Shown here in pieces: positions 1-64,000 of a DNA stretch of 64,000 bases. Origin of the DNA: Tritonibacter litoralis (GTDB lineage: Bacteria > Pseudomonadota > Alphaproteobacteria > Rhodobacterales > Rhodobacteraceae); assembly GCF_009496005.1 (NCBI RefSeq), contig NZ_WIBF01000001.1, forward strand, positions 372,001 through 436,000, read 5' to 3'. Under the pieces are notes generated by a model that made no database searches, had not been told where the DNA came from, and was given only the letters and a program-made list of their open reading frames with translations. A program made the position numbers and the translations under genes. Positions within the stretch are counted from its first letter, which is position 1, and each line of letters begins with the position of its first letter.

Positions 1-2
1 GC

Positions 3-167
3 GCCCTGGATCGCCTTCTGGCCGCTGGGCGCTATGTGATCCCGATCTGGCAATATGACGCGGCATTTATCGCCCATGTCCAAGAGCTGAAGTACCCTGA
101 CCACATTCCGATTTACGGCGATCGCGCCACGTATTTTCTGCCTGAAGTATGGTGGATTGAACCGTAA
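3..167 (+). CDS. C-terminal end of ABC transporter substrate-binding protein (family 5), partial
   Basis: Only the last 54 codons are in the window; the gene begins upstream. The reading frame runs from base 3 to a TAA at 165-167. It contains the pattern ALDRLLAAGRYVIPIW, which resembles the conserved C-terminal stretch of periplasmic peptide/nickel-type binding proteins (SBP family 5, including YejA-like ones). The tail ends in tryptophans, as often seen in that subgroup. The protein would deliver oligopeptides or similar solutes to an inner-membrane ABC permease; the permease and ATPase genes are not visible. Family assignment is moderately safe, substrate is unknown. A strong terminator follows directly. 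Confidence 0.65.
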   Translation, partial: ALDRLLAAGRYVIPIWQYDAAFIAHVQELKYPDHIPIYGDRATYFLPEVWWIEP

Positions 168-193
168 CCAACGGAACACGCATACACAGCGTT

Positions 194-226
194 AAAAACC
201 GCACCGCTCAAACGGTGCGGTTTTTT
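194..226 (+). terminator. Rho-independent terminator
   Basis: A 13-base-pair stem (194-206 with 213-225) around a 6-base CTCAAA loop, rich in GC at its core and followed by a run of T. It ends the transporter gene and isolates the arsenic cassette that follows. Confidence 0.9.
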
Positions 227-249
227 CTTGCATTTACAGCATATTTCTA

Positions 250-271
250 TATTTCATGAATTATGGAAATA
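250..271. promoter_or_regulatory. Candidate ArsR operator overlapping the start codon
   Basis: An imperfect dyad, TATTTC-N10-GAAATA, spans the ATG at 263; a second TATTTC lies at 242-247. The position fits autorepression by the ArsR domain encoded just downstream. The dyad is seen; the operator role is inferred. No clear ribosome binding site precedes the ATG, so the transcript may be leaderless or have a very short leader. Confidence 0.35.
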
Positions 272-1096
272 AACGTCATAGATAAGCTCTCTGCCCTGGC
301 GCATGAAAACCGGCTCGCCCTGTTTCGGCTGTTGGTCCGGCGTTACCCAGATGCGGTGCCCGCAGGTGAGGTGGCGCAGGCGTTGGGGTTCAAGGCCAAC
401 ACCACATCCACCTATTTATCGGCATTACGTAACGCCGGTTTGATCGATCAACGCCGCATGGGCACATCCTTGTGCTACGTTGCGCGGCTGGATGGATTGC
501 AGGGCATGTTTGATACATTGCTCTCAGAGTGCTGCCAAAACCGACCGGATGTTTGCAGTATTCCCGCGCATAGGCCGATCCCCCAACCCAGCTTGGACCG
601 ACCGCTCAAGGTTCTGTTTGTCTGCTCCGGAAACTCGGCCCGTTCCCTGTTGGCAGAGGCCCTGTTGAACGGCGAAGGTCAGGGCAAATTCATCGCCTAT
701 TCCGCGGGCACCACTCCGTCCGAAGCGCCAAACGCTGAGGCGCTCTCAACCCTTGCGGCGCGGGGATATGATGTCTCGCGCCTCTCCTCCAAAGGGCTTT
801 CACCGTTTCAGGCCGACGATGCGCCGACCATGGATCTGGTTGTGACCGTCTGTAATCAAGCCGCAAACGGAGAGCTACCGCACCTGCCCGGCCGCCCGCT
901 TCATGCCCACTGGGGCGTCGCAAACCCGCTGCATGACGGCACACAAACCAAGGTGGCAATGCGGTCGGCTTTTGAAATTCTGAAACACCGCATCCAGGCT
1001 TTTACCTGGCTGCCGTTTGACCGGCTCGATCCCTACGCCCTGCAGCATCGGATCGATGAAATCGGACATCTCACCCCAACACACAGCACGTCTTAA
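263..1096 (+). CDS. ArsR-type regulator fused to ArsC/low-molecular-weight phosphatase domain
   Basis: Two domains in one 277-residue chain. Residues 1-95 are a winged-helix ArsR repressor ending in a C90-C91-x6-C98 cluster (CCQNRPDVC), the type of As(III) site placed after the DNA-binding helix in some ArsR proteins. Residues about 115-270 are an LMW-PTP/arsenate-reductase fold with the P-loop CSGNSAR (C121, R127). A further Cys, C197, matches the second redox cysteine of thioredoxin-coupled ArsC. The third is missing: the GE-C-P seen in the next gene reads GELP here. The fusion may therefore bind arsenate or reduce it poorly, and act mainly as regulator. First gene of a three-gene cassette; 17 bases separate it from arsC. 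Confidence 0.85.
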   Translation: MEINVIDKLSALAHENRLALFRLLVRRYPDAVPAGEVAQALGFKANTTSTYLSALRNAGLIDQRRMGTSLCYVARLDGLQGMFDTLLSECCQNRPDVCSIPAHRPIPQPSLDRPLKVLFVCSGNSARSLLAEALLNGEGQGKFIAYSAGTTPSEAPNAEALSTLAARGYDVSRLSSKGLSPFQADDAPTMDLVVTVCNQAANGELPHLPGRPLHAHWGVANPLHDGTQTKVAMRSAFEILKHRIQAFTWLPFDRLDPYALQHRIDEIGHLTPTHSTS

Positions 1097-1113
1097 CAAG
1101 GGACATACAAGCA

Positions 1114-1590
1114 ATGAACATTCTGGTTTTGTGTACAGGAAACTCAGCCCGATCGATCCTGCTGGAGTCGATCTTCAACACATTGGGCAAAGATCGCGTC
1201 ACGGCGTTTTCGGCCGGATCGCAGCCCGCAGGGAAAGTGCACCCGCAGTCGATCAAGCTGCTGACCGAGCTTGGACACGACGTATCCGGCGCACGATCCA
1301 AATCCTGGGATGAGTTCGGCGGCCCGGACGCGCCACGGATGGATATTGTCATCACCGTTTGCGCATCGGCTGCCGGCGAAACATGCCCCGTTTGGGCAGG
1401 CGCGCCGGTGCGGTGCCATTGGGGTGTCGAAGACCCTGCTGCAGCGGAAGAACCAGAATGGGATGAAGCCTTCAAAACCGCTTATACTATCTTGAAAAAA
1501 CGGGCAGAAGCTCTGTTGGAGGTCAAATTCGAAAACCTGGAACTGCCCGCCCTGACAGCTGAGCTCAAGCGTATTGGAGAGCTGGTATGA
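1114..1590 (+). CDS. arsC: Arsenate reductase, LMW-PTP/thioredoxin-type
   Basis: Reduces arsenate to arsenite in the cytoplasm. The 158-residue protein has the P-loop CTGNSAR at residues 7-13 and both later redox cysteines, C83 (ITVC) and C91 (GETCP), so the full three-cysteine relay of thioredoxin-coupled ArsC is present. It also carries the HWGVEDP signature common in proteobacterial members. It contrasts with the upstream fusion protein, which lacks the third cysteine. The ATG at 1114 follows an AAGGGACA purine-rich stretch. The stop overlaps the start of the aquaporin gene by four bases, so the two are probably translationally coupled, with product and efflux channel made together. Confidence 0.92.
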   Translation: MNILVLCTGNSARSILLESIFNTLGKDRVTAFSAGSQPAGKVHPQSIKLLTELGHDVSGARSKSWDEFGGPDAPRMDIVITVCASAAGETCPVWAGAPVRCHWGVEDPAAAEEPEWDEAFKTAYTILKKRAEALLEVKFENLELPALTAELKRIGELV

Positions 1591-2243
1591 ACGCGCAGAA
1601 ACTTCTGGCAGAAGGGCTGGGGACAGCCTTTCTTCTGATCAGCGTCATCGGGTCCGGCATCATGGCGGAAACACTGGCGCAGGGGAACGTGGCCTTGGCC
1701 CTTTTGGCAAACGCCATTGCCACAGGCTGTATGCTGTTTGCCATTATCACCACATTGGGCCCGATTTCCGGCGCGCATTTCAATCCAGCTGTGTCTCTGG
1801 CCTTTGCGCTGCGCGGCGACCTGCCGTGGAAAGATTTTGGCCCTTATGTTCTGATCCAGATCATCGGCGGGATCCTCGGCGTTTGGGCCTGTCATTGGAT
1901 GTTTGACCAATCGATCCTGCAGACCTCTGCCACAATGCACAGAACCGGCGTATCGCAATGGTTCTCGGAAATCGTGGCGACCTTTGGTCTGTTGTTTGTG
2001 ATCTTTGGCGGATTGCGCAGCAAGCCCGAAGCGATCCCAACTCTGGTCGCGCTCTATATCACGGGTGCCTACTGGTACACATCGTCAACCAGCTTTGCGA
2101 ACCCGGCTGTCACCATTGCACGTGGCTTTTCGGATACTTTCGCCGGTATCTACCCCGGCCACATCGTGATGTTCATCGTTATGCAGTTGATCGCTGTTGG
2201 CATCGGACATGTGGTTCTGCGCATTCTGTTTGCAGAAGAATAA
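1587..2243 (+). CDS. aqpS: Aquaglyceroporin AqpS, arsenite channel
   Basis: A 218-residue MIP-family channel with two NPA boxes (N66-P-A in GAHFNPAVS and N172-P-A in SFANPAVTIARG) and six hydrophobic segments. In Sinorhizobium meliloti a channel of this kind, AqpS, replaces ArsB in the ars operon and lets arsenite flow out down its gradient. The same logic fits here: no ArsB or Acr3 pump gene lies nearby, and the gene overlaps arsC by four bases (ATGA). Arsenite transport is inferred from context; the fold assignment is secure. A short 7-base-pair hairpin without a T run follows at 2241-2261. Confidence 0.9.
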   Translation: MNAQKLLAEGLGTAFLLISVIGSGIMAETLAQGNVALALLANAIATGCMLFAIITTLGPISGAHFNPAVSLAFALRGDLPWKDFGPYVLIQIIGGILGVWACHWMFDQSILQTSATMHRTGVSQWFSEIVATFGLLFVIFGGLRSKPEAIPTLVALYITGAYWYTSSTSFANPAVTIARGFSDTFAGIYPGHIVMFIVMQLIAVGIGHVVLRILFAEE

Positions 2244-2258
2244 CGCAAATCCAATGCG

Positions 2259-2882
2259 TTACGCCAAGGACGTCACCCACAAAATGGTGGCGTCCTCATC
2301 ACTGACAGAGACAACGTTATGCCCCATCGTCGCGTCATAATAGGCACTGTCGCCGCGGCGCATTTCGATGGGTTCATAGAACTCGGTGAACAGCTTGATC
2401 ACGCCTGTGAGGACATACAGAAACTCCTCTCCGTCGTGACGCACCCAGCCATCAAATTCATCCATGGACCGCGCCCGCACTCGCGCCCGATAAGGCAGCA
2501 TCTGCTTGCGCGACAGACCATCCGCCAGTAGCTCATGCTCATAGGTGGCGGTGGCGTGCGCCGCGCCCTGTCCTGACTTGGTCACCGTAAAGCGGCCATT
2601 GACCTGTTCCCGCTTCGGCGGTGTAAACAACTGAGGAATCGAAATCTCCAACCCTTCGGCCAGTTTCTTCAACGCCTCATAGGTCGGTGACATCTGCCCG
2701 TTTTCAATTTTGGACAAGGTGGATCGCGCCAAACCGGCCTGGTTTGCGGCGTGTTCCAACGTCCAATCGCGTGCCTTGCGCAGCTCCCGCACCCGCGCCC
2801 CAAGGTCAAGCGCCTCGGGTTCGGTTGTGTTGCCACTCTCACGAGCAATTGAAATCAGGGATTTGGGATCTTTATCGGTCAT
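2259..2882 (-). CDS. XRE-family regulator with C-terminal cupin domain
   Basis: Residues about 25-85 form an XRE helix-turn-helix (RVRELRKARDWTLEHAANQAGL, then STLSKIENGQMSPT). Residues about 110-205 form a cupin_2 beta-barrel with HDGEEFLYVLTG and a later GH motif. Such HTH-cupin proteins sense small metabolites and control nearby transport or catabolic genes. An upstream ATG at 2906 is in frame, but the one at 2882 (MTDKDPKS) gives the usual length of 207 residues. The gene is divergent from the acyl-CoA synthetase gene, with about 64 bases between them, so that two-gene unit is a likely target. The ligand is unknown. Confidence 0.85.
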   Translation of the reverse strand: MTDKDPKSLISIARESGNTTEPEALDLGARVRELRKARDWTLEHAANQAGLARSTLSKIENGQMSPTYEALKKLAEGLEISIPQLFTPPKREQVNGRFTVTKSGQGAAHATATYEHELLADGLSRKQMLPYRARVRARSMDEFDGWVRHDGEEFLYVLTGVIKLFTEFYEPIEMRRGDSAYYDATMGHNVVSVSDEDATILWVTSLA

Positions 2883-2946
2883 GGGCCTTCTATAAGATGC
2901 ACGCACAAGCCTTGCAACGTGTCCTAACGCAGGTTAGCCCAAAGTT

Positions 2947-4455
2947 ATGTTGTCCATTTTCGACCAAGGTCGCCCACACCCCTGCCCGCCTGACTTTAAC
3001 CTCAGCGCATATGTTCTGCGCATGGCTCAGGATTTCCCAACGAAGACGGCGTTGGAAATCGTATCCGCGTCAGATCACCAGCACATGGATTATGCGACGT
3101 TAGAGCAGCGCGTTCGGGCTGTTGGCACTGGTCTTTTGGAAACAGGGCTGCAACCGGGCGACATTGTGCTGCTGCGGCTGGGCAATACAATTGATTTTCC
3201 CATCGCCTTTCTGGGCGCGATCGCGGCTGGACTTGTCCCTGTCCCGACCTCATCGCAATTGACGAAGCGTGAGGTTGCCTCCATCATCGCGACCCTTTCC
3301 CCGCGCGCGGTCTTGCATGACCCAAGCGTGTCCACTGCACCGCATGCCAGAACGATTGATCGGAACACGCTACGTGCCATGTGGGAACTACCGGCCTGTG
3401 TTTACGATCTGGGTGATCCGGACCGGTTAGCCTATGTGGTTTACACCTCTGGCACAAGCGGTCAGGCGCGGCCCGTGGCGCATGCGCACCGTGCGATCTG
3501 GGCGCGCAAAATGATGATCCGGGATTGGTATGGGCTGTCCTCACAGGATCGTTTGATGCATGCCGGTGCGTTTAACTGGACCTTTACATTGGGTACAGGG
3601 CTTATGGATCCATGGTCCATGGGGGCCACTGCAGTGATCCCAGATGCGGATGTCAGCCATGATCAGCTGCCCACCCTTCTTGAACAGAACGACGTTACAA
3701 TTTTTGCAGCAGTGCCAGGCGTGTACCGAAAGATTTTGAAGCACTCTGACGCACTGTCTTTCCCAAATCTCCGGCACTGTCTCAGTGCTGGAGAGAAACT
3801 GTCACCTACGATACGAACCAAATGGCAGACAGCAACCCAAACCCAGATTTACGAGGCTTTTGGGATGTCGGAATGCTCTACCTTTATCTCACACGGGCCT
3901 GGTCGAACTGCCGCCCCAGACAGCCTTGGGCGGCCGCAATCCGGGCGGCGGATTGCGATCCTGAACGATGCTGGGCCTGTTCCTTTGGGAGACACCGGCG
4001 TCATCGCCGTCCATGCCTCTGATCCAGGTCTGATGAAAGGTTATATCGGCGCCCCGGATGAGACCCGTGCAAGATTTCAGGGCGAGTGGTTTTTGACCGG
4101 TGACCACGGCAGAATGACCGAGGACGGCAGCATTTTCTATGACGGCCGCCACGACGACATGATGAACGCCGGTGGGTTTCGGGTTTCCCCGATTGAAGTT
4201 GAGCAAGCGCTTGGCCGCTGCCCCGGGCTGACGCAGATCGCGGTCACCGCCGTATCGCCCAAACCAGATGTCGAGATCATCGCAGCTTTCTATGTAGCTT
4301 CACCGGAACTTGATCCAGAAACTCTTTCACAGTTTGCTGAGACATGTTTGGCTGAGTATAAGCGCCCGAAAACATATCAGCGCATGGATGCGCTGCCGAC
4401 CAACCCGAATGGAAAGCTGAACCGCCGCGCCCTTCGGAACAGCTTTGAAGGATAA
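2947..4455 (+). CDS. AMP-dependent acyl-CoA synthetase/ligase
   Basis: A 502-residue ANL-superfamily enzyme that would activate a carboxylic acid with ATP and join it to CoA. The phosphate loop reads YTSGTSGQARP, with Ser/Thr/Gly as expected. Later core motifs are YEAFGMSE, the TGDHG aspartate and the hinge-region YDGRHDDMMNAGGFRVSPIEVE. The C-terminal catalytic lysine lies in NPNGKLNR. The substrate cannot be read from sequence; a benzoate- or medium-chain-like acid is possible. It is followed after 6 bases by a DsbA-fold gene, suggesting a shared catabolic unit controlled by the divergent XRE-cupin regulator. Confidence 0.88.
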   Translation: MLSIFDQGRPHPCPPDFNLSAYVLRMAQDFPTKTALEIVSASDHQHMDYATLEQRVRAVGTGLLETGLQPGDIVLLRLGNTIDFPIAFLGAIAAGLVPVPTSSQLTKREVASIIATLSPRAVLHDPSVSTAPHARTIDRNTLRAMWELPACVYDLGDPDRLAYVVYTSGTSGQARPVAHAHRAIWARKMMIRDWYGLSSQDRLMHAGAFNWTFTLGTGLMDPWSMGATAVIPDADVSHDQLPTLLEQNDVTIFAAVPGVYRKILKHSDALSFPNLRHCLSAGEKLSPTIRTKWQTATQTQIYEAFGMSECSTFISHGPGRTAAPDSLGRPQSGRRIAILNDAGPVPLGDTGVIAVHASDPGLMKGYIGAPDETRARFQGEWFLTGDHGRMTEDGSIFYDGRHDDMMNAGGFRVSPIEVEQALGRCPGLTQIAVTAVSPKPDVEIIAAFYVASPELDPETLSQFAETCLAEYKRPKTYQRMDALPTNPNGKLNRRALRNSFEG

Positions 4456-4461
4456 ACCATT

Positions 4462-5118
4462 ATGGTTACAGTGAAACTTGACGTTCTGTCCGATCCGATC
4501 TGCCCCTGGTGCTATATTGGCAAGGCAAATCTGGACAAGGCTTTGGCAGAGCTGGGTGAGCATCCGTTTGTCATTGAATGGCATCCTTTCCAGCTGAACC
4601 CGGACATGCCGATCGACGGGATGGATCGACGCGCCTATTTAGAAGGCAAGTTCGGCGGTAAAGACGGGGCTGTGCGTGCCTATGCACCGGTTGTCGACCA
4701 CGCGGAAAAGGCTGGGTTGACCATCAACCTGGACAAGATCGCGCGCACGCCCAATACGCTGAACGCGCATCGGATGATCCACTGGGCCGGTGTAGAAGGC
4801 AAGCAGACAGGTGTAGTCGACGCCCTGTTCCAAGCCTATTTTGTGGACGGCAAAGACATTGGATCCATCGACACGCTGGTTGAAATTGGCACATCCGTGG
4901 GCCTTGAGGCGGACGTCATTCGCAAGCTGCTAGAAGGTGAAAATGATCTGGAGGATATCCGCCAGCGCGACGCGCATTCGCGTAAAATGGGGGTGAGCTC
5001 GGTTCCGACCTTCATCATTGCCAATCAGCATGCGGTTCCCGGCGCACAACCGCCCGAGTTGTGGAAGCAGGTCATCGCCGACATCACCGAACAGCTGCAA
5101 CAGGCCGAATCTGAATAG
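4462..5118 (+). CDS. DsbA-family oxidoreductase (FrnE / HCCA-isomerase-like)
   Basis: A 218-residue thioredoxin-fold protein with a large helical insertion. The N-terminus carries SDPICPWCYIG, the CPWC dithiol motif of FrnE-type proteins, which are relatives of 2-hydroxychromene-2-carboxylate isomerase. The C-terminal cis-proline loop reads GVSSVPTFII. No signal peptide is seen, so it is cytoplasmic. It could act as a polyketide/aromatic isomerase-like enzyme or as a thiol oxidoreductase; the CPWC motif favours the latter. It lies 6 bases after the acyl-CoA synthetase gene and is probably co-transcribed. Confidence 0.82.
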   Translation: MVTVKLDVLSDPICPWCYIGKANLDKALAELGEHPFVIEWHPFQLNPDMPIDGMDRRAYLEGKFGGKDGAVRAYAPVVDHAEKAGLTINLDKIARTPNTLNAHRMIHWAGVEGKQTGVVDALFQAYFVDGKDIGSIDTLVEIGTSVGLEADVIRKLLEGENDLEDIRQRDAHSRKMGVSSVPTFIIANQHAVPGAQPPELWKQVIADITEQLQQAESE

Positions 5119-5241
5119 TCTGCCTGAACTAAGCGCTTGAAATTTAACACAGGAATTTTCTGGCCGCATTAGTTAACATGTTGTACAAGTAAACAAGCAA
5201 GCGGCGGTCATTGCCGTTTGCTTTGTTCAAAGAGACCCCCT

Positions 5242-6465
5242 GTGCCCCAATCAAAACACTCCATCGGCAAGACCGAGCTGACCGCTATGGTCGCTTTGAG
5301 TTTTGCGCTCATCGCCTTCTCTATCGACGCGATGCTTCCCGCTTTGCCTCAGATCGCGACCGAGCTGTCGTCGCAAGATCCAAACAAAGCCCAGCTGGTA
5401 TTGTCGACATTCCTTTTAGGCATGGGGATCGGATTCTTCTTTGTCGGTCCGATTTCCGACGCGGTTGGCCGACGCCCAGTCTTAATCGGCGGCGCTCTTC
5501 TCTACGCAGTGGCGGCCTTGTTGGCCGCGTTAAGCAACTCTCTGGAAGTCCTTCTGTTGTCACGATTTTTCATGGGTGTCTGCGCTGCTGGTCCGCGGAT
5601 TGTGGGTCTGGCTGTGGTTCGTGACCTGTTCAAAGGGCGCGATATGGCTCAGGTTGTCTCCTATGCCGTAATGATATTCACTCTTGCCCCAGCCGTTGCG
5701 CCGGCCGTAGGCGCCGCAATTTTGTTGTTTTCTGGATGGCGAAGCATCTTTGTGGCGTTTTTCATATTTGCAGTTGTCCTGTTGGCCTGGGTTGGCGGTC
5801 GCCTGCCAGAAACACTAACACGGGAAAAGCGGGCGCCAATGCGACTGTCCTCGCTCATTTCAGCCTCACAAGAGGTATTCTCTAATCCAGTTGCGCGCAC
5901 GTCGATGGTTCTCCAATCGCTGATAATCGGCATGCTCTTTGCCATGCTGACCTCCGTGCAGCAGATCTACGGTGAGATTTTTGGCCGTGCTGAGAGCTTT
6001 CCATATTGGTTTGCGATAGTCGCTTTGGTCAGCGGCGTGGGCAGTATGGCCAACGCTAAGTTAGTGACACGCCTAGGGATGCGGGTGATTATTTCCTTTG
6101 GGCTTGCCGTACAAACCTGTGTCAGCCTGTTGGTTCTGACCCTCAGCTTGGCAGTGGCGCCTGAACAGATGCCATTTGCACTGTTTGTTATCTGGCAATG
6201 TACCGTCTTTTTGATGATAGCAACATCAATGGGCAATCTAAATGCAATGGCAATGGAACCTTTGGGTCATATCGCGGGTCTTGCCGCCTCATTGATGTCT
6301 GCGATTTCAACGGTTTGCGGAGTGGTCATTGCGACACCGATTGGACAAATGTTCGACGGCACCCTGCGACCAATTTCCGGCGCGCTGTTTGTCATGGCTT
6401 TGGTGTCATGGCTGGTTATGCGCGGGCTCAACCGAAACGAAGCAACCACAGCCGCGGCGGAGTAA
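5242..6465 (+). CDS. MFS multidrug exporter, Bcr/CflA type
   Basis: About 407 residues with twelve predicted membrane helices. The first half carries the Bcr/CflA signatures: SIDAMLPALPQIA in helix 1, PISDAVGRRPVLI after helix 2, and RFMGVCAAGPRIVGLAVVRD in the helix 4/5 region. Such carriers export drugs, dipeptides or similar compounds using the proton gradient. The GTG at 5242 follows an AGAGA purine stretch and is preferred; an in-frame TTG at 5218 would add eight residues. It stands alone between the synthetase unit and convergent mfd. Substrate unknown. Confidence 0.88.
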   Translation: MPQSKHSIGKTELTAMVALSFALIAFSIDAMLPALPQIATELSSQDPNKAQLVLSTFLLGMGIGFFFVGPISDAVGRRPVLIGGALLYAVAALLAALSNSLEVLLLSRFFMGVCAAGPRIVGLAVVRDLFKGRDMAQVVSYAVMIFTLAPAVAPAVGAAILLFSGWRSIFVAFFIFAVVLLAWVGGRLPETLTREKRAPMRLSSLISASQEVFSNPVARTSMVLQSLIIGMLFAMLTSVQQIYGEIFGRAESFPYWFAIVALVSGVGSMANAKLVTRLGMRVIISFGLAVQTCVSLLVLTLSLAVAPEQMPFALFVIWQCTVFLMIATSMGNLNAMAMEPLGHIAGLAASLMSAISTVCGVVIATPIGQMFDGTLRPISGALFVMALVSWLVMRGLNRNEATTAAAE

Positions 6466-6473
6466 TCCGCCGC

Positions 6474-9400
6474 TCAGGCTTTGGCTTTCTTCTTCTCGGC
6501 AATCAGCTTTTCCGCCAAATCACGGGCAATAGCAAAGGCGCCTTTGATCTTGTCCGCATCTGATCTCCAGTCGCGGCGCACCACAATCTTGTTGTCTTTG
6601 ACTTTTGCCAGACCATTTTGCCCCTGGATAAAGTCAACCAACCCTTGCGGAGAGGCAAATTTGTCATTGTGGAACTGAATGGTCGCCCCTTTGGGCCCGC
6701 CATCAAGCTTGGCGATGCCTGCCCGTTTGCACATGGCTTTGATGCGAACAACCAGCATCAAGGTGTTGACCTCTTTGGGTAATTTTCCAAACCGGTCAAT
6801 CAGCTCTGCAGCAAACCCTTCCAGCTCGACCTTGGTCGACAGCGATGACAGTCGACGATAGAGCCCCAAGCGCACATCCAGATCCGGCACATAATCGTCC
6901 GGGATCAGAACCGGAACGCCCAGATTGATCTGCGGCGCCCATTGTTCGTCGTGATCACTCAACCCTTCGGCCTCGCCCGACTTGATCTTGGAAATCGCCT
7001 CTTCCAGCATGGATTGATAGAGCTCATAGCCCACGTCGCGCATCTGCCCGGACTGCTCTTCGCCAAGGAGGTTGCCGGCCCCACGGATATCAAGGTCTTG
7101 CGAGGCAAGCGTAAACCCAGCCCCAAGCGTATCAAGGGAACCCAGAACCCGAAGCCGCTTTTCCGCTGTATCCGTCAGACGCTGTCGTGGTTTTGTCGTC
7201 AAATAGGCATAGGCGCGGGTTTTTGATCGTCCCACACGTCCCCGGATTTGATAAAGCTGCGCCAGACCAAACATATCCGCGCGATGTACAATCATTGTAT
7301 TGGCTGTTGGAATATCAAGTCCGGATTCCACAATCGTTGTGGCCAGCAACACATTGAATTTGCCATCATAAAAGGCATTCATCCGCTCGTCCAGCTCACC
7401 AGCGGCAAGCTGACCATGGGCGACAACATAGTTCAACTCCGGCAGCTGCTCTTTCAAGAACGCTTCAACTTCAGCCAGATCTGAAATCCGCGGCACCACA
7501 TAAAAGCTCTGCCCGCCGCGATAATGTTCCCGCAACAAGGCCTCGCGGATGGTAACCGCGTCAAATTCGCTGACATAGGTGCGAATAGCCAAACGGTCGA
7601 CCGGCGGAGTTCCAATGATCGACAAGTCCCGCACACCCGTGAGGCTCAATTGCAGTGTCCGTGGGATCGGCGTCGCCGTCAGCGTCAGCACATGGATGTC
7701 GCTGCGCAGCTGTTTCAGCCGTTCCTTGTGCGCGACGCCGAAGTGCTGTTCTTCGTCAATGATCAACAGGCCCAGGTTCTGAAACCGGATATTCTTGGCC
7801 AACAAAGCATGCGTGCCAACCACAATATCCACAGTCCCACGGCTCAAGCCTTCACGGGTTTTGTTTGCCTCACCTGATGAAACAAACCGCGACAACTGCC
7901 TGACTTCCAAAGGAAACCCTCGGAACCGTTCGGCAAATCCCGCCGCGTGTTGACGCGCCAGCAAGGTTGTCGGAGCCACAATTGCGACCTGCATGCCAGA
8001 CATGGCCGCCACAAAGGCCGCGCGCATCGCAACCTCGGTCTTGCCAAAGCCTACATCCCCACAGACCAGACGATCCATCGGTGCGCCTGATTGCAGATCC
8101 TCCATCACATCCGTGATCGCACGCAGCTGATCCTCTGTCTCCTGATATGGGAAACGTGCCGAGAACTCTTCCCAAGCATGGGGCGGCGGGTCCATCACTG
8201 GTGCCTTGCGCAAGGCCCGCTCTGCCGCGATCCGGATCAGGCGGTCTGCCATTTCGCGGATGCGTTCCTTGAGCTTGGCCTTTTTCGCCTGCCACGCACC
8301 ACCGCCAAGACGGTCCAAGAGCCCTTCGTCGTGACCATATTTGCTGAGCAGTTCGATGTTCTCGACCGGCAGATACAGCTTTGACGCTTCAGCATATTCC
8401 AAGAGAAGACACTCATGCGCGGCGCCTGCGGCGGTGACCACTTCCAGCCCTTTGTAGCGCCCGATCCCATGGTCTACATGGACCACCAAATCACCAGGTG
8501 TCAGCGATTGGGTTTCTGTCAGGAAGTTTTCTGCCTTGCGCCGTTTTTTGGGCGCGCGGATCAGCCGGTCACCCAACACATCCTGTTCAGAAATTACGGT
8601 CATATCCGGCGCTTGGAAGCCGTGTTCCAGGGCCCAGACGGCCAAATGCAGGCCGGACTTGCCAATCCTGGTGCCGTCCCGGATCGGGATTACCTCGGCC
8701 AGGCCCTCATCCTCGATCAAACCGGTCAGTCGTTCCCGCGCGCCCTCGGAGTAAGATGCGATCACAACCGGACCATCAGCCAGACGCGATTTAATATGAT
8801 CCGCTAAGGCACTAAAAAGACTGATACTTTCCTGTTGACGTTCCGGCGCAAAATTGCGCCCAATTCGCGCGCCTGCATCCAAAACACCCGGGCCCGAGGC
8901 CTGCGCCAATGGATGAAAGGCAACGACACGATGCGCAGCAACCGCCGTCATCCAATCGGCGTCATTGAGATACAACAGCTCGGGCGGCGTGGGCTTATAG
9001 ATCGAATCCAATCGCCCCTTTTGCGCCATGGCAATTTTGCGGGTCTCATATTGGTCGGCAATCGTCTCCCACCGCGCAAGACGCGCAGGGGTCACCTGAT
9101 CATCCAATGTAACCGTGGCCCCCGGCACATAGTCAAACAGCGTTTCCAAGGTTTCATGGAAGAAGGGCAGCCAATGTTCCATGCCCTGATGTTTCCGCCC
9201 GGCGCTGACCGCTTCGTACAGCGGATCATCACTGCCTGCGGCCCCAAATTCAATTCGGTAGTTCTGCCGGAACCGGGTGATGGCCGCCTCATCCAGAATC
9301 ACCTCGGACACAGGCGCAAGTTCAATTGCGCTCAGCTTTTCGGTGGTGCGTTGCGACACCGGATCAAACCGGCGCGCGCTGTCGAGCACATCCCCAAAAA

Positions 9401-9926
9401 GATCCAACCGCACCGGGCCGCTTTCACCGGGTGGGAAAATATCAATAATGCCGCCGCGCACTGCATAATCGCCGGGTTCCATCACCGTTGGGCTTTGGGA
9501 AAACCCCATACGCACCAGAAACTTACGCAGCGCATCTTCGTCGATGCGATGATCAACCTGCCCATAGAAAACGGCTTCTTTCAACACAGATCGCGCGGGC
9601 AATCGCTGTGTCGCGGCGTTAAGCGATGTCAAAAGGACAAATTGTTTTGGCGCTTGGTGCAACAAAATCGCCAGCGTCGCCATGCGCGCGGCAGAGACGT
9701 CGGGGTTCGGCGACACCCGGTCATAGGGCAGGCAATCCCATCCCGGAAAGACAAACACAGGCGTGTCCGGCGCAAAAAACGCCAGGGCCGCGCGGGTGGC
9801 TTCCAGCCGTTTGTCGTCGCGGGCGACATGCACCACCGGGCGACCTGATGTTTCAAGCTCGTGAAGGATCTGGCGTGCGTCGAACCCTTCGGGGACGCCG
9901 CCCATTTTGACCTGTTGTCCAGCCAT
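6474..9926 (-). CDS. mfd: Transcription-repair coupling factor Mfd
   Basis: An 1150-residue ATP-dependent translocase that removes RNA polymerase stalled at DNA lesions and recruits UvrA. The N-terminal UvrB-like module has the [18 protein letters not shown] region. A middle RNAP-interaction domain begins near the [20 protein letters not shown] stretch. The helicase motors carry Walker [12 protein letters not shown], the DEEQHFG box, TATPIPRTL and [11 protein letters not shown]. The C-terminal TRCF domain is complete. Length is normal for the family. The long plus-strand open frames inside it are shadows. The neighbouring small membrane protein gene lies 16 bases upstream in the same direction and may be co-transcribed. 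Confidence 0.97.
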
Positions 9927-9942
9927 TGCCCAAGCCCTCGCG

Positions 9943-10464
9943 CTATAAAACGCCGATTTGAATGTTTTGGAACATGCCCCACAAGGACGTCACAAAAATC
10001 GAAACCACGCCGACCATCTGAGTGATCAGGCGACATTGGCCAAGCCGACGCAACAGCGCCTCGCCCGTCAGCGTATCGGTATGTATCACAAACGCAGCCC
10101 GCAGTGACACCAAGGACACAACCGTCATGGGAAAGGCGATCAGAAAGACGGCCTGGGCAAATTCAATCGAAAACCAGAACCCCAACACAGCCAAAGTGCT
10201 GAGGGCAAAGCAGACACAGGCCACCAGCCACAGTCCGGCCACATCCATCACGTGCAACCGCCGTGCGACGTTGATGCGCACCAAAGTCTCCAAATCCTGG
10301 TAGTGCTGCCCGCCCTTTTTGCGGGCGCGGTTCACGTGATCAAATGGCACACCAAGGATCCAATGGCTGGCTGTGGACCAGGCAATTGCCAGCACAATCC
10401 AATACCACAAATTCGAAAATGACCGCATATCAATCATTTCCGCCAACAAGTGAAAGAGATCCAC
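9943..10464 (-). CDS. Conserved membrane protein of Rhodobacterales, function unknown
   Basis: 173 residues with about four membrane segments: roughly residues 18-38, 80-100, 102-125 and 148-168. The N-terminus, with RSFSNLWYWIVLAIAWSTASHW, is characteristic of a family common in Rhodobacteraceae. Databases often label it 'component of SufBCD complex', but nothing in this sequence (no cysteine cluster, no Suf-like motif, no suf neighbours) supports an Fe-S assembly role. It sits 16 bases upstream of mfd in the same direction. The start at 10464 is the first ATG; a second ATG near residue 12 (MRSFSN) is possible. Confidence 0.7.
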   Translation of the reverse strand: MDLFHLLAEMIDMRSFSNLWYWIVLAIAWSTASHWILGVPFDHVNRARKKGGQHYQDLETLVRINVARRLHVMDVAGLWLVACVCFALSTLAVLGFWFSIEFAQAVFLIAFPMTVVSLVSLRAAFVIHTDTLTGEALLRRLGQCRLITQMVGVVSIFVTSLWGMFQNIQIGVL

Positions 10465-10629
10465 GCCCAGGTCCTTCTTTGGTCTTTTGGTCCAGCGCCG
10501 CGGCGCACGTCCCTATATCTACTGTCCAGCGACCAGACACAAGCCTGAGCACCCTGCGGCAACCTGCGCACCTTGTTTTTGTGGGCTTTCCGTGCAAACC
10601 AAGGGGAAAGCCACAATAAGAGCCATGTG

Positions 10630-11628
10630 ATGAAACCCACAGTCGCCCCCTTTCCCACTGCCCGTCTCCGCCGAACCCGCGCCACCCAGGCCCTGCGCAA
10701 TCTGGTGCGTGAGAATACGCTGAGCGTGGATGATCTGATCTGGCCGGTTTTCTTGCGTGACGGAAAAGACGTGATGGAGCCCGTAAGCTCGATGCCAGGC
10801 GTAATGCGGCAGTCGTTGGACAATGTGGTAAAATCCGCCAAAGAAGCCCAGGCCCTTGGGATTCCAGCGATTTGCCTCTTCCCTTATACGGATCCCGCGC
10901 TCAAGACCGAAGATTGTGCCGAGGCGTGGAACCCCGACAATCTGACCAACCGGGCCATTCGCGAGATCAAGGATGCGGCTCCGGACATCGCAGTTATGAC
11001 GGATGTGGCGCTGGATCCCTATAATATCAACGGCCACGATGGTTTTGTTGAAAACGGTGAAATCGTGAATGACCGCACCGTTGATGCGCTTGTGAAAATG
11101 ACCCTGGCGCAGGCCCGGTCGGGTGCGGACATTATTGGCCCTTCGGATATGATGGACGGTCGGATCAAGGGCATGCGCAGCGCGTTGGAAAGCGAAGGCT
11201 ATGCAAATGTGTCGATTTTGTCTTACTCGGCCAAATACGCCTCGGGCTATTACGGGCCATTCCGCGACGCCGTAGGCGCGTCGGGTGCGTTAAAGGGCGA
11301 CAAGAAAACATATCAAATGGACCCCGGCAACAGCGACGAAGCGCTGCGACTGGTTGAACGGGATCTGCAAGAAGGCGCGGATATGGTAATGGTGAAACCC
11401 GGCATCGCTTACTTGGATATTTGCCACCGCGTAAAAACAACTTTTGGCGTGCCAACCTTTGCCTATCAGGTGTCTGGTGAATACGCGATGATCATGGCCG
11501 CCGCCCAAAACGGGTGGATCAACGAAGACCAAGTCATGATGGAAAGCCTTTTGGCCTTCAAGAGAGCAGGTTGCGACGGGATTCTAACCTATTTCGCGCC
11601 ACGGGTGGCACAGCTGTTGAACAGCTAA
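10630..11628 (+). CDS. hemB: Delta-aminolevulinic acid dehydratase (porphobilinogen synthase)
   Basis: Condenses two 5-aminolevulinate molecules to porphobilinogen in haem, chlorophyll and B12 synthesis. The 332-residue protein has the two Schiff-base lysine regions, SYSAKYASGYYGPFRDA and MVMVKPGIAYLD. The metal-site loop reads DVALDPYNINGHDG in place of the cysteine-rich DVCLCxYxxHGHCG form, which marks the Zn-independent, Mg/K-dependent class typical of alphaproteobacteria. The ATG at 10630 (MKPTVAPFP) is the family start; the longer in-frame ATG at 10573 has no homology-like N-terminus. Confidence 0.95.
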   Translation: MKPTVAPFPTARLRRTRATQALRNLVRENTLSVDDLIWPVFLRDGKDVMEPVSSMPGVMRQSLDNVVKSAKEAQALGIPAICLFPYTDPALKTEDCAEAWNPDNLTNRAIREIKDAAPDIAVMTDVALDPYNINGHDGFVENGEIVNDRTVDALVKMTLAQARSGADIIGPSDMMDGRIKGMRSALESEGYANVSILSYSAKYASGYYGPFRDAVGASGALKGDKKTYQMDPGNSDEALRLVERDLQEGADMVMVKPGIAYLDICHRVKTTFGVPTFAYQVSGEYAMIMAAAQNGWINEDQVMMESLLAFKRAGCDGILTYFAPRVAQLLNS

Positions 11629-11753
11629 GCCGTCCCTTCACAATTGGCAGATTGTTGCTATTTCCAGCGCCCTGCGGATGACAATGGGCAAAGTTGAGCT
11701 TATAAATCCTGTTAGAACGGCAAAAAGCCGAGCTTGAAAACAGGACAGGCAAA

Positions 11754-12329
11754 ATGAGCAGTAATCAGAATTCGAAATTCACGCGACGTGGATTTACTTT
11801 GGGTGCCATGGCCGGTTTGGGTGTCACCGCCGCCTGTGGCAATGGTGTTGGCACCAGCAATGCCGCCAAAATTGACGCGCGCGTTGACGCAACGCTGGAC
11901 CAGATGTTCAGCCTGTATCCCAACACACGTGACCTCGCGAACAAGGCGACTGGCCTGTTGGTGATGCCACTGGTGACCGAGGCTGGCTTTGTCTTTGGCG
12001 GCGCATTTGGGCGCGGCGCGCTGCGGATCAATGATGTGACGGTTGACTATTATTCCACAGTCAAAGGCAACGCAGGCCTGCAAATCGGCGCACAGCAATA
12101 TGCACATGTGTTGTTCTTCATGACCCAGGATGCGCTGTCAAACTTCCGCCGATCGTCTGGCTGGGCCGCTGGTGCGGATCTGGAATATGTCATTCAGAAC
12201 GAAGGCAACGCATTGGCTGCGGATACAAACACGCTGACGTCCCCCATTTTAGCGGCAATTTTTGGTCAGGCCGGATTGCGAATTGGCGCAACCTTGGAAG
12301 GCACCAAATACACGCGTATTATCCCCTAA
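11754..12329 (+). CDS. YSC84-like lipid-binding-fold lipoprotein with twin-arginine signal
   Basis: 191 residues. The N-terminus TRRGFTLGAMAGLGVTAAC combines a twin-arginine pair, a hydrophobic stretch and a Cys that could be lipidated, although the lipobox has Thr at -3 and is not ideal. The mature part matches the YSC84/Ysc84-actin-binding domain family: LVMPLVTEAGFVFGG, GAFGRGAL, VTVDYYSTVKGNAGLQIGAQ. In bacteria these are periplasmic or outer-membrane-associated proteins, often linked to envelope stress, with no proven biochemical role. It stands alone downstream of hemB and converges on the dehydrogenase gene. Confidence 0.82.
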   Translation: MSSNQNSKFTRRGFTLGAMAGLGVTAACGNGVGTSNAAKIDARVDATLDQMFSLYPNTRDLANKATGLLVMPLVTEAGFVFGGAFGRGALRINDVTVDYYSTVKGNAGLQIGAQQYAHVLFFMTQDALSNFRRSSGWAAGADLEYVIQNEGNALAADTNTLTSPILAAIFGQAGLRIGATLEGTKYTRIIP

Positions 12330-12348
12330 GCCTAACCGCAAACGGGAA

Positions 12349-12373
12349 TGCCCCGGTCTGATGGACCGGGGCA
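12349..12373. terminator. Intrinsic hairpin between convergent genes
   Basis: A perfect 10-base-pair GC-rich stem, TGCCCCGGTC with GACCGGGGCA, and a 5-base loop, lying between the stops of the YSC84-like gene (+) and the dehydrogenase gene (-). The T runs are weak, so it may slow rather than fully end transcription in either direction. Confidence 0.6.
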
Positions 12374-12378
12374 AGCAC

Positions 12379-13251
12379 TTAACCAAGTTTACGCAAGCGT
12401 TTGATAAGGCTGGAGGTATCCCAACGCCCCCCGCCCATTTTCTGAACGTCTTTGTAATATTGATCAACCAGTGCGGTGACGGGAAGGCTTGCGCCATTTT
12501 CATCCGCTGCATCCAAACAGATGCCCAGATCCTTGCGCATCCAATCCACGGCAAATCCATGCTCAAACTCATCCGCCAGCATGGTTTCATAGCGGTTCGC
12601 CATCTGCCAGCTGCCAGCCGCCCCTTGCGAGATCACCTCAACCACGGATTTGCCATCAAGGCCCGATTTTTCAGCAAAATGCAGCGCTTCCGACAGGCCT
12701 TGAACAACACCGGCAATGGCAATTTGGTTGCACATCTTGGTCATCTGGCCCGCGCCGCTCTCTCCGATACGGCGGCAGATACGCGCATAGGCTTGCATCA
12801 CTGGCTCGGCTTTGGCATAGGCATCGCTATCTCCGCCACACATCACCGACAGAACACCATTTTCGGCCCCGGCTTGCCCGCCCGACACGGGCGCGTCCAC
12901 AAAAGACACGCCAATTTGTTGCGCCGCTTCATAAAGCGCCTGGGTGACTTTGGCCGAGACTGTTGTGTGATCAACAAAAACGCTGTCTGCGGCCATTCCG
13001 GCAAAGGCACCGTCGTCGCCCAAACAGACCGAGCGCAGATCATCATCATTGCCCACACAGCTCATGACAAAGGCGGCGCCCTGAACCGCCTCGCGCGGAG
13101 TCTTTGCAAAAGTACCGCCATACTCGGCAACCCAGCCTTCTGCCTTTGCGGTTGTGCGATTGTAAACCGTCACCTCATGTCCTGCCTTTTGCAGATGGCC
13201 GGCCATCGGATATCCCATCACACCCAGGCCCAGAAACGCTATTTTCGCCAT
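12379..13251 (-). CDS. NAD(P)-dependent beta-hydroxyacid dehydrogenase (3-hydroxyisobutyrate dehydrogenase family)
   Basis: 290 residues with the N-terminal Rossmann loop FLGLGVMGYPMAGHL, the substrate-binding signature FVDAPVSGGQAGAENG and the catalytic-lysine segment GAGQMTKMCNQ. The C-terminal helical domain contains the family pattern ending in KDL-G-CLDAA-E. Members oxidise 3-hydroxyisobutyrate or reduce tartronate semialdehyde; the sequence alone does not separate these. No valine-degradation or glyoxylate genes are adjacent, so a generic name is used. The ATG at 13251 is preceded by an AGGGGAAAG ribosome binding site. Confidence 0.88.
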   Translation of the reverse strand: MAKIAFLGLGVMGYPMAGHLQKAGHEVTVYNRTTAKAEGWVAEYGGTFAKTPREAVQGAAFVMSCVGNDDDLRSVCLGDDGAFAGMAADSVFVDHTTVSAKVTQALYEAAQQIGVSFVDAPVSGGQAGAENGVLSVMCGGDSDAYAKAEPVMQAYARICRRIGESGAGQMTKMCNQIAIAGVVQGLSEALHFAEKSGLDGKSVVEVISQGAAGSWQMANRYETMLADEFEHGFAVDWMRKDLGICLDAADENGASLPVTALVDQYYKDVQKMGGGRWDTSSLIKRLRKLG

Positions 13252-13363
13252 GTGCTTTCCCCTCTAAATAACTTGCCTTATGGTCGCACTGACCCTAGCA
13301 GCCCGTCGCGTCAGCGCAAGCAACGCAGCAGTATAAGATTTGAACGTCGAGAAAGATCACCAC

Positions 13364-15832
13364 ATGGCGCGATTGATAAATTTTCTTTTGAAAGCAGCTG
13401 CCTTTGGCGTTCTGTTGACGCTGGTTGCGGTGATTGCGGTTTACTTTCTCGCCTCTCAATCTCTGCCCACATATGACAAAGAAGTGGCGCTGCCTGGTGT
13501 CACTGCTCCGGTTGAGATCGTGCGCGACAATGCCAATGTCCCGCATATCTTTGGCAGCTTTGGGGCCAGTGACGAAGATGTGTATTTTGGGCTGGGATAT
13601 GCCCATGCGCAAGACCGCTTGTGGCAGATGACCGTGCTGCGGCGCACCGCGCAGGGTCGATTGTCCGAAGTCTTTGGCGCGCGCACTTTGGAAAGCGACA
13701 ATCTGATGCGCCGTCTCGATATCTACCGGCTTGCACAACAATCCGTCGCGGTTCAATCCGCTGGAACTCAGGCCGCGCTTCGTGCCTATTCTGCGGGCGT
13801 AAACGCGCGGTTGCTTGAGATCAATGAACACGCGCTTGGCCGCGGCGCGCCAGAGATGTTCCTGTTTCCGGCCCCTGTTGCGCCCTGGCAACCGGCCGAC
13901 AGTCTTGCCTTGTTGAAACTTCTGGCTGTTCAGTCATCAACGCAAATGCAGAATGAAATCCTGCGCACCCGCACCTCTTTGGCATTGCAAGACCCCGACA
14001 GGCTGCGCGATATTCTGCCGGATGCGCCTGGGAACGGCATCTCCGTGCTGCCGGAATACAGCGATCTTTTTCCCAGTCTAAAACAGTTCTCTAACGCCGC
14101 ATCCCCTCAACCATCCACATGGCCGCTTCCGGAACGTGGGTTTTCCAGCGCGTCCAATGCGTGGGCCGCAGCGCCAAAACGATCCGCAACGGGTGGCACG
14201 CTTCTGGCCAATGATCCGCACAATACGCTCACCGCGCCGTCGGCCTGGTATTTGGCGCGCCTCGAATTGGCCACCGGCGGCGTCATCGGTGCCACCCTTC
14301 CCGGCATTCCGGCCGTTCTCTCTGGTCGATCGGATGAACTGGGATGGGGGATCACCGCCTCATATCTGGATGATCAGGATCTCTATATCGAAGAGCTGAA
14401 CCCAGAAAATACCGAAGAATATAAGACACCCATCGGGTTTGCGAGTTTTCGAACACGGCGTGCGATCATCAACGTCAAAGATGCAACGCCCGTCACCTCC
14501 ACCCTACGCTGGACCGAAAACGGCCCCGTTTTGCCCGGTGGCATGTTCAACCTGTCCAGCATCACCCCGCCGGGCCATGTGGTCAGCCTTGCCTGGACGG
14601 CGCTGACGCCCAAGGATACCTCGATGACCGCTGCAATCGATCTGATGCGCAGTCAGAACGTAAACCAAGCCATCACCGCCGCCGAAGCGTTTGTTGCCCC
14701 CTCTTTCAATCTTGTACTGGCGGATCAGACGCAGATTGCAATGAAAACAATCGGGGCGGTTCCGCAACGCTCCAGCCGCCATCAAAGCAAAGGGCGTCTG
14801 CCCACCCCCGGTTGGCGGCGCGAAAACCGTTGGCAGGGGCGCGCACCCTATGCCGCGAACCCCATTTTCCGTAATCCCCGCGGTGGGATCCTTGGCAATA
14901 CCAACAACAAATTGGTCGAGCGTCCGTTCCCGAACCATATTTCCTATGACTGGGGCGATTCCCAGCGCATCCACCGGTGGCAGCGTTTGATGCAGACGCG
15001 CGAGGTTCACACCCGCGACAGTTTCATCGAGGCACAACAAGACACCGTTTCTTTTGCGGCGCGGACTCTGTTGCCCTTGATCGGTGCAGATCTATGGTTC
15101 ACCGGCGAGGCCGCCCCGCAAGGCACCCCCGAGCGCAAGCGCCAGACCGCGCTGAACCTCTTGGCGCAATGGAATGGAGAGATGAACGAGCATTTGCCCG
15201 AACCTCTGATCTATGCCGCATGGGTGCGTGCTTTGCAAAACCGCCTGATCGAAGATGACATCGGACCTTTGTCCAATGCATTCGCTCACGTTGACCCCCT
15301 GTTCATAGAACGTGTGTTTCGCGACATTGATGGAGCCTCCGCCTGGTGTGACATCCGTCAAAGCGCTCTGATCGAAAGCTGCTCCGACATTTCCCGACTG
15401 GCGTTGGATGATGCGATCCTTTGGATTGATGAGACCTATGGCGGGACCCTGGAGTCGCTGCGCTGGGGGGACGCGCATCAGGCCAACCATATTCACGAAG
15501 CCATGGGGCGTATCCCGGTCCTTCGGTATTTCGTCAATATTCGTCAGTCCACCAGTGGCGGTGACAACACCTTGCAACGCGGATTAACGTCCGGTCGTGG
15601 CTCTGCGCCGTTCACAAATACCCACGCCTCTGGCTACCGCGGCGTTTATGATTTTGCAGATCCCGACGGTTCGGTCTTTGTCACGTCAACCGGTCAATCC
15701 GGTCATTTTCTGTCCCGCTACTATGACGATCTATCACAACTGTGGCGGCGCGGCGAATATATTCCCATGTCGTTGGATGAGAACCTCGCGCGCGCGGCCT
15801 CGGTTGGGGTCACCCGAATTCTCCCACGATAG
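13364..15832 (+). CDS. Penicillin-acylase family Ntn hydrolase, membrane-anchored or secreted
   Basis: 822 residues. An N-terminal hydrophobic segment (about residues 8-32) acts as signal or anchor. The alpha subunit region holds VEIVRDNANVPHIFG and GLGYAHAQDRLWQM, both hallmarks of the family. Near residue 264 is ASNAWA, where the Ser would be the autocatalytic cleavage site and new N-terminal nucleophile of the beta chain; LLANDPHN follows as usual. Members cleave amides such as penicillins or acyl-homoserine lactones in the periplasm. Which amide is cut here is not known. The ATG at 13364 is preferred to an in-frame TTG at 13340. Confidence 0.9.
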   Translation: MARLINFLLKAAAFGVLLTLVAVIAVYFLASQSLPTYDKEVALPGVTAPVEIVRDNANVPHIFGSFGASDEDVYFGLGYAHAQDRLWQMTVLRRTAQGRLSEVFGARTLESDNLMRRLDIYRLAQQSVAVQSAGTQAALRAYSAGVNARLLEINEHALGRGAPEMFLFPAPVAPWQPADSLALLKLLAVQSSTQMQNEILRTRTSLALQDPDRLRDILPDAPGNGISVLPEYSDLFPSLKQFSNAASPQPSTWPLPERGFSSASNAWAAAPKRSATGGTLLANDPHNTLTAPSAWYLARLELATGGVIGATLPGIPAVLSGRSDELGWGITASYLDDQDLYIEELNPENTEEYKTPIGFASFRTRRAIINVKDATPVTSTLRWTENGPVLPGGMFNLSSITPPGHVVSLAWTALTPKDTSMTAAIDLMRSQNVNQAITAAEAFVAPSFNLVLADQTQIAMKTIGAVPQRSSRHQSKGRLPTPGWRRENRWQGRAPYAANPIFRNPRGGILGNTNNKLVERPFPNHISYDWGDSQRIHRWQRLMQTREVHTRDSFIEAQQDTVSFAARTLLPLIGADLWFTGEAAPQGTPERKRQTALNLLAQWNGEMNEHLPEPLIYAAWVRALQNRLIEDDIGPLSNAFAHVDPLFIERVFRDIDGASAWCDIRQSALIESCSDISRLALDDAILWIDETYGGTLESLRWGDAHQANHIHEAMGRIPVLRYFVNIRQSTSGGDNTLQRGLTSGRGSAPFTNTHASGYRGVYDFADPDGSVFVTSTGQSGHFLSRYYDDLSQLWRRGEYIPMSLDENLARAASVGVTRILPR

Positions 15833-15845
15833 CTGCGCGACAAAC

Positions 15846-15878
15846 AAAAGGGGCGGCCTGACACAGGCGCCCCTTTTT
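15846..15878. terminator. Bidirectional Rho-independent terminator
   Basis: AAAAGGGGCG pairs with CGCCCCTTTT, extended inward by CCTG/CAGG around an ACA loop with one bulged G. T runs occur on both strands, so it can stop the acylase gene and the convergent hflX transcript. Confidence 0.88.
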
Positions 15879-15898
15879 AATGGCCAGAAATCTTCCGC

Positions 15899-17170
15899 TT
15901 ACAGTTTTTTGAACCGCGCTTTCTGCTTGTCCGTCCACAGAACAGTCAGGGCAAAGCCATTGTCTGTCTGCTCTTCGCTTTGCACAACGTCCTGCTCAAA
16001 CAGCCAGGCACGTTGTTTGCCTTGCGCAAAAGTCAGATCCAGGTCCTCTTCGAACCGTTTTCCCTGCAACAGCTGTGCGATCGTTTCCAAAAGGTCAGAC
16101 AGACCTTCACCGGTCAGCGCGGAAATCGCATGAAGCGCATCGTCGCGCGCTGCACGGTCACGCCGGGCGTCCGCTTCTTCTTCGCCCAGCTGGTCCAGCT
16201 TGTTCCAAACTTCAATCATGGGCCGGTTTTCATCCACGCCAAGCGAGGACAAGATCGCCTCGACATCTTCTGCTTGGGTTTGGGTTTCCGCATGGCTGAT
16301 GTCGCGCACATGCAGGATCACATCCGCCGCCAAGACCTCTTCCAATGTCGCGCGGAAAGCCGCGACCAACTCGGTCGGGAGGTCCGAGATGAAGCCTACG
16401 GTGTCGGATAAGATCACTTCAGGGCCATCCGGCAACTGCACCCGCCGCATGGTCGGGTCCAAAGTCGCAAAGAGCATGTCTTTGGCCATCACGTCCGCAC
16501 CGGTCAAGCGATTGAACAACGTGGATTTTCCCGCGTTGGTATATCCCACAAGGGCAACAATTGGATAAGGGATTTTCGCCCGTGCCGCCCGGTGCAGAGT
16601 TCGTGTCTTGACAACTTTTTCCAATTGGCGACGCAGACGCACCAATTGTTCGTCAATCGCACGACGGTCCGCTTCGATTTGGGTTTCACCGGGGCCACCC
16701 ACAAAGCCAAGCCCACCCCGTTGGCGCTCCAAGTGGGTCCAGGCCCGCACCAAACGGGTGCGCTGATAGCTGAGCGCTGCCATTTCAACCTGCAACACAC
16801 CTTCGCGGGTACGCGCGCGGTCCGAGAAGATTTCAAGGATCAGCCCGGTCCGGTCAAGGATTTTGACCTTCCAAGCCTTCTCCAGATTTCGCTGCTGAAC
16901 CGGCGACACCGGTCCGTCAATCAGCACCAGCTCCACGTCTTCAGCTTTGAGCCTTTGCGCCAGTTCTTCAATTTTGCCAGACCCGAACAGATATCCGGGC
17001 TGCGCTTTGGGCAAACGCACGACATCGTTGCCGATCACATCCAGATCGGGCAACGCAACGGCAAGCGACACAGCCTCTTCCAGCGCCGCCGCTGGTTCAC
17101 GGCGGGACTGTTCAGATTTGATATCCGGATGCAGCACCCACGCTCGGGTGCGCTTCCTGTCGTGTTCCAT
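15899..17170 (-). CDS. hflX: Ribosome-associated GTPase HflX
   Basis: A 423-residue GTPase that binds the 50S subunit and splits stalled ribosomes under stress. The N-terminal HflX domain includes LVLIDGPVSPVQQRNLEKAW and RTGLILEIFSDRARTREG. It is followed by the family linker GGPGETQIEADRR and the GTPase motifs GYTNAGKSTL (G1), DTVGFI (G3) and NKLD (G4). The ATG at 17170 shares one base with the hfq stop (TGATG), giving tight coupling. A TTG three bases further upstream is also open but less likely. The hfq-hflX order is conserved in alphaproteobacteria. Confidence 0.95.
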   Translation of the reverse strand: MEHDRKRTRAWVLHPDIKSEQSRREPAAALEEAVSLAVALPDLDVIGNDVVRLPKAQPGYLFGSGKIEELAQRLKAEDVELVLIDGPVSPVQQRNLEKAWKVKILDRTGLILEIFSDRARTREGVLQVEMAALSYQRTRLVRAWTHLERQRGGLGFVGGPGETQIEADRRAIDEQLVRLRRQLEKVVKTRTLHRAARAKIPYPIVALVGYTNAGKSTLFNRLTGADVMAKDMLFATLDPTMRRVQLPDGPEVILSDTVGFISDLPTELVAAFRATLEEVLAADVILHVRDISHAETQTQAEDVEAILSSLGVDENRPMIEVWNKLDQLGEEEADARRDRAARDDALHAISALTGEGLSDLLETIAQLLQGKRFEEDLDLTFAQGKQRAWLFEQDVVQSEEQTDNGFALTVLWTDKQKARFKKL

Positions 17171-17409
17171 CAAGAGGCGTCTTCACCTTCATAAAGGCTG
17201 ATCGGCTGGGCCGGCATGATCGTCGAAATTGCATGTTTATAAACAAGCTGGGATTGACCATCGCGACGCAGCAGGACGCAAAAGTTATCAAACCAGGTGA
17301 TCACTCCCTGAAGTTTCACACCGTTGATAAGGAAGATTGTAACAGGAACTTTGGTTTTGCGAACATGGTTCAGGAACGCATCCTGAAGATTCTGTCTGTC
17401 CGAAGCCAT
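17170..17409 (-). CDS. hfq: RNA chaperone Hfq
   Basis: A 79-residue Sm-like protein that pairs small RNAs with mRNAs. The Sm1 motif covers [19 protein letters not shown], and Sm2 is the YKHAISTI segment, the alphaproteobacterial version of YKHAIST. The start is set at ATG 17409 ([10 protein letters not shown]), the family N-terminus; the longer in-frame ATG at 17454 adds 15 non-conserved residues. The short acidic tail is typical of the class. The gene is co-transcribed with hflX by a 1-base stop/start overlap. Confidence 0.96.
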
Positions 17410-17541
17410 TTTTATTATCTCGCTTTTTTTCTTGTGCCACGCGCTGCGGACCAACGCGCATGTTTTTTGCTAGTATGAACGCAGAGTAAATAAGTTTCCA
17501 CCCGAAAAATCCACACTTGCCACATGGTTAAACGTGATCGA

Positions 17542-19074
17542 TCAACTGCGCCAGAGGTTTGGAGACAGAAGTGCGATGAAAGCCAAAGTTTCCAAGCGTC
17601 CAAGAACCATAGCAACACATAGGATCAATTTTGCAGGGCTCGACAAAAATTCCAATGCAATCGGCCCACTGCCGGCGATTTCCGTCAATGGACCCGTGGT
17701 TGACAGCATTGCAACCGACAGAATCAAAGCGTCCTCAAAACTCGCCCCAACTGCGGACAGCATTGTGCTGATCACCGCCAACGAGAGTGCAAACAGCATA
17801 AAAAACACCCATGCCACATAGGCACCGTTGCGCTGCAAACGCTTGGTCATTTTTCCGCCGCCAGAAACAGAGGAAGGATGAACAAGACGTTCCATCTCCC
17901 CTAGCCCATTCAAATAAAGCGCATAAACCCGCAAAAGTTTTACGCCGCCTGCCGTAGTGGCCACACCGCCACCAATCATCGCCATGCCCATCAAAATCAT
18001 CCCAGGTGTTTCAAGCCCTGACCAGGCCTGGGCTGATTGCCATTGCGCGCTTTCAAACCCGGTAGTGCTTAGGAAAGACATCACAGTGAACATCGCCCCC
18101 CAAAGGGCTGACAACGCAAGCCAAAATCCGTCTCCTGCGCTGATTTCTAGAGCTGCAAACCAATGGCGTATGAACAGCATCAAGGGTACTGAAATTGCAA
18201 GTAAAAGCCCCAAGCGGAATTCGGGGTCACGATCGAGGCGACGGCTTTCCGATCCAAGGGTATCGGACGAGAATGTCAGGCGCGACAGCGAGAAGAACAT
18301 GAACAAGAACATGATCATCTCGCCGCCCAAGCCGCTGGTGGCATTTTCGACACCTCCGACACCTGAAATTCCAGATGTCGACATTACGGACATGGCATGG
18401 ATCAAAGCGGGGGTGAACGACCCTCCCGTCGAAAGCAACAACAGCCAAAGTGCCAGTGTTAGACCCACATATATGGGTGCGAGGGCGCGAAAGACGATCA
18501 CCAATTGCTGGCGGGCCTCGCTCTTTTCCATGTGGGGCGCTGCCACCACACCGCCGGGTTCTCCGCGCGCTGTGACTTCAAACCCGCCCAAGGACAAAGG
18601 CGCTAAAACGGCAGATGCGGCAAGCAACATCAAAAAACCACCAAGCCAGGCAACAAGTCCTCGCCATAAGTGAATACTGCTGGGCAAGCGGTCGCCGTCG
18701 CCGAAGATGGCTGCTCCGGTCGTCGTGATTGAACTGACCATGTCAAAATATGCGTTCAAAAACCGAGTATTACCCAAAGCATCCGAAACTGGCACCGCAA
18801 GGAAAAGAGGCAAAACCACAAAGGTCGCCAGTAACGACAAAAGCTGCCCGGGCATCCCATACTGTGGAACCTTGTTTCCCATAGACAAGCCAATCAAAAT
18901 AACCAGCATCAGGCCAAGGATACCGGAATAGAAAAAGCTTTGCGACGTTGGGTGATCGTCCAAAATCAGTGCATGAATCGCCGGTATCCACATCGCGAAA
19001 GACGCCACGCCCCCAATCAAAAGGAACAGTGGCAACCGCAGAACACTGTGCGTTTTCTGTCGCTTACGAGCCAT
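17542..19074 (-). CDS. trkH: Trk-type potassium uptake membrane subunit TrkH
   Basis: A 510-residue membrane protein with four repeats of the M1-pore-M2 type. The first selectivity loop is visible in DMVSSITTTGAAIFGD, and others in AMSVMSTSGISGVGG, MSFLSTTGFESAQW and LSVAMLSTTGPLT. It forms the K+ translocation path and is gated by cytoplasmic TrkA. The start at 19074 (MARKRQ) leaves a single base after the trkA stop; an upstream in-frame ATG at 19140 would run back into trkA. Divergence from enterobacterial TrkH is large but the filter residues are kept. Confidence 0.92.
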   Translation of the reverse strand: MARKRQKTHSVLRLPLFLLIGGVASFAMWIPAIHALILDDHPTSQSFFYSGILGLMLVILIGLSMGNKVPQYGMPGQLLSLLATFVVLPLFLAVPVSDALGNTRFLNAYFDMVSSITTTGAAIFGDGDRLPSSIHLWRGLVAWLGGFLMLLAASAVLAPLSLGGFEVTARGEPGGVVAAPHMEKSEARQQLVIVFRALAPIYVGLTLALWLLLLSTGGSFTPALIHAMSVMSTSGISGVGGVENATSGLGGEMIMFLFMFFSLSRLTFSSDTLGSESRRLDRDPEFRLGLLLAISVPLMLFIRHWFAALEISAGDGFWLALSALWGAMFTVMSFLSTTGFESAQWQSAQAWSGLETPGMILMGMAMIGGGVATTAGGVKLLRVYALYLNGLGEMERLVHPSSVSGGGKMTKRLQRNGAYVAWVFFMLFALSLAVISTMLSAVGASFEDALILSVAMLSTTGPLTEIAGSGPIALEFLSSPAKLILCVAMVLGRLETLAFIALLSPNLWRS

Positions 19075-19075
19075 T

Positions 19076-20452
19076 TTAAAAGTAGTCGATGGAGACTTGC
19101 AGAAGCCGCTCCACCTCAGGGACATCGCTTGAAACCGCAAACAAAGCGATTACGTCGCCTTCCTCGATGCGCAAGTCACCCGCAGGTCGAAGCATTTCGC
19201 CGTTTTTCAGGATACCACCAACCAATGCGCCTTCGGGAAAGTCGATTTCCTTGATGGTTTTTCCTGCAATTGGAGACGTTGAGAGAACCTGAGCCTCAAT
19301 CACTTCTGCTTCTGCATCTCCCAACGAGTAAACCTGCCGAACCCGACCATATCGAATATGTCGCAAAATGGAGCTCACTGTGGTGGCCCGCGGATTGATG
19401 TAAGCATCAATCCCGAGATGGGTCGTCAAAGGCACCAAAGTCGGGTCATTGATAAGCGCAATTGCAAACGGACACCCCTGGGCCTTTGCCCGCACGGCCG
19501 CCAGAAGATTGGTTTTATCGTCATCTGTAACGGCTAACATTGCGTCAGCCCGTTCAATACCTGCTTCGGTCATGAGCGTCCGGTCCAACCCATCACCGTT
19601 TAGCACAATCGTGCGCTCCAGAGCCTCGGCCGCACGCTCCGCCGATTTACGGTTCTTTTCAATCACCTTCACGCGTGTACGCGCTTGGCGCGTTTCCAGG
19701 GCTTTCGCGACCTCAAGCCCCACATTGCCACCGCCCACCAGCACAACGCGATCTTGGCGTTGTTCTTTCTTTCCAAAGACTTCAATTGTACGGCTCACGT
19801 CGTTTGAATGACAGAACACATAACAACTGTCACCGACAAAAAGCTGATCGCCGGGATTTGGAGCAAACAGGGTACCATCTCGACGCACCCCCACCACAAT
19901 CGCCCGTAAGGTCGAAAACAGATCTGTCAATTGTCGCAACGGTGTATTGACGATGGGGCAATCCTCATCAACGCGGATCCCCAACAACTGCGCTTCACCT
20001 TCCATGAAGGTTTCAATATCAAAGGCCGCAGGTGCAGACAGTCGTAACATAGCCGCGGCAGCGACCTCCCGTTCGGGGCTGATGACCACATCAATGGGCA
20101 AATGATCACGACGATACAGGTCTGAATAAATCGCGTGCAAATAGCTCTTGGCCCTCAAACGCGCAATCTTGCGCTGCACGCCAAACACGGAATGCGCCAC
20201 CTGACAAACGACCATATTGACTTCGTCAGAATGGGTCGCCGCAATTACCATGTCCGCGTCGCGCGCGCCTGCCCGTTCGAGCACATCCGGATATGAAGCA
20301 AAGCCCGTAATACCCTGAACATCCAAGGTATCAGTCGCCAAGCGCACAAGTTCGGGATTGTTATCCACGATCGTTACATCGTTGAATTCACCTGACAGTT
20401 GCCGCGCAATCTGCCACCCAACCTGACCTGCGCCACAGATGATTACCTTCAT
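19076..20452 (-). CDS. trkA: Trk potassium uptake regulatory subunit TrkA
   Basis: A 458-residue cytoplasmic protein with two tandem RCK (TrkA-N plus TrkA-C) units. The first nucleotide-binding loop is CGAGQVGWQIARQL at the N-terminus, the second is LVGGGNVGLEVAKAL near residue 237. Each is followed by the acidic residue expected for NAD(H) binding (IVDNN and VIEKN). The TrkA-C parts read LLGIRVDEDCPIVNTPL and the final EEGDVIALFAV. It controls TrkH gating and is transcribed just ahead of trkH. In many alphaproteobacteria trkA follows ntrX directly; here another cassette lies between. Confidence 0.94.
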   Translation of the reverse strand: MKVIICGAGQVGWQIARQLSGEFNDVTIVDNNPELVRLATDTLDVQGITGFASYPDVLERAGARDADMVIAATHSDEVNMVVCQVAHSVFGVQRKIARLRAKSYLHAIYSDLYRRDHLPIDVVISPEREVAAAAMLRLSAPAAFDIETFMEGEAQLLGIRVDEDCPIVNTPLRQLTDLFSTLRAIVVGVRRDGTLFAPNPGDQLFVGDSCYVFCHSNDVSRTIEVFGKKEQRQDRVVLVGGGNVGLEVAKALETRQARTRVKVIEKNRKSAERAAEALERTIVLNGDGLDRTLMTEAGIERADAMLAVTDDDKTNLLAAVRAKAQGCPFAIALINDPTLVPLTTHLGIDAYINPRATTVSSILRHIRYGRVRQVYSLGDAEAEVIEAQVLSTSPIAGKTIKEIDFPEGALVGGILKNGEMLRPAGDLRIEEGDVIALFAVSSDVPEVERLLQVSIDYF

Positions 20453-20555
20453 GTTTTAAACCCCTTGGCGCAAATTTGCCCTGTTTGAATGACAGAAGCA
20501 AATTAGCCGGTCAATGCAATTGTAAACGATCCGGCAATACGTCACTATCTGTGGC

Positions 20556-21032
20556 ATGAGCATGTTCAGATCCGTCGCACTTCTGGGTGTTTTGTCAGGC
20601 CTCCTCGTAGGATGTGGCCCGGCTGAGGTTTATTATAAAGACGCAACGAGCTTTGCATCGCTTGAGCAGGACCTTCTTGCCTGCGATGTCCAAGCGCTGA
20701 AGGAAGCGCCCGTTGCAAATGAGATCCGCCAGGACCCTCCGATCTTTTATCCCGGTCGCCGCATTTGCAGAGATGGATCCTGTTATCATACCGGTGGCTA
20801 CTGGCGCGAAGGCCGCATCTACACCGTAGACACCAACGCCGCATTGCGCAGTCGCATCGCCCAAAGCTGCATGCAGCAAAAGAACTATAGCTTGATCGAA
20901 GCGCAGCGCTGTCCACCGGGAACGGTGCGGCCGCCAAAAGACGCGCTGCGCCAATTGCTGCCGCCTGGACCTCAAAACTGTGCAATCTCGGTCAAAGGCG
21001 GACCCGTCGTCCTGCGCCCCACACCCGAATAA
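20556..21032 (+). CDS. Small cysteine-containing lipoprotein, function unknown
   Basis: 158 residues. The N-terminus is a good lipoprotein signal ending in GLLVGC, so the mature protein would start at a lipidated Cys near residue 20. The mature part contains ICRDGSCYHTGGYW and several further cysteines (ACDV, QSC, RCPPG, NC), which suggests disulfides in the periplasm. No family is recognised. It is the first of three plus-strand genes placed between trkA and ntrX, divergent from trkA by about 100 bases. The two ATGs at 20556 and 20562 are both usable. Confidence 0.75.
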   Translation: MSMFRSVALLGVLSGLLVGCGPAEVYYKDATSFASLEQDLLACDVQALKEAPVANEIRQDPPIFYPGRRICRDGSCYHTGGYWREGRIYTVDTNAALRSRIAQSCMQQKNYSLIEAQRCPPGTVRPPKDALRQLLPPGPQNCAISVKGGPVVLRPTPE

Positions 21033-21128
21033 AAAGCGCAAAAGGCACTGAACCGTTGTCAGAAGACTAAGACCGCTCTACCTTATCACAGACAGTTTAC
21101 CGAGTTTTTTAAGTTGAAAGGTGCAGCC

Positions 21129-21470
21129 ATGCCTGTGCAGGCCAAAACCGTCGTATCGACGATCGCAATTTCCGTGCTAACCCTTGGCCTTGGGGGGTGT
21201 ATTACGGTGCCTCCAGAAGAGCCCGAGGCTGAAACCACTCCCGAGCCGTCCTATTCGACAAGCGGCACATCACCCACATCGAGTGCCTCAGCGGGCGATC
21301 ATGGCGACAGAGACAGTAGCGGAAGCGGCTCCGATAGCGGCGGTGGTGATAGCGGTGGCGGCGATAGTGGCGGTGGTGACAGCGGCGGCGGCGACAGCGG
21401 TGGCGGCGATAGCGGCGGTGGTGACAGCGGCGGCGGCGGTGGAGATGATGGCGGCGGAAGCTGGGGCTGA
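21129..21470 (+). CDS. Low-complexity Asp/Ser/Gly-repeat lipoprotein
   Basis: 113 residues from the ATG at 21129, which has a GAAAGGTG ribosome binding site; an upstream in-frame TTG at 21114 is less likely. The signal ends in LGLGGC, a classic lipobox. The mature part is a Pro/Glu/Thr/Ser-rich segment followed by seven DSGGG repeats and a GGGGDDGGGSWG tail. The fold is probably disordered; such tails can act as surface spacers or bind Ca2+, but neither is shown. Its stop shares one base with the start of the caspase-like gene (TGATG), so the two are translationally coupled. Confidence 0.72.
   Translation: MPVQAKTVVSTIAISVLTLGLGGCITVPPEEPEAETTPEPSYSTSGTSPTSSASAGDHGDRDSSGSGSDSGGGDSGGGDSGGGDSGGGDSGGGDSGGGDSGGGGGDDGGGSWG
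21333..21437 (+). repeat. Seven tandem 15-bp repeats encoding DSGGG
   Basis: Seven in-frame copies of a 15-base unit (GAY AGY GGY GGY GGY), with synonymous changes between copies. A 15-base period allows copy number to change without breaking the frame. Confidence 0.92.
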
Positions 21471-23788
21471 TGTCGAAACACCGGCAAATCCTTTTGGCTG
21501 GCGCAACGCATCTTGCGCCGGTCATCGGCCTATGGCTCACGGCAGGCGCTGCTGCGGCATTGACGCTGGTCGAAGTGCAGGAAAAATCCGCACCCCAAAA
21601 TGTTGCCGTAGTCATCGGCATACAAGAATACGACCACATCGAAAGCTTGAACAACACACGCCAGGATGCTGAATCTGTTGCGACAATGTTGCGTGAGTTT
21701 GGCTACAGTGTGTTTGACGGTTATGACTTGGATAAACGCGGCGTTGAACAATTGTTGCGCGCCGCAGCGCTGAATATTCGCTCCCAGGATCAGCTGTTTT
21801 TCTACTACGCAGGTCACGGTGTGCAAATGGGGCGGCGCAACTACCTGCTGACGCGGGATGCAGCCTTGCGGGATATTCATGATCTACCGTTTCAATCGAT
21901 TACATTGGATCAGGTCTCGGCAATTTTGGGCGGCAAAGCGGCGCAACAAATCCTGATGCTGGATTCCTGCCGTGAGAACCCGGTTCCCACCGCCAAAGTA
22001 ACAGCGGAACTTGGCGCGGAATTGTACGAGGCGCGCCAAGGCTTTGACGTGTTTCGCCCGCCTCTGAACACGCTTGTGGCCTTTTCGACCTCACCCGGTG
22101 ATACGGCTCTGGATGGGGAACCTGGCGAAAACAGCCCCTATACGGCCGCCGTTCTGCGCCAGTTTTCGCAAGCCACCTCCGACGATGCCATGTCCGTCCT
22201 CTCTCGCATTCGCCAGGATGTGCTGACTGCGACCGAACAACGACAGCTGCCTTGGGAAAGCTCAACACTAACGAACAAAGCGTATGTTCGCCCTATCGCA
22301 TCCGTCGCCCCAGTAAGCGTGCCACAAACCCAACCAAAGGCCTTGCCGGAACGGTTGTCGATCAATGCGCCTTTGGGCCGCGCTTTGGAACTGGCGTCCG
22401 AACTGGAGCCGTACATCGACGGGCAGATCGACGCGACATTGGTCAGCGCGCCCCAAAACGGGCATTCCACTGTAAATGTGGCCTCCGATGGTGCGTTGAG
22501 CCTGATTTACCGCCCCAATCTTCAGGATCAAAGCGCGACATTGGGCGCAACTCCGTTAACCGATGAATTCACGATCAGACTGGCACAAGCGGGCACCCCG
22601 CAGGATGTCACCGTTGATCTGAAGCTGACGCCCGCGGATTGCGATATGTTGGCGGGGGATCTTCTGGATTTGCAAGGTGTCGGGTTTCATCGCTTCCCGA
22701 ATGAGATTGACCTGCCCGCCGCTGAACAGGCCTGCATGGCTGCGTCTGAGGCGCAGCCAAAAATTGGCCGTTTTCAATATCAATTGGGCCGCGTGTATCA
22801 GGGACAGGGGCGGCTGGAGGACGCGTATAACGCCTTTGATGATGCACAAAAGCTGGGACATATCCGGGCCAACAATGCATTGGCCTACCTTCATATTGCC
22901 CCAAACATTGACCGCAATGCTGTGCCCATCCCGATGGACGAAGACCGCGCCACAAGCTATTGGGAACAAGGAATTAAGGCAGGCGACCCCTTCGCGATGC
23001 ATGCTTTGGGGAAACGTTTGTTGCGTGATGAAGATGTCGTGAAAAAACGGCGTGGATTTGATCTGTTAAGCCGCGCACTGGAATTGGGGCACACCTATTC
23101 CATGAACGAATTGGGGGTGTATTACCTTTGGTCCAAAACTGACGCTCAACCGGAACGGGGCCTGTCGTATTTGAACGCCTCTGCGGAACGCGGGGATATC
23201 TTTGGCGTTGCCAACCTCGCCTATGCCCATCGTGACGGTCTTGCGGGCCTGACGGCTGATGCCGAACACGCTTATGATCTGTTTGCCCAAGCCAGCGCGG
23301 GCGGGCATCCTTTTGCGCCATCCGCGATTGGGCGGCTTATCATGGCCAAAAAACTCGACGGGCAAAGCCCGGCGGATGCCTTGCACTGGTACGACATTGG
23401 CCTGACCCGCGGTGATGGTTGGGGCGGCGCCAATGGTGCCTGGATTGCGCTCAACCCATTGTCCGGCAGCATCCCCCGCGCCGAAGGCATCACCCGCGCC
23501 GCCAAAGCGCTGGTTCTGTCTAACTCAGGTGCACAAGAAGCCGCTTTGAAACTGATCAAGGCGCAGTCTTCCACCGACATCGATGCGGCCACTCAGTTTA
23601 TTCTCAAAGGTTTGGGCGCCGATATTCAAGTTGACGGGCAATTTGGTCCAGCCTCCCGCAGAGCTTTCGACCAGATCGCAGAACAGGCTGGCCTCGCAAC
23701 TGCTGCGCCCTCTGACAAGATCGACCGGCTTCGGGAAGCAGCGCGACTGCACTTCGCGCTGAACCCGGTCCGCCAAGACCTGTTTTAG
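21470..23788 (+). CDS. Secreted caspase-like (C14) protein with Sel1 repeats
   Basis: 772 residues. A signal-like hydrophobic segment (about 8-32) precedes a caspase fold at about 43-275 with the catalytic dyad in place: H116 in FFYYAGHGVQ and C167 in LMLDSCREN. Next comes a beta-rich cadherin-like stretch (about 320-385, VSAPQNGHSTVNVASDG), then TPR/Sel1-type repeats (about 430-655), and a C-terminal segment (about 705-745) with VDGQFGPASRRAFDQI that resembles peptidoglycan-binding_1 domains. The protein is therefore likely periplasmic and cell-wall associated. It is coupled to the Gly-rich lipoprotein gene by a TGATG overlap. Substrate and trigger are unknown. Its end lies 2 bases from the convergent ntrX stop. 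Confidence 0.85.
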   Translation: MSKHRQILLAGATHLAPVIGLWLTAGAAAALTLVEVQEKSAPQNVAVVIGIQEYDHIESLNNTRQDAESVATMLREFGYSVFDGYDLDKRGVEQLLRAAALNIRSQDQLFFYYAGHGVQMGRRNYLLTRDAALRDIHDLPFQSITLDQVSAILGGKAAQQILMLDSCRENPVPTAKVTAELGAELYEARQGFDVFRPPLNTLVAFSTSPGDTALDGEPGENSPYTAAVLRQFSQATSDDAMSVLSRIRQDVLTATEQRQLPWESSTLTNKAYVRPIASVAPVSVPQTQPKALPERLSINAPLGRALELASELEPYIDGQIDATLVSAPQNGHSTVNVASDGALSLIYRPNLQDQSATLGATPLTDEFTIRLAQAGTPQDVTVDLKLTPADCDMLAGDLLDLQGVGFHRFPNEIDLPAAEQACMAASEAQPKIGRFQYQLGRVYQGQGRLEDAYNAFDDAQKLGHIRANNALAYLHIAPNIDRNAVPIPMDEDRATSYWEQGIKAGDPFAMHALGKRLLRDEDVVKKRRGFDLLSRALELGHTYSMNELGVYYLWSKTDAQPERGLSYLNASAERGDIFGVANLAYAHRDGLAGLTADAEHAYDLFAQASAGGHPFAPSAIGRLIMAKKLDGQSPADALHWYDIGLTRGDGWGGANGAWIALNPLSGSIPRAEGITRAAKALVLSNSGAQEAALKLIKAQSSTDIDAATQFILKGLGADIQVDGQFGPASRRAFDQIAEQAGLATAAPSDKIDRLREAARLHFALNPVRQDLF

Positions 23789-23790
23789 GA

Positions 23791-25203
23791 TCAGGCCGGG
23801 TTTTCCTCGGCCTCTTCCACATGGGCTATCCGCGCGCCCGACTTGTTCGATGTCACCACACCCAGTGATTTCAGCTTGCGGTGAAGAGCCGAACGCTCCA
23901 TCCCCACAAACGACGCAGTGCGGCTGATATTGCCGCCAAAACGGTTGATCTGTGTCAGAAGATACTCTCGCTCAAACGCTTCACGCGCCTCCCGCAGAGG
24001 CAATGTCGCCAGACCACCAGACAAGACAGCACGCCCATCCTGGCCTGCTTTCTCTTCCTCTTGCGGCAACTCCTTGGCATCAATCTTACCGCTGTTTTCC
24101 CCCAGGATCAGCACCCGCTCCATCATGTTTTTCAGCTGACGCACATTTCCGGGCCACACCATCGTTTGCAGCAGAGCTTCTGCGTCTTCCGACAGCTCAC
24201 GCAAAGGAAGACCCTGCGAGGTATTGAAATGTTTGAGGAAATGTTCCGCCAGAACCGGAATATCCTCGCGTCGCTCCGCCAAGGGAGGCACAGCAATCGG
24301 CACCACATTCAGACGGTGATACAGCTCTTGCCGGAATCGCTCCTCTGCGATCTCCTGTTCCAAATTGCGGTTGGTCGAAGAAATCACACGTAGATCAACC
24401 TCAACCAATTCCGTTCCGCCGACCCGCTGGAACTTCTGGTCGACCAGAACACGCAAGATCTTGGATTGGGTGCCCAGCGGCATATCCGCGACTTCGTCAA
24501 AGAACACCACACCGCCATCGGCCTGCTCCAAAAGACCAGGTTCAACCCCGCGTTCATGGGTTTCACGGCCAAACAGCACCGCCTCCATGCGGTTCGGGTC
24601 GATATTGGCGCAGTTCACGGTAACAAACGGCGCAGAGGATCGGTTCGAATGGGCGTGAATATACCGGGCGGCGATCTCTTTTCCGCTGCCTGCAGGGCCT
24701 GACAACATGACACGCCCGTTGGACTTTGTAACCTTCTCCAACTGTGCAACCAAGGTTCGAAACGCCGAGGATGTGCCGATCATATCGCTGGCCCCGGACT
24801 CACGTCGTTTCAGCGTCGAGTTCTCGCGCCGCAGACGTGATGTTTCCATCGCGCGGCGAATAACGACCATCAACTGATCGATATTAAACGGTTTTTCGAT
24901 AAAGTCATAAGCGCCTTGTTTGATGGCAGCGACCGCAATCTCGATATTGCCATGGCCCGAAATAATGACCACCGGTACCTCTGGCGTGTCGCGCTTGACT
25001 GTTTTGAGGATGTCGATGCCATCCATATTGCTGTCTTTGAGCCAGATATCGAGGATCAAGAGGGACGGCAACTCTTCCCCCAACAGCGCCATACACTCGT
25101 CCGAGTTTCCGGCCTTTCGCGTCGCAAACCCTTCGTCTTCAAGGATATCCGAGATTAGTTCGCGAATGTCACGTTCGTCATCGACGATCAGAATGTCACT
25201 CAT
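23791..25203 (-). CDS. ntrX: Nitrogen-regulation response regulator NtrX
   Basis: A 470-residue NtrC-family regulator. The receiver domain has DDERD near the N-terminus, the phospho-Asp in LLILDIWLKD and the lysine in FIEKPFN. The AAA+ domain has Walker A SGPAGSGKE and Walker B VVFFDEVADMP. A Fis-type helix-turn-helix at the C-terminus includes NISRTASFVGMERSALHRKL. The sigma-54 contact loop is altered: after VLFGRE the sequence is THERGVEPG and GAFTGA is absent, as known for NtrX in this class. It is paired with NtrY and overlaps ntrY by four bases. In Rhodobacterales NtrYX responds to redox or envelope signals as well as nitrogen. Confidence 0.93.
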   Translation of the reverse strand: MSDILIVDDERDIRELISDILEDEGFATRKAGNSDECMALLGEELPSLLILDIWLKDSNMDGIDILKTVKRDTPEVPVVIISGHGNIEIAVAAIKQGAYDFIEKPFNIDQLMVVIRRAMETSRLRRENSTLKRRESGASDMIGTSSAFRTLVAQLEKVTKSNGRVMLSGPAGSGKEIAARYIHAHSNRSSAPFVTVNCANIDPNRMEAVLFGRETHERGVEPGLLEQADGGVVFFDEVADMPLGTQSKILRVLVDQKFQRVGGTELVEVDLRVISSTNRNLEQEIAEERFRQELYHRLNVVPIAVPPLAERREDIPVLAEHFLKHFNTSQGLPLRELSEDAEALLQTMVWPGNVRQLKNMMERVLILGENSGKIDAKELPQEEEKAGQDGRAVLSGGLATLPLREAREAFEREYLLTQINRFGGNISRTASFVGMERSALHRKLKSLGVVTSNKSGARIAHVEEAEENPA

Positions 25204-27479
25204 GTCAGACCTGTCATTACTATGTTTTTATGCCTCTGCGCAAAATCCATGGCAAGCGGCAAACGAATAACGGCCATGGCGCCAAAATGGGTATGTCCTT
25301 CAAACACCGGCGCGTCCTCAAGGTTGAGCGTGCCACCGTGTTCTTCGATGATTTTTTTAACAATCGGAAGCCCCAGCCCAGTGCCTTCATCACGGGTGGT
25401 GACATAGGGTTCAAAAAGCCGGGCCCGGTCTTCCGGCAACCCGATCCCATTGTCGGCAATGGTCACTTCCAAGGTTTCTTCGTCCTGATGCAGCCGCACA
25501 CGAATTTCCGGCTTCATCGTCTTACCTAATTCTGTTTTTTGAGCGGTTTCAATAGCTTCACCCGCATTTTTGATCAAGTTCGTAAACGCTTGTCCGATCA
25601 TGGTCGCATCCAGATCCGCCATCAAAGGCTCCGCTGGAATGTCCGGTCGGATTTTAAGGTCTGGCTGCCCCGCCTGCTGCAATAATACAGCCCCACGTAG
25701 CAATTCGCCCAGGTCTTCGGGGCGCCGTTTTGGTTCCGGCATGCGTGCAAACTTGGAAAACTCATCAACAATGCGCCGCAGATCATTGGTCTGGCGCACA
25801 ATAACATCCGTCATACTTTGCAGAACATCACTATTCTCTTCTCCCAGTTTGGGAGCAAACTTTCGTTTGATCCGTTCCGCGCTCAATTGAATAGGCGTCA
25901 GCGGGTTCTTGATCTCATGCGCGATCCGGCGGGCTACATCCCCCCAGGCCGCCATACGCTGGGCACTGACAAGATCAGTAACATCATCAAAGGCCACAAC
26001 ATAGCCTTCCAAATCACCATCATCCGATTTCCGCGGTGACATCCGCACCAACAGGTTCTCAAGCCGACCCTGACGGGTCACTTTGATTTCCTCCTGCAGC
26101 ACATCTGCAGTTCCATCGACCAATTGGCCAAACAGGGGACCAAATTCAGGAACCGCCACCGCAATCGCCACGGATTTTTGATTGTCTTGCCAGCCCAGCA
26201 AGCGTTCGGCGGAGCGATTCACAAATGTAATGCGCCCCTCAGAATCCAATCCAACGACTCCCGACGTGACCGAGGAGAGCACGGAATCAAACAGCCTGCG
26301 CCGGGTTTCAATCTGACGCGTATTGGACAACAGTTCTTCGCGCTGTTCTTTAAGGCGGCCAGTCATCTGGTTGAAATATTGGCCCAATTGGGCGATCTCA
26401 TCGCCGCCATCTTCGGCCAGAACCTTGGCATCCAAATCGCCCGCGCCAACGCGTTGGGCGGCCACGGTCAGACGTCCGACAGGACGAGACAGACGCTCTG
26501 CAAACCACATCCCCAACCACATAGCCGCCAGAACGAGGATCAGAACAAACCCCAGATACAGCAGCCCAAATTCAAACAGAACACGGCCTCGGTCACTTTC
26601 CAGCTGATGATACAGATCTGCGGTTTTCTGCGTTTCATCCAAAAGGTTCAGCAGATCCCCTTCTACATCGCGGCTGACGTATAAAAACCGGTCAACAAAA
26701 TTACCAAGCGGAACCAGGGCGCGCAGCTCGCTGTTGTCCCAATCTTCAATGATCAGCAACCGCTGAGCTTCGGCCGCGTTGATCTCTGCTGCACTCGGGC
26801 GCTCAAAGTCAAATTCATACGACCGCTCGCCCCGGACCCGAATGCTGCCTGAACCATCAATGATATAAGCCTCACGCAGCCCGCGCTGCACCAGGGACTG
26901 ACCTTGCGCCAGAACCTCACGCAATTCCGCATCGCTGATAAAGAAGCTGCGTTGGCGGCTGTTTTCCACAAACCGGGCCAAAGCAGCCGCATCATTGGTC
27001 AGGTCAGAGCGTTGCACCTCATGATAGGCCTGCGCCGCTGACAAGGAACTGCCAACCGCATCCCGGACGCGATTGGAAAACCATCCTTCCATACCCACGT
27101 TTACAGACAAAACCGCAAAAACGGCGACGATGATCGCAGGCACCAGCGCCAAAAACGCAAAGGTTCCTGTCAAACGTAGGTGCAACCGCGAGCCGGCCGA
27201 TTTGGACCGGCGCGCCGCGCGCAAACGGACGATCTGGGTTAACACCAGAACCGCAATCGTCAGGATGTAAATAAGGTCCGCAAGCAAGACCAAACGCAAT
27301 GACGGCGAAGCAGAGCCCAACCCCAGGGGACCGATGATCAGATAGGTCAATACCACAAGGATAGGTCCCAGAAGGACCAGGCCAAACGTGGTTAAATTCC
27401 GCGTACGTCGCAGTTTGCGCCACCTGTCCAGGGCGACAAACACGCTATACGCCGAACGAAGTTGTGACCGATACGCCAC
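25200..27479 (-). CDS. ntrY: Membrane sensor histidine kinase NtrY
   Basis: 759 residues. Several membrane segments near the N-terminus (about 30-125 and again about 285-310) enclose a periplasmic sensor part. A HAMP linker (ERLSRPVGRLTVAAQRVGAGD) follows, then a PAS domain (VTSGVVGLDSEGRITFVN), the dimerisation/phosphorylation helix with the His in [17 protein letters not shown], and the ATPase domain with N- and G-boxes (NLIKNAGEAI, DNGIGLPE, EGTGLGLPIVKKI). It phosphorylates NtrX. The gene overlaps ntrX by four bases and starts about 100 bases after ntrC in the same direction. Confidence 0.93.
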   Translation of the reverse strand: MAYRSQLRSAYSVFVALDRWRKLRRTRNLTTFGLVLLGPILVVLTYLIIGPLGLGSASPSLRLVLLADLIYILTIAVLVLTQIVRLRAARRSKSAGSRLHLRLTGTFAFLALVPAIIVAVFAVLSVNVGMEGWFSNRVRDAVGSSLSAAQAYHEVQRSDLTNDAAALARFVENSRQRSFFISDAELREVLAQGQSLVQRGLREAYIIDGSGSIRVRGERSYEFDFERPSAAEINAAEAQRLLIIEDWDNSELRALVPLGNFVDRFLYVSRDVEGDLLNLLDETQKTADLYHQLESDRGRVLFEFGLLYLGFVLILVLAAMWLGMWFAERLSRPVGRLTVAAQRVGAGDLDAKVLAEDGGDEIAQLGQYFNQMTGRLKEQREELLSNTRQIETRRRLFDSVLSSVTSGVVGLDSEGRITFVNRSAERLLGWQDNQKSVAIAVAVPEFGPLFGQLVDGTADVLQEEIKVTRQGRLENLLVRMSPRKSDDGDLEGYVVAFDDVTDLVSAQRMAAWGDVARRIAHEIKNPLTPIQLSAERIKRKFAPKLGEENSDVLQSMTDVIVRQTNDLRRIVDEFSKFARMPEPKRRPEDLGELLRGAVLLQQAGQPDLKIRPDIPAEPLMADLDATMIGQAFTNLIKNAGEAIETAQKTELGKTMKPEIRVRLHQDEETLEVTIADNGIGLPEDRARLFEPYVTTRDEGTGLGLPIVKKIIEEHGGTLNLEDAPVFEGHTHFGAMAVIRLPLAMDFAQRHKNIVMTGLT

Positions 27480-27578
27480 TGCTCGCCCTCATTCAAATGT
27501 GAGCCATTCTGGCCCAACCGCCATATCTTGTAGGCGCGTCTACGTTGCTCCGGTGCGCGCCCTTGTGATGTGGCGATA

Positions 27579-28955
27579 TTACATCAGTTTGCGGCGGCGT
27601 GTCACCTCTATATCGAGATCAGTGATTTTTTTACGAAGTGTATTTCGGTTGATTCCCAAAAGTTCCGCACATCGGGCCTGATTTCCGCCGGTTGCGGCCA
27701 GGGTAATCTCGATCATCGGGGTCTCAACCTCGCGCAGAATACGCGCATAAAGGCCTGGAGGCGGCAACATGTCCCCGTGCAGGTCGAAATAACGCTGCAA
27801 ATGACGTGCAACCGAATCTGCCAGTTTCTCATTCGGAACCGCACCGCCGCCGCCGGCAACGGGTTCCGCCGAGGTCTGCGGCCCCAATGCGTTGGCGACA
27901 TCCGTCTTGGAGATCTCTTCGCCACGCGCGGTCAAGGCCAGGGAGCGGACGACATTTTCCAACTGGCGCACATTACCCGGCCAGGAGAAATGACGCAGCA
28001 ACTCCCCCGCTTCCTCATCCAAGGTGCGATGCGGCGCGCCATCCGCCTCTGCGCGAGCCAAAAAGTGATTGGCCAGCAAGACAATATCCTCAACCCGTTC
28101 GCGCAGCGCAGGCACATGCAATTCTGTGCCAGAAATACGGTAATAGAGGTCCTGGCGCAGGCTTCCACGTTCCAGCATTTCATTCACGTTGCGCTGGCAG
28201 GTCGCCATAAACCGCGGAGCATGTTCACCCGGGTTATCAATCATCCGCACCAGACGCGCCTGAACCTCATCCGGAAGATCGGCAACCTCGTCCACCAAAA
28301 TGGTCCCACCTTTGGCCTGCGTCAAAAGGCGCGACGGGCCATCGATGGCGGTCATCATGCTGGGGCTCGCGGTCACAAAGGGCAGCGTACGCCGATCCGA
28401 GAAGTCATGAATAGCGCGCGCAATCAGCGACTTACCGGTACCGCTTTCGCCGGTCACCAACAGCGGCATATCCGAATTCATGACCCGCGCAATCAACCGA
28501 TACAGCGCCTGCATTACCTCGGTCCGGCCAACCAATGGCAACTCTTCGGGACGGTCATCGGATTCGATTTGGATCGCCGTTGGTGCAGAACGCTTTTCCG
28601 TCAACGCCTTTGCGGTACGCTTCATCAGCTCTGGCAAATCAAAGGGCTTTGGCAAGTAATCATAGGCGTCTGCTTCCGCCGCCTTGATCGCCGTCATAAT
28701 CGTATTTTGCGCCGAGATCACAATCACGGGCAGGCCAGGGCGATCTTCTGAGATTTTTGGCAACATTTCCAGGCCATTGCCGTCGGGCATCATCACGTCC
28801 GAGATCACAACGTCGCCTTTGCCCTCGCCAACCCAACGCATCAACGTGGTCAAAGACGAGGTGGCGTGCACCTTGCACCCGGCGCGCGTCAACGCCTGGG
28901 TCAGAACCGTGCGGATCGTACGATCGTCGTCAGCAACAAGTACAGTTCCATCCAT
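27579..28955 (-). CDS. ntrC: Nitrogen regulatory protein C (GAFTGA-less type)
   Basis: 458 residues from the ATG at 28955 ([11 protein letters not shown]), the family N-terminus. The receiver carries [14 protein letters not shown] and the YLPKPFDL lysine loop. The AAA+ domain has [15 protein letters not shown] and [11 protein letters not shown]. The whole stretch that normally holds ELFGHEKGAFTGA is deleted: [23 protein letters not shown] takes its place. This matches Rhodobacter capsulatus NtrC, which activates sigma-70 RNA polymerase and not sigma-54. A Fis HTH ends the protein ([20 protein letters not shown]). NtrB is its kinase, encoded 4 bases upstream. Confidence 0.93.
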
Positions 28956-28959
28956 CGGC

Positions 28960-30039
28960 TTACTCCTTGATTTTGCGTCCGCGCGGCTCGCGCGGCAGCG
29001 ACAGTCTGAATTTGGTTTCACCAGGCTCGGAATGGACAGAGATCCAGCCGTTATGGTCGGCCACGATCTTGCTCACCAAGGCGAGGCCAAGGCCCGTCCC
29101 GTTTTCTTTTCCCGAAACAAAGGGGTCGAAAATGTCATCCTTGATCTGCGGCGGCAGACCTGGACCGTTGTCGATAATTTCGATCTGCAACGGCAAGGCA
29201 CCGCCCTGCCCGTCCCGGCGTCGAAGATTAAAAGAATGCTCATAAAACGTCCGAATACGAATGACGCCACCATCCCGCCCGCAGGCCTCTGATGCGTTTT
29301 TCAGAAGGTTCAGCACCACTTGCAGCAACTGATCCCCGTCCCCCCATGCGGGCGGCAACGACGGGTCATATTCTTCGACAATTGTCATATGCGCCCCAAA
29401 CCCAAGGATTGCAGATCGTCTGGCTCGATCCAGAATATCGTGCACATTCACAGGTTTAAACGCGGGTTCTGTCAGGTTTCCAAACTGCTCGACTTGTTCC
29501 AGCAGTTTCACGATCCGACGACTTTCGCTGACGATCAGCTCGGTCAGCTCCAGATCTTCGGGGTTGAGGTTCATGCTCAGCAGCTGCGCGGCACCGGTGA
29601 TGCCCGCCAAAGGGTTTTTGATCTCATGCGCCAGCATTTCGGCCATGCCTATCGCAGATTGCGCCGCAGATTTGGCAGATTGGTTGCGCGTCAAACGCCC
29701 AGCCAGCTCGCGCGGCGACAGCATCAAAAGCATGGTGCCAACGCTGCCCTGCAATGGCGCCACCTGCACACCACATTGCAACGGAGAGCGGTTGCGGGTT
29801 CCAACATCCAGATCATTGACAAAAAGCGTTGTGTTATTCTCTCTGGCGCGCTGAAACGCCTCCTCGATCGGCGCATCAACTGCCAAAAGCTGCCAGATCT
29901 TTTTGCCTTCCAGAACCTTTTGCGATGCGTTCATAAAGCCTTCGGCGGCGGAATTCACCTCGACCACGCAATCCTCGGAATCCACCAGGAAACTGGGGAC
30001 AGGAATGGAGGACCAAACAGATGCATCTGTGGGACTCAT
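28960..30039 (-). CDS. ntrB: Nitrogen regulation sensor kinase NtrB
   Basis: A 359-residue soluble PAS-histidine kinase that phosphorylates or dephosphorylates NtrC according to PII status. The PAS part is near residues 10-110. The phospho-His lies in [19 protein letters not shown]. The ATPase domain holds [22 protein letters not shown], and [14 protein letters not shown]. No membrane segment is present, as expected for NtrB. Its start overlaps the dusB stop by four bases, and ntrC begins 4 bases after its end, so the three genes are one transcription unit. Confidence 0.94.
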
Positions 30040-31022
30040 GCGGCCTGCTCCTCTGGGCGGGTGCTGAGCGCGTCTGGCAAAAGACGCAAAACCTCTTGGG
30101 GATCGCGCGCCGTCAGAACGCGTTTACGCAACACAGCGCCCGTTCCAACCGTGTCCATATACCAGCCAAGGTGTTTTCGTGCGACGCGCACGCCAAGATC
30201 CACCCCATAGAATTCCAACATCGCGTCATAATGGCCGCAGACAAGATCGCACAGCGCCTGCCCTTCTGGAATATCCGGCGCATCGCTGCCCCAGATCGCA
30301 TGGGCCACCTCAGCCAAGACCCAAGGACGCCCCTGGCTGCCCCGGCCGATCATGACCCCATCCGCTCCGGATTTTGCCAAAGCCTCTCCAGCGGTTGCAG
30401 CATCAACGATATCGCCATTGGCAATCACTGGGATGGTCACCGATTCTTTGATCGCTCGGATCGCAGCCCAGTCTGCTGAACCTTTGTAAAATTGGCACCG
30501 GGTCCGCCCGTGGATCGTCACCATCTGAATGCCCGCGTCCTCAGCCCGGCGCGCCACATCCGCAGCGTTCAGGGTTTTGCCGTCCCAACCCAGCCGTGTC
30601 TTGAGCGTCACCGGAACCGGCGATGCTTCCACCACCGCCTCAATCAGCCGCAACGCGTGATCCGGTGTCTTCAACAAGGCCGACCCAGACAGGCCATTTG
30701 TCACCTTTTTTGCGGGGCAGCCCATATTAATATCGATCAAACGCGCCCCGCTGTCAGCCACACGACGGGTGGCCTCGGCCATCCAAAAGGCGTCGCGGCC
30801 TGCAATTTGGACACTTGTGTTTTCAACATCCGCGCTCAATTCAGCGCGCTCGCGAACGCCGGGCTTTGCCTGAACCATTTCTTGGCTGGCGACCATTTCG
30901 CTCACCATCAGGCCAACCCCAAAGGAGCGGACCAGATCGCGAAACGGGCGATCCGTGATTCCAGCCATCGGCGCGAGCGCGATTGGCGGGGCAAGTGACG
31001 TGGTTCCGATGTCGAATGACAA
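30036..31022 (-). CDS. dusB: tRNA-dihydrouridine synthase DusB (NifR3)
   Basis: Flavin enzyme that reduces uridines in the tRNA D-loop. Motifs: LAPMAGITDRPFRDL for FMN binding, DINMGCPAKKVTNGLSGSALL with the catalytic Cys, and TLKTRLGWDG. Later are TIHGRTRCQFYKGSADW and the FMN-phosphate loop IANGDIVDAATAG followed by GVMIGRGSQGRPW. The TTG at 31022 follows AAGG by 9 bases and gives the usual N-terminus ((M)SFDIGTTSL); the ATG at 31079 would add 19 unrelated residues. The position at the head of ntrBC, called nifR3, is classical for alphaproteobacteria. Confidence 0.93.
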   Translation of the reverse strand: MSFDIGTTSLAPPIALAPMAGITDRPFRDLVRSFGVGLMVSEMVASQEMVQAKPGVRERAELSADVENTSVQIAGRDAFWMAEATRRVADSGARLIDINMGCPAKKVTNGLSGSALLKTPDHALRLIEAVVEASPVPVTLKTRLGWDGKTLNAADVARRAEDAGIQMVTIHGRTRCQFYKGSADWAAIRAIKESVTIPVIANGDIVDAATAGEALAKSGADGVMIGRGSQGRPWVLAEVAHAIWGSDAPDIPEGQALCDLVCGHYDAMLEFYGVDLGVRVARKHLGWYMDTVGTGAVLRKRVLTARDPQEVLRLLPDALSTRPEEQAA

Positions 31023-31202
31023 CTGCGTAATCCTTGTGCAATTGGGGCTAAAATAGCCGAAGCTCCCGCTATGCCACAATGAAAGGCAGTTTAAAAACGC
31101 TTAGCAAAACGGCTACCGCTTATTTTTTAATCATTTTCACCTGGGTCATTGCCTCCTCCTGCGCCACCTCATAAACAACAGCGACTTGCGACGGAGTATA
31201 AA

Positions 31203-32357
31203 ATGACCATTGCTGCACTTATTGTTGCTGCGGGAACGGGCGCCCGCGCAGGCGGTGGATTGGCAAAACAATGGCGCCCTTTGTGCGGACAGCTGGTGAT
31301 CGACTGGTCCATCGCGGCATTTCGCAACGCAGGTGTGTCCACGATCTATGTGGTTCTTAACCCGGATGATCCCACCGGATGGCAGCATTTCGCAAACGAT
31401 GCGGCTGTTCATCTGGTTGCTGGAGCCAAAACGCGCAGCGGCTCGGTGCGCAACGGTTTGCAGGCACTATCCGCGCACGCGCCAAGCAAGGTTCTGATCC
31501 ACGATGGCGCGCGCCCCTGCCTTTCACCCAAGTTGATCGCCGACATTACAGCAGCGCTTGAGCATTCCGTCGCTGCTGCCCCGGCTGTGCCAGTTACGGA
31601 TGCTTTGTGGCGCGGGTCCAATGGGCAGGTCACTGGAACCCAGGACCGGAGCAACCTTTTTGCAGCCCAAACACCCCAAGGCTTTGCCTTTGAAACCATC
31701 CTGGCGGCGCATGATACGCACAGCGACACAGCCGCGGATGATGTAGAAGTGGCACGCGCCGCAGGTCACAACGTCCACATCGTCGCTGGGGACACCGACA
31801 ACATCAAAATCACCCAGCCTGAGGATTTTGCCCGCGCTGAGCGGATCTTGGGCTCGCAGCAGGAGAAAAGCGCCATGGATATCAGATTGGGCAATGGCTA
31901 TGACGTGCACCGGTTTGGTGACGGCGATCATGTGGTGCTCTGCGGGGTAAAGATCCCACATGATCGCGGCCTGCAGGGACATTCCGATGCGGATGTGGGC
32001 ATGCATGCGGTGACCGATGCGCTGTATGGCGCACTGGCCCGCGGTGACATCGGACAGCATTTCCCCCCGTCTGACCCCCAATGGAAAGGCGCGGCATCGG
32101 ATATCTTTCTGCGCCATGCGGCAGAGCTTGCGCGTGAAATGGGGTTCCAGATTAGCAATGTAGATTGCACTCTTGTCTGCGAATACCCAAAAGTCGGCCC
32201 GCATGCTTTGCAAATGCGCCAAGTGATGGCCGAAATTCTTGGGATGGATATTGATCGCGTCTCGATCAAGGCCACCACCTCTGAACGTCTGGGCTTTACC
32301 GGACGCAAAGAAGGGATTGCGGCTATCGCCACTGCAACCCTGATCAAACACAGTTAA
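31203..32357 (+). CDS. ispDF: Bifunctional IspD/IspF enzyme of the MEP pathway
   Basis: 384 residues that join two steps of non-mevalonate isoprenoid synthesis. Residues 1-220 are IspD (MEP cytidylyltransferase) with the CTP loop VAAGTGARAGGGLAKQW. Residues about 226-384 are IspF (MEcPP synthase), beginning MDIRLGNGYDVHRFGDGD with the metal-binding Asp/His pair and GHSDADVGMHA. The fusion is usual in alphaproteobacteria. The ATG at 31203 fits the family start; the upstream in-frame ATG at 31149 adds 18 unconserved residues. pgpA follows 17 bases later and cinA overlaps that, giving a three-gene unit. Confidence 0.95.
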   Translation: MTIAALIVAAGTGARAGGGLAKQWRPLCGQLVIDWSIAAFRNAGVSTIYVVLNPDDPTGWQHFANDAAVHLVAGAKTRSGSVRNGLQALSAHAPSKVLIHDGARPCLSPKLIADITAALEHSVAAAPAVPVTDALWRGSNGQVTGTQDRSNLFAAQTPQGFAFETILAAHDTHSDTAADDVEVARAAGHNVHIVAGDTDNIKITQPEDFARAERILGSQQEKSAMDIRLGNGYDVHRFGDGDHVVLCGVKIPHDRGLQGHSDADVGMHAVTDALYGALARGDIGQHFPPSDPQWKGAASDIFLRHAAELAREMGFQISNVDCTLVCEYPKVGPHALQMRQVMAEILGMDIDRVSIKATTSERLGFTGRKEGIAAIATATLIKHS

Positions 32358-32374
32358 ACCCAAAGGATCCGCCC

Positions 32375-32875
32375 ATGCGCCGCACCGCCACCTGGATTGC
32401 CACCCTCGCAGGCACCGGTTACTTGCGCCCCGCTCCTGGCACCTGGGGATCTGCGGTCTCTTTGCCCCTTGCCTATGGTCTGTTCCAGCTTGGCGGTTTC
32501 CCCTTGGTCGCTTTCAGCACCTGCGCGGCCTGTGCAATCGGATGGTGGGCCACGGCCGAAGCAACCCGGGGCGCTGCGGACCACGATCCATCCGAGATTG
32601 TGATTGATGAACTTGCGGGCCAGTGGATTGCGCTTTTGCCGCTGCTATATGCGGCTTGGGCGCATGACATACCCGCGCTTGCACTCTATCCGGGCTGGAT
32701 CAGCGCGTTTGTTCTGTTCCGACTGTTTGACATCACCAAACCGGGCCCGATCGGATGGGCAGATCGGCGCGGCAATGCGCTGGGTGTCATGTTGGATGAC
32801 ATAATCGCGGGTATCTTTGCAGGCATCGGCACCATGATCCTGGCTGGGATCGCACATGGAGTTCTGGGATTATGA
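32375..32875 (+). CDS. pgpA: Phosphatidylglycerophosphatase A
   Basis: Removes phosphate from phosphatidylglycerol phosphate to give phosphatidylglycerol. The 166-residue membrane protein has the PgpA patterns LRPAPGTWGS, the acidic metal-binding segment DHDPSEIVIDELAGQWIALL, and RLFDITKPGPIGWADRR with MLDDIIAGI. Three to four hydrophobic helices are evident. It lies after ispDF and overlaps the cinA-type gene by four bases. Confidence 0.93.
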   Translation: MRRTATWIATLAGTGYLRPAPGTWGSAVSLPLAYGLFQLGGFPLVAFSTCAACAIGWWATAEATRGAADHDPSEIVIDELAGQWIALLPLLYAAWAHDIPALALYPGWISAFVLFRLFDITKPGPIGWADRRGNALGVMLDDIIAGIFAGIGTMILAGIAHGVLGL

Positions 32876-33348
32876 CCACCGACCTCACCGCTTTGATCAC
32901 TGCCGCGCGCGAAGCAGACGTGGTGATCGCAACCGCCGAAAGCTGCACCTCAGGCATGATTGCCGCGGCTCTGACCGAAGTTCCCGGCAGCTCAGCCGTC
33001 TTGGATCGCGGGTTCGTCACCTATTCAAACGCCGCCAAAATGGAGATGCTGGGCGTCCAAAGCGCGACCCTGGACCGGGTCGGCGCAGTCAGCGAAGAGG
33101 TCGCACAGGAAATGGCCGAGGGCGCCTTGCAGCATTCAAACGCCAATCTGGCGGTATCGGTCACGGGAATTGCAGGCCCCGGCGGGTCAGAGTTCAAGCC
33201 CGAAGGCCGTGTCTGTTTTGGCCTGGCTCAACGCGGCACTGACACCCAGACCAAGACCATCGATTTTGGCGCGCTCGGGCGGCAAAACGTGCGCGCTGCC
33301 ACGAGGGACGAAGCGCTCGCTTTGCTTTTCAACGCCATATCCCGGTGA
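32872..33348 (+). CDS. pncC: CinA C-terminal-domain protein, nicotinamide-nucleotide amidase
   Basis: 158 residues that correspond to the C-terminal amidase domain of CinA, without the N-terminal MoCF-like domain. Such proteins deamidate NMN to nicotinate mononucleotide in the pyridine nucleotide salvage cycle. Visible motifs are TAESCTSGMIAAALTEVPGSS with the catalytic Ser, the FVTYSNAAK lysine/tyrosine segment and VTGIAGPGGS. It overlaps pgpA by four bases. It converges on tpm with a 32-base gap and no clear terminator. Confidence 0.9.
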   Translation: MTTDLTALITAAREADVVIATAESCTSGMIAAALTEVPGSSAVLDRGFVTYSNAAKMEMLGVQSATLDRVGAVSEEVAQEMAEGALQHSNANLAVSVTGIAGPGGSEFKPEGRVCFGLAQRGTDTQTKTIDFGALGRQNVRAATRDEALALLFNAISR

Positions 33349-33380
33349 CAGACCAATAGACCAAGCTGCGGAGGCGGCTT

Positions 33381-34022
33381 TTACCCTTTGGGCTGCAAAT
33401 ACCAGATCTGCTCGTCAGCATCGACGCCATCGGCAAATGGACCGCCAACCTTGATGCTTTTCAGCAATTCGATCGTATATTGCGCGCCATAGGCCTGCAT
33501 GATCAGCTCTTGCGCCAGTGAAAACGGCGGGCCATCTGCAGCATTCTGGTCGTAATCAAACCCGATCAAAAGCTGCTGTGCGCCACCTGTCAGTTCAACA
33601 ACATGCGCCGCGTAGTTCGCGCGCGTTTCTGGCTGGATCGCAACCATCGCGGCCCGATCGTATACCGCATCCACCGGCCCCAGCAGATCCGAAGTCACGG
33701 CATAGAAATCGCCTGCAAACAATGTCAATGCACCACTGCGATAACGGCGCAACGGGCCAATCTCGTCGACCTCAGGGGTCAGGTTCAACCTGGCAAAGAC
33801 TTCCTCGACCGCGCCTTGGTTGAATTCCACCCCCGTCACAATAAGACCTTTGGCCAGAAGCCAGTCCAAATCAAAGGACTTACCACACAACGGGACCAAA
33901 ATATGGTTTCCCGCAACTAGGTTTAGGCGCGAATAGAAACGTGCCAAAAAGTCGTTAACCGTACCTTCATGAAAGCCAATTCGACCCTCTTTCCAAAGTG
34001 TTTGCCAAAATTCTTCATTCAT
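33381..34022 (-). CDS. tpm: Thiopurine S-methyltransferase family protein
   Basis: 213-residue SAM-dependent methyltransferase. The N-terminus EEFWQTLWKEGRIGFHEG and the SAM loop ILVPLCGKSFDLDWLLAKG are signatures of bacterial TPMT, which methylates thiopurines or, in bacteria, selenium and tellurium oxyanions. AVYDRAAMVAI and LIGFDYDQ complete the core. The ATG at 34022 has a GAGG ribosome binding site 8 bases upstream; an in-frame ATG at 34043 is less likely. The physiological substrate is not known. Confidence 0.9.
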   Translation of the reverse strand: MNEEFWQTLWKEGRIGFHEGTVNDFLARFYSRLNLVAGNHILVPLCGKSFDLDWLLAKGLIVTGVEFNQGAVEEVFARLNLTPEVDEIGPLRRYRSGALTLFAGDFYAVTSDLLGPVDAVYDRAAMVAIQPETRANYAAHVVELTGGAQQLLIGFDYDQNAADGPPFSLAQELIMQAYGAQYTIELLKSIKVGGPFADGVDADEQIWYLQPKG

Positions 34023-34093
34023 TACCAGATCCTCAAAAGACATTGTTTCCCAGCTTATGGCACCTCAAGCACACTTGAGGTCAAGAAGAGAGT

Positions 34094-34540
34094 TTATCCA
34101 TAAAGCTCGGCCGCACGCCGTTCAAACGCCCGGACAATACGCTGCATGGCCTCATTGAACACGACGCCAATAATCCCCTGCAACACCGCATTCTTAAACT
34201 CAAAGTCGACAAAAAAGGACACATCACAGCCGCCCTCCTCCCGGTCTTTGAACGCCCAGCTGGATTTCATATACCGAAACGGGCCATCCAGATATTCAGT
34301 GTCGATCTCATGCAGGTTCGGGCGCAGAACCACGCGGCTGCCAAAACGTTCACGAAACACTTTGAAGGAAATCACCAGATCCGCCTCCATCACCACATGG
34401 TCCCCATGCGGCACCGAGCTGCGGATCCGCGCCGCAGCACACCAAGGTAGAAACTTGGGGTATTGTGCCACATCCGCCACCAGATCATACATTTGCTGGG
34501 CGGAATACGGCAGCGGCCGGGTTTCTGAATGGGTGGGCAT
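34094..34540 (-). CDS. START-like COQ10/RatA-family protein
   Basis: 148 residues of the polyketide-cyclase/START fold, with the pattern YDLVADVAQYPKFLPWCAAARI, the central YLDGPFRYMKSSWAF and the C-terminal amphipathic helix VVFNEAMQRIVRAFERRA. Family members bind ubiquinone and aid respiration (COQ10) or, in enterobacteria, act as RatA. In alphaproteobacteria, which use ubiquinone, the COQ10-like role is more likely. It is divergent from hpt, with starts about 75 bases apart. Confidence 0.85.
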   Translation of the reverse strand: MPTHSETRPLPYSAQQMYDLVADVAQYPKFLPWCAAARIRSSVPHGDHVVMEADLVISFKVFRERFGSRVVLRPNLHEIDTEYLDGPFRYMKSSWAFKDREEGGCDVSFFVDFEFKNAVLQGIIGVVFNEAMQRIVRAFERRAAELYG

Positions 34541-34614
34541 AATCGTCCGCGTTTCCTTCTGTCGTTTTGCTCGCTGATGTCTTAGATAAAGAACAGAATT
34601 TCAAGAGGACAATC

Positions 34615-35157
34615 ATGAAACAGCGTCCATATGTCATTGACGTGATGATTTCGGCCAAGGCCATTGCCGCCCGGATCGAAGAGCTGAGCCGTGAAATCAC
34701 AACTGAATTCGGCGACACTGATAAACTGGTGGTCGTGGGCCTGTTGCGTGGCAGCTTTGTCTTTATCGCTGATCTGGTGCGTGAACTGGACCTGCCAATT
34801 GAGGTCGACTTCCTGGAAGCCTCCTCTTATGGCAACGCAATGGAAAGCAGCCGAGAAGTTCGCATTCTCAAAGACTTGCGCGGCGCTATTGAAGGGCGCG
34901 ACGTTTTGGTCGTCGAAGACATTGTGGACACGGGTCACACGCTGGACCATGTAACCAAACTGCTCCGCAGCCGCAGCCCCGCACGGTTGAAAACAATCGC
35001 CCTGCTCGACAAACCCTCCCGTCGCGAAGCCGATTTCCGCGCCGATTGGATTGGGTTCGAAATCCCGGATGAGTTTGTGGTCGGATACGGTATCGATTTT
35101 GCCCAGCGGAACCGAAATCTACCCTATATTGGAAAAGTTCGCTTCACTCCGGAATAA
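34615..35157 (+). CDS. hpt: Hypoxanthine phosphoribosyltransferase
   Basis: A 180-residue purine salvage enzyme forming IMP (and possibly GMP) from hypoxanthine (guanine) and PRPP. The PRPP loop reads [14 protein letters not shown]. Other signatures are [17 protein letters not shown] and the C-terminal [22 protein letters not shown]. The ATG at 34615 has an AGAGGAC ribosome binding site; the in-frame ATG at 34567 lies further up without one. The gene stands alone. Confidence 0.94.
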
Positions 35158-35273
35158 ACGTCATCAGTGTTACGTATTGTAGTCATGCACACGTGATAAC
35201 AATGATCACCAACTTCTGGTAATCTTATTCGCGAAGATCAACTTTGGACTTTTGTCAGCAATTAGGGGCCAGC

Positions 35274-35747
35274 ATGTCTTACATTACTAAAATCGCCAGC
35301 GTCGCAATCTCTGCCATCGTCATTTCAACGCCTGTTTTTGCTCAAGACGCAAAAGTGCTTGAAGCTGCTGTTAAGGCGCGGCAGGCGCAGATGACGCTGT
35401 ATGCTTTCAACCTCGGCCTGTTGGGCGACATGGCCAAAGGCAAGGTCGAATACGACGCTCAAAAAGCCCAGGCCGCCGCATCGGGCCTGACTGCGCTGAC
35501 CAAATTGGATGGCTCCCGCATGTGGCTGCCCGGTACTGACAATGAATCCCTGGAAAACACGCGCGCGCTTCCTGCAATCTGGGCCGAAGGGTCGGATGTT
35601 GGTGAAAAATCCAAAGCGCTGAAAGCCGCCGTCGCCGCAATGGACGAAGCCGCCGGCCAAGGGCTTGAGCCGCTGAAAGCCGCAATTGGCGGCCTTGGCG
35701 GCGCATGTGGCGCGTGCCACAAAGCCTACCGCGCTCCCAAAAGCTAA
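35274..35747 (+). CDS. Cytochrome c' family protein
   Basis: 157 residues with a cleavable signal (about 1-23, ending in VFAQDA). The mature part is an all-helical four-helix-bundle sequence, with a single haem site GACGACHKAYR close to the C-terminus, the usual place in cytochromes c'. These periplasmic high-spin haem proteins bind NO and relate to nitrosative stress. The ATG at 35274 is selected by the signal; an in-frame ATG at 35244 lies 10 codons upstream. A di-haem cytochrome c gene follows 26 bases later. Confidence 0.88.
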   Translation: MSYITKIASVAISAIVISTPVFAQDAKVLEAAVKARQAQMTLYAFNLGLLGDMAKGKVEYDAQKAQAAASGLTALTKLDGSRMWLPGTDNESLENTRALPAIWAEGSDVGEKSKALKAAVAAMDEAAGQGLEPLKAAIGGLGGACGACHKAYRAPKS

Positions 35748-35773
35748 CTAACTTTTCCCAGGAGAGCCCTGTT

Positions 35774-36667
35774 ATGAATAAGTTTTTTAAATCTGTTCTG
35801 GGGCTCTCTTTAATTGCTAGTGCGGCGGGCTTGTGGATCACCGCGCCGCGCACCGTTCCCGCCGAAACATTTACGTCCCTGACCGGCGATGCCACACGTG
35901 GCGAACAGGTGTTTTGGACCGGCGGCTGCGCGTCCTGCCACACGGCCGAGGATGACGCCCAAGACGACAGGATCCTGCTGTCCGGCGGCAAAGCTTTTGT
36001 CACCGACTTCGGGACCTTTTATGCGCCCAATATCACGCCAGATCCTGCCCATGGGTTGGGCGGTTGGAGCGCGGTTGATTTTGCCAATGCAATGCAAGCC
36101 GGTGTGTCTCCGGATGGGAAACACTATTACCCAGCCTTCCCTTACACCTCCTATGCCCGCCTCAATCCGCAGGATGTGGTGGACCTCTGGGCCTTTATGC
36201 AGACGCTACCTCCAAGTGAGGTTGCGAATAGGCCACATGATGTGTCCTTCCCCTTTTCCATCCGCCGCGGCTTGGGGGTTTGGAAGGTGTTGTTCTCCCA
36301 CCCTGAACCTGTTGTAACCGGCGATCTGACAGCAGCACAGAAGCGCGGACAGTATCTTGTGGAAGGGCCTGCGCATTGCGGCGAATGTCACAGTCCGCGC
36401 AACTCCATGGGCGGCATCGATTACACACGTTGGCTGGGCGGCGCGCCGAACCCATCCGGCAAGGGTACAATCCCCAATATTACCCCCGCCGCGCTTGATT
36501 GGTCAGAGGCGGACATTGCAGAATACCTCTCCAGCGGCTTTACGCCCGAATATGACAGCGCAGGTGGAGAGATGGCCGAAGTCATCGAGAACACCGCGCG
36601 CCTGTCGGATGAGGATCGCGCAGCAATTGCCGCATACCTCAAAGCGGTTCCCAGGATTTCGCAATAA
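35774..36667 (+). CDS. Di-haem cytochrome c
   Basis: 297 residues with an N-terminal membrane/signal segment (MNKFFKSVLGLSLIASAAGL) and two haem motifs, CASCH near residue 55 and CGECH near residue 200, each in its own cytochrome c domain. Candidate Met ligands lie downstream of each motif. The arrangement resembles electron-transfer subunits of alcohol, sorbitol or other dehydrogenases, but no dehydrogenase gene is adjacent. It is likely co-transcribed with the cytochrome c' gene, to which it may pass electrons. The ATG at 35774 has an AGGAGAG site. Confidence 0.87.
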   Translation: MNKFFKSVLGLSLIASAAGLWITAPRTVPAETFTSLTGDATRGEQVFWTGGCASCHTAEDDAQDDRILLSGGKAFVTDFGTFYAPNITPDPAHGLGGWSAVDFANAMQAGVSPDGKHYYPAFPYTSYARLNPQDVVDLWAFMQTLPPSEVANRPHDVSFPFSIRRGLGVWKVLFSHPEPVVTGDLTAAQKRGQYLVEGPAHCGECHSPRNSMGGIDYTRWLGGAPNPSGKGTIPNITPAALDWSEADIAEYLSSGFTPEYDSAGGEMAEVIENTARLSDEDRAAIAAYLKAVPRISQ

Positions 36668-36696
36668 AAAAGCCACCCTTGCATCAAGAGCGGCTT
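36664..36696 (-). terminator. Rho-independent terminator for lipA
   Basis: Read on the minus strand, a 12-base-pair stem (36696-36685 with 36681-36670) with G-T wobbles and an ATG loop is followed by a run of six T. On the plus strand the wobbles become mismatches, so it works mainly for the lipA direction. Confidence 0.8.
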
Positions 36697-36716
36697 CTAA
36701 GAGCTTGATTTCAAAC

Positions 36717-37667
36717 TTAAGCTTGGCCCAGCTTCTCATTTCGCGCGGCGCGCAGACGAGCAAAATCATCACCCGCATGATAGGATGAGCGGGTCAATGG
36801 CGTGGCCGAAACCATCAGGAAGCCTTTGCCAAATGCGGCCTTCTCATAGGTCTCAAACTCCTCAGGCGTGACAAAGCGATCCACGTGGTGGTGTTTTGGG
36901 GTCGGCTGCAGATATTGACCAATGGTCAGGAAATCCACATCCGCCGCGCGCATGTCATCCATCACCTGCTTTACTTCCACCTCTTTCTCACCCAATCCAA
37001 CCATAATGCCGGATTTGGTGAAGATCGACGGATCCAGCTCTTTCACGCGCTGCAACAGACGTAGCGAATGGAAGTAACGGGCACCGGGGCGCACTTCGGT
37101 ATAAAGGCCGGGCACCGTTTCCAGATTGTGGTTGAACACATCCGGTTTGGCTTCGACAACCGTTTCAAGCACCTCTGGCGCGCATTTCAAGAAGTCGGGC
37201 GTCAGGATTTCAATTGTTGTGCTGGGCGAACGGTGACGCACCGCGCGAATGGTTTGGGCAAAGTGATCCGCGCCACCATCGTTCAAATCATCGCGGTCCA
37301 CCGAGGTGATCACAACGTGGTTCAACCCCAGTTTTTCCACCGCATGGGCCACGCGGCCCGGTTCAAACACATCCAGCGCATCGGGGCGACCGGTTGCAAT
37401 GTTGCAGAAGGTGCAGCCGCGTGTACAGATCTCCCCCATGATCATCATGGTGGCGTGACCCTGGCTCCAGCACTCGCCAACGTTTGGGCATCCCGCCTCT
37501 TCGCAGACCGTGACCAGGTTGTTTTCCCGCATGATCTTATGCGTCTCCGCATACCCTTTGCCGCCTGGCGCTTTTACACGGATCCAGCTTGGCTTTTTCG
37601 GCTGTGCATTGTCAGGGCGATGCGCTTTTTCCGGATGGCGCTGCTCAGGGATCTTGAGGTCTCTCAC
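36717..37667 (-). CDS. lipA: Lipoyl synthase
   Basis: A 316-residue radical-SAM enzyme that inserts two sulfurs into octanoyl groups on lipoyl domains. The auxiliary 4Fe-4S cluster motif is [12 protein letters not shown]; the radical-SAM cluster is CTRGCTFC. The C-terminal serine segment with LTRSSYHAG is present. The N-terminus [17 protein letters not shown] is typical for Rhodobacteraceae and begins at a GTG codon (37667). Upstream in-frame codons to 37829 are open but show no homology. It stands alone, divergent from the peroxiredoxin gene, and has its own terminator. Confidence 0.95.
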
Positions 37668-38020
37668 GCGTGTACTCTTTCGCTTGGGCCGAACTGCAAA
37701 TTTAAGGATCAGGCCGGGTTCACCGTGTAATCTAACACGGAATTTCCAAAATGACACCCGCCCAAAGCGCGAGCATTGCGCACAGCGCATGGGTGACATG
37801 CATTTCTGATACCGCAATGCGCAAAACAAACTCGCACCTGCAGAAAGGTTTTCTGCATGGTCGAAACTTCAGCACTAAGGCACTAGAAATCGTCAATTTT
37901 TACCATGCTGCGCTGCAGCAGTAACAGTTCCGCGCGTGACGGAAATCATTGATTGCGGTTGATTTAGAAACGTTATAAATCCGTCGCCGAAGCTGTTTCG
38001 TGGAACCAATGGAGATAAAC
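37668..38020. other. Intergenic region between lipA and peroxiredoxin genes
   Basis: About 350 bases between divergent genes. Two small hairpins are visible: CCGTGT/ACACGG with a 6-base loop at 37723-37740, and TGCAGAAA/TTTCTGCA with a GGT loop at 37839-37857. No supported gene is seen; promoters for both genes must lie here. An open frame continuing upstream of the lipA GTG is judged non-coding. Confidence 0.5.
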
Positions 38021-38566
38021 ATGAAAGCTGGCGTAAAGCTCCCCGACGTGACCTTTCACACCCGTGTACGCGACGAGTCGATTGAAGGCCCGAACCCGTT
38101 CCGCTGGGAAGACAAGACCACCGCTGATTACTTTGCAGGCAAGCGCGTAATCCTGTTCTCGCTGCCGGGCGCATTCACCCCGACATGCTCCACCTACCAG
38201 CTGCCAGGCTTTGAAAAAGGCTTTGGCGACTTCAAAGCAGAAGGCATCGACGCAATTTACTGCATGTCGGTCAATGACAGCTTTGTCATGAACAAATGGG
38301 CCGAATCCCAGAACCTGGAAAACGTTGGCGTTATCCCTGATGGTTCCGGCGAATTCACCCGCAAAATGGGCATGCTGGTAGCCAAGGACAATCTGGGCTT
38401 TGGCGTTCGCTCCTGGCGTTACGCCGCCATCGTCAACGACGGTGTTGTGGAAGCATGGTTCGAAGAGCCAGGCCTGTCCGACAACCACGCCGAAGATCCT
38501 TATGGCGTTTCCTCGCCCGAGACCCTGCTGAAGCACCTGAAAGAGACCACAGCAGAAGCCGTCTAA
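38021..38566 (+). CDS. Peroxiredoxin, Prx5 type
   Basis: A 181-residue thiol peroxidase that reduces hydrogen peroxide and alkyl hydroperoxides. The peroxidatic Cys is C56 in LPGAFTPTCSTYQLPGF, the Prx5 signature. C78 or so in AIYCMSVND is a second conserved position. FGVRSWRYAAIVNDGVV is also typical of the family. The ATG at 38021 has GGAG 8 bases upstream; an earlier in-frame ATG at 38000 is less likely. A strong terminator follows and it is a single-gene unit. Confidence 0.94.
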   Translation: MKAGVKLPDVTFHTRVRDESIEGPNPFRWEDKTTADYFAGKRVILFSLPGAFTPTCSTYQLPGFEKGFGDFKAEGIDAIYCMSVNDSFVMNKWAESQNLENVGVIPDGSGEFTRKMGMLVAKDNLGFGVRSWRYAAIVNDGVVEAWFEEPGLSDNHAEDPYGVSSPETLLKHLKETTAEAV

Positions 38567-38593
38567 GGTTCTTTACGCATAAAAATGCAGATC

Positions 38594-38620
38594 AGGGCGT
38601 TCCATTGGAGCGCCCTTTTT
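38594..38620 (+). terminator. Rho-independent terminator
   Basis: AGGGCGTTCC pairs with GGAGCGCCCT (one G-T) around an ATT loop, followed by a T run. It ends the peroxiredoxin transcript. Confidence 0.9.
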
Positions 38621-38630
38621 CATCGCCTTA

Positions 38631-39680
38631 TCAGCCAATCATCATCTGGCGTGCTGCCACTTGATCATAATGCGCCTTGAGCTGTTGCAACGCGATGCGC
38701 AAGACAACTTTTCCCGATCGCGCGGACCAGCCGAGCTGTTTTTCAGCCGTTTCCAACCCTTCCAGATAACAGCAACACCGTATGGCAATATCACTCAGAC
38801 CGGGCCCAAGTGCGTTCAAAGCCTCCATCGCGCGCTGTTGCACGTCCTGCGTTGGTGGGAAACTTCCTGACGGCACCGGTTCGCACCCATCAGCAAAAGC
38901 CTGACGCGCAGCCTCCACGTGGTCGCCGATTTGCGCCAATTCAAAATCTTCTCGCAATCGCTCACCGGCCCGAACCAGATCATCCGTCAGAAACGGCGCG
39001 CCATTGCGATCGCTGAGGCGGGCCAGCATCAACAAAGGCGTGTCATTGCACTGCGCGCGCAGGCGTTTTGGTCGTTCGCGACGCCCTGCACCCGCGTGGC
39101 AGAAGCCCACGGCCGCCTCTGCAAACCCTGCCTCCTTGCGCATGCGGGCCTGGTTCTCCTGTTCCGCCATCATGCGCGACAACTCGGTGCGCCCCTCGTC
39201 CGAGATCTGATAACGTGAAATCCGTCCTGCGCTCAGACATGCGATCCAACCCCGCAGCGCAACTTCGCCCGCTACTTGCTTGTCGACACTCATCTTTTCA
39301 TGCTCGCCACACACAATTACAGCGCGTTCCATCCCATGCGCATAGGCCAAAACAGCCTGTGATCGATTAAGCCAGCCCAGCACCTGCAGCAGTCGATGAT
39401 GCGGTACGCTGCCGTCGGTTTGCGCATCCTGTGGCTGGCCAAAGCCAAAGCCGTCGCGCTTGGCCGACATCAGATCAGAAATCACCTCTAACGCACTGTC
39501 GATCAACGGATCATCCCGCAGTGTTTCAATTCGGCGGACCTGTCGCATCACCGTAGACGGGTGGCAGCCCGCAAGCCGGGCGATTTGCCGGATCGAACGC
39601 CCATGTTCGGTATGTTCCAAGTATCGCCGAGCATCTTCAGGCACCCAACGCGGCACCCGGGTCACGTTTATTGTTTGCAT
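38631..39680 (-). CDS. DUF6456 domain protein with N-terminal helix-turn-helix
   Basis: 349 residues from the ATG at 39680 (MQTINVTRVPRW); an upstream in-frame ATG at 39764 is unlikely. Residues about 15-55 form an HTH (RSIRQIARLAGCHPSTVMRQVRRIE). A middle part contains a second winged-helix-like stretch (GRISRYQISDEGRTELSRM). The C-terminal region, with NDTPLLMLARLSDRNG and the final SGKVVLRIALQQLKAHYD, matches DUF6456. The protein is probably a DNA-binding regulator. It is divergent from the DUF6477 gene, a pairing frequent in Rhodobacterales. Targets are unknown. Confidence 0.8.
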   Translation of the reverse strand: MQTINVTRVPRWVPEDARRYLEHTEHGRSIRQIARLAGCHPSTVMRQVRRIETLRDDPLIDSALEVISDLMSAKRDGFGFGQPQDAQTDGSVPHHRLLQVLGWLNRSQAVLAYAHGMERAVIVCGEHEKMSVDKQVAGEVALRGWIACLSAGRISRYQISDEGRTELSRMMAEQENQARMRKEAGFAEAAVGFCHAGAGRRERPKRLRAQCNDTPLLMLARLSDRNGAPFLTDDLVRAGERLREDFELAQIGDHVEAARQAFADGCEPVPSGSFPPTQDVQQRAMEALNALGPGLSDIAIRCCCYLEGLETAEKQLGWSARSGKVVLRIALQQLKAHYDQVAARQMMIG

Positions 39681-39908
39681 TGAACTTTGCCCCAGTTTTC
39701 TTGTGCAATCGTCACCCCAGCCCCAGCGGCAAGGCCGCCATGCCGCTCTGGCCTCCCGTCCCACGCTCGCGGTTTGTCACGAGCGTCCCAATTCTTTCCA
39801 AAACATTATCAATCAACATTAAATGCAGCGCACGCCCGCATGCGGCTCTCCGCAACACCCGTTTTAGCTGTGCTAGCTTCCCATCATTCGATCTTGAAGG
39901 GAACAAAT

Positions 39909-40238
39909 ATGCAGGATCTTCTCACGCGCATAACCGCATTAAAACGGCCGCGGCTCCTCATGAGGGCCGCACGATCTGGACAGAAGGATTACTGCGGAGT
40001 CAATGACTTATGCCGCATTCTACAGGTCACAGAGCCGCCCAAAACAACTGCGGCGATGATCCGGCTACTGGACCTGGAGAACAATCTGAATCACCATCGC
40101 ACAAGCGGGACGCCCGGTTATACATACGCGCGCCACATCGACGTGCTTATTGCGCTTTTGTGTGAGTGTGAGACCTATTTGAACTCTCAACATGCAAAAA
40201 TGGGCGCACTCCGATCGGAGACGCGCCCAGTTTCTTAA
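39909..40238 (+). CDS. DUF6477 family protein
   Basis: 109 residues starting at ATG 39909, with an AAGGGAAC purine stretch ahead. The N-terminus MQDLLTRITALKRPRLLMRAAR and the central YCGVNDLCRIL are characteristic of a small family restricted largely to Rhodobacterales. Residues Arg- and Lys-rich near the N-terminus suggest nucleic-acid or protein contact, with no proven function. The gene is divergent from the DUF6456 gene and runs into the convergent methyltransferase gene after 21 bases. Confidence 0.78.
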   Translation: MQDLLTRITALKRPRLLMRAARSGQKDYCGVNDLCRILQVTEPPKTTAAMIRLLDLENNLNHHRTSGTPGYTYARHIDVLIALLCECETYLNSQHAKMGALRSETRPVS

Positions 40239-40259
40239 TTCAATACAGCCTGTCGCGGA

Positions 40260-41810
40260 TCAGCTAAAAGCGTCCGGCAGGGATGCCTTTTTGTCCGCAA
40301 CATAACTGTCCAAAGCAATTTTGATCGCAGGATCCAGCGGCGGCTGTTGGTAGGTCGACAGCAATTGGTCCACCCGGTTGGTGGCCAGTGCATAGGTATC
40401 GCGCGCGCCTTCTTCTTCCCAAGTCTCAAAGGGTTTGTAATCCAACAGCTCGGATTTCCAGAAGGCAGATTTGAAGTTCGCCTGCGTATGGGCGCAGCCC
40501 AGGTAGTGGCCGCCCGGACCCACCTCGCGGATGGCATCCAGCGCCAGTGCGTCTTCATCCGCCTGAACCCCTTTGGCCAGACCATGCAGCGTGCCAAGCT
40601 GGTCTGCATCCATGACAAATTTCTCAAAATCCGCCACCAGACCGCCTTCGAGCCAGCCACAGGCGTGCAGCATGAAGTTCACACCTGCCAGCAGACCCAT
40701 GTTCAAAGAATTCGCGGTCTCATATGCCGCCTGCGCATCCGGCAGTTTCGAGCCGCAGAAGGATCCGGCCGAACGGAACGGCAGGTTCAGACGCCGTGCC
40801 AGCTGCCCAGCGCCATAAGTCACCAAAGACGCCTCAGGTGTCCCAAAGGTCGGCGCGCCCGAATTCATGTCGATCGACGAGACAAAGGCCCCAAAGATCA
40901 CCGGAGCCCCCGGACGGATCAGCTGGCTGTAGGCCACACCCGCCAGAACCTCGGCCAGAACCTGAGTCAACGTGCCTGCAACCGACACCGGCGCCATGGC
41001 CCCACCAACGATAAAGGGCGAAATGATACAGGCCTGGTTGTTTTCAGCATAAACCTCCAACGCGCCCATCATCACGTCGTCAAAGGTGAGCGGCGAGTTG
41101 ATATTGATGAGCGAGGTCATCACGGTGTTGTCCTGCACGAATTCCTTGCCAAACAGGATTTCACACATTTCCACGCAATCCCGCGCCCGGCTCGGCTCGG
41201 TCACAGAGCCCATAAAGGGTTTGTCCGACAGCGTCATATGGGCAAGCATCATGTCCAGATGGCGTTTGGTCACCGGAACATCCGTGGGTTCACAAACGGT
41301 CCCGCCCGAGTGGTGCAACCATTGTGACATATACCCAAGCTTCACAAACTTCTGGAAATCATCCAGCGTCGCATAGCGCCGTCCACCTTTGGCATCTCGC
41401 ACAAAGGGTGGTCCGTAAACAGGCGCCAGAACCAGATTGTTACCGCCGATGACCACGGATTTCTCTGGGTTGCGGGCGTGCTGGGTGAATTGGCTGGGTG
41501 CCGTTTCACACAATTTCCGGGCTAGCCCACGGGGAATACGCACCCGTTCGCCGTCCACGGACGCGCCAGCGGCGCGCCAACGATCCAGCGCCGCGGGGTT
41601 ATCGGCAAAGTTTACACCGATTTCTTCCAATACGGTTTCTGCATTGGCTTCGATCGCCTGAAGCGCAGCCTCGTCCAACACCTCAAAGTTCGGAACATTG
41701 CGCTCAATGTATTTTGCGGTGTCAAACTTGACCGCCGAACGTTCCGCACGACGGGCGGCCCCTCCGCCGCCACGTGCACGCCGACGTGGCGCTTTTTCAG
41801 CTTCAGCCAT
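40260..41810 (-). CDS. MttB-superfamily corrinoid-dependent methyltransferase, non-pyrrolysine
   Basis: 516 residues of the trimethylamine methyltransferase (MttB) family. After a basic, Gly-rich N-terminal tail (about 1-30) come FEVLDEAALQAIEANAETVLEEIGVNF, GNNLVLAPVYGPPFV, MGSVTEPSRARDCVEM and GGHYLGCAHT. No amber codon for pyrrolysine interrupts the gene, so it belongs with the non-Pyl branch; characterised members such as MtgB demethylate glycine betaine. In marine Rhodobacterales such enzymes are numerous and most substrates are unknown. No corrinoid protein or reactivase gene lies beside it. The ATG at 41810 has a GAGGAAAAA site. Confidence 0.88.
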   Translation of the reverse strand: MAEAEKAPRRRARGGGGAARRAERSAVKFDTAKYIERNVPNFEVLDEAALQAIEANAETVLEEIGVNFADNPAALDRWRAAGASVDGERVRIPRGLARKLCETAPSQFTQHARNPEKSVVIGGNNLVLAPVYGPPFVRDAKGGRRYATLDDFQKFVKLGYMSQWLHHSGGTVCEPTDVPVTKRHLDMMLAHMTLSDKPFMGSVTEPSRARDCVEMCEILFGKEFVQDNTVMTSLININSPLTFDDVMMGALEVYAENNQACIISPFIVGGAMAPVSVAGTLTQVLAEVLAGVAYSQLIRPGAPVIFGAFVSSIDMNSGAPTFGTPEASLVTYGAGQLARRLNLPFRSAGSFCGSKLPDAQAAYETANSLNMGLLAGVNFMLHACGWLEGGLVADFEKFVMDADQLGTLHGLAKGVQADEDALALDAIREVGPGGHYLGCAHTQANFKSAFWKSELLDYKPFETWEEEGARDTYALATNRVDQLLSTYQQPPLDPAIKIALDSYVADKKASLPDAFS

Positions 41811-41940
41811 GTGTTTTTCCTCAGCAAAGGTCTTGTTATTTAGAAAACACATAGACAAGCCCCTGATCCAGCCGCCGTTAATTTGCGGCGCATCGGGTTA
41901 AAAAGCGACATATTACAGCAAAGATGCCAAAATCTTAAAG

Positions 41941-42741
41941 TCAGTAGAGTTTGAAACTGGCCACAAAGGGCAGATGGTCCGAGACTTCATCTTTGAAGTG
42001 CTCACGCCCCATGTTCATGGTCCAATGCATCGGAAAGAGACGCAGGCTGCCCCGGATATAGTCTGTCGCATAGGTGCGCGACACCGCGAAGCCGTCCAGC
42101 AAGTTGGCTCGTCCTTTTTCAAGGATATGGGAAAATCGGTCCTGCAAATCCCAGCAACTGACAAAATCCATCAGATCATCTCCTCCCAGATGGTGAAAAT
42201 TGCTGACATCTTGGCCGGGGATCATATTGAAATCACCCATCAACAGGATTGTCTTGCGCTGGGTTCCGGGTGTTTCACGCAATGTCGCGATATGCGCGCC
42301 AATAACCTTGCATTGGCTGTCCCGAAGTTGCTGTTCGTCCCTGTCCCGACCGGACTTCAAATGCACCCCAATCAGCCGAGCAGAGAATTTCCCGCATTTG
42401 ACATCCACTTCTATCGCTTTGCGACCGCCGTCGTAATCCCCATTGGAGCCAGGAATAAGGTTCGGGTTTTCGACCGTGATCCCCTGTTTGTGCAAAAAGC
42501 CAATGTGTAAATCGCCTTCTTGCTGCAAAATTGTCGCGTCGTAGTTCAGACCCATCTCCCGCAGACCCTCGGCCAGGCGATGGATATAGGTCACGGGGTT
42601 TACTTCGACCAAGGTCACCAGCTCTGCATCCAGCAGCGCAAGACCTTCGACCTGTTTTGCAAAGCGTTCGCTGGAAATACCGCCAAATCCTGCAAGATTC
42701 CACACAGCAATCCGCATCAACGCATGTTCAAAATTCGGCAT
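41941..42741 (-). CDS. Endonuclease/exonuclease/phosphatase-fold protein
   Basis: 266 residues of the EEP superfamily (DNase I, AP endonuclease, inositol phosphatase fold). Visible catalytic-type motifs are RIAVWNLAGFG, the Glu in LVTLVEVN, GVHLKSGRD with the His, MGDFNMIPG, and the final DEVSDHLPFVASF with the Asp-His pair. No signal peptide is seen. Cofactor would be Mg2+. Whether it cuts nucleic acid or a phosphoester is not evident. An internal ATG at residue 9 (MRIAVWN) is an alternative start. It is divergent from guaA. Confidence 0.85.
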   Translation of the reverse strand: MPNFEHALMRIAVWNLAGFGGISSERFAKQVEGLALLDAELVTLVEVNPVTYIHRLAEGLREMGLNYDATILQQEGDLHIGFLHKQGITVENPNLIPGSNGDYDGGRKAIEVDVKCGKFSARLIGVHLKSGRDRDEQQLRDSQCKVIGAHIATLRETPGTQRKTILLMGDFNMIPGQDVSNFHHLGGDDLMDFVSCWDLQDRFSHILEKGRANLLDGFAVSRTYATDYIRGSLRLFPMHWTMNMGREHFKDEVSDHLPFVASFKLY

Positions 42742-42890
42742 AGCAAAACCCTTTCAACCCAAAACAACTACACTGTAGCTTATCAACTTAAAGGTGATTT
42801 GACATTCGTGATTGCATAACTGCGCAGAAATTCCCGGCCTCCCTGCCCTTCACTCTTGCGAAAACCCCTTTTTCCGCCTATGGCCCAGCC

Positions 42891-44450
42891 ATGACAGAGA
42901 CATCCCACGACCGCCTTCTTATCATCGACTTTGGCAGCCAGGTAACGCAGCTGATTGCGCGTCGCTTGCGCGAGCTGAATGTCTATTGCGAAATTCATCC
43001 CTACCAGAATGTATCCATGGAATTTGTGCGTGATTTTGCGCCCAAAGCCGTGATCTTTTCTGGTGGGCCAGACAGTGTTACCCGCGAAGGCTCCCCGCGC
43101 GCGCCGCAGGAGATCTTTGATTATGGCGTGCCGATCCTGGGCATCTGCTATGGCCAGCAGACCATGATGACCCAGTTGGGCGGCCGCGTCGAAAGCGGTC
43201 ATGGCACCGCAGAATTTGGCCGCGCCTATGTGACCCCACAAAACAGCCTTGATATCCTCGACGGTTGGTTTGCAGACGGTGACGAGCAGGTCTGGATGTC
43301 CCACGGGGACCATGTGTCGGAGATCGCACCGGGGTTTGAGGTCTATGGCACCTCCCCCAATGCGCCCTTTGCAATCACCGCCGATGTCTCGCGTCATTTT
43401 TACGCTGTGCAGTTCCACCCGGAAGTGCATCACACCCCCAATGGCGCCAAACTTTATGAAAACTTTGTCAAACTGGCAGGTTTCAAGGGCGACTGGACCA
43501 TGGGTGCCTACCGCGAGCAGATGATCGAGAAGATCCGCGAGCAGGTTGGCGACAAAAAGGTGATCTGTGGCCTGTCGGGCGGCGTTGACAGTTCGGTGGC
43601 GGCTGTTCTGATCCACGAAGCGATCGGCGACCAGCTGACCTGTGTGTTTGTCGACCACGGCCTGTTGCGCAAGGGTGAGGCCGAAGAGGTCGTCACCATG
43701 TTCCGCGACAATTACAACATGCAGCTCATTCACGCCGACGAACAAGAGCTGTTCCTGGGTGAACTGGACGGCCAATCCGATCCCGAAACCAAGCGTAAGA
43801 TCATCGGCAAGCTGTTCATCGACGTGTTCCAGAAACACGCCGACACCATCGAAGGTGCGGAATTCCTGGCACAGGGCACGCTTTACCCGGATGTGATCGA
43901 AAGCGTCTCCTTCTCTGGCGGACCGTCTGTCACGATCAAATCGCACCACAATGTGGGCGGCCTGCCGGAAAAGATGGGTCTGAAACTGGTCGAGCCCCTG
44001 CGTGAGCTGTTCAAGGATGAGGTCCGCGCGCTCGGTCGCGAGTTGGGCCTCCCTTCGAGTTTTATCGGCCGCCACCCCTTCCCCGGACCGGGCCTTGCAA
44101 TCCGCTGCCCCGGCGAGATCACCCGCGAAAAGCTGGAGATCCTGCGCGAGGCGGATGCTGTCTATATCGACCAGATCCGCAAGCACGGTCTCTATGATGA
44201 GATCTGGCAGGCTTTTGTGGCGATCCTTCCGGTGCGCACCGTGGGCGTGATGGGCGATGGTCGCACCTATGATTATGCCTGCGCCCTGCGCGCGGTGACC
44301 TCCGTGGATGGTATGACTGCGGATTATTACCCTTTCACCCATGAGTTCCTGGGTGAAACCGCAACCCGGATCATCAACGAAGTCAAAGGCATCAACCGCT
44401 GCACCTATGACATCACCTCGAAACCTCCGGGAACGATTGAGTGGGAATAA
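42891..44450 (+). CDS. guaA: GMP synthase (glutamine-hydrolysing)
   Basis: A 519-residue enzyme converting XMP to GMP with ammonia from glutamine. The class I amidotransferase domain has the nucleophile C86 in LGICYGQQ and the His-Glu pair in VQFHPEVHH. The ATP pyrophosphatase domain carries the PP-loop [12 protein letters not shown], and the dimerisation domain ends normally in KPPGTIEWE. Length and motifs are complete. The next gene overlaps its end by 10 bases. A 519-codon open frame on the opposite strand is a shadow. Confidence 0.97.
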
Positions 44451-45097
44451 GTCGCCGCATTTTACGGCTTACAAAGGCCGGGGTTCTCCTCGGCCTTTTG
44501 ACGTATGGGGCTGTGAATACTTGGACCTATCTTTGGCCTTCCCAACGGTTTGAAGATCTGCGCCCTGCCTCTGCGATTGTTTGTTTGGCCGCTGGCCTCA
44601 AGCCCGATGGCACCATGGGACGCGTTACTGAAACCCGCGCACGGCGGTGTATTGCGGCCTATCACGCGGGGGTTGCGCCGGTTTTGGCTTTCACTGGCGG
44701 CAACTCGTCCCATGACGCCCCACCCACCGGAGCGCAGATGGCCGATTTGGCGCGCCAGCTGGGGGTTCCGGAACAGGCCATTGTGGTGGAGAACCTGTCA
44801 GAATCCACGCTTCAGAATGCCCTCTTTACTTTACCCAAGCTACCACACACGCAGGACTTGATCCTGGTCACCGACAGTTTCCACCTGCCCCGGTCTGCGT
44901 TGTCGTTCCTATGGGCAGGCGCGCACAATATACAGCTTTTGGCTGCTGATCCGGATCTGACCTGGGGAGATATTCCGCAGGGCTTACTGATCGCGGAAAC
45001 CGTCAAAATCTGGGCCAATGGTATGCGCGCACCCATCTACTCAATGGCGGGTGTCTTTGGCATTCCCCCGTCGGCGCGCCATTGGATTGTAGAGTAA
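44441..45097 (+). CDS. YdcF/ElyC-family (DUF218) membrane-anchored protein
   Basis: 218 residues. A signal-anchor at residues about 7-28 is followed by a DUF218 domain: [42 protein letters not shown] and [15 protein letters not shown]. Related proteins ElyC and SanA affect envelope and peptidoglycan-precursor metabolism in E. coli. The periplasmic role here is inferred from that. The reading frame starts inside the last codons of guaA (10-base overlap), so it is translated from the guaA message. A monooxygenase-like gene follows after 4 bases. Confidence 0.82.
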
Positions 45098-45101
45098 TAT
45101 A

Positions 45102-45374
45102 ATGACGGTCACGCTGAACGGATACATCGACGTCCCACTGGACAGATTGGCTGCCGTGGAAACGGCTTTGGTCGACCACATCCGCCTGACCCGCGCAGAG
45201 CCTGGATGTTTGACTTTCGATGTTACGCCACACCCCAGCGTTCCAGGACGGTTTGAGGTTTTTGAAACCTTTGTGGACCAAGCTGCGTTTGACAATCATC
45301 AGACCAGAACAGCGCAATCACCCTGGGCCGAAGTCACCAAGGGCATTGCGCGCAACTATACGATAACCCGCTAG
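45102..45374 (+). CDS. Antibiotic biosynthesis monooxygenase (ABM) domain protein
   Basis: 90 residues of the dimeric alpha/beta-barrel fold, with the usual order of strand, LVDHIRLTRAEPGCLTFDV, FEVFETFVDQAAFDNHQ and a C-terminal strand. Relatives such as YgiN act as small quinol or aromatic monooxygenases without cofactor, and some degrade haem. No catalytic residues can be assigned confidently. It is the third gene in the guaA unit. Confidence 0.82.
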   Translation: MTVTLNGYIDVPLDRLAAVETALVDHIRLTRAEPGCLTFDVTPHPSVPGRFEVFETFVDQAAFDNHQTRTAQSPWAEVTKGIARNYTITR

Positions 45375-45510
45375 ACCCGTTTGGAATACGCCCGTCAGTC
45401 TTCCTGCCGCATTTTGAGAAGAGTTAAACAGTTTGTGCCAAATTTTCCGGGAAAAAGCATCAAACGCCCGACACCGGGTTGGTGGTGCGACATCTGGTAG
45501 GAGGCGCAAC

Positions 45511-46218
45511 ATGCCGGTGATAAAATACAAAGACGTTCTGCTGCACTTTGCCCATATCCCAAAATGCGGCGGCACCTCGGTTGAGCGCTATGTTGCAGGC
45601 CTCAACGATGTCAGCATGGCTTTTGTCGACCAGCTGTATGTTGCCCAGCCATCCGAGCAGCATTGGAACGTCTCTTCAACCCAGCATATTGACGGCGAAC
45701 CCAGCGGGCGGTTGTTTCCGCATGATTTTTTCATCGCGTTCTTAGCAATCGTGTGTCATCCGATGTCCCGGCTCGAAAGCGCCTATAAGCATCAGTGCCT
45801 ACGCGAAAAGACCATCGGCGATGAAAGCATGGACACATTTGTCAAAACCAGGCTGGCTGACAATTACCTGACCAAAGGCTGGATGGATAATCACTTTTAT
45901 CCGCAATCCGGCTTCTTCTATCCGGGCGCGAACTATCAGGTGTTCAAGCTGGAAGACAGCGGCACAGAACACGCCAAGGCCTTCATCGATGCGGTGCTCT
46001 TTGGCAATGCCACACGCCGGGATGTAACCCACAGCAATCGTGTAAGCAAAAGCAACGGGTTGAGCCCCGAGGATCTGAAGCTCAGCGACGAAGCGCGAAC
46101 CCTAGTTTATAAGATCTACGCGATGGACTTCGACAATTTTGGGTATCACCGCGAAATTACTCATAAGGCTGACACGCAGCCGGACGTCCAACAATCAGAT
46201 ATGCGCGCAGCGGGTTAA
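45511..46218 (+). CDS. Sulfotransferase family protein
   Basis: 235 residues from the ATG at 45511, which has a TAGGAGG ribosome binding site. The PAPS 5'-phosphosulfate loop is seen in FAHIPKCGGTSVERY, and a 3'-phosphate-binding segment in AIVCHPMSRLESAYKHQ. The type matches bacterial Gal-3-O or heparan-like sulfotransferases that modify surface polysaccharides. Its TAA at 46216 lies in the same reading frame as the next gene, which has no standard start codon near its apparent N-terminus. The two probably act on the same glycan. Confidence 0.82.
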   Translation: MPVIKYKDVLLHFAHIPKCGGTSVERYVAGLNDVSMAFVDQLYVAQPSEQHWNVSSTQHIDGEPSGRLFPHDFFIAFLAIVCHPMSRLESAYKHQCLREKTIGDESMDTFVKTRLADNYLTKGWMDNHFYPQSGFFYPGANYQVFKLEDSGTEHAKAFIDAVLFGNATRRDVTHSNRVSKSNGLSPEDLKLSDEARTLVYKIYAMDFDNFGYHREITHKADTQPDVQQSDMRAAG

Positions 46219-46224
46219 ACAACC

Positions 46225-47064
46225 ACGGCACGAAAGTTCAACATTTGCCGAAAAGCACCTGACAACTATGTCCAGTCCGGCGCTTTTCTTGAGATTGCGG
46301 ATGTGCTGCTTTACGGGCTACGCGACCTTGGGCATGAGGCCGAGATTCAGGTCAACAGCACAGATCCCTCTGCCCGGAACATTATGATTGGTGTTTACCT
46401 GTTGTCGGCGGATGTTGCCAGCCAGCTTCCCAGCGACACAATCATCTTGAACACCGAACAATTGGGTGGCGTCTACAGCGATTGGAACGAGAACATCTTG
46501 AACTGGTTCTCCAACGATTTCACGCTGTGGGATTACAGCGACAGCAACGTCGGCTACCTTCAGGACTTTGGTGTTAAGCGGGTGGAAAAGCTCAAACTGG
46601 GCTATCAGGAAGAACTGAACCGCATTCAGCTGCAACAGGAGAAACCTGTGGACGTGTTGTTTTACGGCTGCCTGAATGAACGCCGTAAAGCAGCGCTTCT
46701 GGAGCTTGAGGCACAAGGTCTCAAGGTCAAGTTTTTGCATGGCGTCTTTGGCAACGCGCGGGACGAATGGATCGCCCGGTCGCGTTTGGTGTTAAACCTA
46801 CACTATTTTGACTCTGAGATTTTTGAGATTGTTCGAGTTTTTTATTTGATGACCAATGGGATACCCGTTGCCAGCGAATTGAATCCAACAACAAAAATGG
46901 ACGATTTCTATCGCCAAGGGCTTTTATGCGCGCCATACGATCAGTTGTCGGATCAAGTTGTCGAACTGTTGGAAGACAAAGACGCGTTGACCACGCTGGG
47001 GGCCACAGCACAAGAGACCATCATGCAGCGCCCGCAGTCCGAGTTGCTGCGCGAAATCATGTAG
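46225..47064 (+). CDS. Glycosyltransferase-like protein, start codon abnormal
   Basis: About 279 residues if begun at ACG 46225. The protein-like frame is open and conserved-looking from the codon after the sulfotransferase stop: RKFNICRKAPDNYVQSG, then AFLEIADVLLYGLRDLGHE. Yet it has no ATG, GTG or TTG before GTG 46303, which lies inside that region. The C-terminal half resembles family GT1/GT4-like surface glycosyltransferases: DVLFYGCLNERRKAALLEL, LHGVFGNARDEWIARSRLVLNLHYFD, and a terminal sugar-nucleotide-type ARxVEVLEdp-like segment. Possibilities: ACG (one base from ATG) or ATT at 46243 is used, the start was lost, or the stop splits a former fusion. Confidence 0.65.
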   Translation, partial: TARKFNICRKAPDNYVQSGAFLEIADVLLYGLRDLGHEAEIQVNSTDPSARNIMIGVYLLSADVASQLPSDTIILNTEQLGGVYSDWNENILNWFSNDFTLWDYSDSNVGYLQDFGVKRVEKLKLGYQEELNRIQLQQEKPVDVLFYGCLNERRKAALLELEAQGLKVKFLHGVFGNARDEWIARSRLVLNLHYFDSEIFEIVRVFYLMTNGIPVASELNPTTKMDDFYRQGLLCAPYDQLSDQVVELLEDKDALTTLGATAQETIMQRPQSELLREIM

Positions 47065-47145
47065 TTCCTTTCCCGGTTTGGGCGTGTTTCATCTTGACCC
47101 TCCTTGTTTGTGAGGCTTTGGTGCGCTCCAAGGGGAGCCTGACGC

Positions 47146-48012
47146 GTGGACAAGACACTTCTAAAGACAATCGCCTGGATGACGGGCACGATCATCTCGT
47201 TCTCGGTTATGGCCGTGGCGGGGCGCGAAATCAGCGCGGTGCATGACACGTTTGAGATTATGGCGTTTCGCAGCATCGCAGGATTTGCGCTGGTTGCGGC
47301 CGCTTTGACGGTGACAGGGCAATGGAAAACCGTTTCCCGATCGAACTTGAGAACCCATGCCTTTCGCAATGTGTTTCACTTCACCGGTCAAAACCTTTGG
47401 TTTTTTGCAATAGCCATCGCACCACTGGCGCAGGTTTTTGCTCTGGAGTTCACCTCCCCCTTGTGGGCTATCTTTTTGGCACCTCTGTTTCTGGGGGATC
47501 GGATCACGCGGGTTCAGCTGACTTCTGCCATGATCGGTTTTGTCGGCGTCTTGATGGTGACCCGCCCTGGCGTCGGCGAAATGACCTGGGGCGTGCCGAC
47601 CGCAGCGGCTTCGGCTGTTTTCTTTGCGCTCACAGGGCTTTTGACCAAACGGCTCACCCGTGTGGAAAGTGTGGCGTCGATTATGTTCTGGCTGACCTTG
47701 ATGCAAATGGTGCTGGGCGCGGTTGGTGCGGGGTTTGACGGCCAGGTCACCTGGCCCACAGCTGAGACCTGGCCGTGGCTGGTGCTGATCGGCGTCGGCG
47801 GCGTTTGCGCGCATTTCTGCCTGTCCAGCGCCCTGGCCTTATCTCCGGTTGCGGTTGTGATGCCGATTGATTTTACCCGCCTGCCCGCAATCGCAGTTGT
47901 TGGCGCGTTTCTTTATGGCGAAGTCCTGGATTTCTGGATTATCTGCGGTGCTGCCGTGATTTTTGCAGGAAACTACTTGAACATTATGTCTTCGCGCCCC
48001 CAAAAGACGTAA
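47146..48012 (+). CDS. DMT-superfamily (EamA) transporter
   Basis: 288 residues with about ten membrane helices forming two EamA repeats. The start is GTG 47146. Helix-end motifs typical of the family include FEIMAFRSIAGFALV, FTSPLWAIFLAPLFLGDRIT, and in the second repeat SPVAVVMPIDFTRLPAIAVVGAFLYGE. Substrate is unknown; such carriers export amino acids, nucleosides or other metabolites. It is 81 bases after the glycosyltransferase-like gene and may be a separate unit. Confidence 0.87.
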   Translation: MDKTLLKTIAWMTGTIISFSVMAVAGREISAVHDTFEIMAFRSIAGFALVAAALTVTGQWKTVSRSNLRTHAFRNVFHFTGQNLWFFAIAIAPLAQVFALEFTSPLWAIFLAPLFLGDRITRVQLTSAMIGFVGVLMVTRPGVGEMTWGVPTAAASAVFFALTGLLTKRLTRVESVASIMFWLTLMQMVLGAVGAGFDGQVTWPTAETWPWLVLIGVGGVCAHFCLSSALALSPVAVVMPIDFTRLPAIAVVGAFLYGEVLDFWIICGAAVIFAGNYLNIMSSRPQKT

Positions 48013-48127
48013 CGAAACATTTACAAAACATATCTCTTTACCTTGGGTTAGCGTTGATCGCCGCAGTTTGGTCGAAATACCTTCACGAAACGGCTCCCCA
48101 AAAGGTTGCCGTATAGGGAGGAAAACA

Positions 48128-49249
48128 ATGAAAAAGACCATGCTCGGCGCGTTTGTGCCGACACTTCTTGTGCAGCTTGCGTCCGTCGATCCGGCCGCAG
48201 CTGCCGGGCTCGATCGCACAAACCAACCCATTGGCATCCTGTTTGAAGAAGGAAACTATGTTGAGTTTTCCTTTGGCCGCACGGATCCCACCGGCCATGG
48301 CACAGATGCCACTTTTGGTACTGACACAGGCGACACATTGGGTGGGTTCAACCTGCCGGGTGCAGGGCTGAAGCTGCAATTGACCGAACAGCTGTCGGCT
48401 GCGCTGATCTATGACAAGCCGTGGGGCGCCAATACTGCTTTTCCCGGCGTCGTCGGCAACACAACTTCAATGCTGGGTGGCACGCGGGCTTTTGCGGATT
48501 CGGACGCCATCACCGGGATCCTGCGCTATAAGTTCAACGAAAACTGGAGCGTCCACGGCGGGATCCGCTATCAAGAGATTTCAGGCGACATCACCCTCAG
48601 CGGGCTCGCCTATGGGCCGGCCAATGGCTACAGCGTCTCGCTTGACCGCGATGGCGGCACCGGTTGGCTGGTGGGTGGTGCCTATGAGCGCCCCGACATC
48701 GCCATGCGTCTGGCCGTGACCTATAACTCCGAAGTGGACCACAATTTCCAGACCACTGAACGCACCGCGCTTGGCGTTGTAAATGGCACGGTCACCCGGC
48801 CTGCCACCACGGCGCAATCGGTAAATGTGGATTTCCAAACCGGGATTGCCCCCAAAACCCTACTGCTGGCGAACGTGCGATGGGCGGATCATTCGGTCAC
48901 CGATTTGGTGCCACCAGCGCTAGGCGGGGATCTGATCAACCTGGATAATTCGGTGACCTATTCCATCGGTGTGGCCCGCCGGTTCAATGAAAACTGGGTG
49001 GGGTCCTTGTCGTTTTCCTATGACAATGTGGAAGGCGACAACATTGTCTCGCCGCTCTCTCCGGTTCATGGGCATCAGGCGATTACCCTGGGTGTGCGGT
49101 ATGAAAAGGACAATATGCGCATCTCTGGCGGCATCCGCTACACCAAGCTCGGCAATGCGCTGGCCGCCCCCCGCGGCGGCACGGTTCGGGCCAGTTTTGA
49201 AGACAGCGATGCTGTAAGCCTTGGCTTTAAGGTTGGGTTTTCCTTCTAA
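48128..49249 (+). CDS. FadL/OmpP1-family outer membrane transport protein
   Basis: 373 residues. A signal peptide (MKKTMLGAFVPTLLVQLAS...AAAAG) precedes a beta-barrel with alternating strands and a C-terminal strand ending in Phe (KVGFSF), the outer-membrane assembly signal. The FadL-like N-terminal part has GLDRTNQPIGILFEEGNYVEFS. Such proteins let hydrophobic compounds such as long-chain fatty acids cross the outer membrane. The ATG at 48128 has a GAGGAAAAC site. A 12-base-pair hairpin follows. Confidence 0.88.
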   Translation: MKKTMLGAFVPTLLVQLASVDPAAAAGLDRTNQPIGILFEEGNYVEFSFGRTDPTGHGTDATFGTDTGDTLGGFNLPGAGLKLQLTEQLSAALIYDKPWGANTAFPGVVGNTTSMLGGTRAFADSDAITGILRYKFNENWSVHGGIRYQEISGDITLSGLAYGPANGYSVSLDRDGGTGWLVGGAYERPDIAMRLAVTYNSEVDHNFQTTERTALGVVNGTVTRPATTAQSVNVDFQTGIAPKTLLLANVRWADHSVTDLVPPALGGDLINLDNSVTYSIGVARRFNENWVGSLSFSYDNVEGDNIVSPLSPVHGHQAITLGVRYEKDNMRISGGIRYTKLGNALAAPRGGTVRASFEDSDAVSLGFKVGFSF

Positions 49250-49260
49250 GAGCAGCGCGG

Positions 49261-49294
49261 GGCCAGTTGCGATTTTCAAGTGTCGCAGCTGGCC
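49261..49294 (+). terminator. Hairpin downstream of the FadL-like gene
   Basis: GGCCAGTTGCGA pairs with TCGCAGCTGGCC (one G-T wobble) around a 10-base loop. There is no T run, so termination would be weak or the structure protects the transcript end. Confidence 0.45.
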
Positions 49295-49357
49295 AAGCAT
49301 TGACCCAAACCTCTGCGCTGGATAGCAAGTCCTGAGACCAACAGGAACGACCAGCCG

Positions 49358-50221
49358 ATGCTTTACCCCACAGCCCAATCCTGGCGCGACGCGCCAAACA
49401 AGCGGATCTTATTCTTTGGCATGTCCGGTCTGGGCAAGACCTATGTGTCCAACGTCCTGCGCAGCGCGGGCACGTGGTTCCATTATTCCATCGATTACCG
49501 GATCGGCACCCGGTACATGGGCGAGTTTATCGCCGACAATGCCAAAGCAGAGGCGATGAAAGTGCCGTTTCTGCGCGAATTGTTGCTGTCCGACTCGATC
49601 TACATCGGTTCCAACATCAGCTTTGAAAACCTGACCCCGGTCGCGGCCTATCTGGGCAAGCCCGGCAATCCCGAACTGGGTGGTCTGCCGATGGAAGAAT
49701 ACGCCAAACGCCAGGAACAATTCCGGCAGGCTGAGATTCGCGCCTTGATGGATACGGAGTATTTCATCACCCGCTCGCAAACCCTGTATGACTACCCGAA
49801 TTTCATTTGCGACAGCGGCGGGTCCATCTGTGAATGGGTGGATGCCACTGATCCCAATGATCCCATCCTGACAGAGCTGTCCAAACAGACGTTGATGATC
49901 TGGATCAAGGGAGATGACGCCCACACCGAAGAGCTGGTGCGTCGCTTTGACCGCGCGCCCAAACCGATGTCGTATCAGCCAGAATTTCTGGAACGGGCCT
50001 GGACCACCTATCTGGATCAACACAACCTGACCGAGGACCGCGTCAATCCGGATGATTTTATCCGCTGGACCTATGCCCAGGCGCTGGCCCATCGTCAGCC
50101 GCGGTATCAGGCCATGGCTGAAAACTGGGGCGTCACGGTTACCGCAGATGAAATAAGTCAGGTAAAAACTGCGATGGATTTCGAGAGTTTGATCGCCAAA
50201 GCTCTTGAGAGACGCGGCTAG
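49358..50221 (+). CDS. P-loop ATPase/kinase-like protein, function unknown
   Basis: 287 residues. A Walker A motif, FGMSGLGKTYVS, is at about residues 20-32, followed by a likely Walker-B-type segment in YPNFICDSGGSICEW. The overall sequence is conserved-looking, soluble and without signal peptide. It resembles small ATPases annotated only as 'ATPase' in Roseobacter genomes; a kinase acting on a small molecule is possible. It stands between the FadL-like gene and metA without a clear operon link. No function should be assumed. Confidence 0.7.
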   Translation: MLYPTAQSWRDAPNKRILFFGMSGLGKTYVSNVLRSAGTWFHYSIDYRIGTRYMGEFIADNAKAEAMKVPFLRELLLSDSIYIGSNISFENLTPVAAYLGKPGNPELGGLPMEEYAKRQEQFRQAEIRALMDTEYFITRSQTLYDYPNFICDSGGSICEWVDATDPNDPILTELSKQTLMIWIKGDDAHTEELVRRFDRAPKPMSYQPEFLERAWTTYLDQHNLTEDRVNPDDFIRWTYAQALAHRQPRYQAMAENWGVTVTADEISQVKTAMDFESLIAKALERRG

Positions 50222-50269
50222 CCTGCCTATTTTCCGGTCTCTAATCGAATCCAAAAGGACCGCATTCCC

Positions 50270-51208
50270 ATGCCCATCAAGATCCCATCCGATCTACCTG
50301 CCTTTGACGTTCTGACGAACGAGGGCGTGATGGTCATGTCGCCGGATCAAGCGGCCCGGCAGGATATTCGCCCGATCCGGATTGCGCTTTTGAATCTGAT
50401 GCCGAAAAAGATCCAGACGGAGAACCAGTTTGCCCGTCTGATCGGGGCCACCCCGTTGCAGATCGAACTGTCGCTGATCCGGATGACGGAGCATAAGACG
50501 AAAAACACTGCCGCAGCGCATATGGCCGAATTCTATCGCCCGTTCCAAGAGGTAAAAGATCAGAAGTTTGATGGTCTGATCATCACCGGCGCGCCCATTG
50601 AACATCTGCCATTTGAGGACGTTACCTATTGGGACGAACTGCGCGAAATCTTTGATTGGACCCAGACCAATGTGCATTCCACCTTTGGTGTGTGCTGGGG
50701 CGGCATGGCGATGATCAATTATTTCCACGGGGTCAAGAAGCACCTTTTGGATGCCAAATACTTTGGCTGCTATCGCCACCAGAACCTGCACCCGGCGTCG
50801 CCTTATTTGCGTGGGTTTTCAGATGATTGCGTAATTCCCGTCAGCCGCTGGACCGAGATGCGCCAGGATGAGATCAACGCCCGCCCCGGCCTGCGGACCC
50901 TGCTGGGCAGTGCCGAGGTTGGCCCCTGTCTGGTCGAAGATCCGGCGCATCGTGCGCTTTATATCTTTAACCACTTTGAATACGACAGTGACACGCTGAA
51001 ACAGGAATATGACCGGGACGTTGCAAGCGGCACGCCGATTGACGTGCCGATGAACTATTACCCGGATGATGACCCGACACAGGCGCCGATGAACCGCTGG
51101 CGCAGCCATGCGCATCTGCTTTATGGCAATTGGATCAGTGAGATTTATCAGACCACGACATTTGATCTGTCCAAAATCGGCCAGGAAAGCACGGACCTGC
51201 GGGCGTAG
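50270..51208 (+). CDS. metA: Homoserine O-acetyltransferase (MetA family, acetyl-CoA type)
   Basis: 312 residues of the MetA family, first step of methionine synthesis. The nucleophile Cys is in [12 protein letters not shown], the His-Glu pair is in FNHFEYD. The position that sets acyl-CoA choice, the residue after ITGAPI, is Glu here ([12 protein letters not shown]). In Bacillus cereus MetA this Glu marks acetyl-CoA use, where E. coli has Gly and uses succinyl-CoA. Hence acetyl-homoserine is the likely product although many databases call such genes succinyltransferases. It stands alone with an AAAGGACC site before the ATG. Confidence 0.93.
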
Positions 51209-51288
51209 ACACCAGCCTTGACGCCGCGGGGTTTCCCTTCCTGCGCGGCTTGGTCTATGCTTGGGCCTTGAAAACAGGAGGTTTTACC

Positions 51289-52158
51289 ATGTCCCTGCCG
51301 TTTGATGGTGCGATCAGCAACTACTACAAAAACGAAGCCCCCAAAGAGGTGCACAAGGCGATCAAAACGGCGGCAAAAGGAAAGATCCTGAACCCGTCAT
51401 ACCCCTATGATGAACGGATGCCCCGCAAAGCCTATGAAAAGGCGATTGAAGGCCTTCAGATCGAATTGGTCAAAATGCAGGCCTCGATCAAGGCGCGCGG
51501 GAAACGGGTTGCCATTGTGCTGGAAGGCCGCGACGCCGCCGGAAAAGGCGGTACAATCAAGCGGTTTCGCGAAAACCTGAACCCGCGTGGGGCGCGGGTT
51601 GTGGCCCTGCCCAAACCGACGGATGCAGAAAAGACGCAATGGTACTTCCAACGCTACATCGCACATCTGCCGTCAGCCGGAGAAATTACATTTTTTGACC
51701 GCAGTTGGTACAATCGCGGTGTGGTCGAAAAAGTGTTTGGCTTTTGTACCGATCAGGAACGGGAGCGCTTTTTTCACCAGGTCCGCGGTTTTGAAGAGGC
51801 GCTGGTGGATGACGGGATCAAACTGTTCAAATTCTGGCTTAATGTTGGCCGCGCTGAACAGCTACGCCGGTTCATGGACCGTGAAAACGATCTGTTGAAA
51901 CAGTGGAAGCTCAGCCCCGTAGATGTAAACGGTCTGGCCAAGTGGGACGATTATACCAAAGCGATCCAGGAGACGCTGGACCGCAGCCATTCGTTGGTTG
52001 CGCCCTGGACGATTGTGCGATCAGACGACAAACGCCGTGCGCGGCTGGCAGCGATCTGCACGGTGCTGGGCCAGGTGGAATATGACAACAAGGACGAAAG
52101 CGCACTGGGGTTTTGTGATGCGCTGATCTGTGGTGGGCCGGACCTCTGGGATGGCTAA
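51289..52158 (+). CDS. ppk2: Polyphosphate kinase 2
   Basis: 289 residues. Catalyses phosphate transfer between polyphosphate and nucleoside di- or monophosphates. Walker A is [16 protein letters not shown], the lid region carries [17 protein letters not shown] and Walker B is [11 protein letters not shown], followed by [12 protein letters not shown]. The single-domain length points to class I PPK2, which favours NDP to NTP. The ATG at 51289 has a CAGGAGG site; an in-frame ATG at 51250 is not used. The TetR gene begins 8 bases before its stop. Confidence 0.94.
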
Positions 52159-52768
52159 ACGCGGCTACCACCACGGCAATCTGCGCCAGGCGCTGGTGGA
52201 AGCGGCGTTGCAACTGGTTGAAATCAAAGGACCAACGGGGTTCACCCTTTCTGAAGCGGCCAAGCTAGCAGGGGTGACGCCGGCAGCCGTCTATCGCCAT
52301 TTCGAGGGGCGCGAGGATCTGATTGCCGAGGCCGCGCGGCAGGGCTTTGCCATGTTTGCCGATCTGATGCAGCACGCTTATGACAAGTATCAACCCTCGG
52401 CGCTGGCTGCCTTCGAAGCGACGGGGCGCGCTTATCTGGCGTTTGCACGAAAACATCCGGGCCATTACATCGCGATGTTTGAAAGCGGGATTTCAGTTAA
52501 TCGCACGCCGGAACTGGCCGAGGCCGCCGCCCGTGCCCGTGCCATTCTGGAACGCGCTGCCAGTGATCTGAGCCAACATATCCCCGAAGACAAACGCCCG
52601 CCGGCTTCGATGTTTTCCGCCCATATCATGGCCATGAGCCATGGTGTGGTCGAGCTGTTTGCCCGCAACGCCCCCGGCGCAACCGCCCCTTTTGCGCCCG
52701 AGGACCTGCTGGAAAGCGGGATCGGCATTTACCTGCGCGGATTGGGATTGATCGATCCGGATCAGTGA
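52151..52768 (+). CDS. TetR/AcrR-family regulator with WHG-type ligand domain
   Basis: 205 residues. The N-terminal TetR HTH is clear: [32 protein letters not shown]. The ligand domain has the sequence pattern of the WHG subgroup ([20 protein letters not shown]). Ligand and targets are unknown. The start at 52151 ([15 protein letters not shown]) overlaps the ppk2 end by 8 bases, so the regulator is expressed with ppk2 and may control polyphosphate use. An in-frame ATG at 52130 inside ppk2 is less likely. Confidence 0.87.
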
Positions 52769-52777
52769 AATCTGACC

Positions 52778-53842
52778 TCAGCGCGGAAAACGTGGGCGCG
52801 TGACAGGTTCGCCCAATGGTTTGACCACTTGCACCATATCCACCTGACCAAGTCCTTTTAAATCCTCAGCCCCTAACGCATCGGTGCGAAACTCATCCGC
52901 CAGCGCCTCCTCCATGGATTGCGGCGCGACAATTGTCATCGGGTCCGCGTGGACCTGCAACCGTGCGGCCAAATTCACTGCGGGACCAAAGACGTCATAG
53001 ACATATTTCTGCACCCCAACCACAGAGCCCACAACCGCACCGCAGGCCAGCCCCACCCGCGCGTGCCATTTATGCGGGTGGCTCAGATTGCGCCGCTCCA
53101 GATACCGCAGGAACCGTGTCGCGCAATGTGCCACTGCGGTGGCATGGTCGGGATTTGCTTCGGGCATGCCTGAAACCGCCAAATAGGCATCCCCAATTGT
53201 CTTAATCCGCTCGCATCCAAATTGTTCGACGATACGGTCAAAGGCGGTAAAGATGTCGTTCAGCTCTCCGAGGGTCACCGTGGGATCGGTCCGCGCGGCA
53301 AAATCGGTGAAGTTGACAAAATCCAGCATCACCACTGAGACCTGCGGGTAAAGCTGTGGGGTCACCACGCCAAAGGTTTTGAACTCCTCATAGACGCAGC
53401 GGGGCATCAGGTTTAACAGCAGACGCTCCACCCGTTCCTTTTCCCGCTCCAACGCACGCGTGTTGCGTTCCACCATGGTGGAATAGCTGTCGATCATGCT
53501 TTCCAATTCACGAATGCGCGTGATGTTTTGACACTCCACCACCAACAGCGGATCACCGGCTTCGCGGGTGACAGAAATATTGATAGCAAAGACCAATGTG
53601 CGGCGTTTGCGTTTAATCTTCACCTCGGATGAGAAGCGAAGACCATTGGTATCCAAATCGCTCAGATCCGCGTCTTGCAACGCCTCGATAACTTCGGTCA
53701 GCTTTGCCGTTTCACCGGGCGTGCCGAACCATTCCGCAAAGGGTTGGTTGTGAAACACAAAGGTCAGGTCCCGCGCCCGCACCAAGGCGACACCTACCCC
53801 AATGGCGCGCAACAGCTGTTCGTTGATCGAGGCAATGCTCAT
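52778..53842 (-). CDS. Class III adenylate cyclase with PAS-like N-terminal domain
   Basis: 354 residues, soluble. Residues about 8-108 form a PAS-like sensor; about 112-145 are a coiled-coil linker that leads into the typical LLLNLMPRCVYEEF. The catalytic domain (about 165-345) has the metal-binding Asp pair D174 (VVMLDFVNFTDF) and D218 (IKTIGDAY), and purine-recognition K214 with D283 (YVYDVFGPAVNLAAR). The K/D pair favours ATP as substrate; transition-state N290 and R294 are also present. The start overlaps the globin stop by four bases (ATGA), so both proteins are made together. The arrangement suggests control of cyclic nucleotide synthesis by a haem gas sensor. Confidence 0.9.
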   Translation of the reverse strand: MSIASINEQLLRAIGVGVALVRARDLTFVFHNQPFAEWFGTPGETAKLTEVIEALQDADLSDLDTNGLRFSSEVKIKRKRRTLVFAINISVTREAGDPLLVVECQNITRIRELESMIDSYSTMVERNTRALEREKERVERLLLNLMPRCVYEEFKTFGVVTPQLYPQVSVVMLDFVNFTDFAARTDPTVTLGELNDIFTAFDRIVEQFGCERIKTIGDAYLAVSGMPEANPDHATAVAHCATRFLRYLERRNLSHPHKWHARVGLACGAVVGSVVGVQKYVYDVFGPAVNLAARLQVHADPMTIVAPQSMEEALADEFRTDALGAEDLKGLGQVDMVQVVKPLGEPVTRPRFPR

Positions 53843-54207
53843 GCGGCAGAGCGGGCCACGATGACTCCGCGTTTGGTTTCAACCGCTTGCAACGCGATGT
53901 CAATGTCGCCTTCATCCATCCCGTGCAGCAAAAGCGCCTCACGCAACAGCGCGCCGATCTCGTCAAACTCTGCATGGCTGATGTTGAGATGATGATGCAC
54001 GGCCCGCAGCCGCTCATCTCCATACGAGGCAGGCCCGCCCAGCAGTGACGACATGAATTTGGTCTGATGATCGATCAGACGGGGCATGTCGATGTCTTCG
54101 AAATGATGCCCCACCAGGTCTGAATCAAGCACCAACTCATAAAAAGTGATGACAACGCGGCTCACCGTTTTAAAGCCGCCGTATTTTTCGTAAAGGCTAG
54201 TGGCCAT
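53839..54207 (-). CDS. Group 1 truncated haemoglobin-like protein
   Basis: 122 residues with the two-over-two globin pattern: LYEKYGGFKTVSRVVITFYELVLDSD, HHFEDIDMPRLIDHQTKF, then SSLLGGPASYG. The proximal haem His is H71 by alignment to the AHxxLxI motif (VHHHLNIS). Truncated haemoglobins bind O2, NO or CO. This gene is the first of a two-gene unit with the cyclase, sharing an ATGA overlap, so it probably supplies the cyclase with gas or redox information. A direct interaction is inferred, not shown. Length is normal for the class. Confidence 0.87.
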   Translation of the reverse strand: MATSLYEKYGGFKTVSRVVITFYELVLDSDLVGHHFEDIDMPRLIDHQTKFMSSLLGGPASYGDERLRAVHHHLNISHAEFDEIGALLREALLLHGMDEGDIDIALQAVETKRGVIVARSAA

Positions 54208-54309
54208 CTAAAACACCGAAACTCAGGAAAAACACATAATCCGAGTATAGGGCCGTTTCACTTTATTGGATACTGACCATACGATAGCCTCACAGTGCCC
54301 GCGATCGAC

Positions 54310-54337
54310 AAAAAAAAAAGCCCGCACGTGGCGGGCT
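54310..54337 (-). terminator. Rho-independent terminator of the rplM-rpsI unit
   Basis: On the minus strand, AGCCCGC pairs with GCGGGCT around a 5-base loop, followed by a run of nine or more T. It ends the ribosomal protein transcript. Confidence 0.92.
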
Positions 54338-54369
54338 CTTTCGAAAATCTTTGCCGTGAACGCCAGCGA

Positions 54370-54855
54370 TTAACGCTTGGAGAACTGGAAGGAACGACGC
54401 GCTTTGCGGCGGCCGAATTTCTTACGTTCAACAACACGGCTGTCGCGTGTCAGGAAGCCAGCGGCTTTCAATGCGCCACGCAGCGAGGGTTCGTACAGCT
54501 GCAGCGCCTTGGAGATGCCGTGCTTGACCGCGCCCGCTTGGCCGGACAGACCGCCGCCTTTTACGGTTGCGTATACGTCAAACTCGCCTTCAACACCCGC
54601 AACGCCAAACGGCTGGCGTACGATCAGCTGCAGAACGGGACGGGCAAAATACTTGCTCATCTCTTTGCCGTTCACTTCGATCTTGCCGGAACCCGGCTTG
54701 ATCCAAACGCGGGCCACAGCGTCTTTACGCTTGCCGGTGGCATAGGAACGGCCCAGCTCGTCACGGACCGGCTCACGCGGTGCCAGCTCTTCGACGGTGG
54801 TTTCAACGCCTGCAACGGCGCTCAGCTCTTCAAGAGTAGTGATCTGATCAGCCAT
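54370..54855 (-). CDS. rpsI: 30S ribosomal protein uS9
   Basis: 161 residues. The core begins at [20 protein letters not shown], with the conserved GKRK. The rest matches uS9: [21 protein letters not shown], and the C-terminal [23 protein letters not shown] that reaches into the decoding centre. About 35 extra N-terminal residues are usual in alphaproteobacteria. Co-transcribed with rplM, 5 bases apart. Confidence 0.97.
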
Positions 54856-54860
54856 TGATA

Positions 54861-55319
54861 TTAGCTCCGGGTGTTTTTCTTGTTCATGGACTTAACGTCC
54901 AGAACTTCGGGGCTCTGTGCGTCGTGGCCGTGCTCGGTGCCGGCATAGATGCGCAGGTTGGTCATTTGCTTGCGGGACAGGCGGTTGCCTGGCAGCATGC
55001 GCTTGACCGCTTGGAACACAACGCGCTCCGGATGTGCACCTTCCAGGATCTCCTGTTTGGTGCGCGACTTGATGCCGCCCGGGTGGCCGGTGTGCCAGTA
55101 GAATTTCTCGTCACGTTTCTTGCCGGTCATTTGGATTTTGTCGGCGTTGATCACGATGACGTTGTCGCCCATATCCATATTCGGAGTAAAGGACGGCTTG
55201 TGCTTGCCACGCAGACGCATGGCGACGATCGAGGCAAGACGGCCCAGCACCACGCCCTCGGCGTCGATGATGATCCACTTCTTCTCGATGTCTGCTGGTG
55301 TAGCAGAGAAGGTTTTCAT
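54861..55319 (-). CDS. rplM: 50S ribosomal protein uL13
   Basis: 152 residues. Typical patterns are [56 protein letters not shown] and [21 protein letters not shown]. Complete length for the class. It leads the rplM-rpsI pair, the common bacterial order. Confidence 0.97.
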
Positions 55320-55602
55320 ATCAGGTCAATCCTGTTTGTCGTGAAGATGCAGCGCAGCGGCCTGCACCTGAATTCGATGGAGGGGGTTTAAGGGCTCTCC
55401 CAACCTCGGTCAATGACAAAAATAATGATTTTATTGTTTGTTTTTATGTGGTTATAATTTAGGTATTATTATACCCCAGAAAATCACCCTGCTCACCCCG
55501 AATTTGGCGTAAAAACCCAAATCGCCCCGGCCGATTGCGCCAAAACGCTTGCTCGGGCCGGGACGGGCTTGTATCACAACGGAGTTTTTGTGGAGAAGCC
55601 CT
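55320..55602. promoter_or_regulatory. AT-rich divergent promoter region ahead of rplM
   Basis: The segment 55413-55490 is far richer in A and T than its surroundings, with TTTTATTGTTTG, TTTTTATG and TATTATTATA stretches. It lies between divergent rplM and the lipoprotein gene and probably holds the ribosomal-protein promoter. Exact -35/-10 boxes are not assigned. Confidence 0.5.
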
Positions 55603-56178
55603 TTGTCCTACCCCGCTGGCGCAGCAGTCCTGGCTTTCTGTCTTTTGGCTGCGTGTAATCCGGTTGCCCCTGTCGATACGCCGCCGGTCACCGTGGCGAT
55701 CAAAAACCCAGGAATCAACAACAAACGGATCACCGGGTTTCAAGAGGTGACAATCCGATCTTATGTGCCAGGGGAAGGCGTTGAACAATTTGACCGGGCG
55801 CTTGGCCCCTCGCCAGATGAACGGGTTGAGATCAAACACGCCAAATGCGTCATAGAGACGGCTGAATTCATCCTGACATTCACCACGCCCCGCGCACTGG
55901 CCCTTCCCAAATTCACCTCACGCCCGACGCGGGGCACGTTGAAATGTGTCCAAGGGGACTTGCAGGGCGGTGTCAGCATTTCACCGGTCCCCAATACTCC
56001 GGTGTTCGGCCACCCAACGCCCACCGGATTGCTGGTCGCCGCCCTGACTGCCAGAATTGCGGCCAACCGCGATGTTTGGGTTTACTCTATTCCTCAAATC
56101 ACCTTGTACCCAGACTCTGAAAGCCCCGCTGAATACGCGCCCTTTCCTACCGAAGATCCCGCGCCAGCGGCCCCTTAA
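55603..56178 (+). CDS. Predicted lipoprotein, function unknown
   Basis: 191 residues from a TTG at 55603, which has GGAGA 6-7 bases upstream; the in-frame TTG at 55588 would give an N-terminus with an Arg and is a second choice. The signal ends in CLLAACNP, a clear lipobox. The mature part has two cysteines about 34 residues apart (AKCVI and LKCVQ), a Pro-rich tail and no recognised domain. It converges on the MocR gene with a 4-base overlap of coding ends. Role unknown. Confidence 0.65.
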   Translation: MSYPAGAAVLAFCLLAACNPVAPVDTPPVTVAIKNPGINNKRITGFQEVTIRSYVPGEGVEQFDRALGPSPDERVEIKHAKCVIETAEFILTFTTPRALALPKFTSRPTRGTLKCVQGDLQGGVSISPVPNTPVFGHPTPTGLLVAALTARIAANRDVWVYSIPQITLYPDSESPAEYAPFPTEDPAPAAP

Positions 56179-57578
56179 CCGCTGATTTGCTCCGGCGGAT
56201 TGTCCAGCAAACCGCGCAGCCGCACCATTGCATCCTCAAACTTACGAATGGACACATGGGCGTTCACCGCAATACGCACCGCATGTGGCGCGCGACCATC
56301 GCGCAGGGCGAATTCGTCGGCTGAACGGATCTGAATACCTTCCGCTTCGGCCGCACGGGTAAATGGGCCCGCCCGCCAGCCCGCAGGCAAGCGCAGCCAG
56401 ATAAAAGGCACATCCGGGCTCCAATTGATGTCAAACCCGCCAAGCGCATTCACGGCCACACGCACATAACGCGCCATTTCCGTGCGCACGTCGTCCATCA
56501 GCTGCGGCATGCGGGGATCCGTCAGCAAAATGCGGATAAGTTCTGCCATCGGCTGTGCCAGGCCAAAGAAACTGTATTCCGCCGCCCGGCGCAGGATATT
56601 CACACCGCCCTCCGGTGCCACAACAAACCCCGCACGCAAAGACGGGGTGAGGAGCTTGGACAAGGATGTGACATACCACCCAAGCTCGGGTGCAAGCGAA
56701 CGATACGACGGCGCTTGTGCTTGACCCAGACGGTAACAATCATCTTCGATCAGTTGAACATTGTGGCGGCGGGCCACCTCGACAATTTCCAGACGGCGCT
56801 CCAACGGGGTGAACAATCCGGTCGGATTGTGCACCTCTGGGCTGGTACAAAGCACCGTTGCGCCAGTTTTCCGGATCATTAGTTCCAAAATATCGGGGCG
56901 AATGCCGTGTTCGTCCATCGCAACGCCCACAACATTGGTACGCAGCATATCCGCAGCGCGACGGAACCCGGCATAGGCGAGGTCTTCGACCATAACAACC
57001 GGGCTGGGACCGCGCAAACAGGCCTGCATTGTGATCATCAACCCGTTTTGTCCCCCATGGGTCAACACAATATCCCGCTCTCGCACCGGACCAATTGGCG
57101 CTTTGGACAGCCACTTGGCCACGGCAGTGCGCACCGGTGCATATCCATCTCGGGTCGGGTAGTTCAGCAATTTATGCGGGTCGCAATCCGCGATTTTATG
57201 CATGGCCTCGCGGATCGCCGCCACCTGCCCCATATCCGCGATCCGCGGGCTAAAAAGGCTGACGTGTTTCGGGTCCCGTTCTTCCTGAATATGCAGCTGG
57301 CGCGACCAGACATCATCCTGAAGCGCCGTCATTTTTTCAGCCACAAAGGTACCGCGACCAACCTCTGCCACCAGGATACCTTCATCCGTCAGCACACTAT
57401 AGGCGCGCGCAACTGTTCCAGGCGTGATGGACAACTGATAGGCCAATTCACGCACCGGCGGCAGTTTGGTGCCAACGCTCAGCGTGCCCGCATCGATTGC
57501 GCCACGAATAGTCTCGGCCACCCTGCGGTACTTTGGACCGGATTTGGCACCAAGATCTGCACTCCACATTGTACCCAT
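56175..57578 (-). CDS. MocR-type GntR/aminotransferase regulator
   Basis: 467 residues. The N-terminal GntR winged helix (KYRRVAETIRGAIDAG, KLPPVRELAYQLSITPGTVARAY) is fused to a fold-type-I aminotransferase domain. The PLP lysine lies in YVTSLSKLLTPSLRAGFV. MocR proteins use PLP and an amino compound as effectors. The true start is the ATG at 57578 with an AAGGAAGG site; upstream in-frame codons to 57812 run through the DUF1127 gene on the other strand and are not coding. It is divergent from that gene, the likely target, with TTGTA repeats between them. Confidence 0.9.
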   Translation of the reverse strand: MGTMWSADLGAKSGPKYRRVAETIRGAIDAGTLSVGTKLPPVRELAYQLSITPGTVARAYSVLTDEGILVAEVGRGTFVAEKMTALQDDVWSRQLHIQEERDPKHVSLFSPRIADMGQVAAIREAMHKIADCDPHKLLNYPTRDGYAPVRTAVAKWLSKAPIGPVRERDIVLTHGGQNGLMITMQACLRGPSPVVMVEDLAYAGFRRAADMLRTNVVGVAMDEHGIRPDILELMIRKTGATVLCTSPEVHNPTGLFTPLERRLEIVEVARRHNVQLIEDDCYRLGQAQAPSYRSLAPELGWYVTSLSKLLTPSLRAGFVVAPEGGVNILRRAAEYSFFGLAQPMAELIRILLTDPRMPQLMDDVRTEMARYVRVAVNALGGFDINWSPDVPFIWLRLPAGWRAGPFTRAAEAEGIQIRSADEFALRDGRAPHAVRIAVNAHVSIRKFEDAMVRLRGLLDNPPEQISG

Positions 57579-57612
57579 CACAATCCTTCCTTGGACTTTT
57601 ATGAGAAATATA

Positions 57613-57659
57613 TTGTACCTGATAGCCACGAGCAAGAGCTCAGTATTGTAATGGTACAA
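57613..57659. promoter_or_regulatory. Candidate MocR operator with TTGTA repeats
   Basis: TTGTACC at 57613-57619 is mirrored by GGTACAA at 57653-57659, and TTGTA-ATGG-TACAA forms a compact dyad at 57646-57659. The repeats sit between the divergent MocR and DUF1127 genes, close to both starts. Binding is inferred from position. Confidence 0.45.
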
Positions 57660-57674
57660 ATGGAGCATCTCACC

Positions 57675-57905
57675 ATGACATACATCGCAAAGCACCACCC
57701 GCATTTGAACTTCCTGATGGAACGTACGGCGCTGCCTATGCCTGCGCAGATGGCGATTACCTTTGCTGTTGTGGTGACGAAATGGCGACTGCGCCAACGC
57801 ACACGCCAGCAACTGGGGAAGCTAGATGCTTATATTCTAAAGGATATTGGCGTTAGCGAAGACCAGGCGCGGCATGAAAGCACTCTTCCGTTCTGGCGCC
57901 CCTGA
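57675..57905 (+). CDS. DUF1127 domain small protein
   Basis: 76 residues from the ATG at 57675, which has GGAG 9 bases ahead. The second half carries the DUF1127 pattern WRLRQRTRQQLGKLDAYILKDIGVSEDQARHES, an Arg-rich helix followed by an ILKDIGV motif. Such proteins in alphaproteobacteria affect stress and phosphate or carbon physiology, and at least one (CcaF1 of Rhodobacter) binds RNA. It is divergent from the MocR regulator, and ends at its own terminator. Confidence 0.85.
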   Translation: MTYIAKHHPHLNFLMERTALPMPAQMAITFAVVVTKWRLRQRTRQQLGKLDAYILKDIGVSEDQARHESTLPFWRP

Positions 57906-57929
57906 TCCCCAGACGCCAGAACCACTTTA

Positions 57930-57957
57930 AGGCCGGAGTTTCTCCGGCCTCTTTTTT
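57930..57957 (+). terminator. Rho-independent terminator
   Basis: AGGCCGGAG pairs with CTCCGGCCT around a TTT loop, followed by CTTTTTT. It ends the DUF1127 transcript. Confidence 0.92.
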
Positions 57958-58092
57958 ATGTCATTGCGCAAAGGCAGAACGCAAACGATACAATTGGCAC
58001 AATGAATATGTTCAAAGTACCATCGTTGCAGCCGTTCCTGCGCAGGCATATGGTGCGATTGATGAAGTGCCACAGTTGGATATTGCCGCCGC

Positions 58093-58461
58093 ATGTCGTG
58101 TCAAACACCCACATCGAAATGCTACGCTCAGGACGGTCACCATTTGATCGTAGATCTGCGAAACGGGCACGGGCTGAACGACCCAGAGCTGTTGGTGCAG
58201 GCATTTCATGCAATAATCGAAGCCTGCGGCGCAACCCTGCTGCATCATCACATTCATCCGTTTTCACCCAACGGCCTGACCGGCGTGGCCCTGCTGGCGG
58301 AAAGCCATATCTCTGCCCATACTTGGCCCGACCAGGGGTACGGCGCGTTTGATGTGTTTATGTGTGGAAAATCAGATCCTTGGGCAGCCATTCCGATCCT
58401 CAAATCGCTTTATAAAACAGACGACGTGACCGTGCGCGCCCTTCGGCGATCCGCTTTTTGA
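58093..58461 (+). CDS. speH: S-adenosylmethionine decarboxylase, prokaryotic class 1b
   Basis: 122 residues. Makes decarboxylated SAM for spermidine synthesis after self-cleavage that creates a pyruvoyl group. The key residues fit the spacing of the Thermotoga enzyme: cleavage Ser S71 in LLAESHIS, H76 in AHTWP and C91 in VFMCG (+5 and +20). The N-terminal part GHHLIVDLRNGHGL is also typical. No spermidine synthase gene (speE) is adjacent. The start at 58093 lacks a strong ribosome binding site. Confidence 0.87.
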   Translation: MSCQTPTSKCYAQDGHHLIVDLRNGHGLNDPELLVQAFHAIIEACGATLLHHHIHPFSPNGLTGVALLAESHISAHTWPDQGYGAFDVFMCGKSDPWAAIPILKSLYKTDDVTVRALRRSAF

Positions 58462-58878
58462 CCCTGGGCTTTTTCGCGCAAAAACCAATGCAAACGGTGA
58501 AACGCCAGATTTATCGAAACTTTTAGCCTTTGTTTACCAATCCGCACATATTGTTTCCATAGCAGCTCTTTCAATTGGGGCAGCATCATGGCAAAGATCG
58601 GGCACAGGTTCAAAACCTGCCACGATTTGGGCCGCGCCTGCGGAAGGTCCCTCCACCCGGGTCTCTCACCCCGGACTGACATTCCCGCAGCGCGGCCCCA
58701 AATACCCCCTCCCAGATGACGAAAAACTTGGCAACTTCGCAGCGGCCAATCGAAGTGCTTTGCAACATTGCAATACACCATGCGTTTTCAGGAAACCGTC
58801 CCTCCCGTTGCCCCCTCCTGCCCCGCTTTTACCGTCACAACCGTTGCGCTTGAACGCCGCCTGCCCTATGTCGCAGCC
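58462..58878. other. Long intergenic region with structured element
   Basis: 417 bases between the SAM decarboxylase gene and trmFO. It contains two adjacent strong inverted repeats (see the separate entry at 58597-58703). A small open frame at 58589-58720 (43 codons, Arg/Pro-rich) covers them but has no convincing coding features. No tRNA, terminator with T run or recognised riboswitch was seen. Confidence 0.6.
58597..58703 (+). ncRNA. Candidate structured RNA, two tandem hairpins
   Basis: Hairpin 1: ACAGGTT...AACCTG with flanking ATCG/CGAT, at 58597-58626. Hairpin 2: ATTTGGGCCGCGCCTGCGG (58625-58643) pairs with CCGCAGCGCGGCCCCAAAT (58685-58703) with single-base bulges, closing a 41-base interior that has its own CCGGG/CCCGG hairpin. 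The total of about 18 pairs is far above what random sequence gives. Strand and transcription are not proven; it is not a known family to my recognition. Confidence 0.35.
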
Positions 58879-60222
58879 ATGACACAGGAATTACATATTG
58901 TTGGCGGCGGAATGGCCGGATCCGAAGCCGCCTGGCAGGCGGCGCATATGGGCGTGAATGTGGTGCTGCATGAAATGCGCCCCAAGGTGGAGACCTTTGC
59001 CCATCAGACCGGAAATCTGGGAGAGATGGTCTGCTCAAACTCCTTCCGATCAGACGATGATGAGCAAAACGCCGTGGGGCTTTTGCATTGGGAAATGCGT
59101 CAAGCCAATGGGCTGATCATGACCACAGCGGATGAACACCGCCTGCCCGCTGGTGGCGCATTGGCCGTGGACCGTGACCCGTTTGCAGAAACGGTGACCG
59201 CAAAATTGAAGGCTTTGCCCAATGTTAGAGTCTCATATGAGGAAATCACTGCCCTACCGGACGAAGGGCACTGGATCTTTGCCACCGGCCCTCTGACCTC
59301 TCCGACACTGGGCGAAGCGATCCAAAAAGAGACCGGCGCCGAGGCCCTGGCCTTCTTTGACGCGATTGCGCCAATTGTCTATGCCGAGAGCATCGACATG
59401 TCCCAGGCCTGGATGCAGTCCCGTTATGACAAGGGTGAGACCGAGGAAGAGCGGACCGCTTACCTCAACTGCCCAATGACCAAAGAGCAGTATGAGGCCT
59501 TTATCGACGCGCTTTTGGCGGCCGATAAAACTGAATTCCATGAAGGTGAAACGGCCGGCTATTTCGACGGCTGCCTGCCGATTGAGGTTATGGCGGAACG
59601 GGGACGTGAGACCCTGCGACATGGTCCGATGAAACCGGTTGGCCTCACCAATCCGCATAACCCGGATGAGAAAGCCTATGCCGTTGTGCAGCTGCGCCGC
59701 GACAATGCGCTGGGAACATTGTTTAACATCGTGGGCTTCCAGACCAAGATGAAGTATGGCGCACAAACCGATGTTTTCCGTATGATTCCCGGGTTAGAGA
59801 ACGCAAGTTTTGCGCGTCTTGGTGGCATTCACCGCAATACGTTCCTGAACTCGCCAACCTTGCTGGACGCTCAAATGCGGCTGAAGTCACGGCCCAACAT
59901 TCGGTTCGCCGGGCAAATCACCGGTGTCGAAGGCTATGTGGAAAGCGCGGCGATGGGCCTTTTGGCAGGTCGCCTGGCCGCCGCGGAACTGACTGATCAG
60001 CCCCTGTCGGAGGTCCCGCAGGACAGCGCCATGGGTGCCTTGATCCATCACATTACCGGCGGTGCAGAGGCCAAAACCTTCCAGCCCATGAATGTGAACT
60101 TCGGCCTGTTCCGACCGGTTGACGGGCTCAAAGGGGGACGCCGGGGCCGCAAGGACCGTTACAAAGCCTATACCGATCGGGCAAAGTCCGCCTGGACCGA
60201 TTGGTTGAAACAATTCTCGTAA
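58879..60222 (+). CDS. trmFO: Methylenetetrahydrofolate-tRNA-(uracil-5-)-methyltransferase
   Basis: 447 residues. Uses methylene-THF and FADH2 to make m5U54 in the tRNA T-loop. The FAD loop is [15 protein letters not shown]. Family signatures [41 protein letters not shown] and [12 protein letters not shown] are present, with the [10 protein letters not shown]-terminal motif. The ATG at 58879 ([10 protein letters not shown]) is the family start; 37 upstream in-frame codons are not conserved. gluQ follows after 15 bases. Confidence 0.96.
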
Positions 60223-60237
60223 AGGATTGAGGGCGCG

Positions 60238-61080
60238 ATGATTTTCCGCACACGATTTGCGCCTTCCCCCACGGGGCCCCTCCATTTGGGTCATGCCTAT
60301 TCCGCCATCTTGGCGCATGACATGGCCCGCGCCGCAGGCGGTGAATTCCTGTTGCGGATGGAGGATACAGATCTTCAGCGCGCCAAACCGAAATGGGACG
60401 CGCAAGTCATCGATGACCTCACCTGGCTGGGCCTGACCTGGGACGGCCCTGTTCTGCGCCAGTCTCAACAGTTGACCAGCTATAACAAACACCTGGACGT
60501 CTTTGAAAACATGGACCTTCTTTATCCATGCTCCTGCAGTCGTGCCGACATCCGGGCCGCCATATCCGCCCCCCAAGAAGGCGTATCACACGATGTTTAT
60601 CCCGGCACGTGCAAAGACCGCACAATCACGGATCGCAAACCCGGGGATGCGCTGCGGCTGCATCTGGACCGGGCCCTGTCACGTCTTGCGCACCAAGACG
60701 TGTGTTTTGAAGAAACCGGCCCCGCCGCCAAAGCCGTGCATCACCTCAATCCCGAACGCGCTCTGGCAGACATCGGCGATGTTGTTCTCTCCCGCAAAGG
60801 CGAAGACATTATCGCCTATTTCCTGGCCTCTGCGTTGGATGACGTCGCCCAAGGGATCACCCATGTAGTGCGCGGCGAGGACCTTTTTGATTTCACAATG
60901 ATCCAGGTTTTGTTGCTAAGACTGCTCGACCTTCCACAGCCCATTTATCACCATCACACCCTGATCCGGGATGATGCCGGTAAGCGACTGGCCAAGCGAG
61001 ATGACGCACGCGCTTTGGCCAAATTTCGCGCCGAAGGCGCCAGCCCCCAGGATATCCGCCGGATGATCGGCCTCCTTTAA
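60238..61080 (+). CDS. gluQ: Glutamyl-Q tRNA(Asp) synthetase
   Basis: 280 residues. A GluRS-like catalytic domain without the anticodon-binding domain, which attaches Glu to the queuosine of tRNA-Asp. The HIGH-type motif is PLHLGHAYSA; FLLRMEDTDLQRA is the amino-acid pocket. Zn-type cysteines lie in YPCSCSRADI and YPGTC. The KMSKS equivalent is KRLAKRD. It follows trmFO by 15 bases, another tRNA-modification gene. Confidence 0.94.
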   Translation: MIFRTRFAPSPTGPLHLGHAYSAILAHDMARAAGGEFLLRMEDTDLQRAKPKWDAQVIDDLTWLGLTWDGPVLRQSQQLTSYNKHLDVFENMDLLYPCSCSRADIRAAISAPQEGVSHDVYPGTCKDRTITDRKPGDALRLHLDRALSRLAHQDVCFEETGPAAKAVHHLNPERALADIGDVVLSRKGEDIIAYFLASALDDVAQGITHVVRGEDLFDFTMIQVLLLRLLDLPQPIYHHHTLIRDDAGKRLAKRDDARALAKFRAEGASPQDIRRMIGLL

Positions 61081-61125
61081 ACGGGCGGCGCTTTCATCTT
61101 TTTCCAAATACTTCCGCCGGAGGCA

Positions 61126-61144
61126 GGGCCCACAGGGCCCTTTT
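61126..61144 (+). terminator. Weak hairpin terminator after gluQ
   Basis: GGGCCC-ACA-GGGCCC followed by TTTT. The stem is strong but short and the T run is only four bases. Confidence 0.5.
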
Positions 61145-61153
61145 GCGCCAATG

Positions 61154-61513
61154 CTACAGCATCGGCGTCATAATCTCGACTTCTTCCCCCTCGCGCACGG
61201 CGGTGTAAAAACAGCTGCGGCGGAAGGTGTGACACGCAGGCCCTTCTTGGCGTACCAAGGCCAGCACACAGTCCTGGTCACAATCCACGCGAAAATCTAC
61301 CAGCTCTTGTGTATGGCCCGAGCTTTCACCTTTGACCCAGAAGCTTTGGCGCGAGCGCGACCAATAGGTCACTTTGCGGCTTTCCAGCGTTCGTTTTACG
61401 CTTTCCGCGTTCATCCAAGCCATCATCAAGATCTCGCCGCTTGTCGCGTCCTGCGTCACACAGGGCACCAAACCGGCCTCATTGTAGCGCAATGAATTTG
61501 GATCAAAGGACAT
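61154..61513 (-). CDS. hisI: Phosphoribosyl-AMP cyclohydrolase
   Basis: 119 residues. Opens the adenine ring of phosphoribosyl-AMP in histidine synthesis. Metal-binding motifs DCDQDC and ACHTFRRSCF are present, with MMAWMNAESVKRTLE and KVTYWSRSRQSFWVKGESSGH. It lacks the HisE domain, as usual in alphaproteobacteria. The start is the ATG at 61513 (MSFDPNSL); the ATG at 61531 adds six residues. No other his genes are near. Confidence 0.95.
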   Translation of the reverse strand: MSFDPNSLRYNEAGLVPCVTQDATSGEILMMAWMNAESVKRTLESRKVTYWSRSRQSFWVKGESSGHTQELVDFRVDCDQDCVLALVRQEGPACHTFRRSCFYTAVREGEEVEIMTPML

Positions 61514-61613
61514 GTTAAAAACCTTTTGCATCTGCGGGTTGGGATCCTATGTAAGAGAAACCCCACAGTAGGGAAAGGCCCCATCCGGCCCCACCAGAAG
61601 GCAGAGAGCGACA

Positions 61614-62060
61614 ATGACGCAAGAAACCGATCTCATCAAACTCTACTCGCAAAAGATCCTAGAGCTTGCCGCTGACATTCCGCACCTCGAACGTTTGCCC
61701 GCACCGGATGTAACAGCCAAAAAGCGCTCGCCTCTATGTGGTTCCACAGTCAGTGTAGACCTTAACATAGACCAAAGTCGTATATCGGCCTTTGGACAGG
61801 ATGTAAAAGCTTGCGCATTGGGCCAGGCCGCAGCGGCAATTGTGGGTCACGCGATTATCGGCCGCTCTTTGGAAGATCTCGAGAAAGCGCGTAACCAATT
61901 GAAAAATATGCTGACTTCTGATGGCCCCGCGCCTGATGCGCCTTTTGATGGGCTTGAGGTTTTAATCCCCGCACGTGAGTTCAAGAACCGCCATGCCTCG
62001 ATCATGTTGGCATTGGACGCCTGCCTTGAGGCGATGAGAGACCATTGTGCAACCGCTTAG
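61614..62060 (+). CDS. Fe-S cluster assembly scaffold-like protein (IscU/SufU family)
   Basis: 148 residues. The three cysteines expected of an IscU-type scaffold are C42 (RSPLCGST), C67 (DVKACALGQA) and C137 (LDACLEAM). The CG is followed by Ser-Thr, where IscU/SufU proteins usually have an Asp that helps cluster release, so this is an atypical member. KNRHASIMLALDACLEAM matches the C-terminal helix of the family. In Rhodobacterales such a gene is common outside the suf cluster. The role in cluster transfer is inferred. Confidence 0.8.
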   Translation: MTQETDLIKLYSQKILELAADIPHLERLPAPDVTAKKRSPLCGSTVSVDLNIDQSRISAFGQDVKACALGQAAAAIVGHAIIGRSLEDLEKARNQLKNMLTSDGPAPDAPFDGLEVLIPAREFKNRHASIMLALDACLEAMRDHCATA

Positions 62061-62124
62061 GTGCAAAGGTTGTTAACACTCTGACCTCACACTCTCCGAA
62101 AGTTGATCAGGATGTGGTGTCAGT

Positions 62125-63528
62125 ATGCGAGACATAGAAGAATATTATTCCGAGATGCCGCTGGCTGAATTGACGGCGCTTGCTCGGATCTCTTCCCAAT
62201 TGGGATTTGAAGTCGTTGATGTTGCAGGGTTTCTGGACCAAACAGAAGCGCACTCCAAAGAGCAACGCAATGCAGTTTCCCAGCTTACGCAAAACTCAGG
62301 CCAGATAACACAGGCCAATTCACGTATGGCGGAGTCGATTCGCACCTTGAGTCAAACGGCCGAGGAAACATTGGTTACCGTCAGCACGTCCGCATCCAGC
62401 ATGCGAGAGAACAGCGTCGAAAGCCAGAAGATCGCAAAATGGGTTCAGACCCTAGCCGTACGCACCAAACACATCGAAGAAACCCTTGTGGCGATGCAGC
62501 GTGACAATGCGCAGATCACATCCATTGCAAGTCAAGTGAACATCCTCGCCATCAACGCCAAAATCGAGGCTGGGCGCGCAGGTGCTGCCGGGCGCGGGTT
62601 TGCGGTCGTCGCCGAAGCCATTAACGAGCTTTCCAAACGCACGGGAACAGCTGCAGCCGACATTAGCGACAATATCGACACTATGGGCGATTGGCTTAAA
62701 AACCTGAGCGTCGAGGCCCGCGATATCGGTCAGTCCGCCGATGAAGTCCTCACACAGTCGCAAAGCATCGACGACTCTCTGGCCGATATCGAAGAACACG
62801 CACAAACAGTGCAAAAGCAGACAAACCGGATCGCATCCGAGTCCGACACAGCCCAGTTCGCGCTGGAAGGGTTCGGAGAGGGTTTGGCGCTGATCGACAC
62901 CACATCATCGCAATCCTTGCAAGGGATCCAAACGGCACGGGCCCGCAGCGACAGTCTGATTGACTCCTCTGAGGCCCTGCTGCAAGGGATTGTCTCATTG
63001 GGCGGTCAATCCAGCGACAGCATGTTCATTGATTTTGTTCAGACCAAAGCCCAAGAGATCGGAGAGATCTTTGCCGAGGCGCTGCTTTCTTCTGACATCC
63101 GCCAAGAAGAGCTGTTTGATCGCAACTACAAACCAATCCCCAATTCCGACCCTCAGCAATTCATGGCAGGCTGTACGCGTTTGACGGATTCCACCCTGCC
63201 TCCGATCCTTGAATCCGCGTTGGAACTTGATCCGCGCGTGGTGTTCTGCGCCGCCGTCGACATAAATGGGTATCTGCCCACCCACAATCAGAAGTTCTCA
63301 CAGCCGCAAGGCTCGGATCCGGTCTGGAACGCCGCAAACTGCCGCAATCGCCGAATCTTTGATGACCGGGTGGGTCTAAAAGCCGGGCAAAATCTCACCC
63401 CGTTTTTGATGCAGGTCTATCGCCGCGATATGGGCGGCGGTGAGTTCGCCATGATGAAAGACCTGTCAGCCCCAATTTACGTGAACCAACGCCATTGGGG
63501 CGGGCTGCGTCTGGCCTTTAAGATCTAG
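62125..63528 (+). CDS. Soluble methyl-accepting chemotaxis protein with C-terminal sensor
   Basis: 467 residues without membrane segments. Residues about 40-280 form the coiled-coil signalling domain; its tip reads SIASQVNILAINAKIEAGRAG then GRGFAVVAEAINELSKR, the chemoreceptor hairpin with some drift from the usual E-A pattern. Residues about 320-467 form a C-terminal domain with DINGYLPTHN, NCRNRRIFDDRVGLKAGQN and DMGGGEFAMMKDLSAPIYVNQRHWGGL, a recurring PAS/Cache-like module of cytoplasmic receptors. Ligand unknown. It would signal to CheA/CheW. ATG at 62125. Confidence 0.88.
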   Translation: MRDIEEYYSEMPLAELTALARISSQLGFEVVDVAGFLDQTEAHSKEQRNAVSQLTQNSGQITQANSRMAESIRTLSQTAEETLVTVSTSASSMRENSVESQKIAKWVQTLAVRTKHIEETLVAMQRDNAQITSIASQVNILAINAKIEAGRAGAAGRGFAVVAEAINELSKRTGTAAADISDNIDTMGDWLKNLSVEARDIGQSADEVLTQSQSIDDSLADIEEHAQTVQKQTNRIASESDTAQFALEGFGEGLALIDTTSSQSLQGIQTARARSDSLIDSSEALLQGIVSLGGQSSDSMFIDFVQTKAQEIGEIFAEALLSSDIRQEELFDRNYKPIPNSDPQQFMAGCTRLTDSTLPPILESALELDPRVVFCAAVDINGYLPTHNQKFSQPQGSDPVWNAANCRNRRIFDDRVGLKAGQNLTPFLMQVYRRDMGGGEFAMMKDLSAPIYVNQRHWGGLRLAFKI

Positions 63529-63531
63529 GCC

Positions 63532-63572
63532 ACAAAAAACCGCCGCATCCCGGGGCACGGGTATGCGGCGGT
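63532..63572 (-). terminator. Hairpin terminator read on the minus strand
   Basis: ACCGCCGCAT (63539-63548) pairs with ATGCGGCGGT (63563-63572), with an inner CCCG/CGGG extension. On the minus strand it is followed by six T, so it should stop transcripts coming from the right, such as that of the small gene at 63713-63835. Confidence 0.82.
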
Positions 63573-63712
63573 CAGTCATGCGTCCGGATGCGGAACCCAG
63601 CAACACGCGGCAGATCATGAGGCGATAGCCTGGATGCCAATGGCACCCCAAAGTTCGGGACAGGAACAGGTGTTGCCGGCATCGGACGCAGGTCAGGAAA
63701 AGGGTATCGCGA

Positions 63713-63835
63713 TCAAAGCAATGACGGCAAATGCAGGGCGGCGACCAACATCACAACAAGGGCTGCGGCGCCAAAAGCGTCCTGGAGCAGTGTGCTGTGT
63801 GTGTTCTCAACAGTTTGTTTCAACTGAGCAATCAT
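63713..63835 (-). CDS. 40-residue small membrane protein with LexA-type box upstream
   Basis: Not reported as a long ORF but well supported: the ATG at 63835 is preceded by CCAGGAGGCTCCG, an ideal ribosome binding site. The product starts MIAQLKQTVENTHS, then LLQDAFGAAALVVMLVAALHL forms one membrane helix, ending PSLL. The N-terminal half is amphipathic. A GTTC-N7-GTTC element lies 78-92 bases upstream on the coding strand. The pattern recalls SidA of Caulobacter, a 29-residue SOS-induced inner-membrane division inhibitor; no sequence identity is claimed. Confidence 0.72.
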   Translation of the reverse strand: MIAQLKQTVENTHSTLLQDAFGAAALVVMLVAALHLPSLL

Positions 63836-63912
63836 CGGAGCCTCCTGGTCATGTTCTGCGTTCTACGTCGCTTTGTTGCCCCTTTGTTCTCATGATTCCG
63901 GAACGAAGTAAA

Positions 63913-63927
63913 GAACTTTATGAGAAC
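63913..63927. promoter_or_regulatory. Alphaproteobacterial LexA-type box (GAAC-N7-GAAC)
   Basis: GAAC at 63913-63916 and GAAC at 63924-63927 with 7 bases between. This direct repeat is the known LexA operator of alphaproteobacteria. It lies upstream of the small membrane protein gene (-) and could also serve a gene beyond 64000 on the plus strand. Confidence 0.65.
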
Positions 63928-63941
63928 AAAAAATCAAAAGA

Positions 63942-63956
63942 GAACATTTGGAGAAT
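63942..63956. promoter_or_regulatory. Second, imperfect LexA-type half-box pair
   Basis: GAAC-N7-GAAT, one base off the consensus, placed 29 bases from the first box. Two boxes would suggest control of both directions. Confidence 0.35.
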
Positions 63957-64000
63957 TTCACTTAGCCAACTGAGATCAATCGGATCGCTTCATCCTGCCG

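Follow-up and report, generated by a model that had tools for sequence, protein, structure and literature searches.

Introduction

Small membrane proteins that block late steps of cell division after DNA damage were described in Caulobacter, Bacillus, Staphylococcus and Mycobacterium with FtsW as a common target, and in several groups such single-helix SOS division inhibitors act on FtsW, FtsI or FtsN (PMC4211646, PMC13396833). In the alphaproteobacterium Caulobacter, SidA is a LexA-controlled inner-membrane protein of only 29 amino acids (PMC4211646, PMC12700426). The LexA motif of this system is GTTC-N7-GTTC, and Caulobacter SOS genes with GTTCttgttatGTTC exist as well (PMC12700426). YneA of Bacillus, SosA of Staphylococcus and ChiZ of Mycobacterium are likewise small, single-helix and damage-induced division inhibitors, YneA acting through FtsW, and SulA of E. 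coli acts on the Z-ring (PMC13396833). Moreover, E. coli encodes the SOS-controlled single-helix inner-membrane peptides TisB and DinQ, of which DinQ was shown to contain a single transmembrane segment and to depolarise the membrane (DinQ: PMC3567139). For Dinoroseobacter, LexA sites were predicted at lexA, recA and other genes; the sections of this study at hand name no small gene of the kind reported here, and recG is not mentioned in its main text (PMC6473078).

Here we describe a gene for a 40-residue, putatively LexA-controlled, predicted membrane protein at the edge of a stretch of 64,000 nucleotides from Tritonibacter litoralis (referred to as the window). It can be likened to SidA by description, and the motif type at its promoter is that of the Caulobacter LexA system. 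It differs from SidA in its length of 40 amino acids, its position after recG and the presence of two operators. In YneA and ChiZ a LysM domain is located on the outer side of the membrane, whereas the small protein stops a few residues past its helix. With TisB and DinQ it shares the proposed SOS control and the single helix; unlike in these peptides the helix half is uncharged, and the gene is widespread, single-copy and chromosomal. With SulA it may have a physiological role in common, the two proteins being unrelated. The small protein looks like a separately arisen, new SOS-induced small membrane protein. A literature search yielded no published description of the gene, and a term search of a proteogenomics paper on Epibacterium mobile (PMC6308992) yielded nothing of use on it.

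Results

A conserved short gene downstream of recG

The gene is located on the minus strand at 63713-63835, stop codon included, and starts with ATG. It is placed between recG, the stop codon of which lies at 63962, and a convergent gene on the plus strand (62125-63528) encoding a chemoreceptor signalling-domain protein of 467 amino acids. The initial annotation had proposed a short minus-strand gene with a perfect ribosome binding site and its own terminator, and all three features are borne out: an AGGAGG sequence (63841-63846, minus strand) precedes the ATG by 5 nt, and an intrinsic terminator at 63532-63572 (minus strand; -26.1 kcal/mol, z -4.6) ends in a U6 tail on the gene strand, a similar GC hairpin with T-run being aligned in all five relatives compared.

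Upstream on the same strand, the 3' end of recG occupies 63962-64000 and the gene continues past the window (L002 5963-8053; NF008164, 1103.5 bits), followed beyond the window edge by a ligA-like gene and by ctrA, the gene of a cell-cycle regulator (L002 10429-11148, minus strand). The names recG and ctrA are based on profile matches and that of the ligA-like gene on reading of the sequence. The suggestion that the small gene might sit beside imuA/imuB/dnaE2 or lexA is thus wrong. The 3' end of ctrA lies approximately 2.4 kb upstream of the recG start and 4.6 kb from the small gene. On the downstream side, only 15 of the 80 named loci contain a relative of the chemoreceptor-like gene, and a tie between this gene and the small gene was rejected on these grounds.

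A single-sequence search of 101 genomes resulted in matches in 43, all of them among the 61 genomes of the Rhodobacteraceae/Roseobacter group and none among the 40 genomes of other families. A profile built from 25 homologues matched 341 of 394 genomes of the window's family, a set comprising nearly one genome per genus, and among the matches listed the gene is single-copy in all but two genomes. The same profile matched 4/289 genomes of a class-wide sample, all four within the Rhodobacteraceae/Roseobacter group. The named records with the most similar RecG belong to Epibacterium, Tritonibacter, Leisingera, Phaeobacter and Ruegeria, on which the assignment of the family to the Rhodobacteraceae/Roseobacter group is based. 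Named carriers include Phaeobacter, Ruegeria, Leisingera, Roseobacter and Sulfitobacter. The gene had been put forward as a new candidate in the Roseobacter group; it does occur in that group, but its distribution extends over the family instead of being limited to one strain.

The conservation concerns the gene together with its position and its control region. In 80 named recG loci, the ORF was found in 77, the first operator in 76 and the second operator (GAAC-N7-[GC]AAC) in 76, so that both the ORF and the box proposed initially are conserved across the family. The profile missed 53 genomes of the family; 20 of these were taken, and 16 of the 20 gave a full-length recG match. Just 3' of recG, a hydrophobic ORF of 38-44 amino acids together with at least one operator is present in 10 of these 16 divergent loci; two further loci contain an operator only, and the remaining four neither operator nor ORF. 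Outside the family the pair of box and ORF is absent from all 67 recG loci compared (any box in 2/67; three more stretches were left out for being too short), which further distinguishes it from SidA. There was no match to the small protein in plasmid and phage collections, and a mobile origin was rejected on these grounds. Within the genomes searched, the distribution of sequence matches thus restricts the small gene to one bacterial family.

Codon comparison of 17 same-genus sequences revealed pN<pS in 136 of 136 pairs (mean pN 0.19, mean pS 0.68), with the greatest variation at the third codon positions (37 of 40 columns). By this measure the small ORF is under purifying selection, and the sequence evidence as a whole indicates that the 40-residue ORF is almost certainly a real gene.

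Two LexA-type operators at the promoter

The initial annotation had interpreted a GAAC-N7-GAAC box upstream of the gene as a LexA operator. This box, here operator 1, reads GAACTTTATGAGAAC on the plus strand (63913-63927) and GTTC-N7-GTTC, GTTCTCATAAAGTTC, on the gene strand. In the window the pattern GAAC-N7-GAAC occurs twice compared to 1.85 expected, i.e., at chance level, the other match (5617-5631) lying inside a 415-aa ORF resembling a transporter. The significance of operator 1 derives from its conservation across relatives and not from the count in the window: 54 of 55 loci contain GTTC-N7-GTTC no more than 160 nt ahead of the ORF, the 55 being the best-scoring loci of the single-sequence, family and class searches after removal of four duplicates and a subset of 341. 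The one exception, L059, has a spacing of N6 rather than N7 in operator 1.

Beyond the features proposed initially, which included neither recG upstream nor the family-wide distribution, a second operator, GAACAAAGGGGCAAC, was found at 63875-63889 (minus strand), overlapping the promoter-like region. Its second half-site is CAAC in the main group, the window included, and GAAC in several divergent members. The sequence GAAC-N7-GAAC at this position in the divergent loci L194, L197, L200 and L205 supports the view that the CAAC version is an operator as well. The distance between operators 1 and 2 is exactly 23 bp at 75 of the 80 named recG loci. The promoter-like pair (63884-63912, minus strand) consists of TTTACT (63907-63912) and GAACAA (63884-63889) separated by 17 bp. 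Its columns are gap-free and conserved in the 54 loci with constant spacing and show poor agreement with the sigma-70 consensus; a scan of the small-gene promoter for this consensus found none. Outside the operators the leader is poorly conserved in the 55-locus alignment.

The operators were compared with those of recA and lexA. LexA and RecA were found in 15/15 genomes each, and both genes carry GAAC-N7-GAAC in all 15, the window's own genome being included in each case. A matrix was trained on the 30 recA/lexA sites, none of them from the small gene, with training scores of 15.4-31.1. With this matrix, positions 63912-63930 (operator 1, score 18.4) and 63872-63890 (operator 2, score 16.1) outrank all other window positions tested, and the background, comprising 127,162 positions, reached at most 10.8. 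A weak third LexA-like site, AGAACATTTGGAGAATTTC, is located at 63941-63959 on the plus strand (score 9.7, background tail 1.6e-5). The recA box of the own genome reads GAACAAGAGGCGAACAAAGC, that of the small gene GAACAAAGGGGCAACAAAGC; on the GAAC strand, the first spacer base of operator 1 is T, compared to A or G in the recA/lexA sites. Furthermore, the recA promoters contain, beside the GAAC box, an element [AG]ATGTTC in 14 of 15 genomes, in the form AAATGTTCYY in 8 of 15. The operator reading and the link to the SOS response proposed initially are thereby upheld at the sequence level, with two conserved LexA-type operators that match those of recA and lexA within the same genomes, and the small gene is very probably under LexA/SOS control.

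In the aligned promoters, GTTC half-sites are located at about -20, -10, 0 and +11, followed by TTTACA, 17 bp and GAGAACAAAGnnGCAACA; this final portion corresponds to GAAC-N7-CAAC, the second operator with one altered half-site. The window's own promoter contains both operators and lacks the -10 half-site. In many relatives the stretch upstream of operator 1 thus contains GTTC half-sites at intervals of 10-11 bp, an arrangement that might accommodate a row of LexA dimers; in L059 the spacing is N6/N6 instead of N7. The array pattern (at most one mismatch) occurs no more than once per genome and in 26 of 61 genomes, the window's own genome not included. Of these 26 genomes, 24 belong to the family. 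According to its coordinates the match coincides with the small gene in 22 of them; in G018 it is situated 3' of recG ahead of a divergent homologue, and the remaining family match is that of G035. The two matches in other families look like chance.

Properties of the encoded protein

The initial annotation had also predicted one membrane helix. The AlphaFold2 model, which consists of a single helix spanning residues 2-39 (mean pLDDT 84), agrees with this prediction, as does the charge-free C-terminal half. A charge-free hydrophobic segment, predicted to be transmembrane, covers codons 20-38 (63722-63778, minus strand) and directly follows the conserved Asp19. D19, G22, L26, L34 and P37 are invariant across 25 aligned homologue rows. 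All 77 selected named homologues lack charged residues C-terminal of the conserved Asp, and the part N-terminal of it has a net charge of 0 to +3. The filter used for their selection required a hydrophobic stretch, the motif D-x(2-3)-G, a Pro and a length of 38-42, and the universality of those features is thus partly built in. The charge distribution and the hydrophobic segment fit a protein that spans the inner membrane once and has its N-terminus inside. Based on composition and helix prediction, the small protein is very likely a membrane protein. None of the 25 family members had a match in Pfam. Membership in a known protein family was rejected, a match to a lectin reaching E 0.094 and 12.1 bits compared to a cut-off of 300; one of the known-family searches used the ORF lacking its first codon.

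Proposed mechanism and alternative explanations

The data suggest the following model. LexA would sit on the two operators flanking and overlapping the promoter and keep the small gene off. Upon DNA damage, active RecA would induce the self-cleavage of LexA, and the 40-residue inner-membrane protein would be made. It would insert with its basic N-terminal part inside, one transmembrane helix and a very short C-terminus outside. By way of its helix the protein would most likely dock on a machine of the inner membrane, the best candidate being the late division complex FtsW/FtsI/FtsN. The docked protein would delay septation during DNA repair, like SidA in Caulobacter. By analogy to the described inhibitors, we assign a probability of about 0.5 to the small protein acting as a SidA-like division inhibitor. 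Somewhat less probable, and to be taken as tentative, is the full reading that a doubly LexA-repressed, recG-linked 40-residue membrane protein constitutes a family-wide, unrecognised damage checkpoint arresting division, with an origin independent of SidA, YneA, SosA and SulA.

A vacancy for such a role is suggested by the SulA model PF03846, which had no match in 61/61 genomes searched (37 of the family, the own genome included), E. coli being the only match among 14 control genomes; as SulA was not found, the role of an SOS division inhibitor would be left vacant. Moreover, approximately 97% of the Caulobacter SOS promoters carry one LexA box (PMC12700426), and in comparison the conserved double operator suggests that the product is harmful when expressed and must stay off.

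Tight double-operator control of a harmful product would also suit the main rival, which comes next after the division inhibitor and which we regard as rather unlikely. It holds that the gene encodes a LexA-controlled membrane peptide like TisB or DinQ, which causes a drop in membrane potential and ATP together with slower growth or a change in the behaviour of the nucleoid or of recombination, the divisome not being targeted. Size class, single helix and SOS operator are the same. However, TisB and DinQ belong to the type I toxins, which are paired with an antisense RNA (PMC3567139), and in Rfam no match near the gathering score was obtained for L002 5400-6200 (801 bases; best E 0.23), although an antisense RNA of an undescribed kind may be present. 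The poor conservation of the leader outside the operators, the uncharged hydrophobic half in all 77 selected homologues, the single copy in nearly all family matches listed and the lack of matches in plasmid and phage collections also argue against such a peptide. Many small single-helix proteins regulate larger membrane proteins, and the small protein could likewise be a LexA-controlled, non-toxic helper that modulates another membrane system after damage, such as a transporter, a protease or a signalling kinase, e.g., of the CtrA pathway. The distance of 4.6 kb to the 3' end of ctrA would be in line with the latter; recG is nevertheless the sole conserved partner gene identified, and the rarity of the chemoreceptor-like gene at the named loci (15/80) speaks against a partner on the downstream side. 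A helper function is therefore considered less probable still than a TisB/DinQ-like one.

Both of these explanations accept LexA as the regulator. The boxes could instead be read by another regulator binding direct repeats one helical turn apart, of the OmpR type, CenR or CtrA, for which the GTTC half-sites every 10-11 bp in many relatives (columns -20, -10, 0 and +11) and the N6/N6 spacing at the single locus L059 might be quoted. This is very improbable in view of the recA/lexA matrix, which puts both sites at the top of the tested window, and of the similar [AG]ATGTTC element beside the GAAC box of the recA promoters in 14 of 15 genomes. The CtrA motif, TTAA-N7-TTAA, does not fit the conserved promoter columns. 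The CenR motif is TGA-N8-TGA (PMC9275681), whereas the conserved columns are, by eye, GTTC/GAAC repeats. On this comparison CenR and CtrA were set aside as improbable regulators of the small gene. Finally, a chance ORF next to a chance box in the intergenic region 3' of recG would agree with the frequency of the box pattern alone, which is at chance level in the window; the conservation of the protein, of both operators, of their spacing and of the synteny refutes this explanation, leaving it a negligible probability.

A division inhibitor of the SidA kind would be of interest in these organisms. Phaeobacter, Ruegeria, Leisingera, Roseobacter and Sulfitobacter are widely studied marine bacteria, and the literature searched holds no description of how these genera halt division after DNA damage. 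Since it concerns one very small, conserved gene with a fixed position and LexA-type operators, the proposal can be tested directly in cultured genera. If true, it would represent another, apparently independent recruitment of small membrane proteins for SOS control of the cell envelope. Moreover, given its double operator and its likeness to recA, the promoter could be considered as an SOS reporter in the Rhodobacteraceae/Roseobacter group.

Further LexA-like sites and minor elements

In the window's own genome the extended pattern GAAC-N7-GAACAWA has 11 matches compared to 6 for the reversed control. These adjoin the small gene, lexA, recA, a Y-family polymerase gene (IMS, ImuB kind), an MmcB-like gene, a PA0069-type radical SAM gene, an ORF matching the C-terminus of an error-prone polymerase and others, 4 of the 11 being without a clear SOS link. 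The site L307 (G000:C1:525036-525053) is a LexA-like box between the radical SAM gene of the PA0069 family and a divergent gene resembling a cobalamin-binding protein. At L311 (G000:C12:232538-232555) a LexA-like box precedes an ORF of 136 amino acids which matches only the end of an error-prone DNA polymerase (profile positions 943-1039) and is possibly a dnaE2 remnant or the result of a wrongly chosen start.

At the small-gene locus, pairing of GTTCTCA with TGAGAAC into an RNA stem was rejected, as changes in one arm are, by eye, unmatched in the other arm. A 16-base element, TGTTCCTGTCCCGAAC (63653-63668, minus strand), is located in the 3' untranslated region of the small gene. Of the 80 named recG loci only 3 contain it; it is identical in the near relatives L004-L006 and L008 and carries a one-base deletion in L007.
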